A stretch of 64,000 nucleotides of DNA from Allomyces macrogynus ATCC 38327 (taxonomy: Eukaryota; Blastocladiomycota; Blastocladiomycetes; Blastocladiales; Blastocladiaceae): positions 918,350 to 982,349 of the forward strand of contig GG745332.1 of the NCBI GenBank assembly GCA_000151295.1. Direction: 5' to 3'. How positions within the stretch are numbered: the stretch's first letter is position 1; each line of letters opens with the position of its first letter. The notes beneath the pieces were generated by a model that saw only the letters and a program-made list of their open reading frames with translations, made no database searches and was not told the origin of the DNA. Made by a program: the position numbers and the translations under genes. Shown piece after piece: positions 1 through 64,000 of the stretch.

Positions 1-50
1 TATCCACCATCGAGAACCTGCTGCAGCGCGCAAGTCGGCCGACCACGGGA

Positions 51-2510
51 ATGCGCCCACATTTGTCCCTGTCGACGACCACGCGATCGCGGCACACTCT
101 GGCAACCGCATTTGCTGACCTCGCCATCCTCAACGCATCCTTCTTGGCCGCTCAGCCAGCCACGACACGCACGTCATCCGGCTCTGGCGGCTCGGGTGGC
201 TCCGCCGGCTCGGCCAGCAGGAATTCCTCGCAGGACACGATTGGCGACGACAAGCCCGACGATGCTGACCGGCAATCGCTCAAGTCGGCCGACACCGCGC
301 CCGTGCCGCCGCCCGCACTGGCACCGGCACCGCAATCGGCGCAGCCTCCCGCCGTCCCGGCCAAAAACTCGACCGACGGCAAACCCAGCAGCGGCAGCAA
401 GCCCAAGGTGACACAGCCTCACGGGCTCGATCTCGACGCGGTCCGGTCGGCGTGGGCGCTGATTGACACGTTGCCCGTGGACCCCTTCCACGCGACCATT
501 TTGACGGCCATGTTGCGCCCACTGATGCGTGTCGGTCGCGCTCTGACCAATCCGCACGAGCTGCGTGCGTGGCTGATCATGTTTGAGTCGCCGCTGTTGC
601 GCCGCCACTCGGGGGACTCGGTCCAGCTCGAGGCGTTGCGGATCGAAGTGCTGGCCCGGCTGCTCGGGCACTTGTCGGCGCTGCCAAACCACTTGCACTT
701 CCACTTGGTCGAGTGGGCGCTCGAGTGGCCCGTGGATGCATTTACGGCGCGCATCGACTTAATTCACCATTTCATCACGCACCGGCTCGTCGAGCTCGCA
801 CAGGGCCCATCCGGGTCTGATGCGGCATGCACGGCCAACTACACGGCCCTGCCGAGGCCGTGGGTGTCGACTCCCGGGTCCAGCAGCGGTGCCAACGACG
901 ACGCATCGAGCACGACCCCGTCGTGGCTTGCGTCCACGACGAGTCCCGACGGCCCGCTGTCGACGCGGTACACGAATGACTGGCCAATCATGGCGGCTGC
1001 ACGGACTATGGCGCTGCTCTTCTCGGCCAACACCAAGCGCCCACGTGTACACTTGTCGACGTTCTACAACACCATGATCGACCTGCAGGTCCCGCTGCTG
1101 CGCGACTTTGACGCCTGGGAGCGGCGTGCGGCACGGTTCACGTTCTGCCAGTACCCGTTCCTGCTGTCGCTGCAGGCCAAGATCACGCTGATCGAGTTTG
1201 AGGCGCGCCGGCAAATGTACGCGCGGTTCCGCGAGGCCATGGCTGCGGGCTTTACCGCGGAAATGGCGCAGCAAGTCGTGCACCAGCACCAGTCGGACCG
1301 CCGGACGGACCGCCGCGCGCGGTCGCGCTCGGGCGTGCGCGCGAGTACGCCGGCGTCGACGGCGTCCAGTGGTGGTGCTAGTAGTGGGTACCCGGGGAAC
1401 GAGAGCGTGACGGCGGCTGCGGCGGCCGCGGCAGATGTGCCGGTACCGTTCATCCCGCTCACGATTCGCCGCAGCCATTTGGTGCAGGACTCGATGGACC
1501 AATTGAGCGACCCGGACTTGGATCTCAAGAAACGACTCCGTGTCGAGTTTGCCGGGGAAGAAGGGATCGATGCTGGTGGATTGACCAAGGAATGGCTGAT
1601 GCTGCTCGTCCGCGACTTGTTTGATCCGAGTTACGGACTCTGGCTTGTGCCCAACGAGGGCAACCCGACGTGCTGGTTCCACCCGGCGTGCCCGGCCGAC
1701 ATGCACCAAGAGTACTACCTGGTGGGCGTGGTCGTTGGGCTCGCCGTCTACCACTCGACGATTCTCGATGTGCCGCTCGCGTCGGCATGCTACAAGAAGT
1801 TGCTCGGCAACTCCGTGGGGCTTGAGGACCTGGCGTCGCTCGATGTCGCGCTTGCACATGGGCTGCAACAACTGCTCGATTACCCGGGCGACGACGTCGA
1901 GACCGTCTTCTGCCGCGACTTTGTCGCCGAGTACGGCGGGTACGGCGGCGAGCGCGTGCGCGTGCCGCTGATCCCGGACGGCGAGAACACGCCCGTGACC
2001 TCGAGCAACAAGCACGCCTACGTGGCCGCCTATGTCGATTTCATTCTGACCAAGTCGGTGACGGCCGCGTTTGATAATTTCCGCCGTGGGTTCCTGCGCG
2101 TCCTGCAGGGGAACGCCCTGTCGCTGTTCCGCGCTGAAGAGATTGAGTTGCTCGTGCGTGGCACGGCGGATATTGATTTGGGCCCATTGCAGGCGACCGC
2201 CGAGTACGACGGGTTCCGGTCCAACGATACGACGGTGCGGTACCTGTGGCGAATTCTGCACGCGTTTGACCCGGATATGAAGCGCCAGTTCCTGCGCTTC
2301 TTGACGGGGACCGACCGGATTCCGGCGACGGGCGTTGGAAATGTGCATCTCAAGATTACCTGTGTCGACCCGAACCCAGACTCGGACCGGTTGCCGACGG
2401 CGCACACGTGCTTCAACCAGCTGTGTCTCGCGGCCTACACGTCCAAGTCGCGGCTCGAGCGCAAGCTGCGCATGGCGATTCTCGAGAGTCAAGGGTTTGG
2501 GATCAAGTGA
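51..2510 (+). CDS. HECT-type E3 ubiquitin-protein ligase (Hul4/HECTD2-like), possibly 5'-partial
   Basis: HECT ligases take ubiquitin from an E2 onto a catalytic cysteine and pass it to substrates. The C-terminal ~350 residues (about 470-819) form a HECT domain with the family signatures EGIDAGGLTKEW and GLAVYHS. The catalytic cysteine is Cys787 in THTCFN-type context (AHTCFNQLCL), 32 residues from the end as expected. The first ~130 residues are Ser/Gly/Pro-rich and probably disordered; residues ~130-450 look helical. ATG at 51 is the first in frame, but the frame stays open to the left edge of the window, so the true start or an upstream exon may lie outside. No intron is needed. A C24 tract follows the stop by about 60 nt. 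Family call is strong; assignment to Hul4/HECTD2 rather than another small HECT is inference from size. Confidence 0.9.
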   Translation: MRPHLSLSTTTRSRHTLATAFADLAILNASFLAAQPATTRTSSGSGGSGGSAGSASRNSSQDTIGDDKPDDADRQSLKSADTAPVPPPALAPAPQSAQPPAVPAKNSTDGKPSSGSKPKVTQPHGLDLDAVRSAWALIDTLPVDPFHATILTAMLRPLMRVGRALTNPHELRAWLIMFESPLLRRHSGDSVQLEALRIEVLARLLGHLSALPNHLHFHLVEWALEWPVDAFTARIDLIHHFITHRLVELAQGPSGSDAACTANYTALPRPWVSTPGSSSGANDDASSTTPSWLASTTSPDGPLSTRYTNDWPIMAAARTMALLFSANTKRPRVHLSTFYNTMIDLQVPLLRDFDAWERRAARFTFCQYPFLLSLQAKITLIEFEARRQMYARFREAMAAGFTAEMAQQVVHQHQSDRRTDRRARSRSGVRASTPASTASSGGASSGYPGNESVTAAAAAAADVPVPFIPLTIRRSHLVQDSMDQLSDPDLDLKKRLRVEFAGEEGIDAGGLTKEWLMLLVRDLFDPSYGLWLVPNEGNPTCWFHPACPADMHQEYYLVGVVVGLAVYHSTILDVPLASACYKKLLGNSVGLEDLASLDVALAHGLQQLLDYPGDDVETVFCRDFVAEYGGYGGERVRVPLIPDGENTPVTSSNKHAYVAAYVDFILTKSVTAAFDNFRRGFLRVLQGNALSLFRAEEIELLVRGTADIDLGPLQATAEYDGFRSNDTTVRYLWRILHAFDPDMKRQFLRFLTGTDRIPATGVGNVHLKITCVDPNPDSDRLPTAHTCFNQLCLAAYTSKSRLERKLRMAILESQGFGIK

Positions 2511-3165
2511 GCGTGCTCACGCGGGCGTGCGAGGTGGGGTGGAGAGAGAGGGGGAGAGGGGCTGCTGCGGCCCCCCCCCCCCCCCCCCCCCCCCGCGTGT
2601 ATCATTTTTTTTCCGTTCGTTGTGGCCTGTACGGGTACCGTCATGTCGGGTGGTGTTGGGCTTGGCATTTGTGTTCGTTTTTGGTTGATTTGGTTCCGTT
2701 CGATGTTGTCGTTTCTCGTTCGTTCGTCTCTTCTCTCTCCCACAGATCGCGTCCCCGTTTCGGTTTTGATTTTGTTGCGCACGCCCCAGGTCGGCGCGGA
2801 GAGCTTCATCCTACAGTACATTCATTGATTGGTAGACATTTCCATTGTGCTGGCGGATGCAGCATCGTCACGTCGTCGAGCACTTCATCGCTTCATCGCG
2901 CTTCATCGAGCGTCGTTGAGCGTCCGCCCAGCTGGGCAGATCCCCCTGCGGCTGTGGCCGCTGAGTCGACCCACCCAACCGCTGCAAATGCACAAGCTGC
3001 CATCGCCAACGACTTCAAGTCCATCTCTACCCCCTCCATCTTTACTGCACTGCCCGCATTGCCGCCGTCCGCACCGCGACCCGCCGTGCGCCCACGATCA
3101 GCACGTCCGCGGCCGCACCAGACCGGCATCCTCCCACCCGATACCCCAAGCTTGACTCCAAAACC
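2511..3165. other. Intergenic region with a poly-C tract
   Basis: The 655 nt between the HECT gene and the next start hold a C24 run (2571-2594), then pyrimidine-rich sequence leading to an ACCATGG start. No conserved coding signal is seen. Confidence 0.6.
2571..2594 (+). repeat. Poly-C tract (C24)
   Basis: Uninterrupted run of 24 C, about 60 nt after the HECT stop codon and so probably in its 3'UTR. Confidence 0.95.
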
Positions 3166-6010
3166 ATGGCCCTTCCCGCACCCGTTCGCGGTCCACCACC
3201 ACCGGCCGCAGCCGCACGCCCGACGCCGCCACGACTCGGTCTCGCGCTCCCGTCCCGGCGACTGAATGCGGCTCTGCCGCCAAGATCAAGTACCAGGCCG
3301 ATCGTCCCCGCCGTGTCGCCTGTTCCCGCCAGACCCGCGCCTGTTGCGCAAACGGCCAATGGAATCGATATTGTCGAGGCCGTGCTTGCGGCTGCGCGCG
3401 AGATCAAGCGCGAACGTGGGATCGTGCGATTACCGCGCGACTGCAACTTTTGGGTGGATAACCACGGCAAGCGCGTATGTGTTGTCTGCGATGCATGGAG
3501 GGTGGGTGGAGAGTGCTGACGGTGGGTGTTTCTGTGCGTAGGAGGTGCTCACGGCGGCGCGCGCGGCGGCTCTGACCGAGATCGAAGCCGAGGTTCAGGG
3601 CGAGGGACGGGGACGCGGGAAGGTGGCCGTTGACGCGGTGCCGAAGAGGAGGAGATTGACGGCCGAAGTACGGCCTGCAGCGGAGACTCGCAAGATGATG
3701 GCGGCAGCAGCAGTCGCAGCACCAGAAACGAAAGCAGCGACGACAGCGGCTCCCGGATCCGCGGCGAGTGGGAGCCATCATGCCGGCGCCCTTGTGAGAC
3801 CGAGAGGCGATGCGGCTCCGACGGCCAGGTCGCGCGCGAATACGGCGCCAGCAGTACGCGTGGAGCCATCGACGGTGTCGGCGAATGGCGCGAACGCCGC
3901 GCCGCGCAAGGCCGCTTCTGCTCCCGCACCGCCACGGCTTCGCTCGTCCGCTGCAGCATCTTCCGCATCGACGGCCACAGCGCCCGCGAAACCCGTCGTC
4001 CCGCCCGAAGGCGCTCGCAAGCCGACGACGCCTGCGCAAGTCATTTCTCAACCCGCACCCGCTCCGCGGGCCAGCGCCGACGTCGACCTCATGAGTCCGA
4101 CCTCCTCCAACTCGCGCGCCCTCGCCATCCTCGACGCGAAGCGTACCGACGCGCCCGCCCTGGCTCCGACCCCCGCAAGTGTCCCGCCACTAACGACGAC
4201 GGCCGATGTGACACGCGCACGGCTGATCAATCGCGCTCAGTCGCTCCCAGCGCCAGCAACCGCTCAGCGCAGACGGCCGGCGTCGGCGACGGGTGCCGAG
4301 AGCCAACCTGTGCCTGGTGGGATTTCTCATGTGATTGAGCGCCCGGGCACGTCGCCAGTCCGGGGCCGGTGGGAGGTGGTCGTCGAGGTTGGGAAATCGC
4401 CAAAGTTGGGAGCGCAGGCGGCTGGGATGGAGAGGACGAGGACGGTGAGTGGGGATCGGACGCGGACGGCGAGCATGGACCAGCTGCGTACGACGAGTAT
4501 GGATCGGTCGCGGATGGTGGGTGCGGACCGATCGCGCCCTGAAACGGCCGAGCGCCCGCGGCCGATGCAATCTGCGGTGCCGAGTGTCCCCTCGATTACC
4601 GCGAAGACAGCGCCGCAGGTCGACGCGATCCCCACGGCGGTGCGGGTCGGAGTGCAGGATGACACCAACGAGCTCATGGACGTCGACGTGCCGGTGCAGA
4701 ACCAGACCCGGCGGGAAGAGGAGGTCCGGGTGCGGGTGACACGCAAGCGCACGCGGTCAAGTCACGGCGACTCGCAGGAGAGCGTTGGAACGGGACCCAC
4801 CAAGCGGCCTCGCCAGCAGTCTGACTTGCCAACGCGGCCCGTGGTGCCCGAACGGCAACTGCCGTCGCTCGATATTCTGCACGCGACGGCCGCACCGGCG
4901 GTAAGCCCGCCCAAGTCGCCGCCGCGCCCCGCGAGCCCGCCATCGAGCCCGCGCGCGGCCGGTGGTGCTGGCGGAGACGTGCTTGTGGACTCGGTGGCCG
5001 CGTCGGCGCCTGTACCGGCACCGCCATCACCGCAGCCATCACCGCAGCCATCACCGCAGCCAGCAGTCGGCGACCCTCCACCAGTCGAGGAATGTGCTCC
5101 CGCTCTGCTGCCTGTCACCGCGCACGCTTCCCCACCACGGCACCGATCCGCGACCGAACCGACACCAAAACCACCCTCTCCTCGATTAACCTCGGTCGAT
5201 CCGGCACCAGCAAAGGAACCTGTGCCTTCTCCACCACCTCCACCGACCAACCTCGAGTCACCTCTGCGGCGTCGATCCGTGACCGACCCGACCCAGACCG
5301 GCGTACAAGTGCTGCTGGCCGCGTCGCCCGCGCCGATTGGTCTCGGCATCGCCACGTCCCCGCTCGTTCCGCGGTTTAGCGTGCTGAACGTGGCGCCCAA
5401 GTCGGGCTCGCCCATCGCGTCGCCCGAGAATGCTGTCACTGCGCCCTCCAAACCTGCTCCACCCTCGTGGGCAACACCGTCGCGCGCACCGTCGTCGGCC
5501 GCATCATGGTTGATTCCGGCCCCGCCTGCGTTTCCCGCTCCTCTACCCCCGCCCGCATTCCCCCCACCCCCTCCATCGGCCGCCATGTCCCGGTCGAGCA
5601 TCGCTCGCCCGCGCTGGTCGCTGGGCGGCGCCTCATCCGTTACAGCGGCGGCGCCTACGTCTCCCGCGCCGGCGACAGCGTGGTGGAAGCGCACGCCCGG
5701 TGGCGGGACTGCAGACCCAACCACGCCGTCGAACCGGCGCAAGTCGCTGCTCGGCATCAGCAAGACGACGACCCCGCGACGCAAACCGATTCGCGAGGAA
5801 CGCGATGACGAGGAAGAGCACGAGCGTGACGTGAGTGTGTTTGCGTATTCGGAGTCGCAGCGCGGGCTCGATCGGTCAGTCATGGACCTCGAGCGGATGC
5901 TTGCGGCGGACGTGGATCCGCTTGCGGGCGTGAATGCGGCCGGGTCGCAGGAGTTTGTGGATGGGAGTGTGACCGAGGATACGTTGGATTTGTTGAGCAG
6001 GATGCGGTGA
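3166..6010 (+). CDS. Unrecognised low-complexity protein, 934 aa, two exons
   Basis: Exon 1 is 3166-3501 and exon 2 is 3542-6010, joined across a short 40-nt GT-AG intron; reading through it gives an immediate stop. The start sits in ACCATGG. The most conserved-looking part spans the splice site: a helical stretch (IVEAVLAAAREIKRERG) followed by a short Cys pair (CVVCDAW). The remainder is Ala/Pro/Ser-rich and probably disordered. It includes SPQP repeats near 5030-5065, a basic KRTRSS patch, and a run of MDRSRM-like units near 4470-4530. The last ~60 residues are acidic and helical and may be a docking segment. I do not recognise a family. Single-gene integrity is supported by continuous reading through 2.4 kb. 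Confidence 0.6.
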
Positions 6011-6408
6011 GGTTGGGTCCAGGGAAGACCAGCAAGGTAATGGACGGTTTCTGAACATGAATTCTGGGATTCCCATATCCAGCTGTTTGCAAATCAGGAT
6101 CGAGGATTTGTGGTCTCCGATTCCGCCATCGTATTTCGCTGTTCGTGAGTCCACCTGACCAACGATCAAATCTCGTTCTGATCGGCCATTTCGCGACTTT
6201 GCGTGTCCTTTTGGGGCCGCTGCACTTCGTTTTGGCCACTTTGGATCCGACAAGGCCAGCACGACGGTCGTGGTAACGATCCACCTCTGCAACTCGCTGC
6301 AATCGACGAGAAACGACGAACCGACGCTGACGCTGCCCGCTTTGCGCCCATTGCACGCGACGCCATCGACGACCACCACCGTTTAGACCATCAACTTGCA
6401 TTTCGACT
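6011..6408. other. Intergenic region, promoter of NDUFV2
   Basis: 398 nt between two plus-strand genes, lower in GC than the flanks. No coding signal, TATA box or repeat was recognised. Confidence 0.5.
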
Positions 6409-7447
6409 ATGTTGACCCGGCTCTTCCCCCGCGTCGCTGCCGCCGTTGCGCTGCGCGCTGCCGCTGCCGCGCCCGCACGTGCCATCTCGGTCTCAGCCGT
6501 GGCGCGTTCCGATAAGCTGTTCGTGGTAAGTGGAGGGCACGCCGTGACCGTGTGTCGATGAGGGTGGAATAGACGGCGTGCTGGATCCCAATCGACCAAC
6601 GAACGCGATCACCGCAGCGGTTGCTGCGCGACGGTGCAACTCTGCGGTGGTCGGTTCGGGGCCACCCACCGCGCCGTCCCTGGCCCGCTGGCGCCGCGAT
6701 GATCGCGCGAACCTTGCGCTGACGGCCGCTGTCCGCTTGCGTCTAGCACCGCGACACGCCCGAGAACAACCCGAACCTTCCCTTCAAGTTCACGCCCGAG
6801 AACGAGGAGCGCGTTGCTGCGATTCTCGCCAAGTACCCCGCGCAATACAAGAAGGGCGCGTGCATCCCGCTTCTCGACCTGGGCCAGCGGCAGCAAGGCT
6901 TTACGTCGATTTCCGTCATGAACGAAGTCGCTCGCCTGTTGGAAATGCCGCCGATGCGCGTCTATGAGGTGGCCACGTTCTACACGATGTTCAACCGCGA
7001 GCCGGTTGGCAAGTACTTTGTGCAGGTGTGCACGACGTCGCCGTGCGAGCTGTGCGGGGCCTCCAAGATTGTGAAGACGATCGAGGACCATTTGGGCATT
7101 CGGTTGGGCGAGACGACTCAGGATAAGATGTTTACGCTCGTTGAGGTTGAGTGCGCGGGTGCCTGCGTGAACGCGCCGGTCATGGCGGTCAACGACGACT
7201 ACTACGTGCGTGACCGGCTTCTTGTGCTTGAGCTAGGCGCTCTCGACTCACGTTGATGCCTACGTGTCAATAGGAGGACCTGACGGCCGAATCGACGATC
7301 AAGATCATTGACGCGCTCAAGGCCGGCAAGACGCCCAAGATGGGCCCGCAGTCGGGCCGCAAGGGGTGCGAGCCGATTGGTGGACTCACGACGCTGCTCG
7401 AGGAGCCGACGGGCCCCGGGTACGGCCTGCAGGCGGCGCTGCAGTAG
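6409..7447 (+). CDS. NDUFV2: NADH:ubiquinone oxidoreductase 24 kDa subunit (NDUFV2), mitochondrial
   Basis: This is a core matrix-arm subunit of respiratory complex I, carrying the N1a [2Fe-2S] cluster next to the NADH site. Exons are 6409-6525, 6747-7205 and 7274-7447, coding 249 aa, the usual family length. Exon 1 encodes an Arg/Ala-rich mitochondrial presequence. Exon 2 opens with HRDTPENNP and carries [14 protein letters not shown]. The four cluster cysteines are in VCTTSPC and [10 protein letters not shown]. Exon 3 gives the SGR..CEP..GL tail. All junctions are in phase 0. The first intron (221 nt) is longer than most here. Assignment is near certain. Confidence 0.96.
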
Positions 7448-8044
7448 ACGCGTCGTGCTCACATGGTGGGTCAGCGGGCCGGTATTTGTGCGCTCGGGTT
7501 TGGGATTACAGTCAACAATGATGAATTAGTATGCTCCAGTATGCTCCATGAGATTCAGCACGGACCCGCTCCTCCGGCTCTCTAACGGACGGGACTTCGC
7601 CGTGAATGTCGCGCCCCGGCGCACCACCGCCAGCCTTGGATCCGTTGATTTGTGTCCGTCTCCTCCATTTCGGCGGGCTACTTGCACATTGGTGGGGACT
7701 GGAAACGGTGGGCGATGTCTCCCTCCTGCATGCATTTGTCACGTTGATCACGCAGGTTCGCTCATGTCTCCCTTTCGCACGCACGCCAGCGCAGGCAGTC
7801 GAGGCAAACAGGAGTGAGTCGTCGCGTTTTGCCCCAGCGGCACCGTCGGCCTCAGCACACCTCAGCACCTGGCCGCTCGTCACCTTGGCCGTTCGGGCGA
7901 GTCACTTGCAGTCGTTCAAAATCACAGCACCGCCGCGCTCCACGATGCCAGCACCAACGACACGAATTCGATTTCGACAGCGCCGTTGATCCCACGCGCT
8001 CTCGTCGACGCACCCCCCCCCCCCCCCCTAAACCGCCAACCACC
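7448..8044. other. Intergenic region upstream of the DNA ligase gene
   Basis: 597 nt with no convincing coding signal. A C16 run at 8013-8028 lies 17 nt before the ligase ATG, within the likely 5'UTR. Confidence 0.5.
8013..8028 (+). repeat. Poly-C tract (C16) in ligase 5'UTR
   Basis: Sixteen consecutive C immediately upstream of the ligase start codon. Confidence 0.95.
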
Positions 8045-10152
8045 ATGCCCCCTCGCGCCGCCCCCAAGCGCCAGCGCGCTGCCGCCTCTGCCGACTCGGA
8101 CCACGAAGACGCGCCCACCACGACCAAGGGCGCACGCACCGCCAAGGCCGCCGCCAAGCCCGCATCCGCCACGTCGTCGAATGGCAAGGGCGTCGGGGTC
8201 TTTTCCGGAACGATGCCCTCGGGCCGCACGCGCAAGCCGGGGCGAAGGGGGCGCGACCGATGTGGGCTACGCGACGGCGTCGTCGCTGACCAAGGCCGTG
8301 ACGCTGCTGGTCGTCGCAGACGAGAGTGTGGCGGGACAGAAGGTCGAGAAGGCGCGCGCGCAGGGCGTGCGCGTGATCACCGAGGCCGAGTGGGATTCGA
8401 TGCTGGCTAATGGCGGTACGGCTGCTGCAGGCGACGCTGAAGAAGAGGAGGAGGACGAGCCGCGGATGGAGATGGACCCGGAGGAAGACGAGGACGAGCA
8501 GATGGCTGACGCCGAGAACGAAACCAGCGGCACGTCGACCGGCGTTCAGCCCGGCCCGCACGTTGTCTGCTTCTCGGGTAAGCTGCCGTCGGGCGCGACG
8601 CGCAAGGTCGCCGAGGCCGCGGCGATTGCTGGCGGACACCAAGTGTCGAGCACGATCACCAAGAAGACGACGATCGTCGTTGCTGACCGCGAGTCTGCGG
8701 GTGGCAAGCTCGAAAAGGCCGACGAGATGGGGATTCCGATCGTGTCCGAGGCCGAGTGGACCGCGTTCCTGCAAGGTGATGCGCCCGCCGCCTCCGTCGC
8801 GCCTGCTGCTGCTGCTCCTGCTGCCGCCAAGGGCAACGGCAAGGCTGCCACGTCGATTCTCGTCAATCAGACACTGTCGGCTGACGACGTGGCCGATCTG
8901 ACGGCGTCGCGGCTTGACGACGACGAGACGGGCGCGATCAATGGCGTGACCCCGCTCAGGGTCCTGGCCGACGGCGAGACGGTCGAAATCGGGTCGCAGT
9001 CGTCGTCGTCCAAGTACAAGTGCAAGCGCACGGGCGATCACTACTCTTGCGTACGTTTCTCCTGCGTGTCTATCATCACGCCTGTGCAATGCCAGTCCAC
9101 TGACCTGAATCCTTGCCGACCAACCCCAACAGTCGTGCCCCGCCTGGCGCATCCAAAAGACGCCCGTCGACGCGCGCACGTGCAAGCACCTCAAGCAGCT
9201 GCTCGGCGACGCCTACGAAGCCGCGCGGTGCAACCTGACGGGCGACGCCGCGGCCCCCGCCGCCACCAAATCGACGCGTGCACGCAAGGCGCCCGCCAAG
9301 CCGACGGCCAAATTTGACGTTCTCCTCGCACAAAAGTGGGAGCCGACGCAGGACCCGACCGGTTGGTGGATGAGCGAGAAACTCGACGGTGTGCGCGCCT
9401 ACTGGTGCCCGACGCAGCGGCAACTGATCAGTCGACTCGGCAACGCCTTTTCCGCGCCCGACTGGTTCATTGACGCGCTGCCGACCGATATGAGTCTGGA
9501 CGGCGAGCTGTTCTGCGGGCGGCAAATGTTCCAGTCGACCGTATCGATTGTGCGCACGCACAATTCGGAAAAGTGGAACATGGTCAAGTACCAGGTGTTT
9601 GATGCACCGTCGTTGAGCGAGCACGGGTTCGAGGCGCGTCTCAAGGCTATCGAGGAGTATGTCGCGCGCACGGGCAAGGTGCACGTGCAGGCGGTGCCGC
9701 ACACGCAGTGCACGGGGGAGGCGCACCTGATGGAGACGTTGGCCGCGGTCGAGGCCGCGGGGGGCGAAGGGATCATGTGCCGCGAGCCCAAGTCCAAGTA
9801 CGTTATGGGCCGGTCCAAGACGCTGCTCAAGGTCAAGACGTTTGCCGATGGCGAGGCGCGCGTGACGGGGCACGATATCGCGACGCGCGGGAAACATAAG
9901 GGTAAGCTCGGCGCGCTGTTGTGCGAAATGGCGTCGGGGAAGGCGTTCAAGGTCGGGACGGGGTTTTCGGACGCGCAGCGCGAATTGGATGCGGCGCCCG
10001 CAATCGGGACGCTGATCAAGTACAAGTGCCAAGAGTTGACGCGCGATAAGGTGCCGCGGTTCCCCGTCTACCTTGGGGTCGCAGAGCCGGATCGCACGGA
10101 GCCGTCGGACCCGGTGTTTGCAGCGACGGCAACGGAGGACGTTGATGTCTGA
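8045..10152 (+). CDS. BRCT-BRCT-SWIM-ATP-dependent DNA ligase fusion; frameshift in BRCT1
   Basis: Exon 1 is 8045-9050 and exon 2 is 9133-10152 (82-nt intron), about 674 aa. Two BRCT-like repeats lie near residues 55-125 and 180-255; they share VFSG..PSG.TRK at the start and AEW at the end. A SWIM zinc finger spans the intron (C-x-C-P-x-W ... RTCKHL). The C-terminal ~260 residues are a compact, PBCV-1/LigB-style ATP-dependent ligase: the adenylated Lys in SEKLDGVR (codon 9379-9381), SLDGELF, GEGIMCR, LLKVK, then an OB-fold ending in FPVYLG. Exon 1 needs one frame change within 8236-8252 (a G-rich stretch) to join the two halves of BRCT1; this is a homopolymer error or a real lesion. It should seal DNA nicks, with BRCT and SWIM as binding modules. 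Confidence 0.85.
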
Positions 10153-10562
10153 GGAGGAGAGCAACGCAGGGTGGTTTGGTATTGCCGTTTTCGTCGTTGA
10201 TGAGCGAGCGGTCTTGTACATATTTGTTTTCGGGTGGTTCCAGTTTCGTCTATCATTCAAATGCATCGTTCGCAAAATTCGTGATCCTCTTTGTTTCGTC
10301 GTCGCTCTTGGCTGTTGAGCCTTTCTGTCGTCCTGGGCCGTCTTTGGCATTTTGAAGCGCATGAATCGGCAAAAGGATTGATTCCCTGGCGCAAATCCTC
10401 CCTCACCAGAAACCAGCGACCACGCAAAATGATTTCATCGACAACCATCACAGATACGCAATACCGACACTCTCCACCGGTTTTCGCTCCCCTCCGTCTT
10501 GCCCCACGCGCGCGACGCGTCAAAATCGTCCCCCCCCCCCCCCCCCTCTCGCACGTCGGCAT
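10153..10562. other. Convergent intergenic region with poly-C tract
   Basis: 410 nt between the 3' ends of the ligase (+) and the cyclotransferase gene (-). It holds a C17 run at 10530-10546 and no coding signal. Confidence 0.5.
10530..10546 (+). repeat. Poly-C tract (C17)
   Basis: Seventeen C on the plus strand, reading as G17 about 17 nt after the stop of the minus-strand cyclotransferase gene. Confidence 0.95.
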
Positions 10563-11740
10563 CTACAACTTGGCCGTCCTCATGGCCGCATGCTCCACCT
10601 CGCCCCCATTCCCAAACACGTACCGCGTGCCGTACTGGTACGTGACCCACACGAGCGTGCTGAACCCATCGAACATCCAGTTGATGAACCGCGGCGGCGG
10701 CGCGTCCTTGCCACGAATTGCGCGATTCACGCCGCGTAGGCCCATCAAGGTCACGAAAATGGGTGCAGCCCACGCGAATTGCACGACGCGTGCAATCTTG
10801 TGCCGGAACGTGGTCGGGGCCCAGGCCGGGAGCGACTGAATCCAGGCTTGGTACGCGTCTGGCAGCGCGTGGTGGCGTGTGCCGTCGACGAGCTGCAGAT
10901 GGGGGGTGGGGAGGGGTCAGTTGTGTTCGAGGAACGTCGTGGCGGGAAGGGAGAATACGGACGAGGCCCTTGTACCGCACGGACGGCGCGAGCCCGGCGC
11001 GCCGGTACGGCGGCTTAATGATGAGCGCGATCGCGTAGAAGGGTTTGTGTGCCTGAGCGGCGGCGCCGGTCGGATGGCACAGGACGTGCACGTCGCCATA
11101 GTCTGTGGGAAAGAGAGAGGGCAACATGAGCACTTCAGATCCGAGCGACCGAGAATCCGCACGACGAGTGACGTACGCAGGCCCTCAGTCTGCACGATCA
11201 TGGCGTATTCGGCGCGCGTGATCTTGAACGCGACGCCGTGCAGTTCCGGGACCGGGTCGGCCGCGTCGGGACGGACATTGATCGAGGCAAAGGACGGCTC
11301 GACGAACGGGAATCCTGGAGAGAGAGCGCATGCGAGGGAGGAAAGTGGGTCAGTGAACCATGTTCAGCGATTGACGTTCGTTCCCTCCTCGTCCACCACA
11401 ATGAAAATCCGGACGCACCTGGGCAATCAAATGTCAACTTGTAGCCGGGCACGCGCACGGGCACCGACTCGACGGGCACGACCTTGCGCCGGCCCGTCAA
11501 GACCTTGGGGTTCATCTATCAAGAAAACAGTTTGGCATACGTGAGCAAGCGCCGTCAAACATCCGCGTCCAGCTCATTCTCGGCAATCCCGTCGTCCGCG
11601 ACGGTTCGGGCGAAACGTACGTTGGAACCGTAGCCCAAGTACCAAACGAACTCGCCCTCGGTCGCCGCTGGTGCTTCGGCGGCGGCCTCAATAAAACTCT
11701 CCGTGGAATCATAACTCGTGTCGTGCGGGTGCGGCGTCAT
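10563..11740 (-). CDS. Gamma-glutamylcyclotransferase-like protein with a C-terminal membrane segment
   Basis: Five exons on the minus strand: 11740-11621, 11515-11419, 11314-11177, 11102-10963 and 10892-10563, coding 274 aa. The cyclotransferase-like fold is shown by WYLGYGSN at residues 33-40 (split by intron 1 from MNPKVLTGRR), VPGYKLTFD, FPFVEPSFA, RAEYAMIVQTEG, AIALI, and PS.RY then LLVDGTRHH..P. This family acts on gamma-glutamyl peptides in glutathione-type metabolism; substrate here is not shown. The last ~75 residues hold a hydrophobic stretch (FAWAAPIFVTLMGL), suggesting membrane anchoring, which is extra to the core fold. Intron 4 uses a GTCCGT donor, chosen because it restores the conserved RYKGLLVDG. 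Splicing is otherwise consensus. Confidence 0.85.
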
Positions 11741-12528
11741 GTTTTCGGTGATTCTTGCGAGGAATGCAGCAACTGGCTTGCAATCAGCGCTTCCCGTTCG
11801 TGCTCGTTCGTTCGAGTTTCAACTTGCAGCTTTCTTCAACTTGCTTCAACTGGACAGCCGGTGCCGCGCTTGTCGACTTGTTGGTGATGGACGCGGAGCG
11901 GAGACGAAGAGGAAGAAATATTGGGCTTGTGCCGGTTGGCTTCCTGTTGCCTCGTCCGGCTTTGCTCAGTAATGTTCGGCTGCCACAGTGTCTGGCAGAC
12001 TGTTACGTTCATGCCGATTTGTTCTGCACCAACAAAAACTTTCCAGACAGAAAGACCCAGGTCGAGCGCGCGCGCGCGCATCCAAGAGGCGTCGGTGGAG
12101 CAAAAACGGGCGAGACTGCGCTGGCCACCAATGTATACGGAGGGGGACGGCGGGGGCACCACGAAGGCGACGGCAAACCAAAAACCAACAAGGCAGAAAC
12201 CCGAAAGAAAAAAAATAAATGGAAAACCAGGAGGGGGATCAACCTGCAGACAAAGAGTGAGGAAGATGAGGGTCAAACGAACAAACGAAACTGGGGGGTC
12301 AAACGGCCGACAGAAGAAAGAAACAAAACGAAAACACGGCTCGTCTTGGTAGGCCGTGTCGGCGCGCGCCTCGGTGTAGCCCCGACGGCCACGCGCCCCG
12401 TGCGCGGCGCCTCGACGTCGGAAAAAAATTGGCGGGCGGTCCGGTGGACCCAGACCCACCGCGAGGATCGACAGCGCGGGCCACCGCGCCCCCGATGGGA
12501 ACGACGGCGACGGCGACAGCGGCAGTCT
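11741..12528. other. Intergenic region between Cdc42 and cyclotransferase genes
   Basis: 788 nt between tandem minus-strand genes. Long plus-strand reading frames here are basic and low-complexity and show no family signal. Confidence 0.5.
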
Positions 12529-13344
12529 TTACATGATAACACACTTGGGCTTCTTTGGCTTTTTCGGCGCGGGCGGGGCGAGCGCGGCCACGATCGCCTC
12601 GTCAAACACGTTCTTGAGCCCGCGCTGCGTGAGCGCCGAGCACTCGACGTACTTTTCCATATGCAGTTCGCGCGCGAGCGCCTCGCCCTGCTCTTGGGTA
12701 ATGGGCCGCTGGCGCAACTTCTCAAGCCGCTCGAGCGTGGCCGGGTCGTCGCGCAAATCGATTTGCGTGCCAACGAGCAGGCACGGCACCCTCGGGCAAT
12801 GGTGCTCCACCTCCGGGTACCACTTTTCGCGCACGTTCTCAAACGACGACGGCGCGACCACGGAAAAGCACACGAGGAACACGTCGGTTTGCGGGTAGGA
12901 CAGCGGGCGCAGTCGATCGTAATCCTCTTGACCGGCGGTATCAAACAGACCCAGCGTGTAAGGCTCGTCGCCAATCATAACCGTCACGGCATAATTGTCG
13001 AAGACGGTCGGCACGTATTCGGACGGGAACTTGTTGGTCGTGTACGAAATGAGCAGACACGTCTGGTGATCGTGATGGGGAGAAGAGGAGGGAGAGAAAT
13101 GGCAAGTTGATCAGTGTTGGGGACCACAGACGCGACGCTCGTGTCCGCGAGATACCCTGTCCGTGCCGCGATGGTCGGGACAGCGTGGGTGCTGGTCCCA
13201 CTTTCCCGAGCGGGAGCGCGGAGACCATGTTTCAGGCTGCATTGCACACGACAGCGCGCACACAAGCAGAGCAGCGAACAAGCTGGGTCAACGTGCCTTG
13301 CCCACGGCACCATCGCCGACAACAACACACTTGATGGTCGGCAT
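12529..13344 (-). CDS. CDC42: Rho-family GTPase Cdc42
   Basis: Cdc42 cycles between GDP and GTP at the plasma membrane and controls polarity and actin. Two exons, 13344-13297 (16 codons) and 13062-12529 (177 codons), give 193 aa. The split falls inside the P-loop, GDGAVGK | [18 protein letters not shown]. Switch regions and [17 protein letters not shown] are canonical, and TQIDLRDDP and ECSALTQ distinguish Cdc42 from Rac and Rho. The 234-nt intron has a GC donor (AAG|GCACGT) and a CAG acceptor; no GT donor keeps the frame. The tail is Lys-rich and ends in CVIM, a CaaX box with Met in last place, which predicts farnesylation rather than the usual geranylgeranylation. Confidence 0.97.
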
Positions 13345-14819
13345 TTTGGGTAGTTGGTGGGGAACGCGCGCGCGCAGACGGCAACAAGCGGAGGTCGGGT
13401 AGGAGCGCGATGGCCACGAACGACGGTGGCGGCACGCGTGTGCGGTCTCGGGGGGTTGAGGATCAAGCAGGCGCGGCGGTCGATGAGCCGTCACAGGTCA
13501 ACTCGATGGGGGATGGAAGCACGGGAAATAGAGACGACTAGACACGCGAAAGCGGTGGAGAGGAGGGGAGAAGAGGGGATGAAGGCGCGAGAGAACAGTG
13601 ACAGGGTCAGCCACCATTGAGCGACCAAGTTGCGGGCAGGGGTGCGGGAGGCAAGCGCGACACGGCGTCACGACGAGCCGAGGCAGGACAAGTCAGGCGA
13701 GCAGGGGCACGGGCATGGATGCCAAGCCGGGCCAGCAGGGCGGGCTTGTGGTGGGCGCGGCCGTTGTCGATGTGGTCGAGCAGGCCGGCCGCTGATCCCA
13801 TCCATGGCATCCACGGCATCCACGGCGTTGGTTCCGTCGCCAGGTCCACGTCGACTCCCTGCGTATCGGGGCCATCGTCGTGGTCGGCTGGGCCGTTGGG
13901 TCGGCCGGCGTGAGCCTCGACGCGCGAGTGGCGATTGCCGTGCCGCCACAGTGCAGCTGCGGCCTCAGCCGCCGCCTCGGGTCATGTTCGCGAGCTCGGT
14001 CGGCCGGCGCCCGTCCCGGCGGTTGGAGCGCGAGCGGCACACCGCAAGTGCGGCGGCGGCTCGGGCGTTGGGCGAACGCGGGCGTGCGGGTCGGATACCG
14101 ACCTTTGCGGGTAGTTGCAGCGCGGGGGAATGGACAGGCGGGGCGGATTCGAGGGAGGTTGCGGATGGGTGCGTACGAGCCGGGCGGCGACTTTGCACCG
14201 TCACTTGGGCGAAATCGAGCAGGTCCACGCACACACGAGGGGGATCCGCTGCTGCTCTTGCAGCTGCTGGCTTCTGTTGCAGCTCGGCGGGTGGGGGGCG
14301 GCAGCAGGCGGGCGATGTTCGTCGGCTCGCTGGCGGAATGGCGCACGCGCGGCGTCCTCACGACGGTGGCGGGCGGGCGGCGTGCGTGCGTGCGCGTGTG
14401 TGTGGTCGTCGAAGGCACTCCCAAGTTCGCCATGGCGTGTGCGAAGCGCGTGTTGCGCTGCTGTTTCGTGGCAACTATTTGTGGGTCTTTTCGGCCCTCT
14501 TTGGGCTCAACGACAACCCAAAACAACCCCCAAAACCTGCCCAAACCTGCCTCGAATCACAGTTGCGAGACACAGTGGGGATGCAGCGCTCTATGTTCGG
14601 TGTCAAATCAATCATTTGCCGCACTTCATTTTCTCCACGTGCTCCGTGTCCGATTGCTCACGTCACAACACTTCAAATCACCGTTGTTGAGTTCCCGCCC
14701 AGCAGGCCTTGACTGCACGCGTGCTCGCGCCGTTTCGATCGGCTCGTCGTGACCGCTCTTGCTCCCTCTCTCTCGATCGACCGACCTCGTCCGACCATAC
14801 CAGAGCCACCTTCGTCAAC
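13345..14819. other. Divergent intergenic region between Cdc42 and cytochrome c
   Basis: 1.47 kb between divergent starts. Several overlapping reading frames on both strands are Arg/Ala/Gly-rich shadows of GC-rich DNA with no recognisable domain. The right third drops in GC and is pyrimidine-rich near the cytochrome c start. I see no gene. Confidence 0.45.
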
Positions 14820-15517
14820 ATGTCCGCTGTCAACGGTGCCAAGCTCTTCAAGACCCGCTGCGCGCAGTGCCACACCGTCGAGGTCCGCTCGCCGTCCCTT
14901 CCTCGCGAAAATGGTCAACTTGCCCCGTGGAACCAGCATCTACCGCCGTCATGGCTTGCCGCGGGCTCTGCGTTCCTTCCGCTGCCGGGCCGCTTGAGTG
15001 CTCGTCGAGCCGAACGGGAACAGGGCCTATAATACTGGCTCCTGGGGCAATTTGGCCACAGATGTCGTTTTCTGCTCGTTGACCACTGTTTGCTCACGAT
15101 GCTCCTCTCTCACGCGTCTTGTAGGCTGTACGTGTCGTCGAACCGAACCACTGCCGCTCGCATTAGGCTGCTGCTCCTGCTCGCCTTGCCGAGCATGCGA
15201 CGCTGCCCGCTCGCCATGACCATGCGAGCTGCGACTGACGCACGCTCCCCCCCTCTCTTCCCTGCGACCAGGGTGCCCCGCATAAGGTCGGCCCGAACCT
15301 CCACGGTCTGTTTGGCCGCAAGTCGGGCACGCAGCCGGGCTACTCGTACACGGCCGCGAACCAGAACCGCGGTGTTGTCTGGGACGACCAGACGCTCTTT
15401 GAGTACCTCGAGAACCCCAAGAAGTACATCCCGGGCACCAAGATGGCGTTTGCCGGCTTCAAGAAGGCCTCGGACCGCAACGACGTGATTGCCTACCTCA
15501 AGGAGTCGACGGCATAA
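14820..15517 (+). CDS. CYC1: Cytochrome c, with a predicted 3-nt microexon
   Basis: This is the soluble electron carrier of the intermembrane space between complexes III and IV. Exon 1 (14820-14882) encodes residues 1-21 with the haem motif CAQCH. Exon 3 (15272-15517) encodes [12 protein letters not shown] to the C-terminus, including the Met ligand in GTKMAF. Direct joining of these exons gives HTVE-GAPHK, one residue short of the family spacing. The intervening 389 nt contain GTAG|GCT|GTACGT at 15125-15127: a strong acceptor, three bases, and the genome's favourite donor. Including it inserts Ala and restores [14 protein letters not shown], making 103 aa with the Met ligand at residue 80. 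Introns are then 242 and 144 nt. Identity is certain; the microexon is inference. Confidence 0.95.
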
Positions 15518-16947
15518 ATGGGTGTTGTTGGTCGTAATGCGGCTCGCGTGCGCGCCGACACGCGCTAGTAGAGTGTCATCGTGTTCGCGTGGTCAATGAT
15601 GTTGTGGATACATGCGGGATTTCGTATTGACGTTTGATCGGTGTCGCCGAGCTGCCAACCAGCCTGCGCGTCGTGAGCGTGAGGGAGGGTCAACGTGCCG
15701 TGCCAATCCGAACGAGAGGGTGCGATCACGGTTGCACAACATGGTCGCAGCGGCATCATCCGAGAGAGGAAGTGCAAAATCAAGCTTTCGGCATCAGCGC
15801 GCGCCGCGCCCTCTCGCTCGAGTCCGCGCTGGCGTCTTCGCGAACGGCGTCCCACACCGTCCTGCTGTGCCGGCCTTAGCTCTGCTGTCCAATCAGCCCT
15901 CCCGGCGTTCTCCCCAATCTCTAGGCGTGCTGCGCTGTCCAGCGCGCATAAGCACCAGCGCGAGCCCAAATCGCACCCAGCTCGCGCCCTGAGCGTGTGC
16001 GCCCTAATTTTCGCTCTTTTCTCCCGCCCGCATCCCCGCGACCACGGCACCCAATCTCGAAAGAGGAGTCAACGTCGGCGACGCGCTCCGAGCGGCAGGA
16101 ACTGCACCGTCGTCCGCGTCCGTCTTCAACATCGACGCGCCCTGCAGCCGACGGCACGCATCGCCCACCATCGTGGAGCTGCCCAACGCGCCCCAAGTTC
16201 ATCGCTGCGGGCGCACCGACTTGCGCTGTGGTGCCGCACTGGACCGACTTCTTGTACACCGCGCATCGCACGCATCCAATGTAATTTACGACGTGTATGG
16301 TGGGTTGCACGGCTGGGGGCACATGTCGTGCCGACCATGGAAGCTTCAATTTGGTGCCCAGCCCGGCGCGCCCAACCGCGCGGGGAAAGAGGATCGAAAA
16401 TGGGATGCTGATCGCGCGCGCGGAAATGCCGCTCCATGCCGTTCATGGAGCCTCGCGTGGGACACGGTGGAGCGTCCAGTGCGCGCGTGTCGCCCGGCCC
16501 TTGGTCGACCAAAAAATGTCTCAGATCATGGCGCGCACCCGCGCGCGCCCTGTGCTACCCGGGCTGGAGGTGCCCGCCAAAGAGGAGGCGGGGTGGTCAA
16601 CGGAAAACGGGGTTGGAGATCGAAGATTCAGGGGAGGAGACACGGCCCCGGCCGGCCTGCCGGTTGGTCGGGCAGCATGCCAAGTTGTAGCGCGCAACGC
16701 AGGCCAGCGGCGCACCGCCGCGGTCTGTGTGGCGGTCGGTTCTCCACCTCATAGGTGGTCTTCACCGACCGCATCGGCCATGGTGCTTCCTCCTCTTCCC
16801 TCGCGCTTGCGTGTCCCCGCCGACATTGACTTGTCCCATACGCGCGCCCGCCGTCGCCGCCCCCGCTCTCTGCGTCCTCTTGTCTGCGACGCTTGACGGC
16901 GTGTTGCGCTCGACCGACCGATTGCGCCGCTTCCCAGCCCCATCGTC
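15518..16947. other. Intergenic region
   Basis: 1.43 kb between plus-strand genes. Overlapping reading frames exist but none shows a domain, hydrophobic pattern or splice structure I trust. Confidence 0.4.
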
Positions 16948-17581
16948 ATGGAGCAGCCTCTCAACTCCGTTGTCGCGGAACTGTACGTGCTCGTCGAGCT
17001 CGACCTTGCTGCCGTGCGCGACAAGCGCCCACTGCCTCGTTCGTGCGGGGCCGCTGTTGCCGCCTGCTGCCACACATCGACAGCCCCAGATTTGCCTCGT
17101 GCTCACCATTGTTCTCCCGACGCGATGCGACACGTTCTCCATTCCTCCCCTATCTCGTGGTTCACCAGGCAGGCCGAGTTCCCCAACTCGAGCTTCCTGC
17201 TCCTCGACCGCGGCGCGTTCCCGATTTCTTGTACGTTTGACCCACCCGTCCGGCAGGCTGGTCGACCATGGATCAATTTGGGCTATCAATCAAAGTTGGA
17301 CGCTGACTCTGTCCTGCTCTTCTCGTCGTAGCGGTCGGCAACGTCCCGCGGCACGTCGCCTGGAGCAAGTACGTCCCCGAGGGCAAGACGGTGCAGGTCA
17401 TGGTTGAGAAGCGGTACGTTACCATTTACATCATGGATGGATCGCAACATTCACCGCGACGATTGATGGCCGCTATGAATTGACCTCGCTCTCTTCTACT
17501 TGAAATGGAATGGGTGCTCGCTTCGCTAGGCGCTACATTGTCCACAAGAGGCAAGGCCTAACGCTCGTCCAGTCGTCGTGA
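16948..17581 (+). CDS. Small unrecognised protein (~85 aa), four predicted exons
   Basis: The best model is 16948-17013, 17173-17230, 17332-17413 and 17530-17581. Introns of 159, 101 and 116 nt mostly use GTACGT donors and pyrimidine-rich AG acceptors. The product starts MEQPLNSVVAELYVLVELDL and ends with YIVHKRQGLTLVQSS. Its alternation of hydrophobic and charged residues (FLLLDRGAFPI, TVQVMVEKRRYIV) suggests a small beta-rich or alpha/beta fold such as a complex subunit, but I do not recognise a family. Evidence is the set of phase-compatible consensus splice sites and the coding-like composition of exons 2-4. The exon 1/2 junction is the weakest. It could also be a spurious model. Confidence 0.4.
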
Positions 17582-18139
17582 AATGTCGTCGTCTGCTCTC
17601 AGCGACCGGGACCGCGTGGCCGCGTCGTCCATCGGTCGTTGCTGACGCTGCTGCCGTTGACCTGTCGCTATTCCGTCGCTTCCATCAACGTTGACCTGTA
17701 TCAGCGACGCGCGCGCGACGACGACGACAATGACGCGGCCCTTTTTGGCCCAATGATTTTTTTTTTTTTTTGCTTTTTTTCTCGCGTTGGTGTTGTGTTT
17801 CTTTGGATTGCCGTTCTGTTTTTTCCCGGATTTGGACTCTTTTGTCGCGCGCACCTCTCTCTGTGCCCACCCCCAACTCTCCTATCGCGGGCAGCCCCTC
17901 GCCGCACCGCGCCATGATCTGACCAGCTCGTGCCCGCCGTCGCGGTGCGCGTGCTCTGCTCTCTCCCTCTCCTGGCCCCTCCTGCACTCCGACTCGACCC
18001 ATTCCTCTGCCCTGCCTCTCTCTGGTGCGACACGACCCATGCAAGTTTGGTCAAATTACGCGCGCTTCTTCTTTGGATCCATAATCCCGTCTTTTCCCGG
18101 CCCCACTCAAAAACAATGAACCTAGCTCAATGCGGACTA
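17582..18139. other. Convergent intergenic region
   Basis: 558 nt between the small plus-strand gene and the LRR gene (-). It is T/C-rich on the plus strand with a short poly-T run near 17757-17771. No gene seen. Confidence 0.5.
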
Positions 18140-18583
18140 TTACTCCTCGGCAGCATCCCACATATCGTCCTCGCCCGCGCCCAACTCCGTGACCACGCGA
18201 ATCTCGGGCCTTGCACTGTGCACGACGCGTTTCAGATCCTCGGCGTCCCTTGCGTCGACGAGCGACTTGACCGCACGCAAGACGCGTAAATTGCGCCACG
18301 CGCGCGGCCAGTCGACGGCCGAGACGGTTTGCGCCGTGACCCACGGGCAGTAACTCACTTCGAGCTCGACGAGGTGCAGGAGCGCGTTGGAGAGCGCGAC
18401 GAGGACTCCGGGGCCGTCAGCGAGCCGGAATAGGCCCGAAAGGTTCAGGTGCGTGAGCCGGCGTACGCGTGGCAGGGGTGGTGGGCCCGCGAGGACGCGT
18501 TGGACGGTGGATGCGGAAACGTGTGCGAAACTCAGGTCGAGCGAGGCGAGTGGGGGTGCCAAGGACGGGTCGGGGGAGTGCAA

Positions 18584-18623
<40 letters not shown>

Positions 18624-19654
18624 TCGTCGGTTGCGGCGGCTTCCTCCCACGCATCGGGTGGTCCAGAGCTGGCCGCGGCCCCGTCCTCGGCTGGTGCCGA
18701 ATCCGAAGCGAGGATCGTGCGCAACCCGGTTTCGCTCAAACGCGCATTGCTCAAATTGAGCCGTGTCAGGAACGGATCCGCCCATCTCGCTGCGGTCGCG
18801 TCCGTGACCGTCACCGAGTATGGCAGCTGGAACAGCAAGAGCTCGCGCAACGACCACGGCACGTCACGCGGAATCGCCGCGTGCGGATTCGCGCCCAGGT
18901 ACTTCAAGTACCCGACGAGCGCGAGCGCAAACAGGGACGGTACGCGCTCGCCGTTGGCCGTACACAGCGCAGGCGTCAAACCGGGTCGCGCACGACGTGG
19001 CACGATCCGCTGTGTCAGCCATGACTTGGGCACGGGGCCCGCGGTCGTGTTACTCAGGTACCGCCGTGCCCACCGCGACCATTGCTGCTCGTCCTCGGCG
19101 TGGAGGAGGATGAGAGCCGCGTGCGCGGTCGCGTCGGTCGTGGGTGGGGTCGAAGCAGCGGCGATGCGCGCGGCGCGGTTACGCGCGAACCGCGGCGTGT
19201 TGGACGAGGACGAGGAGGACGGCGGCGACGTGGAGCCGCGGAACGAGCGCGGACCCGTTGGTGCCGGCTTGGGGCGGAGAAGCGAGAGTGTCGAGGGGAT
19301 GGGCCGTCGGGGTACTGCTGGTAATGGTGCTGCTGATCCATTAGCATCGATCACGCCGGCGGCTGCACCGTCGGCTGCGGGCTCCATGGCGGCTCTAGCG
19401 GCGGCAGAGGGCATGCTCGTGTCCTCGGCAGTCGAATCGTCGCTGCAGTCGTCGGCGTCGACCGTTTCGTGTTTGGCGACGACGTGCGAAGCCGGTAGGC
19501 GCTGGAAGGGCAATACGGCGGCGCGCAGGCGGTGGAGATGCTTGCGCGGCGGTGCGGCAGGCGGCGTGTCGGGTCTGGTGCGGTTGGGCAGGTCGTCGTC
19601 GCGGTCGTGTTGCGTGTTGTACGTATCGCGAGTTCCACGACGGCGGCGCGGCAT
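18140..19654 (-). CDS. Leucine-rich-repeat protein with a poly-Asp tract
   Basis: Single exon. ATG at 19654 (MPRRRRGTRD) is preferred; the frame also runs 29 codons further upstream to 19741. The N-terminal ~190 residues are Ala/Pro/Ser-rich and disordered. The C-terminal half has irregular LRRs of the cysteine-containing (AMN1/F-box-associated) style: LTRLNLSNARLSETGLRTIL, LASLDLSFAHVSASTVQRVL, LTHLNLSGLFRLADG and LVELEVSYCPWVTAQTV. An Asp tract of about 16 residues, encoded by (GAC)n, interrupts the repeats. Such LRRs are typical of protein-interaction subunits, often of SCF ligases, but no F-box is visible, so the function is open. Confidence 0.7.
18584..18622 (+). repeat. (GTC)13 trinucleotide microsatellite, coding
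   Basis: Thirteen perfect GTC units on the plus strand read as GAC (Asp) in the minus-strand LRR gene. It is likely length-polymorphic. Confidence 0.9.
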
Positions 19655-20005
19655 TTTGAGGGAAGTGAGCGGGCAAGCAGAGCAAGGCACTGTGCCAAGC
19701 CTGACGGTGGAGAAGCGGGGGAGGGGGGGGGTTTGAGTCACTCACTTACCTTGAAGCGGTCACGCCCAGGGCCTGGCAAACCCATCTTGCTGGTCTACCG
19801 CACGCCTCCACCTTGCGGAACGGCGGCCACCTCATTGATTAACATCTTCCTGACCGACGAGCTCGCACAGAACCTGCAGCAGCAGCTCAACCCGCCGACC
19901 ACTCCAAATCAAGCGCGCCCGCTGCCTTGCAAGCGCCTGCCGACTCTACGAACCCTTCAGCACGCATCCTCCGTCGCACCTGAACCACCAACTCGAACGA
20001 GCACC
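19655..20005. other. Divergent promoter region of LRR gene and CHMP1
   Basis: 351 nt between divergent starts. No TATA box or conserved coding sequence is seen. Confidence 0.45.
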
Positions 20006-20970
20006 ATGAGCAGCAATCTCGAAAGTACGCGTCGCGAGCAGCGAACGCGACTTGACGCGCGTTGCCATGGCGCGTCGTGGAATCGCGTACCTGGACCAGC
20101 ATCCTCATCGTAACGATGATGCCTGCCCGTAGAGCAACTATTCAACCTCAAGGTGTGTGCTTGCGGCAGGCCCGATCAACGCGATGCGAGCGCGACCGTG
20201 CGCGTGACGTCATGGCCCAGTCTTAACCGTGCAACGCGACGCGGCGCCCTAGTTTACGGCCAAGCAGCTGCAGCGCGATGCAAGGCGGGCCACCAAGGAC
20301 GAGACGTCCGAAAAGGCCAAATTGAAAAAGGTGCCGTAAACTCAGTCGAGCACGCGTGTTCATGGTGGAGGATCTAACCCGTTCCGCTCCATACCATAGG
20401 CCATCCAACAGGGCAACATGGAGGGCGCGCGCATCTACGCAGCCAATGCGATCCGGAAAAAGAACGAGGGGCTGAACCTGCTGCGGCTCGCGAGTCGTAT
20501 TGATGCCGTGGCCAGTCGCGTACAGACGGCTGTGACAATGCGCAAGGTATGTTCCGTTTTTTGTTTCCCGCAACGTGCTCGCGTAGGAAACCAGAGCAAA
20601 TCTCATACTGAGCCATGTCCACCCATTTTCCCAGGTCACGCAGTCCATGACGGGCGTCGTCAAGCAAATGGACAAGGCCATGGCATCCATGAACCTCGAA
20701 CAGATCTCGGCGGTCATGGACAAGTTTGAGCAGCAGTTTGAGGACATGGACGTGCAGACCGGGTACATGGAGGGCGCGATCGCACAGTCGACGGCAATGA
20801 CGACGCCGCAGTCCGAGGTCGACTCGCTCATGCACCAGGTGGCCGACGAGCACGGGCTCGAGCTCAACATGGAGCTCGGCGCGGCGCCGACGACGGCGCT
20901 CGGCGACAAGGCGCAGGAAAAGGAGGCCGACGAGTTGACGGCGCGGCTCGCCAAGCTGCGGAATGCGTGA
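20006..20970 (+). CDS. DID2: ESCRT-III-associated protein CHMP1/Did2
   Basis: CHMP1/Did2 binds ESCRT-III filaments and recruits Vps4 and Ist1 during multivesicular-body sorting and cytokinesis. Five exons: 20006-20024, 20133-20152, 20253-20330, 20400-20546 and 20635-20970, total 199 aa, identical to human CHMP1B length. The protein starts MSSNLEKQLFNLK and carries the helical core with [36 protein letters not shown] and [16 protein letters not shown]. The C-terminus ([12 protein letters not shown]) is a MIM1-type motif for MIT domains. The first two exons are only 19 and 20 nt. All introns are GT-AG of 69-108 nt and each junction falls at a conserved position. Confidence 0.95.
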
Positions 20971-21648
20971 TGCAGTTTGTTTTGCGCGTGTCAGCAGGAA
21001 TATACGTGAAGATGTATGGCATTTTGCCGCCGCTCCAGCTATTCCTTTGCGAACCCGCGGCCCGGGGTATTCTCGTGCATTCTCGCACGACGCAACGCAA
21101 CATCGGGCGGGCCCAAGCGCGGTTTGATGCCGCCTTGCTGCTCGACCTGCCCGACAAGAGAGCTGCCAGCTCGACACGGTCACGTGTGGATCCGAAGCCG
21201 CCGTGGCGACCAACCACCACCCGCACCCGCCAAGCTGCCACACCTCGCCAGCCATCTCCCCTTGCACGCCAGCTTCCTGCCGCTGCATCCTCCCTCATCC
21301 CTGTTATCGCTCTCGATTGGACGCAACACCAACGCGCAAACCGTTCCTTTGGACCCGCTCGACCACGCCTGCCCTACCCTCTCATTCGTGGGTCGATTTG
21401 GCCGTCGCATCGACCAACAACACCAGCTAACCCGTTCGCCGATTACCTCGCCCACCAGCCGCGCGGCCCGCGTGGTTCTACTGTTGTTCTACCCGTCGCC
21501 TGGACCGCGTGTGGAACGCACATCGTGGTCTCGTCGTTGCGCTGTCGTGCTCGCCGTATAAAAGGCTCCTCGCGCGCCCGCCACTGTCTCGACTTGCTCT
21601 CGCCCGCTTGCTTGCCAACAAGAAAACTCGCACCCAGCTTCAACAACC
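20971..21648. other. Intergenic region with promoter of mannose-6-phosphate isomerase
   Basis: 678 nt between plus-strand genes. No coding signal. A TATA-like element lies near the right end. Confidence 0.5.
21557..21564 (+). promoter_or_regulatory. TATA box of the mannose-6-phosphate isomerase gene
   Basis: TATAAAAG lies 85 nt upstream of the ATG at 21649, in otherwise GC-rich DNA. Spacing suits a transcript start near 21590 with a short 5'UTR. Confidence 0.6.
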
Positions 21649-23087
21649 ATGAGCGAAGCATCTGCAGTCCCGCCCGTCCTCGAGTTGCGTCCGCGCGCCA
21701 TGCACTACGCGTGGGGCAAGCGCGGGAGCGCGTCGGCCGTGGCTCGGCTCGCCGCGCGCCATTTGCCAGACCCGGTCGACGAGGATACGCCGTACGCTGA
21801 GGTACGCTGCGTTCTCCCAACTCAACAGCGCATTGCGCAGATCTGCTGACGTCTCTCCGCGCGTGATAGCTGTGGATGGGCACGCACCCAAACGCGCCGT
21901 CGACCGTGCTCGCGCTCGACGACAACCCCCTCCCCACCATCCTCGCATCGCACCCGTCGCTCCTAGGCACCAAGTACCGCGACCTACCGTTCCTGTTCAA
22001 GGTCCTGTCCGTCGGCACCGCCCTCTCGATCCAGGCGCATCCTGACAAGCCGCGCGCGCGCGCCTTGCACGCGGCGCACCCGGACATTTACAAGGACCCG
22101 AACCACAAGCCCGAAATGGCGATTGCGCTCACGCATTTCGAAGCGCTCTACGGGTTCCGTGCGCCGCGCGCGATTGACGAGGCGCTGCGCGCTTACCCGG
22201 AGTTTGCGCGTGTCGCGGGTGAGAGCGCGGTGGAGGCGTTCTGGGCGGCCATGGATGGCGCCAATGCCGAGCATCCTGCGCCGGAAGACGCCGAGTGGGA
22301 GGTGGTCGAGGCCGCGGATTTGGAGGAGGTGCGGCACGCTCTGCGTGGATTGTTGACGGCCGTCATGACGTGTGATGCTGAGGTCGTGCGCGAGGCGCTC
22401 GAGGAAATGGTCGCGCGGATTGCCGAGAGTGAGGAGGATGTGGACGTGTTGCTGCGCCGCGTGCATGACCAGTACCCGGGGGACGTGGGCGTGTTTTGCG
22501 TGCTGCTCATGAACCACGTTCAGCTGAGTCCGGGCCAAGCGCTGTTCATGGGCGCGAATGAGCTGCATGCCTATTTGGCGGGAGGTGCGTGCTGCTTTTT
22601 CGACCCTTTCGTCGGCTCTTGTGTACGCATACTGACCCATTGTTTCCGTCTAGATTGTATCGAAGTCATGGCCACGTCCGACAATGTCGTCCGCGCCGGC
22701 CTGACCCCAAAACTCAAGGACGTCGAGACGCTCACCGACATGCTCACGTACGCCATGGGCCCCGCCAACCTGCTCGACCCGGCGCCGCACCCGGACTGCG
22801 CGCACACGGTCGTTTACGACCCGCCGATCCCCGAGTTTGCCGTACACTCCACGACGCTGGCGAACGGTGACGGGGTTACGCTGCCAGCACTCGATGGACC
22901 GAGCGTTCTGCTAGTCACGGGCGGGGCGGGGAGGTTGCACGTGGCTGAAGACGAGGAAACCGTCGCGATCGCGCCGGGGAGTGTGTACCTGGTCGCGCCG
23001 GGCACGAGCGTGCCGGTTGTGAGTGATGGGGATGAGGATTTGATCGTTTACCGCGCGTATTGCGATGCTCATCTCGACGACGAGTGA
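21649..23087 (+). CDS. PMI40: Mannose-6-phosphate isomerase (type I)
   Basis: This zinc enzyme interconverts fructose-6-phosphate and mannose-6-phosphate, feeding GDP-mannose for glycosylation and cell wall. Exons 21649-21801, 21870-22584 and 22654-23087 give 433 aa. Signatures in order: MHYAWGKRGS.S.VA, LWMGTHPNAPS, LPFLFKVLSV..ALSIQAHPDK (zinc and active site), NHKPEMAIALT.FEALYGFR, FMGANELHAYLAG split by intron 2 from DCIEVMATSDNVVRAGLTPKLKDV, and a C-terminal cupin. The metal-site motif is NELH where most homologs have NEPH. Introns are 68 and 69 nt, GT-AG. A TATA box precedes the gene. Confidence 0.96.
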
Positions 23088-23367
23088 TGACCCGGGTCCT
23101 GGTGGCGGTTTTCTTTTCTTTTGGATATTGCGTAATTGGTTTTTGCCGTTTGGTGGAGGTCCAGCGCCCCTCCCGTTGTATCATACACTTCCCAGTAGAC
23201 ACGCGCTTTCGACAACGAGTCGTGGGACTATGCGGACATGAGCCGAGGAGAGAGAGGACGAGGAGAGCACACACGGGCACACAAACGGATTATATGTATC
23301 AGGTTCAAAAAGAAGCATTGGCAAAGGAGGTAATAACATGAGCAGCAACGACAATGCCCGATCTCTC
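23088..23367. other. Convergent intergenic region
   Basis: 280 nt between MPI (+) and CDT2 (-) 3' ends; AT-richer than the flanks, no gene. Confidence 0.5.
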
Positions 23368-25469
23368 TCACTGCTCTTCCAGTGATTCGTCGTCGGGTGG
23401 AGTCGAGTTGGATGAGGACGAGGCCGGGCTCGATGCCAATGCCGAATGCATGGACGAGCTGGGTGGGGCATTCTCTTCGTCACCCTTCTCGCCTTGGCGA
23501 GCGGACGCGGTTGTGCGGCGCGCCCTCGACTTGGGCGAGGGCGAGGCGGTGGTGGGCGAAGCTTGCTGCGACTTGAAGAAATCGGTGATGGTGCGCTTGC
23601 GACGGGTGGTCGGCGTCGACGACTGCGAGGGCGTCAGTGCCAGCGTGCTGCTCGAGGACGCCAGTGGCCTTGGTGTCAACGTCTCGCCAGCTCCCGACGA
23701 CGACGTTGGTGCAGGTGCAGGACTCGCGAGCGAAGGAGACGACGCTGACCGTGCCGGCGAACTCGTCCTCGCCGCCAAGAAACTCTTGAGGTCGGTTGTG
23801 CGCGCGGGCGTCCTCCCCACCGCTTCACCCTCATCCTCTGCACACGGCACGGACACAGACACATGCCCTTGCTCCTCGACCGCACACCCCCACGACTTGA
23901 GCGCCAAGTCTGTCGTTCCCGGCTCGGCGCGCTCATCCGTGGCCGCACGCACATCCTGCGCTACCAGCGAATTCTCGCGCCAGATCCTCACGGTCGCGTC
24001 ATCCGAGCAACTGGCCAGTCGGAACCCGACCGTCGAATGCGAGAACACGACGCTCGACACTTCAGCCGCATGCCCGTTCTGCAAGAGCACCGGGGCGCGG
24101 TCCGGCCGTTTCGCCTGCCAGACGACGACCGTATGTTGCGTCGACCCCGCCGCCACCCACTCGCCCGCTGGATCCACCGCGACACGCGTATAATGCGACG
24201 GCGTGAACCGCGCCGACGCAAAGGCCGCCAGCGGCATGAGCGAATCCGCATCAACCGCGTAGACGGTAGACGTCATGCCCGACGCGTAGAGGACGCGCCG
24301 CGCCGGGTCAAGCGCCATGTGCGTGAGCCCAAACTTCCTTGCGCGGCCGGCGGTGAGATTGGTCGAGACGCGCGATGGAACAGCACGTGCGCGGTGGTTG
24401 TGGCTGCCGTGCTTGCGCACGTCCCAGAGCCGCACGACGCCGTCGTACGCGCCGGCGCTCGCGATTTCGCGCTCCGACGTGTACAGCACGCTCGAGATGG
24501 AAACGGTCGCTGCGGCCGAGGTGGCCGAACTGCGCGAGGTCGACGTCGGGGTTGATTTGCCCGAGACCACGGTCGTGTTCGTCGCGTGCGCGTGGCGCAG
24601 GACATTGGCTGCGCCGTAGGCGGTACCTGCGGGCACGTCGTTGTCGGCGGGGACACCGTCGCCGATGGGCATGGCGACACCTGCGCAACGGAGGTCCCAG
24701 ACCATGATGGCGCCGTCGCGCGATCCGGTTGCGAGCAGGGATGGGTCATGAGGGTTGAAGGCGATGTTGCGCACGCTCGATGCGTGTGCACTGAGGAGTG
24801 CCGTGGCGCGTTGCGTCTCGACGTCCCAGATGGCGGCGGTGTGGTCACCCGAGGCGGTGGCCTGCAGGTTGCGAGGAAAGGTCAAAATGGGTGCAGCTGG
24901 TGAGGATATTGGTGGAGAGGGTAGCGTACCAGGAGCGGATTCGTTGGATGCCACTTGACGTCGAAAATGCTGTTGCGGTGCGCGGGGAAGCGAGCTGCGA
25001 GCACTGGAGTTTGTTCACACTCGATGAGTGAGAAATTTGGTCAAACAATTTGGCTCCAAAAAAATGACAACGTACACGCATCGTCGGCATTATCCGTGTC
25101 GAGCACCGTCAAAGTCCCCGACTCATCGGCAGCGGCTAGGAACCGCGTGCCTGTGGCTTTGGGCGCAAAGTCGGCAGCATAGGTCGGGACGGGTACGTAG
25201 GCCGTGGAAATACAGACATGGCACTGCGTTGGAGCAGAGACCATGTCAAGCAGGCGCGCGCGCGTGCCATCGACGGCACGGATGACACTGCGACCCGTCC
25301 ACTCGGAGCGGCGCAGTGCAGCGATACGGCTGGGCGGAGCGGGTCGTAACGAGTTGGCGGGTGATGGTGATGTGAGGGCGTCATTGCTCATGGCCTTGTC
25401 ATTGGGCTGCAGGGCGGGCGCGGCCTGGTGCGGGTCGCCGGCCAGCGTCGGGCGCGGGTGCTGGAGCAT
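23368..25469 (-). CDS. CDT2: CDT2/DTL, WD40 substrate receptor of the CRL4 ubiquitin ligase
   Basis: CDT2 directs CRL4 to PCNA-bound substrates such as Cdt1. Three exons: 25469-25076, 25003-24930 and 24861-23368, about 653 aa from the first ATG; a second Met at 25391 is an alternative start. WD repeats include FPAHRNSIFDVKWHPTN, ATASGDHTAAIWDV, LLATGSRDGAIMVWDLR, ASAGAYDGVVRLWDVR and LASCSDDATVRIWRE; the order and the MVWDLR/VRLWDVR pair fit CDT2. Residues ~430-653 are disordered and contain KRTITDFFKSQ (near 23566-23607), resembling a PIP box with the TD signature of PIP degrons. The exon 1/2 join was chosen for consensus sites and frame. It is divergent from the flavoprotein gene. Confidence 0.85.
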
Positions 25470-25801
25470 TGTGCAGTTGAGCTAGCAAGGTCGCCGTGCG
25501 GCCGTGGGTGCAAATGGTCGAGAGGACGACAATCTGGATGAAGATGGCCGGACGGGACGTCGTTTACGTGCGGTGAGCCTGCAGGGCAAATCGTCGAATG
25601 CTCTTGGCAGGCGCACCACGTGCACTTCCACCGCATTCTGTGACTCAGACCTCCAAATACCTCGATCACGATTCACGATCGCTGCCATCATTCCAAACAA
25701 TATTACACCCCGTCGACACCCGACAGCCAATCCCGCGCCGACGACGACGAGCCAACTTGCAGCATTGCTCGCGACGTTGCACCTTGTCGGCGACCTGAAC
25801 C
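25470..25801. other. Bidirectional promoter region, CDT2 and Cyc2-like gene
   Basis: 332 nt between divergent starts; no TATA box recognised. Confidence 0.5.
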
Positions 25802-26895
25802 ATGGCCGCCCCCACTACCGCATCTCGGTTCGCGCGACCTTTGGCGCTCGCGGCCGCGGCACTCGCTGCTGGTGCCGCCTACACGTTCTTTGCACGGCCA
25901 CGCCCGGACCCGTCGCCGACCTCCTACGGGCCCGTTCGCATCGTTGCCACGCACCCGGACGCCAGCGTCAATGGCGCGCGCCGCATCACTGTGGCCCTGC
26001 CTGCAACGCTCGCCGAAACGTTGAAAACGACGCCGCCTGTGCCCTTCTTCTTCAACGTAAAAAACACGGACCTGGTCGTGGCGCGCTCCTACACGCCCGT
26101 GCACATTGACGTGCAAAACCGCACCATGGACCTGCTCGTCAAGCGGTACAAGGTCGGCGAAACGTCCAAGTGGATGCACCGTCGCTCCGTCGGCGACGAG
26201 ATTGAGGTGAACGGCCCACTGCGCGAGTGGACGTTGCCGGCACCAAGCGAACTGTCGGCACTGCGCGATGCCAAGGACCCACCGACGCTCGCCATGGTAC
26301 GTTTTGGTGATCCGGGTGGGGAGCGACTTCGATTTGCGATCTGTAACGCCTTGCTCATCTTTTTCTTCCCCACCTTCTCCACCTGCTCTAGATCGCCGGC
26401 GGGACCGGTGTCACGCCCTTCATCCAAATCCTCGAATCCGCGCTCGGCCACTCCATGTCGCCCGATCCAACAGCCGCGCAATCCCGGCCACCAGCATCCG
26501 ATGCCGCTGCTGCATGGCCGCGCTTTTCGCTCATCTACGCCGCACCCGAAAATGACCTGTTGGCCAAGCAGCAGCTCGATGCGCTCGCGGCCAAGTTCCC
26601 GGGTCGTGTCTCGGTGCATTACGTGACGAATGGCCGGCAAGCCCTGACCGCGGATGTTTTGCGTGACGCTCTGCCCGCACCAGGACAGGGCATGGTACTC
26701 GTGTGTGGGCCCGACGGGTACGTTTCGACTGCGACGAGCGATATGCTTCTTGTTGATGTTGCTGACGACGCGACCTTCTCCACCTCCAGGCTGATCAACC
26801 ACGTTGCTGGCCGCCGCGGGTGGGACTCGCAGGGTCCGCTCGGCGGACTGCTCGCCCAGCTCGGGTATCGCGCCAACGAAGTGTACAAGTTCTAG
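25802..26895 (+). CDS. Cytochrome b5 reductase-family flavoprotein, Cyc2-like, mitochondrial
   Basis: Exons 25802-26296 and 26392-26895 give 332 aa. A short N-terminal presequence with one membrane segment (ALAAAALAAGAAYTFFA) precedes a ferredoxin-reductase-type module. FAD binding is indicated by ARSYTPVHI and MDLLVKRY..GETSKWMHRRSVGDEIEVNGP; NAD(P) binding by IAGGTGVTPFIQILE, LIYAAPE, and VCGPDGYV. The long insert and RxYTP form fit the fungal Cyc2/Aim33 branch, in which Cyc2 supplies electrons for haem attachment to cytochrome c. That role is inference; a generic cytochrome b5 reductase is the alternative. The intron is 95 nt and follows the Met before the NAD(P) glycine loop. Confidence 0.8.
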
Positions 26896-27275
26896 AATGG
26901 ATTTATGTCGAGTGTAAGCGGCTACCTCTTAGTATTTAGTTTCTTTTTTGACTGACATGTGGCGGCGCTTTGCGCTTCAAGGATCGTTTCACGAAAGCGA
27001 AAGGAAGCAGTGGCTCAGACCAGGAATTATGCGCGCTGCTGTTGCCTAACAGTATACAAGGCTGTCAGAAACGCGACAGTTCAATCAATGTATGGACAAT
27101 AAGCGGTGACAAAGAAAGAAGCGGCGGATTTCAACCGGTTCAAAAGGAGGATCAAGTGGACACAAAAGGGGGGAGGGAGGACAAGGCGTCAACCAAGCAA
27201 CGATCCATTATTACGCGCTGCACCACCTCGGGCGCGCACGCGCGCATCACAGCGACACTGGCCGGAGTGCTGCCG
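26896..27275. other. Convergent intergenic region
   Basis: 380 nt between the flavoprotein (+) and RAD51 (-) 3' ends; AT-richer, no gene recognised. Confidence 0.5.
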
Positions 27276-28661
27276 TTACTCCTTGGCATCAATGATTCCC
27301 TCGGGCGCGATCGCAAACATGGCCTCGGCCTCGGGCAGGCACGGCGAATCGTAGATCTTGCAAATACGCGTATCGCCACGGCCTTTGCGCAGTGACAGCC
27401 GCGTCGTCGCCGCGTGCGCCATGATGTTGCCGCCAATCGGTTTCTTGGGGTCGGCCGAGAACATGGCGCCGCCGTCGACTTGCGCGACCACCTGGTTTGT
27501 CAGGACCACGGCGATCCCAAACTCGTCGGCGAGACGCAACAGGCCGCGCAGGAAGCGCGCGAGATGCACTTGGCGGGCACTCAGTTCGCCGCGGCCGGCA
27601 TAGTCGGTGCGGTAGAGTGCCGTGCTCGAGTCGACGATCATGAGCGCGTACCTGCGGTGTGGGCGGGGTCAGCGGATGGAAAAGCGGGTGAAGGCAGTGG
27701 CGACCGCGTACCGGCTCTCTGCCATCATGGCCGCGGCCTGGATCAGCAGATTGACCTGGTGGTCTGAGTTGTAGGCTCGCGCGTACGCGATATTGTCGAG
27801 GACCGCGGCGCCGTCAATGTCGAATCTTCAGGAGCCGGGCACGGTCAGGTAACTGCGGTCAACGGGGCATCCCTAAGAAAGACGAACCGCTCGGCGACGG
27901 CCAAGCACCGCTCGGGCCGGAACGTGCCCTCGGTGTCAATATAGAGACACTTGCCCTCGGCGCCGCCCATTTCCACAGGCAGCTGGCACGTCACGGCGAG
28001 GGTATGGCACAGCTGCGTCTTGCCCGTGCGAAACTCGCCAAAGAGCTCGGTGATCGACCCGGTCTCGATGCCGCCGCCCAGCAACTTGTCGAGCTCCGAC
28101 GAACCCGTCGTGATGTGGATCAGCTCGGCGCGCCGCTCGTGCATCGATGTCGCGGTGGTCCAGCCCATGTTGACGAGTTTGAACGCTACCGACGGGAGCG
28201 TGCGGCAAGACACAGTCAGGATATGAACGTTTCGCGCGCGAGCGGAAGTGAAGCGCGCCAATACCCTCGGCCAAGACCTTGTCGGCTTTTGCCTCGGAAA
28301 TGCCCTTGACCTCGACGAGCATCTTTTTGGGCGTGTAGGCGACGGCCTCGACCGTGTAGTACCCGGCGTCGGCGAGCTTGCGCACGTCTCCGGCTGTGAT
28401 CCCGCTGATGCCCTACAGGTTGGAGGAGAGGCGCGGGTCAGCGCGTCGTCTGCCGCCAACCGGCACCGAATATCAAACGAGTACCTCAAGGTGCGCGATG
28501 CTCAGCGCGCCGTTTCCGCGCTGCTGCTGCGCATCGTCGAGCGCGGCGGCGTCGACCGTGGAGGTCGTGGTCGCAGCCGCAGGGCGCGCTTCGGGTTGTT
28601 GCTGCTGTTGCTGCTGCGGTTCGGCGGAGAGTGCGGGCGCCGAGGTTTGCGAGACTTCCAT
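27276..28661 (-). CDS. RAD51: RAD51 recombinase
   Basis: RAD51 forms nucleoprotein filaments on single-stranded DNA and catalyses strand exchange in homologous recombination. Five exons: 28661-28485, 28412-28265, 28185-27888, 27825-27712 and 27651-27276, total 370 aa. An Ala/Gln-rich N-terminal extension (residues ~15-48) precedes the helix-hairpin-helix domain with [10 protein letters not shown] and [14 protein letters not shown]. The ATPase core has [29 protein letters not shown] (Walker A at 158-165), [39 protein letters not shown] (Walker B), and a C-terminal [14 protein letters not shown]. The sequence fits RAD51 better than DMC1. Intron 3 has a GTTCGT donor; others are consensus. It is tandem with the CIBAR-like gene upstream. 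Confidence 0.95.
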
Positions 28662-29057
28662 GGTGACGAGCGCGCAGTGGCGTCGGATGATGGAGGAGAA
28701 TGAAGGAGGGAGGGTCTCGGGAAGAGCTTCGAGGAGAAGGGGAGGGATGAGATCAGGATCAGGGATGAGATCAGGATCATGGTCAGGTCGGGCGGCAAAC
28801 TAGAGCCACCGGTGGTGTCTCACATCATGGTGAGACGCGTCAGTGACTCGCTCATGCGAACGAACTGCCGATCACGCCGCTGTACGGCCGTTCATTTTTG
28901 CCGGCTCGTCGGCTGCTCGCCATCCTCGTCGGCAAATTGCGTCAGTTCTCGCCCAAAGACCAAATTGCCAACGCGAGGACCAAGAATTGATTGAAACGTT
29001 CGAGTGTAAAGGGTCACAGTCATGTCGCTGCCCACTTCCTCGTGCCCAGTCCCCTCC
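28662..29057. other. Intergenic region upstream of RAD51
   Basis: 396 nt between tandem minus-strand genes. It contains an 18-bp direct repeat (about 28744-28779) close to the RAD51 start. Confidence 0.5.
28744..28779. repeat. 18-bp tandem repeat, two copies
   Basis: The unit gggatgagatcaggatca occurs twice head-to-tail in the likely RAD51 5'UTR or promoter. Confidence 0.85.
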
Positions 29058-30191
29058 TCAAATTCCGGACCGCGAGCTCGCGCGTCGCGCATCCACTTTC
29101 GGTGCGGCCGGCCGCACGCGGTCACACACCTCCTGCGAAGTGAGTGAAATGTAAACACGGTGAGAAAGTACCAAGAATTCGTCGTTGGCCTGGAACGCAA
29201 AAAGAAACATGCCTCAATATCGGCATCAAAGTCGGTCGAGTTGATGAGGGCCATGAGGTCCGTCAGCACCTCGAGCGACTTGGAGTAGAAGAACATTTGG
29301 CTGTAGACGAATTCTTGGAGACATGCCTAGATTGGGGCATCAGACCGTGAGTTTGGCACAACGTGTGCATACGTACGCGACATGCCCGCGTACCCGAACA
29401 TCGCCGACTTTCTTGAGCTCGAACCGCTCCACCGTCTCTGCCAGCGCCATGCTGCTCGTGTTGGCCTCATGGTTGGCACCCGAGAGCTCAATTTGCCCTT
29501 GGGACTACGATAGAGTCACGGAGCGAGACAACCAGTGAGCCGCTCATCGTTCGAGCAGATGGGGGCAGTCTTTGGGTGTGAACGTACAATCTTGGTCCGG
29601 TTGCCACTCTCGCGCACTTGGATGCGGTCGAGCGCGAGCTGCTTGTCGTGCTCCTTGCGAATCGCCACCTCGCGAACTTTCAGGTCATCCTAATGAGCCG
29701 ACCGAGTTAGGATCCCGAACGGCGGTCGCAGCGACGAGTTGCAAACGTACGAGGACACCGTCGCAAATGGCGGCATACATGCCGAGCGGCTCGCGGCTCT
29801 TGACGTCGATGCGGTCTTGCTACATCCAGAGCGAAAGCGTGAGCACAAGGATCGACCGGCATCCAGCGGCAAGAACGAAACCCACCATTTCCTTGCGGTA
29901 CTTTTCGATCTCGCTCATGCCCTCTGCGGCGGCTGTCAAGCAGTTCTTGATGCCCGTCGTCTCGCGCTCGGCAAACACGCGCAGTACATTGGAGAGCTTT
30001 TGCGACTTGTCGCGTAGCCCTACAGCCAACGGCAGTTTCTCGCTCAGAGAGCACCATGACCGCGGCGCTTTTCACAAGATGGGGTCGTACGCGTTTGGGC
30101 CCTGAGGAAGCTCGACAGGCCGTTGCGCAAGTTGAGGCAGTTTTGCTCCGTGTCAAAAACGAGGCTGCGCACATAGCGCGACGTTTCGTCA
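29058..30191 (-). CDS. CIBAR/FAM92-like BAR-domain protein (first exon unresolved)
   Basis: CIBAR1/2 proteins have a BAR domain and act at the ciliary base and annulus. Seven exons can be chained: 30191-30091, 30019-29886, 29819-29751, 29689-29588, 29504-29394, 29326-29213 and 29132-29058. They give ~235 residues of mostly helical sequence: LRDKSQKLSNVLRVFAERE, MSEIEKYRKEMQDRIDVKS, EPLGMYAAICDGVL, the LALDRIQVRE helix, MALAETVERFELKKV and QEFVYSQMFFYSKSLEVLTDLMALI. The order matches FAM92 family helices. The last intron uses a GC donor (GAG|GCATGT). The first listed exon starts mid-codon, so at least one upstream exon exists that I could not place (expected near 30220-30500). Presence suits a flagellated organism. 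Confidence 0.7.
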
Positions 30192-30715
30192 CTGTTGAAG
30201 CGACACCAAGCAAGCGAGATCAGTCGGCGCTCAGTCCTTGTCGTTGTCCACCGTGACGGCTGGGTCCAAGAGCAGCAGATCGGGCGATGCGCACATGCCG
30301 CCGCGGTTCGTCATCACGGTGGTTGCGAGCTGGGCTTGATTTGCGGGCGGTGAAGTTTGAGCGGCGGATGGTTGCCAATATTTCCAAGATCTTTTGCAGC
30401 AAGTTGGTGTTCTTGCGTGCCATTCGCGGAGAGCGGTGGTCGTTGTCGATGACGGCGGTTGGTTGCGAGACGTGGAGGACTGTTTCGCTCTTGGCCGAGT
30501 CCACAGCAACGGGTCATGTGCTGCGGGCTGACCAGCGCGCACTAGCGTGCCGCATTGCGTTCTCCGCAACCACCGACACGAGCACCAGGAATCAACGACG
30601 AAACCACGCACGGCGGACGCGACTCCTCCAGTGGATCGCAAGTACTTGTCCAAGTCTCCCGCACGACCGACTGACCGACCGACCAACCAACCGACCGACC
30701 GACCACCCACAGACC
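30192..30715. other. Region holding the missing CIBAR 5' exon and the NMD3 promoter
   Basis: 524 nt between divergent genes. It probably contains the unplaced first exon of the CIBAR-like gene (-) and ends in a CGAC-type repeat in the NMD3 5'UTR. Confidence 0.4.
30667..30706 (+). repeat. Imperfect (ACCG)n repeat in NMD3 5'UTR
   Basis: About 40 nt of imperfect accg/acca tetranucleotide units ending roughly 10 nt before the NMD3 start codon. Confidence 0.8.
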
Positions 30716-32428
30716 ATGAACTTTGCCGGCTTCCACGCGACGCCCGAGCAGGCCGCCGCGTCGGCCTACACCGAGGGCATGGTGACGCTGACCCCGCAAC
30801 AGATGGCGGCCATGCAGCAGCTCGCGCAGCAGCAGCAGTACGAGCAGCAGCAGCAGATGCTGCACGGCCATTTTGACGCGATGCACGCCGCCCCCGCCCC
30901 CGTCGCGACCGCGCAAGACCAACAACAGACGCTGATCCTGTGTTGCTCGTGCGGCACGGCGATTCCGCCCAACCCGGCCGCCATGTGCGTCGCCTGCATT
31001 TCCAACACAGTCGACATTACCGAAGGCATCCCGAAGCAGTCGACCGTGCACTACTGCCGCAACTGCGAGCGGTACCTGCAGCCGCCCAACGTCTGGGTGC
31101 CGTGCGCGCTCGAGTCGCGCGAGCTCATGGCGTTGCTGCTCAAGCGGTTGCGCGGCCTGACCAAGGTCCGGCTCGTGGACGCCGTGTTTGTCTGGACCGA
31201 GCCGCACTCGAAGCGCATCAAGGTCAAGCTCACGATCCAGAAGGAGGTGTTTGCCAACACCATCTTGCAGCAAGTGTTTGTCGTCGAGTACATTGTTGCC
31301 GGGCAGCAGTGCGAGGCCTGCACGCGCATCATGGCCGACAACACGTGGCGCGCGTCGGTGCAGGTCCGGCAAAAGGTGCCGCACAAGCGCACGTTCCTCT
31401 ACCTCGAGCAGATCATCTTGAAGCACAACGCGCAAAAGGACACGATCAACATCAAGGAGGCGCGCGAAGGGCTCGACTTCTTTTTCGCGCAGCGGTCGCA
31501 CGCCATCAAGTTTTGCGATTTCTTGTCGGCGGTCGTCCCCGTGCGCACCAAGGCCTCGGAGCAGCTCATCTCGACCGATATTCACGAGTCGACGGCCAAC
31601 TCGCGCTACTCGTACTCGGCCGAGTTGGTGCCGATTTGCAAGGACGATTTGATTTGCCTGCCGCCCAAGACAGCGCGGAGTATGGGTGGCATGGGCCAGT
31701 TGGTCCTGTGCTCGCGTGTCGCCAACACGTTGACGATCATCGACCCGAACTCGCTGCAGGGCGGCGAATTCTCGGCGTCCCAGTACTGGCGCGCGCCGTT
31801 CACGGCCCTCGCCTCGACGCGCAACCTGTCCGAGTATTACGTGATTGACGTCGAGCCGTCGGGCATGGTGCGCGGCAAGTACATGCTTGCCGACGTGCAA
31901 GTCGGGCGCGCGTCGGACGACGCCGTCTTTTGGGCGCGCACGCACCTTGGCCACATTCTCAAGGTGGGCGACACGGTGCACGGGTACGACCTGACGTCGG
32001 TCAACTTCAACAGCACGGAGTTTGACACCCTCGAGCGCAACTCGGTCCCGGACGTGATTCTCGTCAAAAAGGCCTACCCGAACCGGCGGCGCGCGAACCG
32101 CGTGCGCCCGTGGAAGCTCAAGTCGATTGCCAAGACGGCCGAGTCGGACCTCGAGCCAAAGAAGGGCCAGCAGGACAAACTCGATGCCGACTACGAGACC
32201 TTCTTGCGCGACCTCGAAGAGGACCCGGAGCTGCGGTCGGCCATCAACCTTTACAAGGACCCGGAGTGGGAGAGCAAGGCCGCGTTGGCAGCGCAGGAGG
32301 CGGCGGCACAGGCCGACATGGACAGCGACATGGACATGGACCCGGAAGAGGACTTCCCGGAGATTGGCCTCGAGGAGCTGCTCGATGACATGAGTCTGAA
32401 TGACGACGGGCCCGATGCGCTTGAGTAG
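30716..32428 (+). CDS. NMD3: 60S ribosomal export protein NMD3
   Basis: NMD3 is the adaptor that carries pre-60S subunits out of the nucleus through Crm1. Single exon, 570 aa. ATG at 30716 is the first that precedes only family-like sequence; the frame is open upstream but that sequence lacks similarity. A Gln-rich extension (residues 28-65) precedes the paired zinc motifs: CCSCGTAI..., MCVACI, CRNCERY and CEACTRIM. The central domain has KKTF-like VPHKRTFLYLEQIILKH, INIKEAREGLDFFFAQRSHAIKF and VPICKDDL. The C-terminus is acidic and contains leucine-rich IGLEELLDDMSL, the expected place of the nuclear export signal. Five-prime UTR carries an ACCG repeat. Confidence 0.96.
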   Translation: MNFAGFHATPEQAAASAYTEGMVTLTPQQMAAMQQLAQQQQYEQQQQMLHGHFDAMHAAPAPVATAQDQQQTLILCCSCGTAIPPNPAAMCVACISNTVDITEGIPKQSTVHYCRNCERYLQPPNVWVPCALESRELMALLLKRLRGLTKVRLVDAVFVWTEPHSKRIKVKLTIQKEVFANTILQQVFVVEYIVAGQQCEACTRIMADNTWRASVQVRQKVPHKRTFLYLEQIILKHNAQKDTINIKEAREGLDFFFAQRSHAIKFCDFLSAVVPVRTKASEQLISTDIHESTANSRYSYSAELVPICKDDLICLPPKTARSMGGMGQLVLCSRVANTLTIIDPNSLQGGEFSASQYWRAPFTALASTRNLSEYYVIDVEPSGMVRGKYMLADVQVGRASDDAVFWARTHLGHILKVGDTVHGYDLTSVNFNSTEFDTLERNSVPDVILVKKAYPNRRRANRVRPWKLKSIAKTAESDLEPKKGQQDKLDADYETFLRDLEEDPELRSAINLYKDPEWESKAALAAQEAAAQADMDSDMDMDPEEDFPEIGLEELLDDMSLNDDGPDALE

Positions 32429-33163
32429 ACGGGTCGAAGGTGTGGGTGGTTGGTTGTTCGGCGGGGTGTGGCTTCGGTGTGCTTTCGTTCTGTCTTGCTG
32501 TAATATACATACGTAGGGCCCTTCACGGTGAGCCAAATTGTTCTTTCCTTTTCAAAGGACTGGAGCATCACTGCCATGATTGGTTGCCATGTTTTCCGAC
32601 AAGAGGACAAGAGCACTCAGGGTGGGAAAGCAACAAATTTCGCGGTTTGTAAACGGTGTGCGGTGCTCGTATCGTCGGCGATTCCTGAACGATCATGTGC
32701 CGGTTCTCCACTTTAACCAGCAGCCGAGCCACTAACGTCGCAATGTGATCGAGTGAAGTGAACGAAGCGCTGCAGAGACTCTGAGACGTGACAGCGACAA
32801 AAAATCATGGATTCTTCATCAAAACAGAGATGCTCAACAACGTCTCCCCAAACACAAACAAACGACGGCCATCGCCGTAGCAAATCGGTCCACAAAAGCG
32901 TATTCACTCGTCGGGTCGCTCTTCCAAAACGCCCTCGCTTGTCCGCCTCGGCCAAAACGGTTGATTGGCGGCCCCGTGCGCCGCGTGGACTGCTCCTTGG
33001 ACGGCGCAACAGCGTGTCCTGTCCCCCTTGTGGGCCTCCTGGTGCCCTTCCCCCCCCCCCCCCCCCCCGCTTCCCGGTGCGAAAGTGTGATCTGTATGTT
33101 GTCGCGACTTCGTGCGCAATTCTCGTGGACGGGCGCGCCGCTGAATGCCATGAAGAGTCCAAA
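32429..33163. other. Convergent intergenic region with poly-C tract
   Basis: 735 nt between NMD3 (+) and the truncated F-box copy A (-). It holds a C19 run (33050-33068) and no gene I can support. Confidence 0.5.
33050..33068 (+). repeat. Poly-C tract (C19)
   Basis: Nineteen C on the plus strand, 95 nt beyond the stop of the minus-strand F-box copy A, where it reads as G19. Confidence 0.95.
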
Positions 33164-33713
33164 TCAAGTTGAATGTGAATGATGAATAGGTCTCTGGGCG
33201 ACCACGGCAGACCAAGGCGCGTAGTCGCACGGTCGACGCGCTTGAGGGCACGTCGCGCACCGGCCCGCGTGCAGCTCGCGCATCACGAGCGAAAATACCG
33301 TCTTGTACTTGCGTGAGTGCAGGCGCGGCTCCGCGCGGATTATCCAGGTGGTGAGCAGCGACCGGTAGATCTTGTTCAAGTGCGTGTCCTCGACGATCTT
33401 GCGGCACCGGCGGTTCAATGCGCGATGCATCAAGAACGACTTGATTGACTCGATGCCAATTACGAGCACGAGAATCAGGACGAGAATCTCGGTCGGGAGC
33501 CGGTTGAACGCGTTCGGATGGGGTCTTGCGCGTGGGTGCGGCAGCGTCAGGGGCAGGCGCAGGAGCAGTCGCGTTGGTACGGGCGGCAGTGCGGGCGAGC
33601 GCGGCACGCTTGGCCAGCCACCATGGATTCCAGACAGAAGGCGCGCCGGCGGGCATTGCGAACTTGGACGCGCTGCCGGGCGGATGGGTGGTCGGCGAGC
33701 GCTTGGGCGGCAT
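33164..33713 (-). pseudogene. F-box/paired-Cys paralog, copy A (frameshifted and truncated)
   Basis: The start (MPPKRSPT at 33713) resembles intact copy B (MPRTRSAT). After a Pro/Ala linker the frame must change by one base at a G4 run (33520-33523) to reach the F-box-like FNRLPTEILVLIL...FLMHRALNRRCRKIVEDTHLNKIYR. It then reaches the shared block KYKTVFSLVMRELHAGRCATC. The reading frame ends about 28 residues later without the second Cys pair or the C-terminal domain present in copy B. One indel plus loss of the 3' half indicates a decayed copy. A sequencing error in the G run could explain the frameshift but not the truncation. Confidence 0.7.
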
Positions 33714-34135
33714 GGCGGCGAGGTGCCGCGATGAGTCGGTATATTCGACGCGAGAGAGAGAGGGAGCGATCGGAGCGGACGCGCGCGTGGAGGTGAGAAC
33801 AGCGAGAGCAGGAATGAGTGAGAGTGAAGGGAGCGAAGAGCGCGTGGAGGTGAGGGTGGATCGCGTTCGTGGAGGGAGTCCGAGCACGTCCAGCCTGATC
33901 TGAACCGCTCAACCAGACACGACAGACACAACAGACACAGCAAGCCCTGGGGAAAATGGGAAAGCAACAACCACAAATCGATCACCACCCGGAACTGTTC
34001 AAATCAAAGGGACAGGACCAACAAAAGAATGAAATGGCGGCCCGCGGACGCGAGGAAAAACAAATCAATACCGCCCGCACGGGCGCTTCCACCCATTATC
34101 GGCGCGACAGCCGCGACCACAACAACGGCACACGA
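33714..34135. other. Intergenic region between F-box copies A and B
   Basis: 422 nt; contains the copy A promoter and copy B 3' flank. No gene seen. Confidence 0.45.
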
Positions 34136-35071
34136 TCACTCCTCGACCTGGTCGGCGCCCGATGCGCCTTGCCCACCTGCTTCCTTTCCAACGTCTTGAC
34201 CTTCTCCACCCTGCAACAGCTGCCGATCACGCTCGCGCCAGTCCGGCGCGTACGGCCCAATATCAATCGGCGGTTCCGTGCGTTCCGTCCACGCGGCCAT
34301 GACAATCTCGACCGTCGGCACGTCATACAGCCGCATCGGCGCCGACCCGTTCCCGAAAAACGGGTGCCGCCGCGTGCGATACGGTAGCCGGTCCGCGACC
34401 CATTTCGGCAAGTGCAACCGCGCCGACAAGTCGCCTTTGTACAACTTGGGACTCTTCTTGCTGCGGTACTCTTCAGTACCAGGCAAACCAATGATCTTAC
34501 GTGGCGGCAACGCCTTGAACGCGGCCTCGTCGGAGTCGCGCGCGTCGAGAAAGTTGGCCAGCCGGCACTCGCGACACCGGCCGCCAAACGCGTCGGTTGT
34601 CGGGTCGAGTTTCCCACGCGCGCACGCCGAGCACCGGCCGTTTTGCAGTTCGCGTATGAGCACGGCAAATAGAGTCTTGAACTTGCGGGCGCGCGGCTTG
34701 ATCTCGGTCTTGACACCCCACCGTTCGAGCGTGCGCTTGTAGAGCGCGTTGAATTGCGCGCCCTCAACAATCGACTTCCAGTGCTTGTTGATGCAACGGG
34801 CGCGTAACAGTGCCGACAGCGAGTCGGTCGCGACCATCTGGTCGAGAATCAGCGCGAGCACGTCGGCCGGAAGGTCGTCAATTGTGTGCCGAGCCGAGGT
34901 GGGCTTAGGCGCGGCGGCGGGACTTGGCGCTGGCGCTGGGACGGGCGTCGGCGGCACGAGCGCGTCGGGAACGCGTAGAGCTGACGCGGAAGCCGCGGTG
35001 GTTTCCGTGGCAGCGGCGGCAGCTGCGGCGACGGCAGCTGCTTTTGCCGTGGCGGAGCGCGTGCGCGGCAT
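34136..35071 (-). CDS. F-box protein with a paired-Cys knuckle, copy B (intact)
   Basis: Single exon, 311 aa from MPRTRSATAK at 35071; upstream in-frame Met at 35236 is less likely. After an Ala/Pro linker (1-62) comes an F-box-like motif, IDDLPADVLALILDQM...LLRARCINKHWKSIVEG (about 63-110). Next are the family block RKFKTLFAVLIRELQNGRC and two Cys pairs (C-x2-C-x14-C-x2-C, ending RCRECRLANFLDAR), suggesting a zinc knuckle. The C-terminal ~130 residues are a third conserved region, LPKWVADRLPYRTRRHPFF and VEIVMAAWTERTEPPID. F-box proteins recruit targets to SCF ubiquitin ligases; the target here is unknown. It is the only undamaged member of the local minus-strand cluster. Confidence 0.75.
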   Translation of the reverse strand: MPRTRSATAKAAAVAAAAAAATETTAASASALRVPDALVPPTPVPAPAPSPAAAPKPTSARHTIDDLPADVLALILDQMVATDSLSALLRARCINKHWKSIVEGAQFNALYKRTLERWGVKTEIKPRARKFKTLFAVLIRELQNGRCSACARGKLDPTTDAFGGRCRECRLANFLDARDSDEAAFKALPPRKIIGLPGTEEYRSKKSPKLYKGDLSARLHLPKWVADRLPYRTRRHPFFGNGSAPMRLYDVPTVEIVMAAWTERTEPPIDIGPYAPDWRERDRQLLQGGEGQDVGKEAGGQGASGADQVEE

Positions 35072-35389
35072 GGTCGTGGTCGTCAACGGTACGTTCAGGT
35101 GCTGGTGGTCGATCTGGACGGTGGTCGAGCGATGCGCAGGGGTTGGAGAGCATTGGCTGCCGCGAGCTGTCGACTGCTTGTGTTGAGACCTTTGAAGAGC
35201 ACCAAACGCGTTTGTTTGGACGCGTCGTCGACTCACACCCTCAGCAGCGCGACCACTATCAACCGGACTGATTGTTCATTTCTCATATATCATCACCGAT
35301 CCGCCCTCAACGTTGCGACGACGGCGTGCTCCACGTCGACCGCGACCTGACTGGGCAGCGCGCTGTACCTGCGCACCCAGAACAGCTGC

Positions 35390-36327
35390 TTACTCGACTA
35401 GAATTAACGATGCTGGTTGATCAGCGGGCTCACATCCGTGGCAATCGGCGTCGTCGACCCCGAGTGCGCGTAGAGCGCGAGCTGCAGGAGCCGCGGATCC
35501 GAGGAGAGGTCGGCCGCGTTGCGGCGTGCCATGTCGTTGCACTTGCGCTCGACGAGCATGAGCATTCGTCAGGAAGCGATAGAGCGGCTCCATGGCCGCG
35601 TCATCGTCTCGAGCGGCGGAAGTGGCACGCTCTCTGGCGCGTCGTCCGGACCAGGCGTCCGTACACCAATCACCGGGCGCGTCGGCAGCTGCTCGAGCGT
35701 GGCCTCATTGCGGAGGCACCAAAAGTCGAGCAATCGCGAGACTCGGCACCGCGTACACATGGGCACGCGGATCTTGCTGACGCCGTACGGCAATAGCGGC
35801 GGGCGTGGCTCGTTGCACCGCAGGCACCACGTTTGGTACTTATTCAGAACGAGCGGAAAGAGCGATGCGGAGCCAGCGCCGCCCTCAAGTACGGCCAAGT
35901 TGATAGCGGGCACCTTGAACGACTTGAGCGTGCACCGGTCCTGCTTGTTAAGCCAGGGGCCCTCAATCACGCGCCAGTGTCGGTTGACGGCGCGGCACTA
36001 TATCAGCTGCCACATGTAATTGCGCGTCGCCACAGGTTTCAGGACCAGAGTGATCTCGACAGGCAGGTTGCCCGGGTTCAGTGGCGCGTGCTGCATGATC
36101 ATGGTATTGGTGCGTGCGGGCGGGAGCAAATCCAAATGCGGTCGGTGCGCGGGAGAGTCGATTGCAGCGGCAGCGGGGGAGAGAGGCATGTCGTAAGTAA
36201 CGTGGGAGGCGTCAGCGACTTGGATAAGATCGCGTTCATGGAGGTCCAGGATGTGATGCAGCCGACCCAGACCTTCAGTGAAAACAAACCACGCACTGCA
36301 CTGCAGCTTGTGTATCACTTTGACCAC
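35390..36327 (-). pseudogene. F-box/paired-Cys paralog, copy C (nonsense and frameshifts)
   Basis: The F-box-like LPVEITLVLKPVATRNYMWQLI is followed by an in-frame TAG (36000-35998). Coding similarity then resumes at once with CRAVNRHWRVIEGPW, which aligns with copy B RCINKHWKSIVEG. Further on are the two Cys pairs (WCLRCNEP ... MCTRCRVSRLLDFW) and RNEATLEQLPTRPVIG. Near 35545-35600 the coding-like reading passes through two frame changes before ending at LALYAHSG...INQHR. The lesions scattered through an otherwise well-conserved body mark a pseudogene. TAG serves as a normal stop elsewhere in this window, so reassignment is unlikely. Confidence 0.7.
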
Positions 36328-36532
36328 TGATCGTTGACGTCTCCTGTGCGATGTGCGGGCTCGACGCTAATTTTTTTCTCGCGTCAAGAGATGACACAAC
36401 CACTGTCGCTGCGACAACCATACAAAGCAAAAATAATTGCCGCATAAGTCGGCCCGCTCTCCACCGACAACCTCGGTCCAAAGCAACCCGGCACGCCTGC
36501 GCTGCCGCCCTCGATTAGCAAGCCGGTGCGAG

Positions 36533-37012
36533 TCACGAACCTTCTTGCTGCGTCGGCTCCGTCTTGCGCTCGTCAATCGGCATCTCCGGCCCGGTGCCCG
36601 CATACATGATGAGCTTAGTGAGCTGCATGCGAACCACGCGGCGATGGAAATCGTACTGCCTGCTCGTGACAAGAATAATCTGCGTTGGAATCAGTTTGGC
36701 CAATCGCTTGGGCAGATCAAGCTCAACAAGCACTGGAGTGATGACAAATGTGGTGCTGTTGGGTGGATCAACGTGGTCATAAAAGTAGAGCGGTCGCCTT
36801 CGCAGCCTTTGCAGCGTGGCCTCGTCACGTCAGTTCCAGAAGTCCACGAGCTCTGACACCCGACAGTCGACGCATTTCAGAGCAAATCGGTCCTGCACAC
36901 CGTCTGGCATGAGGCCCTTGCGTTGCTTGCCGCATCGGCTGCACCTCGCGCGGAGCTCGCAGTGGACGACCAAAAAGAGCGTCTTGTATTTCGTCGCGCG
37001 CGCGGCTTGATC
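36533..37012 (-). pseudogene. F-box/paired-Cys paralog, copy D (frameshift, nonsense, no F-box)
   Basis: The copy begins abruptly at GIKPRAR (36992-37012), matching copy B EIKPRAR. Two extra bases at 36992-36993 then shift the frame into KYKTLFLVVHCELRARC. The Cys pairs are present (CSRC ... CVDC) and VSELVDFWN precedes an in-frame TGA (36832-36830). After the stop, RDEATLQRLRRRPL aligns with copy C RNEATLEQLPTRP. The frame continues to a good C-terminal domain (LPKRLAKLIPTQI and QLTKLIMYAGTGPEMPID) ending at 36533. No F-box lies upstream; instead the tail of another copy abuts it. It is a truncated, doubly broken pseudogene. Confidence 0.7.
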
Positions 37013-37139
37013 CCACCTCCCACACCCACACCAAACGTTCCTCCCGCACACCCACACCAACCGCGTCGACCTGAGTTCCGATCCGCCTGCACCCACCGCA
37101 CCAATCGGCCTCACCCTGGGCCCTGTCCTTGGCCTCGAC

Positions 37140-37320
37140 TCCCTCGGCTTTGAACGGGCCCATGGATTCCATCGACCCCGTGAACGCGTAATGAACGAGC
37201 TGCACGGTCCGCAGCGGATAAACCGTCATTTTCATGTGCATTTCATGTTCTTGCCGAAGACCGTGTCAAAGGGCAGCACGCTCCGGCAACCCAAGATTCC
37301 ACACGGAGTGGAACGCGACG
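37140..37320 (-). pseudogene. Remnant C-terminal domain of a fifth F-box paralog (copy E)
   Basis: The minus strand encodes LPFDTVFGKNMKCT, then in a shifted frame KMTVYPLRTVQLVHYAFTGSMESMG. This resembles the C-terminal domain of copies B and D (LPYRT..FFGNG, then VEIVMAAWTERTEPPID, or QLTKLIMYAGTGPEMPID). It directly abuts the beginning of copy D, as if a recombination removed the space between two tandem copies. Similarity is weak and was judged by eye only. Confidence 0.4.
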
Positions 37321-37582
37321 ACGTGACATTGACGCGTGGGCTCGGTGACTCAGATGGCCACTCGTGCATGATTGCCAGGGTGATGGCTCGACTGATGCTT
37401 CGACTATCACTTGCTTCCCCCACATTCCACAACTCACAAATAACAACAATGGATGGAGAGAAACATGCCTTCACTTATCGATAAATACAGGCCTCAAACA
37501 CCAACGAAAGCACATGCGGGTACCCTACGACAGGCGCCCGCTCCTTCCCTCCAAACACCAAACCCAAAAAATCTACACTCCG

Positions 37583-37597
37583 CCCCCCCCCCCCCCC
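37583..37597 (+). repeat. Poly-C tract (C15)
   Basis: Fifteen C on the plus strand, i.e. G15 starting about 14 nt after the HSF stop on the minus strand. Confidence 0.95.
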
Positions 37598-37610
37598 ATC
37601 CCTCTTACTC

Positions 37611-40600
37611 TCACCATCGAGGACTCGCCCTTGGCGACGGCGCCATCGCCCCCGCCCCTGCGTCCGTATGCTCGCCATCACTCGCATCAAACTGCAAAAA
37701 CGCGCTCAGTGTCGGTGACGCGAGCGCCGACGACGGCCCGCCCGCCGTGGACGCCGGCAGCGGCGGCAGACCCGCACCCAATCTCGGCGTCCCAAGTGAC
37801 GCCGGTAAACCCATGAGCGCACCATACGAATTGGGTGTCGCGCCCGCACCGCCGAAATGCTCGTGAAAGAGCGCGCGAATCACGTCGTCGGGAAGTCCAA
37901 TGCCGTTGTCGGTGCCGCCGGCGCCGCTGGGCGACGCGAGCCCGGCGAGGAGTTCGGCAGGGGTCGGGAGTGGAGGGACCGGGTCGGTGACCGCGGGGCC
38001 GGGTGATGCGGAGGGCCGGGCAAGCGCGACGGTCGACGAGTTGGATGAAGGTGGCACGGACAAAGGCGAGTACCCAGGCAGGAGATTGAGCGAGTTGAGA
38101 TCAAACACTTGGCCGTCATCGTCCTCCTCGTCGTCCATGTCGTCCTCGTCATCCGCGTGCCCGTCGTCCAGAGGCTCCAAGTGGGTCGCGGGAATCGTCG
38201 CGCCGTGCCACGTCGCACCCCGCGACCGTTTACCCCTCGCGCGGTTATCGTCAGATGGGTCCGAGTCGTTGGGGTCGTCGCGGTTCACGGCCGCCGTCTC
38301 CTGCATCGCACGCGGGCCCGTCGTCGCGTGGCGCTTGTTGCTGTTACGACCCACGCGTTTCGGAATCGGCGCCTCGTCCGTAGTGCCGATCGGCGCGAGG
38401 GGCGCCGACACTGGCACCTGCTGTGGCGGAAGCACCGGCATAGTCGTCTGCTGCAGTGGCGGCGACATGACCCCTGGCGGCGGCGGGGACTGCAACAAGA
38501 ACGCAGCCAAATCCAATTCACCCAGCGGGAACGGCGGCACGTCCGCCGTCCCTGTCGCCGTTGTAGGCGGTGGCGGCGTCGCGTCCCCCAAGCTCGTCGC
38601 ACTCCCACGCCGTGCCGCTGCGGCCGCGACCTTATCCGAGACCCGGTCGAGCCCGTCCTGCAGCGACTGGATCTCTCCCGATATCCGCGACGCCTCGGTC
38701 GTGAGCCGCGACAATTGCTCGGTCGAGGAGCGCAGGCCGTCGAGCTCAATGTTGCGCGATGCCGATCCGGCGTTGCCTTGTGGACCGAGCGCGGCGACGG
38801 CGGCAGCGACGGCGGCGTCCGCCGCGGCAGCAGCTGTGGCAGCGGCGGAAGTGGATGTGTCGCGCGCGGCGCGGGGTTCCGCAGCGAGATCAAAGGCAAA
38901 GTCGAGCGGCGCTGGGTCTGTGACGGGGATACTGAGTGAGACCGAGGTAGGCGTGCGTGACTTGGCTGCGGCTGCTGCTGCCGGTGGTGGCGGGAGCGGG
39001 ACCGCTGGTGTCTGTGCCGGGTCGTCGACAGCGGGCAGGATGAAGTCGAACGCGGTCGGGGTTGGGATTGGACCAGCGGCGGCAGCGGCACTTAGCGAGG
39101 GCGACGCGGTCATGGTCACATTCGAAGCTGGTTTGGTTTGCTTGCGAGCAGCGGCCCCACCGGCCTTGGGTCGCGGCGGCGTCTGCACTTTCGGCACCGT
39201 CACCGTCGGTGGGCGGCGCACCGTCGATGCGGGCGACATGGATCTCGCAGGGGTCGTGCGCCGCGACGGCAGCGGCGAAACAGGCACGTCCAGCGGCGCC
39301 GGCGTTGTGGGCGAGTCTGGCAGCGGAACAATATTCGCAACTCCCGGCACGTCCGGGTCAAAACTCGGGTCCATGGACCACGAATCCCGCGCGGCCGCGG
39401 CAGCGGCAGCGGCTGCCTCGGCGTCGGCCACCGACGCGAATTGCAGCAGCCTGGGTTGCCGAGCGTTCGGCGTCGATCCGGCGGGATGATGGTGATGCAG
39501 ATGGCTCGCGCGCGTGAGCGCAACGGCACTCGCGGCCTCGCCCGCGCTCCCCGCCCCGGCCGCGCTCCCCGCAGCGGGCGCTGCCTGCGCGTCCGCGTCC
39601 TTGCGCCACGCATAGAGAGTTGCAAGGAACCGCAAAATTCGGTCGATCGTCTGTTGCTGGTTGTGCATGAGGTCCTTGGTCGCGCCCAAGTCGCGCCACA
39701 GCATCTCGACGTGGGCCTGCAGTTCCTTATGTTCGGACGAGAGCGTGATTTGGTGCTTGCGCAACTGCGCAAGCTCGACTTGCAGGAACGACGGGTCCGA
39801 CGGGTCCTCGGTGGGACCGTCGCGGGCGCTGTTCTTCTTGCGCCGGATCATGCACAGCAGGTCTGGCTGGCCGCGGATAAAGTACTCGTGCGAAAATTCC
39901 TCGGGGACGGGGGCCTTGGTGCCGCCGGCGCCGTCGGCTGGGGTCAAGTTGATGATGCTTGGGATTTTTCTAGACAGCGGGGAGCAAGCAAAATACGTGG
40001 GGTGAGCTATCGCTGCCCTCCATGCCAGATAACAACGCAATGCACGTACGCGAAATGATACATGTTAAGTTGTCGCTGGAACGACGCAAAGTTGGCGTGC
40101 TTGTAATACCGCGGCAGCACGCGCTTGGCGAGTTCCTCGGCATTCATGACAATAAACGACGTGCCTGACTCGGACCAGTGGATCAAGTCGTTGTGCTCGG
40201 GTGCGCTCACCATCGCGTAGAGCTTATTCAAGAACTGCGGCGTATTGCGCTGCAACATCTGCGCCGCCTGCGACTTGGCCGTGGCCACTGCCGCCGCAGC
40301 CGCGGCCGTCGCCGCTGACGCACCATCGGTCGCGGGCAGACCGGGCGTCGTGCTTGGCAGCGCGCCGGTGGTGGCCGCGTCGCCGGCACCGATCGTGTGC
40401 AGCGCGCTCGAAAACACGGTCGGGTTGGCAAGCGTCGATGCGGCGCTCGCGTCGAGGTCGCCAAGCCCCATGAGCGGCGGGACTGTGGATGAGCGCGCGG
40501 ATGACGAGGCCGACGCGTCGTTGGCGGAAACAGGGGCCAGCGCGCCAGTGGGGCCTCTCGCGCGCCTTGCAGCAGCAGCAGCGGACGATGCGGATGCGCC

Positions 40601-41725
40601 GCTGGCGCCACCGTCGCCGGCATGCGAGGCTGTCGTGCGCGTCAGAGCATTGGCCGCGGCCGTTGTTGCGGGACCATTGGCGCCCAACATGGTGCCACCG
40701 ATCGCGGGCGCGGTTGGCGCTGTCGCGTCCATGGACGTGGGCGAGTACGACGCGAGCCCAGGCGGCAATTGCGCGCCATAGTAGCTTGCCGGAAGGTAAG
40801 GGTTGGGCATGTACATCGGGTACATGCCTGCCATCATCATCGGGTTCATGGCAGCGAGTGCGGCGGCCGTCGGGTTCATCATGTTGAGCGATGCCATGGA
40901 CGACACGCCGAGGCCTGCCGCGCCCATGGCCGATGCGGGAAGGCCGGTCGTTGCGGTGCCATCGGCGACGGGCGGTACCGACGGCACAGCGGCTCCAGCG
41001 GCGGGGGTCCCCGCACCAGCAGCATCAGGCATGATGGTCGGGATCGCTGAGGGATCCGACGCAGGCAGATTCGAGAATGCGCCCGCGTAGGGCCGTGCAG
41101 CGGCCGACGATGCGAGGTACGGCGGCATGGCCATCGAGTAGGGCGAGGCGGCGATGCCGGCGAGCGGCGGCGCGCCGCCGGCCGGGATGGTCGTGGCGGG
41201 TGCGAGCGCACCGGTCGCGCCCGTTGGCGTGTTGGTACGCGGGGTCTGTGGGCCGTAGTGCGGCTGGCGTGACGGCGGTGGACGGCGCGATCGAGCAGCG
41301 GCTGCTGCAGCGAGAGCCGAGACGGTGGCCGACGAGAGACCCAGAGGGTTGGATGCCGTGGCAGAGGACGGCACGGGGATGGCGGGCGCGGTTGGGCGCG
41401 TCGTTGTAGGCGTAGGTGCAGTGGCCAAGGGAGCAGCAGGCGGTGGAGGTGCGGGCATGGCCGAGGGAGCGCGGGCAGGCTGTGGGCCGGGACGCGGCGG
41501 CGCGAGCATGCACGGTTCGCGTGCGCGGGAATGCAGCGAGTCTCGCGTTGGAGCAGGGCAGGGGAGGCGTGCGGTCGTCGTCGTCCGCGACGTTATGGAT
41601 GGGACGGTCGTCGAGCCTGTCGTCGACTTGGCGGACGTGGTCGGTCGTAGCCGTTGCGAGGTTCGATCTGCGGACTTGCGTGCGGTGAGCCGTTCCATTG
41701 GTCCCTGCTGTTTCCACGTGTGCAT
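37611..41725 (-). CDS. HSF1: Heat shock transcription factor (HSF family), very long
   Basis: HSFs trimerise and bind nGAAn repeats to activate chaperone genes. Exons 41725-40050 and 39969-37611 (80-nt intron) give 1344 aa from the first ATG; Met at 41698 is an alternative. The DNA-binding domain starts only near residue 498: FLNKLYAMVSAPEHNDLIHW, SFIVMNAEELAKRVLPRYYKH and SFQRQLNMYHF, with the intron directly after. It ends with FSHEYFIRGQPDLLCMIRRKK. A hydrophobic heptad region (LAQLRKHQITLSSEHKEL...LRFLATLY) fits the HR-A trimerisation coiled coil. The rest is Ala/Pro/Ser-rich and probably disordered. HSF DNA-binding domains are usually nearer the N-terminus, and the protein is about twice the usual length. 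Confidence 0.88.
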
Positions 41726-42074
41726 GGCACAGTTGGCAGGGCCGCAGATTCAGAGCGATCTGCATGCCGCTGCGCCACGGCTGCGTTCGGACAAGCGTCT
41801 TCACACTGGCACGCCTTGCAGGTCTCTCTGTCGGCAGAATGATCTCTGTCGAGCAGAATGATCTCCGTTGCTCGAAATTGTCGATAAGCGGCCCGAAATC
41901 CCTGCCGACATCATGGCGCGTGTGCGCGCGTTTGTCCCGCCGCAACCAAAGCGTTCCCCGCGGTTGCCGCGCACTTTTTCGCCGGAGCCGATGATGGTGC
42001 CACGAGTCGAGGTTGCGCCGATTCTTGCGTGCGCCCCGCCCGCTGCCGAGGAGTTTGGGGTGGTGACAAAGCCG

Positions 42075-42108
42075 GTCGTGGTCGTCAAGAAGTCGTGGTC
42101 GTCAAGAA
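42075..42108 (+). repeat. 17-bp tandem duplication
   Basis: The unit gtcgtggtcgtcaagaa occurs twice head-to-tail (42075-42091, 42092-42108), shifting the frame of the short upstream reading frame. Confidence 0.85.
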
Positions 42109-42438
42109 GTCGTCGATGCGGTTGATGGTGGCGCGTCGCGCACAGCGGTTGCTGTCGAAGATGTGGGCGCTTTGATGAGCCCGTTGTCGGTTCTTATTTG
42201 CCTTGTGATTCCCACAATGAAATTGGTAACGCGCATCCTCGATTCTCTAAAAGGCCTGAGAAAAGCACCATGCCAGGTTGTTCATGCGTTTAGATTCCAA
42301 ACGTCCTGCCAAGAATCCTCCGGCCTTCCTCCATTTCCAATAACCCGCACGTTCCAAACCGTCGCCAATCTTGCAAGGCTTTACTATCACGGCAATCACT
42401 TCCAAATTGACAGACAAGTATAGTGGATGACGGGGGGT

Positions 42439-42454
42439 GGGGGGGGGGGGGGGG
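42439..42454 (+). repeat. Poly-G tract (G16)
   Basis: Sixteen G, preceded by G6T. On the kinesin-3 sense strand this is C16 about 135 nt after the stop codon. Confidence 0.95.
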
Positions 42455-42588
42455 CAGACAGACAAACGAGTGGAGCGAAACGGGTATGAAAAAGACGACA
42501 AACGCAGCCACTGCAAAGATGGAGGAGCAAAGCACGAATAGAGAAAAAAAATGAGAATAACGCAACGATGATAGTTCACATTTCCAAC

Positions 42589-45500
42589 TTAATGAGAAAC
42601 GAAACTGGCCGACGACGACCGCCGGAAGAACGCGGCCGCCAAGTCGGCAATCGATGACCGCTGGCCTGGACCACGCTTGCGCGAAATGGTCATGGACTGC
42701 CGGTTCGACTGCAGGGCGGCCACGTGCAACGGGTCGACACTCGAAATCCAGGTCACAAGCTCATCCTAGTGAGGGCGAAATGTGCGATTAGAATCCATCC
42801 AGGTACACGAGGATTGGCTAGCGGATCGCACCTCAGATCCCGTTTTGAAATAGTAAGAGAAGTCGGGGGTTTGCAGCGCGAATACCAACGCGGCCTAGAT
42901 AATATGGAAAGCAAACCAAGTGAGCTCAATGCTGTCAACGATGGACGGTTATAAGTCAGCTGAGAACGTACCTCTGAACCAGCAGCGGCGTCGCGTTGAT
43001 ACTCGAGCTTGGCGTTGATGAGGTGAACGAACCCAACTTCGGTCAACTCGTCGTTGGTCTCGTAGAGGAAGACGAACGGCCGGCGAATGACGACCCACAT
43101 CTTGACCCAAGTCGACCCGACGTGGTGGAGAAGATAGCCGCGCTTCGTGACGTGGGGCCTGTGGTCGAAGGAAGCGAGGAGCGTCAGGAGCATGGACAAA
43201 ACGAACAGGTTGCATCGACAGTGAAACGTACAGCGAGCCAACCAAGTCGCACAGCATATTCTCCTTGCGTGCCGACGGCTTCTGGGAGAACAAGTGTACG
43301 CGCGCGTCCGAGGGCAACACGCGCACCAGCGGTGGACGCGACCACATGCTCACGACCGTCTGCAGCAGCAACGACGCACTCGACGGCGCCGAGTCGGGTC
43401 TCCTCGTCTCGTCCGAGGTATCGTCGTCAGCGAGTTCGGCTCCTTCGCCGCTCTCGGACCCATGACGAGACCCGCCTGGCGTCGACAGACCCGACTGAAT
43501 ACCCGCACCCGTCAGCGCCCACAGTCGCGGGTCGCCGATCGAGCTCATTGGGCTGCCGCCGGCGCTGCTGCCCGTCGTGCTTCCGAGCTCGGACCCTTCG
43601 TCGAGACTGTCAAGACTGGGCCGGCCTGCCGAAACCGGCATGGAGCCATTGGTCGTCGCGGGCGGGAGGGGCGACGGTGGTGGCGACGACGTCGGCGTTG
43701 TTGATACGATCGTGAGCCGCGACGGCGACTTGACGCGGTCAATCGGACTGACGTGCGGGGACAAGTACCGCGGCGGGCGATACGCCGATTTCGGCGGGAC
43801 GGGCGGCGGCGGCGGCGGCGGTGTCCTGCTGCTTGGCCTCGACTCAGCCTTGGGCAGCGGCGGGAGCGGCCAGTTACTTGGTGGAGGACTGAGCTCGACC
43901 GGCTCTGGCTCGGGCGGCGTTTTCGGCGGAACTGGTGGCGGTGCTGCGTCGCTCTCCTCATCGGGCTCGGATATTGGAGACAGCGCGCTGTCGTCCGCGG
44001 TCGTAGCCTTCGGTGGCACCGGCGGCGGCGCAATCACGGTCCTCACGGTCCCGACACTCGTCGACAATTCGGAGAGCATTTCCGATAGCGACGACAACTG
44101 GCCATCGGCATCGAGCGCGCGCATCGTCGCTTCGCTCGGCGTCGGCGACGCCGCGGGCGGACTCGCATGCTCGCCGAGCCACGCGCGCGTACGCTCCACC
44201 TCGCGCAACCGTGTCACCCACTCGGCGTGTTCCATGGCACGCGATACGAGCCCGGCGCCGCCGTCGCGAGCGCCGAGGACCTGGAATGCTCCGAGCGACT
44301 CTTCGCCGCGCACGTACTCGGTCGCGCCGAGGTAGGCCGGCGCTGGCTGCGCGTTCCACACGGTGAGCGCTGCCTGCGCCACGACGGGCGCCGCGTCGGC
44401 CGACGACGATGCAGTCGACGTCGATTCGGGACGTACGCCCGAGACGGGCCGCACCTCGCTGATCATGCGCACTTCGTGCACGAGCGTCCAGCCAGCGGCC
44501 ATGCCGACCGTGACCGTCGCCATCAGGTACCCTGTATCGGGGCTGCCGCGCGCGGGCGTCGCGCGGTTGAGGTAAAAGAAATCGTGCAACGACGAGTCCC
44601 ATGCGCACTCGACTTCGGAAACGAGCAGGCCGGCGCGCTGCACCTGCGTCTGCTTGAGAATCGGCAGGCTCAGAGGCTTGCCTCCGCGAATGACCTGCTG
44701 CGCCGGCTGCGACTGGCTCGCCGACGGCAGCGATCCCGTCGACGCCTGCGGCGTCGCGACCGTATTCGCCGACCCAGACGGGCGCTCCGGCCCGGCCGTA
44801 ATCCAGCGCCAATTTGCCAACTCGATCCGGTCAACGGCAATCGCGCCGGCCATACTTGGCGGCGAGTAAATGACGAGCACGACGCGGCGCACCATCCCGT
44901 GCCGCAGCCGGAACCGCGGCGGTGTGCGGTTCACGTTATCGCGTGGATGGTCAACGGGGCACGGCACAAAGAAGCCAAACGGATCCAAGTGCCGGATCTG
45001 GATCACCGTGCACAGGACGTGCCGGGACGAACCCGTTGAGACGCGCGGCGGGACACCCACACTGCGGTCGGTCGTCGGCGCCTGTCTCGGCTGCTGCGCG
45101 ACTTCGCGCAGGGCCAACGGCGCGAGCGGGATAGTGTACCGGCCAAACACGCGCACGTGGATTACGGGCTCGTCGGTCGAGTCGCCCGCGGTGAGCGGGA
45201 ACGACAGGATTGAAAGGTACGGGATCGTGCCCGTGCCGAACCCGTGCATCGTGTCGGTCCACTGCACCGTGTCCTGCACACGCACGGCAATCGTCCAGTC
45301 GTCGACCGCGTCCGAGACGCCCGACAGTTCCATGATCGTCAAGTCGACGCGCGCGTCATTGACGGCGACGCGCACGTGCAACGTGCCGAGAATCGTCATG
45401 TACTGATGTGTTGCGACAATGCGTGCATGCATCGATAACCCCCCACGCTCGCTCGCACACCGCTCAACGACGGGGATCCGCGCAACGCCCACGAGCGACA

Positions 45501-48446
45501 TGGTGTGTTTGGATTCCGGGTCGACAAACACATCGGGCCACGCGACTTGGCCGCGCGGTGCGTGGTCCGGCAAAAACGGGTCGCGGTCGGGGCTGCGTGT
45601 TGTGCGAGTAGATCTGCTCCATGGCATCAAGCCGCTGGTGAAGTCGGCGACCGACCACATCCCGACGGCATTCGTCGCCAGGTCGTAGACGCGCACAGTG
45701 AGCGATAAGTCGTTCGGCCGCCCGCCAATTACGTTCATCGCGCCCGTTACCGTGCGGCGGTCACTCGCGGCCGTCGTGTCGTCGAGTGCGCGGTCGTGGA
45801 TCGCGAGCTGGTACATGACGGGCCGATCGAGTTCCTTGGCCATAACATTGGCCTTTTTTAGTGCAGTACACAGCTGCCGCACTTCGCCAAACAGCGCCCT
45901 CTGCGCGCGCCGCCACACGAACTGGTCGCGCAACAGACCACCGACCACGGCCGCCGGGTCCGCACCGGGCGCCTCGGGCGCTTCCTTGCCCTTGGCCTCT
46001 TCCGGCGCGGCATCCGGGTTGTGCATCCGCCGCGGGTGCACGTACCGGAACCGGTAATCGCGGAGCCGCAGTGAGTCGCCCGACTGGAGCAGCGTTGTGC
46101 GTGCGACAACGACGCCGTTAATGAACACGTCGGGAGCGCGCGGTTGCAAGAGGACGGCGCGCTCCGTGTTCCAGATCGTCGCGTGGCACAGCGCGAGGTG
46201 CGCCAGGACGACGGACATGTCGGACCCGGACCCGAGCGTCGTGCGGCCCGGTAGCAGGCTGATGACGAGCGAGTCGTTGACGGAATTTGGCTGCATGTTG
46301 AGCAGGTGCGGGTACCGTGTCGGGGAGGTGATGCCGATTTGGCCGTTGCCGATCCGGATCCCGAGCTCGTTGAGCACGCGCTCCTTTTCGGCGGCAATCT
46401 CCTGCGTCCGACGCAGCTTCTCCTCCCACGTCTCTATCATCGTGCGCAGGCAGGACAAGTGAGTGGTTGCGTCGACTTGAGTGCAGAGTTGACAAGAGCA
46501 GACACGTACCGTTCAGCTCGACCATCAGCTTCTCGCTCGCCGACAGCTGATCGCGCAGCTGCGTGACCGTCACGTTCAGCACCGACGCGGCCGGACTCGC
46601 GTCCGACGGCGAGCTCGATGGCGAGTTGGCAGCAGCCAGGCGTTCGCGAAGCTCGGCAATCTCGGCCTTGAGCTCGCGAATAAGCTTGGCGTTCGGGTCC
46701 TCGTTGACAATGGCCTTGTTGACAATTTGCTTGGCGCGATCGCTGTACCGCAGCGTCGACAGCGACTCGGGCGCGTTGATACTGGCCGGCGAGACACAAC
46801 TGATCATGACGGTGCGCGAGTTGCCGCCGAGCGAGTCCTTGAGGAGCCAGCTATCGGGTGGAGAGGATGGTGAGGTTCGAGTCAATCGCAGTCGGCTGGG
46901 GTCAAGGAAACCGTACGTGAGCACCGAATCTCGGTACGGAACGTGCGTGGCGCGCTGCTTGCTACCACCGGATGTCGAGGCGCCGCCCGAGAGCTCGGCG
47001 AGCGCGCTGATCACCTTGCCGAGTGCCGAGAGCGACTTGTTGATATTGGCACCTTCCTTGAGCCGCTGACCCGACGCACCCGTGCTGTTGGCGCGTTCGC
47101 TGCCTGCCTGCAAACGAATTTGGGCGTCAGCAAGACCATCTAACCCCCACTTGCTCCGAATGAGTGAGAAAACCGCACCAAGTCGACAAACGAGATGCGC
47201 GACACGCGCTCGGTGCTCATGTTGGTCTCCTCGTCGTACTTCTTTTGCGTCAAAATGATCTGGAACACGGCGTGCGACCGCGACGAGACGTCGTTCATTT
47301 GCGTCGACGCCACGGTGCGCAGCTGGTTGCCCGTGTCGATCAGGCGCAGCACGCCGTCGCTCGACGTGACGATCATTTTGGTCCTAAAAATCAGCACGGC
47401 AATGAGCAACTGCTGGCTGCCATCAACAAGCAAAAGGTGCAAGCGAAACGTACAGGTCCTCGACGTACGGCCCAAGCATCGGGTGCTCGCGCACACGCAG
47501 CTTGGCCTTGTTCATCGGGTTGAGCAAGTCCTTGACTTTTTCGCAATAGATCTCGAGGTAGCTGACCTCGACGTTGACGGTCCACGATGGGTCGTTGGCG
47601 CGCTGCGTGATCTGGTCAAACAAGTACCCGCTCGCGAGCGGGATCACGCCGCGAATGCTGTCCTTGGCGCCCATCATCGTGTAACTCTACGCGAAGCATC
47701 GTGCAAACATGGGGTAAGCGACATGATTCTTGCGCATTGCGGGCAGCGACAAACAACAACGATCCGGTGCGCGCAAAAAGCGACCGTGCTCGCACCTTGC
47801 CACTCCCCGTCTGGCCGTCTAGTCGATGCGTGAAAACATTTGCTCAGTCAGCTTTCCAACCGCAATCGAGCCGTGCTCGCCCAAAATCGAACGCGAGGGT
47901 GGGGGTGGGGTCAAAACGTCATGCGTACAGGCAAACAGGCAGACGTTGTACCCCTCAAACGCATGGTCGAGGAGCGGGCGCGCCACCAAGTCAAACAGGT
48001 GGTTCTGCTCGTCTTGCGGTGCCAGGGCCGGGTTTGCTTGGAAACATCGATCGAAGAAAAAGGTCTTCTTGTCGTCGGCGCCACTGGCCGACGCGGCTGC
48101 TGCTGCTGCCGCGGCGGCGGCAGCGGCTCCGGATGCGGGACGGAGTGACGACGCGCGCGAAATGGATCCGGTGCCCGTGGTCGACGGCGTGGCCGACGGC
48201 GGGACGACAATGGTCACAGCCTCGTCGGCAGGGCCGCCGACGGAGACGCACGGGTCGGCCTTGGCCGCGAGCTCGCGCGCGTTGAACGGGCTAGCGAAGG
48301 AAAAGAGGGGCCGTGCGGAAATGGCGAGTGCGGAATGTCAATTTCGTGGCACGGACGGCAAGATGGGGTGAAGCTGGTTGCGATCAAGCGGGGCAAGCTA
48401 CGCACCGCACGCGCACAAAGACCTGGATCGCCGAAGGGTCCGACAT
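42589..48446 (-). CDS. Kinesin-3 (KIF1/Unc-104 type) with FHA and PH domains
   Basis: Plus-end microtubule motor for vesicle transport. Eleven exons: 48446-48406, 48290-47929, 47818-47796, 47686-47454, 47383-47179, 47107-46917, 46850-46510, 46433-43232, 43158-42972, 42894-42832 and 42765-42589, total 1674 aa, close to KIF1A. It starts [17 protein letters not shown]. The P-loop YGQTGSGK lies in its own 23-nt exon (Gly136-Lys142). Other motor motifs are [42 protein letters not shown] and the neck [21 protein letters not shown]. Then come an FHA domain ([22 protein letters not shown]), the long stalk, a Pro-rich linker and a C-terminal PH domain ([21 protein letters not shown], ..[11 protein letters not shown]) for phosphoinositide cargo binding. 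Every junction restores family sequence. Confidence 0.94.
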
Positions 48447-50114
48447 GATGGAAATGGGCGCGGTTTTGCGTGTTGTCGCGGGTCAAGGAAGAGGAAGAGC
48501 GGCAAGCAGGTGCGCACGCACGCACGCGGGTGCCGGATCAGAGGTGCGAAATGGGCCCTGCGTAAATGGTCGAGCGCTGAACGTTGAAGAGCGCGAGGCC
48601 AGCAGCAGCCAGGAGCGCACACAAGCGCAGCGTGGAAGTAATGAACGACGAGGAACGATGGCGGGCGGGCGCGGATGGGTGAGAGACGCGCCGCGCGCAC
48701 GCCCAACGTCGTGCAGCCGCAGGTGGCGCGGCGTGGCGACGGGCGGGATCGCCCGAGTGAGGGACGTGAAGACGGGCAACAGCGGCGACGACGACAGCGA
48801 CGTTTTCACCTGGGTGCGGGGCACTGCCAACGCACTGGCAAAGAGGTCGATTCTTCCCTTCGCTGGGACAGAATAGCCTTGACCACACTGCCGGTGCGGA
48901 TGGCGATGAGCACGAATTCGCAGCACCTCGGTGCAGCGGAGGTACGGGTGCGCGTTGGCGCGAAGTAGTGCTGGCACTGGTATGTTGTTGAGTGCAGTTG
49001 CGAGATGCAGGTTGGGTTGGTGCTGGCTTCAAGAGAGTAGAGCAGCCACGGCTGATCCAAGGTTCAAAGTTGCTCGCGCTTGCATCGGCGTGCAGCTTGC
49101 CGCCGCGTTGCTGTTGTCGGCGGCGCTGGCAGGGCACGGCGGCGCGGTGAAGGGTGGCCGGGAGAGAAGGAACGCAACAACGGGGAATAGTCGTCGGCCA
49201 TGACAGGCACCGAACAGACGCCCTCTCCGTGAGAACCACGGCTGGCAGGTGCTGAACTCGAAACGGCTCTCCAGGGCAGCGCGTCATCCAAACCCGATTT
49301 TTGGCCTCGCCAGACCCGACAACCGCCGATCACGCTGACTACGCACAACCATGTCCTCGTCGTCGGCGTCGTTGTCGTCCTATCCTGTTTTTCCTTGGCG
49401 CTTATGGCTTGTCGGAGGTGTGCACGACGGCCGGGCATCTTCAGCCGCGTGCACCTTGCCGCTCGGTGGCCAGAGCCGTGGCGGGTGGCCGCGAGTTTGC
49501 CCTGCCTCGATGGATGACGCCGCCCGATGGGCGCGCTGATCTCCCGGATCAGGAGAGGACGCTCGATGCCGACTCACGACGGCCCACCCCCGGGCAGCAC
49601 GCGACGAGCGATCAGCGACCAGTCGCTTGTCGCGGAAATGGTTCAAGACACCCATAAAGCCAGCAATAAGTGTGAGCGGCCTGCTCAGTGTTACTCTTGC
49701 TCTCCTCAATGGATTTAGGAGTGTGAATACAAATGGTTTAGATAATTCTCATCGTCGCAGGGCCAGCTTCTTCATAAATGAGCAGTCGGATCCGTTTGGA
49801 TCGGCAAACGGAGCGTGCAGCCGTCCCCTGGTGTCGCTCGACGAGGTCGGTATTGATCGCGAACGCGGGCACAAGAGCACGGTGGACGGCTCATCGACAC
49901 AAGGAGATGCTGGTTGTCGAGCATGGCAACGGAAGTGGAGAGGCTGGCAATGTTAATGCGATCACAGGACCCGTAACCACGACAGCTACCGGCAGGAATC
50001 TGTTGTCAGGTGCTGGCACATCATCCCAACCGCGTCGTCGCCTGCATCTCTTCGTCTGCAATCCAGCGCAATCGCCATCTACAGCTCTCGAAACCAGTCG
50101 CAACTTGCCGCACA
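48447..50114. other. Divergent intergenic region, kinesin-3 and CPSF73
   Basis: 1.67 kb between divergent starts, the longest gene-free stretch here. The kinesin-proximal half is very GC-rich with Arg/Ala-rich spurious frames; the CPSF73-proximal half is AT-richer. I recognise no gene or RNA. Confidence 0.45.
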
Positions 50115-53100
50115 ATGACGGGCCCTTCAGGAACAACAATCAACCCGTCGTACAACGCGCCCCGCGCTCCAGGGCCGCATCAACCAGGACCGTCGCTGCT
50201 CCGACCCGCTGGTCCCGGCGGCCGCCACGGCGCCCCTCCTGGTCCCGGGAGCCCCATGATGCACAACGCCCCCAGGATCCGCGCCGACGAAATGATGCAC
50301 TTTACGCCATTGGGTGCCGGGTCCGAAGTTGGCCGCTCGTGCCATATTCTCAAGGTTCCATATCGTCGAATGTCTCCTTTTATTATTTTGGAGGGGTTGC
50401 AAAGCGCAATATATTCTGTCTTTGCTCGTCGGCATTTTTTTGCTTGCTCGCTGGTCAGGACGACGACTGATCAGTGTGGCCTCCCGCGGTTCTCGTTTAT
50501 CACATTTTCGCGACCTACCCAACGGTCATGATCTGTGCAGTTCAAGGGCAAGACCATCATGGTGAGGTTCCTGTTTTTGTTTCATGCGTCCCGGGAATTG
50601 TCATCTTATTCAACCCCGTCGCTTTTAGCTGGACTGCGGTGCCCATCCGGCCTACAATGGACTTGGCGCCCTGCCGTTCTTTGACGAGATTGACCCCGAA
50701 ACGGTCGACCTGGTCCTCATCACCCAGTACGCTGCCGTTTAATTCGTTTCTCGAATAGATCCGCGTCGACACTGATCCGATCACAATCACGTAGCTTCCA
50801 CATTGATCATTGCGCGTCGCTGCCGTACCTCATGGAAAAGGTCAATCAATTCTCGACCGCCATCCGCGTTACGACGACAAATTCCAACCGCTCACCACGT
50901 CTCGCCTTGTCCACAGACTATGTTTAAGGGCCGCGTCTTCATGACGCACCCGACCAAGGCCATTTTCAAATGGATGATGTCCGACTACGTGCGCGTCTCG
51001 GCGTCGTCGGCCGACGACATGCCCTACGATGAGCACGACCTACAAAACGCCTACGACCGCATCGAGGCCATCGACTTCCACCAGGTCGTCGAGGTCGAAG
51101 GTGTGCGGTTCACGGCCTACAACGCCGGCCACGTGCTCGGCGCCGCTATGTTCCTGATCGAAGTCGCGGGCGTGCGCGTGCTCTATACGGGCGACTACTC
51201 ACGTGAAGAAGACCGCCACTTGATGTCGGCCGAGCAGCCGCGCGACCAAGTGGACGTGCTCGTGTGCGAGTCGACCTACGGCGTGCAGAACCACACGCCG
51301 CGCGCCGAGCGCGAAGCGCTGTTCACGAGTCTCGTGCACCAGATCGTCTCGCGCGGTGGGCGGTGCCTGATCCCGATTTTCGCGCTCGGTCGTGCGCAGG
51401 AACTGCTGCTGATTCTCGAAGAGTACTGGGCCGAGCACCCAGAGCTGCAGCACGTACCCATCTACTACGCGTCGAATCTGGCGCGCAAGTGCATGGCTGT
51501 CTACGAGACCTATGTCAACATGATGAACCAGCGCATTCGCAAGCAGTTTGCGCAAAAGAACCCCTTCAAGTTCCAGCATGTGTCCTACCTGAAGAACATG
51601 GCCTCGTTTGACGATGTCGGGCCGTGCGTCATGATGGCGTCGCCCGCCATGCTGCAGTCGGGGCTCTCGCGCGAACTGCTCGAGCTGTGGTGTCCTGATC
51701 GCAAGAACGGGCTCATCATTCCGGGTTACGTCGTGGAAGGGACGCTCGGCAAGGTACTTTCGTTTGTTTTGTTGCGGTTGATCACTGTCTAACTTTTCAA
51801 CTAACGATGCGGATCCCCCTTTGCCAGCACATTCTCTCGCAACCGACCGAAATAACCTCGTCGAGCGGGTCCAAGCTGCCGATGCGGTGCACGATCGACT
51901 ACATATCCTTTTCCGCGCACGTGGATTTCGCGCAGAACCGCGAATTCATCGAGCTCATCAACCCGACGCACCTGATCCTCGTGCACGGCGAGACCAACAT
52001 GATGACGCGGCTGCGCAATGCGCTGCAGTCGGTTTGGGGCGACCGCGAGGACGCGGCACGGATTTACTCGCCCAAGAACGCTGAGTCGGTTGCTTTGCAC
52101 TTCAAGGGCGAAAAGTACGCCAAGGCGTTGGGCGAACTCGCAGCGACAATTGCCGATGCGCCCGTGCCGGGCCAGGTCGTGCAGGGGCTCGTGGTCGGCA
52201 AGGATTTCAACTACCATTTGGTGAGTGTGAATGAGTTGCGCGAGTTTACGGATTTGCGCGCGGCCGTCGTGCACCAGCGCCAGTATGTGCCGCTCGAGTC
52301 GGCCACGTGGGACTTGGTCGTCTGGCACCTCGAGCTCGTGTATCCGGAGTGGACTAAGGTGATCCCGGCCGTACCGGCGGCCGAGGAGGTCGAGCCCAAG
52401 GAGGGGTTCGAGCCGAGTGTCGCGAACGGTGCCGAGGCGACGAAGCCCACCAAGTCGGCTGAGGACGGCGAGTCGCCAGCTCGTGTGGCGACGCCAGACA
52501 AGTCGGACGCCGACTCGCCCGAGAAGTCGGCCAACGGTCCGACAACGCCAACGAAGCTCGAGTCGGACGACAAGCCGGCGACTCCAACCAAGGCCGAGTC
52601 TGGCGTCAAGTCGCCGAGTCCTGCCCCGGCGCCGGCCAAGACGGATTCGGTTGACAATCCAGCAAGCGGCACGGCGACGCCGGCCAAGCCCGCGTCGGTG
52701 GTCGTGTGCGACGTCGTGCGCGTCACCATGGCCGCCAATCGCCGCGAGTTGATTGTCGAGTGGGACGGGAACCCGGTCAACGACGTGCTCGCCGACTCGG
52801 TGCTCGCGGTGCTGCTGCACGTCGAGTCGTCGCCCGCGTCCGTCAAAAGTGCGTGATGTTGCGACTCTCCGCCGCTTTTTTCCTGGAGCTGACCTCACTT
52901 TGTCAAGTGACGACGCCCGCCCCGGGCAAGTGCGGCCACAACCACGCGCACCACCGGCACCACGACCACGGTCCCAAGGACGCCAAAATGGACGAGGCCG
53001 ATTCTGAGAAGCCCGATGATGCGGCTCCGATGCAGGAAATGGCTGACCTCGAGCTCACGACGCCGTCGGCGCTCAAGCTGCAAGAGTTCCACGAGTTTGT

Positions 53101-53418
53101 CGACTTGGCCAACCAGGTCCGGTGCGACTTGATGGAGTACTTTACGCTCACGTACGACCAAGTCGAGGAGGACGAAAATGGGGTCATTATTGTCTCGCTG
53201 GACGGCATGGAGTGCAGGATCGATCCGTTGGAGTTGGTCCGTGATTTTCGAGTTTCTCTCTTTCTTTGAGTCTTTGCTGACGTTGGTGTCTTCACTCCTC
53301 GTAGACGATTGAGTGCGAGAACGACCTGTTCAAACAACGCATGCAGGACATTGTCGAGCGGATTGGCATGGTCTCGTCGGCAACATGGCTGGAAAAGTGG
53401 GTGGGCAAGCATGTATGA
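50115..53418 (+). CDS. YSH1: CPSF73/Ysh1, mRNA 3'-end processing endonuclease
   Basis: This metallo-beta-lactamase/beta-CASP nuclease cleaves pre-mRNA before polyadenylation. Eight exons: 50115-50354, 50541-50561, 50629-50726, 50795-50840, 50917-51753, 51828-52848, 52908-53236 and 53305-53418, total 901 aa. Motifs: [28 protein letters not shown], the metal-binding THFHIDHCA (His120-His125, split by an intron), [62 protein letters not shown] and SFSAHVDF. Exon 2 is only 21 nt (FKGKTIM). A disordered PTK/SPAPA-rich insert (genomic about 52390-52690) and a His-rich segment ([12 protein letters not shown]) lengthen the C-terminal part relative to human (684 aa). Donors GTTCCA and GTCAAT for introns 1 and 4 are weak but frame-forced. 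Confidence 0.94.
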
Positions 53419-53571
53419 GCCATGATGGGCCCTTCAATTGCATTCTTGTTTGTCTCACGAAGCGTGCATTTGTGATGGACACCGACGGCGGTGTGAAGAA
53501 GCGGGATCCAAGCGAAACGGCAAGAACCAAAAACATCAAAAAAAATCCGACGACACACGTCACGGCACACT

Positions 53572-55749
53572 TCACGGCATCGTCTTAATCTTCCAGTGTT
53601 TGATGGCGCTGTCGTTGCCCGCCGACACGACGACATCCGCATCCACGAACGCCGCGGCCGTGGCAGCCTCGGTATGCGCGTTGCGAATAATCACGTGCTT
53701 CATGGGCCGCTCGACTGACCAAACAATCACCGACGTGTCGAGCGACGTCGACACGGCGTGCAATCCGTCGGCCGCCCAGCTGACGGACGTGACGCGCGCC
53801 GTATGGAACACCCACTGGTGCAGCTTGACCGCGCCGCCCGCGGCCACGTCGTAGACGTGGATCTTGGACCCGGCGTCGCCGACCGCCAGCAGCGACGCGT
53901 CCGGCGAGAACGCCAGGGCTGTCACGGCCGCACGCGCGTTCTCGCACGTCGCGACGGGACTGTCCCATGCGGCAACGACGCCGGACGCCGTGTCCACGTT
54001 GTAGACGCGCACGGTTTTGTCGGCCGCCACGGCCAGGAGCGACCGGTCGAACGAGGCGGCGACGACCGAGGCCTCGGGGACTTCGGCAATCGGCGCCACG
54101 GTGCCGTCGGCACCGACGAGGACCAGACCGTCGACGGTCGCAACGTACCGCGTGGGCGCGGCCGTCACGGCGACCGACGTGGGCTGCGCCGGGAGCTTGA
54201 CCGTGGCCGAGTCGACGAAAGTCGCACCGGCAACGGCGCGCGACGTGTCGTCCATGGAAACTGTGAACACGTCAGCGACTTCGCGGTCACCCGACAACGC
54301 AAGCTGCGAGACCTGGTTCGTGTGCTCGGACGCGCCAGCGACGGGGACAGCACCCGTGCTCCAGTCCTCCTCGGACCACTTGCGCACGTTGCCGTCGTAG
54401 GACGCCGTGTAGAGGTTGCGCGACGTGGCGTCGTAGGCCATGGTCGTAATGTTCTTCGAGTGGCCGTGCACGATGCGCGAGACGGTGCCCGAGGCCTGAT
54501 CGAGGTAATTGAACTGGCCGTTGAGCGACGCCGAGACAAGCCAGCTGCCCGCCCACAGGTTGCCCACCTGCTGGTGCTCGATGGGAGCGCCGCCGGCCGG
54601 GTCAATGTTCCAGGTCCTAGGTTGGGAGGAGGTGGAGAGTGAGTGGGGGCGATCGAACACAATGAAAGTAGTCACCATTGCGAAGAGAGCATCACGTACG
54701 TGACAACCTGCGACGTCTCCACATCCCAAAGCTTGACTGTCGCGTCAGCCGATGACGTGATGAACTGGCGCGAATCGGCCGACCACGCAAGCGCAAAGAT
54801 ACCGCCGGCATGCGCGTTCTCGGCCGTGATCTCCTTGACTTTGGTCCCCGTGGCCCCATCGTACAAGAAAATCTTGCCGTCGAGCGCGCCCGACGCAAAG
54901 TAGGCGCCCGACGGCGCGTACCGCACGGTCGAGACGAACCGCGAGTGGTCCGAGATCGAGTGCGTGAACTTGTAGGGCGTGCCGTGATAGAAATTGACGG
55001 TCATGTCGTCCGAGCACGTCACGGCGCGGAACGGGCGGTTGGGCCGGATCGAGACGGCATTGGCGACCTTGCTGTGGCCAATGATCTCGCCGACCGACGA
55101 GCCCGTGTCGAACAGAAATGCATGGCCAAACTTGTCGCGGCCGTCGCCGACGGCAATGATGCGCTTCGAGTCCGAGTCCCACGCGAGGTCGTTGATCCGG
55201 CCAGACAGGACAGGGAAATCGGACTTGAGAATCTGCTCGGGCTGAGTCGAGTCCCAGATGCGCACGTTGCCGCGCTCGTCTGGGGGGCATGGATGATCGG
55301 TGAGATCCGACGCGAAATACTTGCGATAGACGGAAACGGAGCAAACGCACCAGCCGAAGCAATGTAGTAGCCCGACGGCGAGTACCGCGCAACCGTCGTC
55401 GGGACCGAGTGGCCTGTGTACTCGGACGCGATCTCCGGTTTCTACAGACGCGTTTGGGGACATTCAGTCTCCTTGGTACGCGAATCTGCCGCCACGCGCA
55501 ATCGTACCGCCAAGTCGCGAATCACCACGGAGCGGCCATTCGTGTAGAGGAACGTGTCGCCTTTGGGGGAGGCCGAGAGCTGTAGCGGCTGGCCACGCGT
55601 CGTCACGGGCAACGCGGGCCACAGCGCGACTAGAGCGTGAACACAGCAATCATTCAGTCCGTCATGCTCTGATCCGAGCCTGATCCTTACCCGTCAAAAG
55701 ACGTACTGCGCTCGTAGTTGGGCTGGGCCACGGCAGCGGGGATCGGCAT
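53572..55749 (-). CDS. AIP1: Actin-interacting protein 1 (AIP1/WDR1)
   Basis: AIP1 cooperates with cofilin to disassemble actin filaments. Five exons: 55749-55707, 55629-55508, 55441-55351, 55279-54700 and 54616-53572, giving 626 aa. The N-terminus has ALWPALPVTTRGQPLQLSASPKGDTFLYTNGRSVVIRDL, the hallmark AIP1 entry. Paired beta-propellers follow: IASEYTGHSVPTTVARYSPSGYYIASA, NVRIWD, GHSKVANAVSIRPNRPFRAVTCSDD, DHSRFVSTVRYAPSG, FALAWSADSRQFITSSADATVKLWDV, VGNLWAGSWLVSASLNGQFNYLD and a final SAGNDSAIKHWKI. Introns are 66-83 nt. It converges on CPSF73 with only 153 nt between stop codons. Confidence 0.94.
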
Positions 55750-56274
55750 GTTCGCAATTGACCGTTTCTTTGACCAGAATCACAGGCTATGTCGAGTCGA
55801 TCGTGGCATCGAAATGAGCATCATGGCCGCCAAATTGTCGAGCATCTTTGGACCAAACTGCCGGGCCGTGTCGCTGCTTCATCGCGTCGCTACGTCGGTT
55901 TTCTCCATAACGACGATTGTGGCGCTGGGTCCGGTCGATCCCGGCACGACGCGCGTCCATGCATGCTGGTCCTCGACCTGCTCGTGTTGCTGCAGGTGTA
56001 ATTGTCGACCATACCGTTGCTGGCCGTTTGTGCTGATTCAAAGACGGAGAAGCGACTTGGGTCAGTGTCGAGCGTGGAGAAGCGTGTCGTGGCCCACCCA
56101 GCATTCGATAACCTGGTGGCTGCTGGCCCCCACCCCAAGCATAACCTGACCTCCTCTCATCCACCAAGTCTTGGCCTGCCTGCTGCGCACCTTGGCAAAA
56201 CCGCGACGATATTGCCAACAATGGCCTCAGGGGCTCCTTTTGACAAAAGCAAAGCATACAGACACAGAAACCCC
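55750..56274. other. Intergenic region, AIP1 promoter
   Basis: 525 nt between tandem minus-strand genes. No additional gene or repeat recognised. Confidence 0.5.
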
Positions 56275-58028
56275 TCAATCCTCACGTCGCCGCTTCCCGC
56301 GCGCCGGCGGGTCGTCACGCTGCACCAACACGAGCGCCGCTGGCGGTTGCGTCGCGGCAAACACGCCCATCGCGCTATGTGGTGCGCCACCGACAGGATG
56401 GTCGAGCGAGACCGTCAACGCCCAGGGCTCGTCGCCGTCGTCGTCCTCGTCCACCTTGGTATACCCCTCGATCGGTGTGACCAGGTCGACAAATGCGGGC
56501 TTGGTCACCTTGGCCGCGGCCGAGACGGCACCGCCGTTCACGGTCGGCAAGGTAAGTTCCTCGACGAGATCAAACTCGTCCTCACGCTCCTCGTACTCAA
56601 CATTGTCCTCGATTTCCTTGAAGTCGGGCGCAAACGCCGACCACCGGTCACGCGGCTTGGTGTTCCACACGTACATGGTGCCCTTTTGCGAGAGCGACAC
56701 GCACACGGGAAGCACAGGGTGCCACTAAGTTGGGGTCACGCGAGCGCGTCAGTGGTTGGTCGCTGACCTGCCAATTCCCGCGCGCAAGCGAACGTACCGC
56801 AAATGCCAACAACGGCTCGGACGGCCCCTCGAGCAATTTGACGAGCGTACCCGTGGCCACATTCCACACGTTCAGTTCGTGCATGCGCCCCGCCGTCGCC
56901 CCAATCACAAACTCTTCGTTCCCGGCCCACGCCGAACTGCACCACGAGTTGCGGTTCACGAGATCCTGCAGCTTGAGCATCGGCACGCACTCGAACGGCG
57001 GCACCGGCACTTCCTCCCCACCATCCCCACGGGCCACCTGCGCGGCCACCCGTGCGCGGTCGGTCAGGTACCCGGCGACGTACGGCAAGTGGTAGGTGCG
57101 AATCGTCTTGTCGTTGACGGTCGCGGCGAGGTGCGACCCGGACCGCGCAAACGCAAAGTGGCGAATCGCGTGCGCGGCGAGCCGGTCCGTGAAGACGGGC
57201 GTGGTCACATCGGCGAGCGGGAGCACGTGCCAGTGACCCTTGGACGTGCCCGTGAAGATGTAGTGGCCCGTCGCGTCCCAGCAGGCAAGTACATCGACGT
57301 CGCGCGCCTGGTCACGGAATTCAGGTGGGATCGCGGCGGGCAGGGGGGTGGTGGTGCGCGTGCGCGTGTCGATCAGGACCGGTGGACTCGATTGCAGGCT
57401 CGCGACGAGGAGATGGCTGTGGCAACGGGTGGTCGCGGTCAGTCGGGAGGTTCAAACGCGACGAGCGCAATTGCATGCGCGAACCTCTTGAACGGGTGGA
57501 TCGACACGTTGGTGACTGGCACATCGAAGTCAAACGTATGCACGGCTTCGCCAGTGCTCATGTCCCACACGATGCAGCGCCAATCCTGACCACCACTGAC
57601 CAAGTAGCGCCCTGAACGCGACCAGCTAGAGGTCGTCGACATGGTCAAAAACCCAGAAGTGATCATGAAATGGTGCGTCGAGCGAGTGAAATGCACCTGA
57701 GCGACGTGACAGATGCAGCGTGGCCGTGCAGCAGGCGAAGCACCGACCACATGTCGACGTCCCACACAATCACAGCGCCGTTGGCCGCGGCACCGGCCAA
57801 GTGATTCCCACGGCGATTGAAGGCCAGAGCCACGACATTCGTATCGGGAATCGAAAAGTCGATCTGGGTCGGGTAGGCGTCGAGCCACGACTCTGGTCAC
57901 AGCGTCGGGATCATTGGTGAGCTTGGTATCAAGGTTGTTGATGTCACACATCATTTCTGCTGCAGTTCGTCATTGTTCCGCTCGTCGAGGATGCGATTGC
58001 TGCAAGTACCGATGAGCGGGATGTTCAT
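56275..58028 (-). CDS. SWD1: RbBP5/Swd1, WD40 subunit of the COMPASS H3K4 methyltransferase
   Basis: RbBP5/Swd1 is a core subunit that activates SET1/MLL-type H3K4 methyltransferases. Five exons: 58028-58010, 57892-57697, 57625-57485, 57416-56798 and 56724-56275, coding 474 aa. The first exon is 19 nt (MNIPLI plus one base). WD repeats include ALAFNRRGNHLAGAAANGAVIVWDV, SLSWSRSGRYLVSGGQDWRCIVWDM and HFAFARSGSHLAATVNDKTIRTY. The diagnostic parts are MLKLQDLVNR and the hinge DRWSAFAPDFKEIEDNVEYEEREDEFD, the segment that docks on WDR5, Ash2 and SET domains in homologs. Junctions are all phase-compatible GT-AG. Confidence 0.94.
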
Positions 58029-58611
58029 GGTGGGCCAGAATGGTGGGCCAGAATTCGGGTCGCAATTTTCGGCCAGCGGTATCAAGACGGAAAGCGGACA
58101 CGGGCAAGGTCGACTTGGTGGTCAGGCGTTTGTCACGACCCTGTCTCGCATTCCGCAAATTGTCTCCCACTTACCTCCACCGCCACCAGACGGAACGCAC
58201 CGCGACGCGAGGCCGCGCGGGCCGGCTACGGTTGGCGGGCTGACGCAACGCGACATGGGCCTAATGCTCGCCTCGCCGCCAACGGTGTCCCGGCCGTGCT
58301 TTAGTTCTCCGCTAATGGACAGGAACACGCTGTGCTTCATTCTTGGCCGACATCGCCGAGATGCCGATTGACGCGTCAACCTCCTCCGTAATCATCAGAA
58401 TCAAAGACATTGGCGTTGTTGACAACCGAAGGCAAACTCGGCCGCCCCGTACAGCAACAGCACCACAGGCAATCATCCCTCTCCTGAACAGCAACAGCAC
58501 CACAGGCAATCATCCCTCTCCTGCACCTCGACTCCACCATTTGTCGAGCATCTTCAACGTGCAAGCCAAGCCCGTCCAGCTGCAAAGTGACAGTGACCAC
58601 AACCACCACCG
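58029..58611. other. Divergent intergenic region with a 37-bp tandem duplication
   Basis: 583 nt between RbBP5 (-) and the seven-TM gene (+). Contains a near-perfect 37-bp direct repeat at 58451-58523. Confidence 0.5.
58451..58523 (+). repeat. 37-bp tandem direct repeat, two copies
   Basis: A 37-nt unit beginning acagcaacagcaccacaggc is repeated head-to-tail (58451-58487 and 58488-58523), about 90-160 nt upstream of the seven-TM start. Confidence 0.9.
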
Positions 58612-60515
58612 ATGATACCCCCAGTATCCACCAGAACCGCCGCATTCCGTGTCACGATGGTGGCACCAGCACCAGCACCAGCCAGCCTGACCCCGCGCAA
58701 CAATGGCAGCTCGCCGCCGCTCCAAGATGCCAAGCTCGACGAGCTCCTCCCGCCCAGCGCTCCGGAGTTGTGGGCTGCACTCGGCGTGTCCATTGCGCTG
58801 CTCCCCATCTCGGCCGTCTGGCTCGTGCGGTCGGCTCGGTTCTGTTCGCAGCACCGGCACACGTTCAGTATCCTGGCGCTATCTATATGGTCGGTCATGG
58901 CGCTAGCCAACATTTCCGTGATTGCCATGGCCGCGGGTTACTTTGCGCCGTCGTGCACCAAGCCCTATGCGCACCGGCTCCCGCATCTACGCGACGACTG
59001 TGCGATCGTGGCCGTCTCGGGCGTCGTCAACGACCTGGCCGATAACATCAGTTCCGCGCTCATGGTCACGCTCTCGGCCGCGCGATTCCGAGCCGCGTTT
59101 GCCTCGCTCGCAACGACGCAGCAGCTCGTGTCGCGCAGTTTGCTAGTCGTGGCCGCCACAACCTGCGCGGTGCGGCTCGCAGCCGAAATTCTCGTGGTCG
59201 CAGTGGACCTCCTCCCGCGGGACCTGTTCCACAGCGAGCTGAAGGATGTTACCGTACAATTCAACGATTTGACCTCGGTCGCCGCTTTTGTCATGTACGG
59301 TGTGCTCGACACGACCATCATGGTCCTTGGCCTGCGGCTCGTGCACCAAGTGCACAAGGACGTGAACGTGGCCATGTCGCTCGGGTCCGTCTCGAACGTG
59401 TTACGTCCAGCACCGTCCGCTGTCCTTCCCGGCGCGCCGTCGGCGGTCTTGCGCGGATCCCCCTCGGCTGCGGTCGAACCATTGGCTGTTGCCGACCCGG
59501 TGGCAACACGACCACTGACGTTCGGCAAGACTGACTCGGTCGCGATCACCCCCGCGGCGAGTAACCTGACGCTCGCGCTAGCGCGCAGCTCGCACGCGCT
59601 CGCCCCCTCCCATGCGACAACGGGACGTCTGCCGCCGCCGACGACGATGCGCGTGGCCGCGGCACTCACGTCTCTCCTGTCCACGCGCCGCGTCGTGCCC
59701 GCCGAAACCGCCCCACGCACAGGCCTGCGCCGGCGCGAGACGACGGCCGCGCGACGGCGTACCGCGCGCATGTCGTTCAAGCGCGACCTACACCTCTTGG
59801 GTGCGTGTATGACGGCATGTATTGCGATTACGTTGACGTGGGCCGCGGTCGCCATGAACCCGCCGTATTCGGAATGGCCCGTGGTACTGCAGTACGCGGT
59901 CAGTTCCGGGCTGATCAAGGTGTATGCGGCGCTGAACATGCACTGCGTGGTGCGGCTCAAGCGCGTGATGCGCGCGCACCATGCAAAGACGTCAAGCGGT
60001 GCGGTGTCGACGGGGGAGGGCGGTGGGGTCGCGTGGGGGAGCGAAGGGGTGGCGGCGCTCGTGGGCGGAGAAGCGACGGTACAATGGTTAGATTCACTGG
60101 GTTGAGTGGGGAGGGCTCGACTGACGATGATTCGTGTGTTTAGTTGGCGGCCAAGGCGGGGGTGTTGTCCGAGTGGTCCCCGACGCGTGGAAGTGCACTG
60201 ACCATGGCGCCGACGGCGACGGCGCGAATTGCCAGCACACACGAACTGGTCACGTCGCCGATCAAGAGCCCACATAGTCCGCCGGCCGCCTCGCTTGGGA
60301 GTCTCGCTGACGGGATCAGTACGGGACACGGCACGCTGACGCCCATGATCGTTGGTCCGACTGCAGTCGATCCAGTCGCCGAGGGCAAGGAAGGCGAGGC
60401 CGAGGTGGAGAGTGGGGAGAGCAGAGGCGCCGAAGAGGTTGCGAGCTCGGACGAGCTGCAAGCTCAAAGAGGCCGCCAAGGAGCTGACGGGGTCGGGGTG
60501 GATGCGGCGAAATGA
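58612..60515 (+). CDS. Putative seven-transmembrane protein, family not recognised
   Basis: Exon 1 is 58612-60078 and exon 2 is likely 60144-60515, joined by a 65-nt intron (donor GTACAA, acceptor TTTAG) in phase 0, giving ~612 aa. Met at 58657 is an alternative start. About seven hydrophobic segments are visible, among them LGVSIALLPISAVWLV, FSILALSIWSVMALANISVIAM, ALMVTL after NDLADNIS, LLVVAATTCAV..EILVVAVDLL, DLTSVAAFVMYGVLDTTIMVLGL, LLGACMTACIAITLTWAAV and LQYAVSSGLIKVYAAL. A long Ala/Thr-rich loop rich in Arg (genomic about 59400-59770) separates TM5 from TM6. The layout recalls receptor-like proteins with a large third intracellular loop, but no G-protein-coupled receptor motif is recognised. 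The tail is acidic. Confidence 0.6.
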
Positions 60516-60666
60516 ACCAACCATACACTAGTAATGGATGACGGCGGACGACAGGTCGTGACAACTTGCTGATACAAAACTAGATTCTTGCATTCCACGC
60601 ACGCGAGAGAGCAGGGAGCATAAGCGTTCCCTGCCCCATGCATATTGCACAACCCGTCCATCCACT

Positions 60667-61798
60667 TCAGGCCTCGTTGCTCTCACGCCGGTCCTGCTCA
60701 ATGACCTCCTTGACCCCCGGCTTCCCACGGGTCGAGTACATGTTCTCGACCTTGGCGACCACCTCCTCGGTCGACGGCCGCACCGCCGCCACCGGGACCG
60801 CCGCGTCCGCACTCCCGCCGGGCAAGAACGACTTGAGCGCCGACGGCACGGCGTTGCGCGCCTCGGTCTTGAAGTCCTGCTGCATCTTGCGCGCCTGCTG
60901 CTGCAGGTCGGTGACGCGGTCGCGCACCATCGACACGGACATTTCCGTGTGCTGCACGGCCGTTTCAATCGACTGCTGCGCCTCGGGCGGCAGGTTGTTG
61001 AAGACAAGGTTGTAGGCGTTGGTCGTTGTGTAGGGCAGGAAGTAGGTCGAGGCCGCGATCAGGAAGGCCGGCGGGGCAATTGCGCGGATCAGGATGTTGC
61101 CTATTCGGATGGCGACGGTGAGCAACCGTGGCCGGGGCGGGGTGGAGAAGACAGTGACGGCGAAGGAGCGTACGGTTGCGGACCAGGAACGAGCCGGTGA
61201 AGGCGGCCACGACAACGTAGAGCGATGCGGGCATCAGGCGCTCGTCGGGCGACTTGACGCTCTGGACAGCGTCTGGAGGGGGGAATGGAGCGATCAGGCA
61301 CCGCGCGATCCTTGCGCGGGGCTGGCATCAATGGGTCCCCGTACCCGTGAACCTGTTCTCAACAGAGATCCAGCCACTGACGAGCGACTGCAGCGAGTCC
61401 TAGTTGATGGACAGCGGCCGTACGGCCACCGCGTCGGTGAGGATCGGCATCGATGCATCTAAACGTCTTGACCACCGCGGTCACCTGCTTTATGGCCGGC
61501 ACTCTCGCAATACCTTGGTCCCGGCAAACGCATCGCGCAGCGCGTAGCGCGTCTCGCGCACGGTGAGCTCGACAGCGTTGGCGGGCACGTGCACGACCTC
61601 GTATTCGGGCTCCGGTGCGTCGTAGATGGGCAGCTTGGTGCGCGGCACCGTCGCAGCGGCCGCATCCATGTGCGCAACGGCAAAGAAGGGTGCGGGCGCG
61701 GCCGGCGAGCCGGGCGTCGAGTTGACGTAGAGCGCCGCAGCGGCCGTGGCGGCAGCAGCCGGCGCGGCGAGGCGACGGACGGCGAACAGCGCAGACAT
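60667..61798 (-). CDS. MICOS subunit Mic26/Mic27 (apolipoprotein O family)
   Basis: These inner-membrane proteins shape mitochondrial crista junctions within the MICOS complex. Four exons: 61798-61514, 61399-61345, 61272-61174 and 61100-60667, 290 aa. The N-terminus (MSALFAVRRLAAPAAAA) looks like a mitochondrial presequence. Family features: LPIYDAPEPEYEVVHVP, GWISVENRFTDAVQSVKSPDERLMPASLYVVVAAFTGSFLVRNR (first membrane segment) and a second segment in IAPPAFLIAASTYFLPYTTTNAYN. A helical, Gln-rich C-terminus follows. In exon 2 the donor GGTACGG was chosen over an upstream GTTCAC because it restores the conserved helix. Introns are 114, 72 and 73 nt. Confidence 0.85.
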
Positions 61799-62183
61799 GG
61801 TGGTCGAGTCCGTTTGCAGGCAGTGCGGCGGGCACCGGGCGGACAGCAGCTCGTCGTTTGCGGCGGCGCGGAAATCCACGGCGACGGTGAGGTGGAGATG
61901 GTGGTGCCGATGTTGCGTTTGGCAAGAGGACGTGACCGTGCCGTCACGACGATCGCTGGGCGTTCACGAGGGCCGGCCGCCGTTTTCTCCGTGCTCCATG
62001 CTCCATCCACCTCACGCGAAAGCAATCTCGCTCGGCTCGCACTCTACACAGCCCTTGCCGGCTTCTCCAAGAGCGCTTTCATCTGCGCCAGCACGCGCGC
62101 TCCAAAAACCACGCAGCTCAAGGCGACCGCCCGAAACGCGTTCATCTGGCCCTGCGCGCTCACGGTTTGCACGCTCCACGACC
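61799..62183. other. Bidirectional promoter region, Mic26/27 and CLC channel
   Basis: 385 nt between divergent start codons; no TATA box recognised. Confidence 0.5.
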
Positions 62184-64000
62184 ATGTCGAGCTCGCGCTC
62201 CCGCGACGGGTTCCGGCTCGTGCCGGTGCGCGTCCACGACGACGACCACGATCATGGCCACGACGCGCGCGACCTGTCCACCGACCCAAGCTCGTGGTTC
62301 TCGTCGTCTTCCGCGCCAACCGCGCCGCGTTACGCGCCGCTCTCTGACCACAATGTGACCACAATTTGGTCGGCCGACGATCATGATCCCGCACTCGACG
62401 CGATCCCCACCTTTCCCATCGACGACGCGAAAACCAGCGCAGCCCGACCCGTGCTCTCATCTCACGGCGACGACGATGACGACGACGACTCCACGGCCGC
62501 GCCGCACCGCCGCTACGACCAGTTCAGCACGCTTGACTGGATGCACCACGTTGTGCGCGAACGAGCTCGACGTGCACGTCGCGCGCACGCGCGCCGTGTC
62601 CAGGCGTGGCGCAGAGCCGGGACGGTCGGTCCATCGCACTGGCTGCAGCGGCGCGGGTCGGCCGACCTGATGGGGGCAGGGCCCCTGCCAGGTGGCGGCG
62701 TCCCGGGTTACGACGCGTCCGACGTCTGGGACGACATGCAAGCATGGGGTGCCGTGACCGTGACGGGTATCCTGGTCGGCTGCGTTGCTGCGTGGCTCGG
62801 CGTTACGCTCGAGTGGGCCAGTGACCTCAAGACGGGCTTCTGCAAGCCCTATCCGTACCTGAACCAGAAAAAGTGCTGCTGGCAAAATTGGGACGCGGGT
62901 ATGTGATCCTGCTCTTGCTGCCGTGGGCGTTTGGGGTCTTGGTTTGCTGGTTTTATCATCCAGGCGCCCCATCTCACCTCACCAAACGTGGCCGTGGTTG
63001 ATCATTGCAGATGGCACGTGCGACGACTGGCACGAGTGGAGCTATTTCTTTCTCGGCCTGCACTCGTTCTTCCCCATCAACTTTGTCTTCTACATTGCAT
63101 GGGCCGTCCGTATCCTGTGTATCCCGACCCAACCCGCGCACCTCTGCACCGCAGCCTGATCCACGCCTTCCCCCCGCTAGTAGGTTCTGTTCGCCGCGGC
63201 CTCGGCCTTTCTCGTGATCAACTTTGCTCCGGAACACGGTCCGGGCAGCGGGATTCCGCAAATCAAGACGATGCTCGGTGGGTTCATGATGCCGGGCGTC
63301 TTGTCGCTACAGACGGGGCTCACCAAGTGTATGGGCCTGATCCTGTCGGTCGCAAGCGGTCTGTCGATTGGGAACAAGGCGCCGCTCGTGCACATTGCCG
63401 CATGCATTGGCCGACTCGTCTCGCGTATGTTCCCGCGGTACCGCGACGACCATGCGGGCGCAACGTATCTGTTGTCGTGTGCCGCATCGGCGGGGATCGC
63501 GGTTGCGTTTGGCAGGTGCGTGATGACGTTTTATCTTGGACCTCGAATGAACCGACAAACTAATTGTGGTCCATAAATAGTCCGATTGGCGGGATTCTCT
63601 ACGCGCTCGAGGAAGTCGCCACCTTCTTCCCGCTACCCGTCATGGGCATGTCTTTTTTTTGCTGCCTGGTCGCGACCTTGACGCTGCAGGCGTTTGACCC
63701 GTTCAAGACGGGCACTATGGTCGCGTTCCAAGTCACGCACAACCGTGAGTGGCACTTGTTTGAACTCGTCCCGTTCGTGCTGGTCGCCGTCGTTGGGGTA
63801 CGTCGCGATGTCGCGATTGAAAAATGTTTGGAATGTCAAACTGATAACTTTTTTTGCACAGGGACTCCTTGGCGCGGCATTCAACAAGTGGTTTGTTCGG
63901 ATTCAGCTCGGGCGGCAGCAATCCATGTTTTGCCGCAACCACCCGATCCAAGAGGCTGCGCTCCTTGCGCTCGTCACGGCCGGTTTCTCGTACCTGACGA
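62184..64000 (+). CDS. CLC-family chloride channel/transporter, 3'-partial, gating Glu replaced by Lys
   Basis: Exons 62184-62898, 63011-63105, 63184-63515, 63581-63797 and 63862 to the window edge; the C-terminal part, including any CBS domains, lies outside. The cytosolic N-terminus (~190 residues) is disordered with His/Asp runs, then YDQFSTLDWMHHVVRERAR. The first membrane helix is VTVTGILVGCVAAWLGV. CLC signatures are EHGPGSGIPQIKTMLGGF (chloride-binding GSGIP), VASGLSIGNKAPLVHIAACIG and FGSPIGGILYALEE. Sequence context fits the intracellular CLC-3/Gef1 branch. The usual GKEGP motif, whose Glu is the external gate, reads GNKAP here, putting Lys in that place (codon 63376-63378). Introns are 64-112 nt; intron 2 has a GTCCGT donor. 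Confidence 0.92.

Follow-up and report, generated by a model that had tools for sequence, protein, structure and literature searches.

A predicted three-nucleotide exon in a cytochrome c gene of Allomyces macrogynus and in its diverged paralogue

In 2015 the smallest constitutive exon then known was 6 nt long and the smallest alternative exon 3 nt, according to the cited part of the report that describes a constitutive 1-nt exon in Arabidopsis APC11 (PMC4674806). Constitutive 1-nt exons are on record for plant APC11 and VPS55 in the sections cited (PMC4674806, PMC8831610), and 3-bp exons are named for Drosophila homothorax, troponin T and rodent NCAM in the relevant section of another source (PMC7392893). 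Both copies of the fungal gene lipS of Dactylellina haptotyla are stated to contain two exons of 3 nt (PMC5639578), and for fungi microexons from 5-6 bp upward are described, as far as the cited sections extend, in bglA (PMC9142197) and in P450 genes (PMC1184071). In the collection of papers searched, none linked microexons with Allomyces, and no fungal 3-nt case occurred among the microexon papers listed; the fungal precedent came from a paper on twin introns (stwintrons). Here we describe a cytochrome c locus of Allomyces macrogynus in which a 3-nt exon, GCT, placed between two ordinary GT-AG introns, very probably supplies Ala22 of the protein.

Structure of the gene and the residue expected from homologues

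The window, the whole 64,000-nt stretch of DNA that was analyzed, has a G+C content of 63%, and a gene on its plus strand encodes mitochondrial cytochrome c, with three predicted coding exons of 63, 3 and 246 nt. Coding exon 1 (14820..14882, +; 63 nt) encodes 21 residues with the heme motif CAQCH, and coding exon 3 (15272..15517, +; 246 nt including the stop codon) reads from GAPHKVGPN to YLKESTA and is 94% identical to that of a second copy on contig C66. Between them, predicted intron 1 (14883..15124, +; 242 nt, GTCCGC...TTGTAG) and predicted intron 2 (15128..15271, +; 144 nt, GTACGT...GACCAG) enclose the putative exon GCT (15125..15127, +), a one-codon insert for Ala22 whose triplet recurs in the C66 copy. 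Upstream of GCT stands CGCGTCTTGTAG and downstream GTACGT, and 17 of the 22 bases ahead of the TAG of this inner acceptor are pyrimidines. The predicted mRNA junction is GTCGAGGCTGGTGCC if GCT is included and GTCGAGGGTGCC if it is skipped.

The preliminary description had proposed this exon, a single Ala codon, from several features of the sequence, and these were confirmed. Exons 1 and 3 spliced directly read HTVE-GAPHK and leave the protein one residue short, as claimed; GCT lies between an acceptor and GTACGT exactly where it had been placed; the acceptor is pyrimidine-rich; and branch-like sites occur in both introns, TTGAC at 15079-15083 and CTGAC at 15235-15239, upstream of the two acceptors. 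Ala22 from GCT restores the conserved ten-residue stretch from CxxCH to GPNL, and the features of a mitochondrial (class I) cytochrome c, namely CxxCH, the ten-residue stretch to GPNL and full-length homology, come together only with the 3-nt exon. Seven in-frame, stop-free GT-AG insert exons no longer than 120 nt can be drawn in 14883-15271, and GCT is the single-codon one, the other six spanning 9-111 nt. The corresponding interval on C66 allows three under the same limits (up to 120 nt, no stop); insert lengths of 3, 9 and 12 nt are common to both copies, and the encoded residues are identical in both only for the 3-nt one.

The expected length of this region was taken from 128 homologues, 120 of them listed in one protein search and 8 new from a second, with thousands more matched. 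In 127 of the 128 homologues listed, ten residues separate CxxCH from GPx[L/I]; in one the number is nine. At the place of Ala22, the listed homologues with ten residues have A in 72, K in 20, E in 15, Q and S in 8 each, N in 2, and C and D in one each. The ten-residue form is found in Blastocladiella, Catenaria, Sorochytrium, Paraphysoderma and Coelomomyces, and the Blastocladiella emersonii protein, among the best protein matches (95% identity, 103 aa), reads HTVEAGAPHK. Against solved cytochromes c, of which 85 matched, the protein with Ala also aligns with equal query and chain spans in each of the 60 listed, many of the listed chains being mutants of the same few proteins. A search of the genome's own sequences with the Pfam Cytochrom_C profile returned no matches, though DNA and protein searches found both copies.

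The sole exception among the 128 homologues listed is the public gene model of Allomyces arbusculus (protein P0003; also among the best protein matches, 97% identity, 102 aa), which reads HTVEGAAHK. Genome annotation frequently overlooks the very smallest exons, as the cited section of PMC8831610 states, which makes loss of the codon during annotation likelier here than real skipping. This public cytochrome c model, which is without the residue of the 3-nt exon, may need correction.

The paralogue on C66 and the expectation by chance

DNA and protein searches of the organism's own genome, in an assembly of 54 Mb and 75 contigs that is gapped and in which only the best candidates were scored, placed two copies of cytochrome c among the matches listed. 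The second gene lies on C66 at 1295443-1295993 and has the same two outer exons. Between these exons the C66 copy has 242 nt and the window copy 389; alignment of the two intervals gives 108 identical bases among 239 aligned, so that alignable similarity is lost, and BLAST of the two loci against each other recovers the outer exons only, with nothing between or around them. Within its diverged interval the C66 copy carries GATTCTAG followed by GCT and GTAAGT, with the inner acceptor TAG as in the window copy. This GCT (C66:1295620-1295622, or L008 5120-5122), between AG and GTAAGT, separates counterparts of intron 1 (L008 5006-5119; 114 nt) and of intron 2 (L008 5123-5247; 125 nt). The 3-nt exon is thus kept beyond one locus, in the window copy and in the C66 paralogue. 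With GCT included both genes encode 103 aa, the proteins differ only by P25A, and 19 of the 20 nucleotide differences between the coding sequences are synonymous. In both copies the triplet would qualify as a microexon, an internal exon of no more than 15 nt with canonical sites (TAG-GCT-GTACGT in the window, TAG-GCT-GTAAGT on C66).

Taken alone, the motif in the window copy is weak evidence: AG-NNN-GT arises in 294 of 1000 dinucleotide shuffles of the window intron and in 13,361 of 20,000 random 389-nt segments of contig C66, and the stricter AG-GCN-GTRNGT in 1 of 1000 shuffles. Joint occurrence in both introns is another matter. Of 1000 shuffled pairs, one had an identical triplet within AG-NNN-GT in both members, and none had AG-GCN-GTRNGT in both with an identical codon; among 20,000 random genomic segment pairs, the same Ala codon in AG-GCN-GT was found in both members of 10, and an Ala codon within AG and GTANGT in both members of none. 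Plain similarity of the introns proves nothing by itself, because the longest word they have in common is located away from the exon and its length is reached in 122 of 1000 shuffles. What lifts the motif far above chance is that AG-GCT-GT is kept in the C66 paralogue, within an intron that has otherwise diverged. We regard this paralogue as the decisive evidence, and the prediction is well supported in that what survives there is precisely the required codon with an acceptor before it and a donor after it. The proposed one-codon exon gains support from both the paralogue and the equal spans to solved chains. The arrangement with a 3-nt exon would predate the duplication of cytochrome c.

Splice sites, intron lengths and alternative readings

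For comparison, we used ten reference introns from three genes of the window (phosphomannose isomerase, CPSF73 and AIP1/WDR1), placed by reading frame with the aid of alignments to solved relatives, the introns of other genes being left out. Nine of them measure 66-83 nt and one 186 nt, and four of the ten have the donor core GTACG. Under donor and acceptor matrices built from these ten introns, the inner acceptor is in both copies the top-scoring AG of the interval; in the window copy, at 6.34, it is only just ahead of an AG at 15061 (6.09). The inner donor ranks second in the interval of the window copy and third in that of the C66 copy, its score being lowered by T as the last exon base. 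Scores of the last acceptors are low, at 1.98 and 0.74, yet inside the leave-one-out range of -4.3 to 6.0. All four cytochrome c introns have branch-like motifs (TTGAC, CTGAC; CTAAC, TTAAT) 28-42 nt from their acceptors, which is weak support because only 4 of the 10 reference introns have one. In B. emersonii, introns seen in ESTs are mostly 60-79 nt long and all those analyzed have a CTAAC-like branch site, as the cited section reports (PMC2773782).

If the whole interval (14883-15271 in the window, 242 nt on C66) were removed as one intron, the cytochrome c of this lineage would truly be one residue shorter, as the public A. arbusculus model has it, and the donor of exon 1 and the last acceptor are canonical in both copies. 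This reading is improbable: the residue is present in 127 of 128 homologues listed, blastoclad genera included (Blastocladiella, Catenaria, Sorochytrium, Paraphysoderma and Coelomomyces); the AG-GCT-GT kept in the C66 copy is left unexplained; and introns of 389 and 242 nt would be needed, longer than every one of the ten reference introns. The two-intron path, at 242 and 144 nt in the window and 114 and 125 nt on C66, comes nearer to the reference range of 66-186 nt than 389 and 242 nt do. Alternatively, the exon may be real and often skipped, giving two forms of 103 and 102 residues whose balance is perhaps regulated. Both splice paths are canonical and keep the frame, many of the 3-nt exons in print are alternative according to the cited sections (PMC4674806, PMC7392893), and heat and cadmium are described as inhibiting splicing in the relative B. 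emersonii (PMC2773782, cited in part). Frequent skipping is nonetheless unlikely, as the nine-residue form occurs in 1 of the 128 homologues listed and purifying selection on both copies, with 19 of 20 differences synonymous, favors one form. GCT is most likely a constitutive exon that would be included in essentially all mRNA.

Two further readings without a microexon fare worse. One intron with shifted, non-canonical ends could keep a Val codon on the donor side, where GTC (window) and GTG (C66) both encode Val, or three bases before GGT on the acceptor side. On the donor side the intron would start with CG, and Val stands at this place in none of the 127 ten-residue homologues listed; the triplet kept on the acceptor side would be CAG in the window but the stop codon TAG on C66, and we rejected both versions as scarcely credible. 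It is just as hard to credit that the AG-GCT-GT island is a stwintron or a recursive splice site that leaves no trace in mRNA, although a long intron with an acceptor next to a donor inside it resembles such arrangements and fungi do have stwintrons. Removal of 14883-15124 brings G next to GCT and rebuilds no GT donor, removal of 15128-15271 joins T to GGT and rebuilds no AG acceptor, and a recursive site, being a zero-length exon, is at odds with the GCT that separates AG from GT in both copies. Two other single codons in the window interval, AG-GCT-GC at 15167-15169 (Ala) and AG-CAT-GC at 15194-15196 (His), would each depend on a GC donor; on C66 the interval has AG-NNN-G[T/C] only at the GCT island and at the final acceptor.

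Genome context, order of splicing and comparison with known tiny exons

Much of the window, within positions 1-60000, is collinear with C69:551058-625096 in long blocks of 75-87% identity, as would be expected of homeologous chromosomes if the genome is hybrid or polyploid. The stretch of C69 matching the cytochrome c locus falls within 558401-578400, where 19,829 of 20,000 bases read N, so that a third cytochrome c copy is neither shown nor excluded there. Because the window and C66 copies have lost similarity in introns and flanks, the cytochrome c duplication is probably older than the split of the window from C69, and the origin of the 3-nt exon would lie further back again. Over its last 200 kb, C66 shows no collinearity with the window, the matches being limited to cytochrome c and one other gene. 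At about 27276-28501 (-) the window holds a gene that we take to be RAD51-like, with copies at C66:1349631-1350813 and C69:1819383-1820332 and introns that differ among copies. On C66 some 54 kb separate this gene from the second cytochrome c gene, a proximity that may point to an old segmental duplication.

The NMD3 gene of the window (30934-32283) has counterparts of 76% identity on C64 and C62 in addition to one of 87% on C69. The CPSF73 gene (50115-52856) contains a 21-nt exon (50541-50561, +) encoding FKGKTIM between introns of 186 and 67 nt, and the joined protein aligns without gaps to human CPSF73 across it, making this a second microexon in the window. An Rfam search of the window gave no matches.

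A three-base exon offers nothing for exon-definition factors to bind, and its two sites, only 3 nt from each other, leave no room for two complexes together. The two introns of the cytochrome c gene would therefore probably be removed in succession by intron definition. One intron would leave first and the second splice would use the site at the resulting join, and both orders of removal are compatible with the sequence. If this is true, two splice sites 3 nt apart are used in strict succession, with near-complete efficiency and in every cell, and the gene provides a natural test of how an intron-definition spliceosome deals with exons too small for binding. The test of stepwise splicing would be a clean one because the outcome of skipping is predictable, a deletion of one residue after the heme-binding motif.

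On balance, we lean somewhat towards the broader view that this single-codon exon has been obligatory and constitutive in a core respiratory gene since before the Allomyces cytochrome c duplication, possibly since early blastoclads, and that the lineage's public gene models lose the codon. The sole Allomyces protein retrieved is without the residue, which would show how annotation can lose such exons, and comparing diverged paralogous introns for a surviving AG-codon-GT could reveal more of them.

The size suggested by the preliminary description, which had ranked the exon among the smallest known, stands, and the exon is not unique, as 1-nt plant exons and 3-nt animal and fungal exons are in print. 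Should RNA confirm it, it would be among the shortest constitutive exons of any organism, in a protein that ranks among the most conserved and in an early-diverging fungal lineage. Like the exons of APC11 and VPS55, it would be an ultra-small conserved exon between canonical introns that annotation misses; those exons are of 1 nt and are shown by RNA in plants in the sections cited, whereas the cytochrome c exon has 3 nt and is predicted from DNA. With the exons of homothorax, troponin T and NCAM it shares a single codon and a kept frame, but the Drosophila homothorax and NCAM exons are described as alternative in the relevant section (PMC7392893) and the cytochrome c exon is most likely constitutive. 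The very small exons of bglA and the P450 genes likewise lie between short fungal introns; they are longer and from basidiomycetes, and those of bglA were set by comparison with cDNA, according to the cited sections (PMC9142197, PMC1184071). The gene lipS likewise has 3-nt exons in a fungus and in both copies of a duplicated gene, in a one-sentence mention within the section cited (PMC5639578), where the gene is of lipase type, has more than 10 introns and belongs to an ascomycete; cytochrome c, by contrast, is central to respiration, the fungus belongs to another phylum, and diverged introns are compared. Exons of 3 nt are already known in animals and in one fungal gene, and exons of 1 nt in plants; what gives the present case its interest is the gene, the lineage and the evidence from a paralogue.
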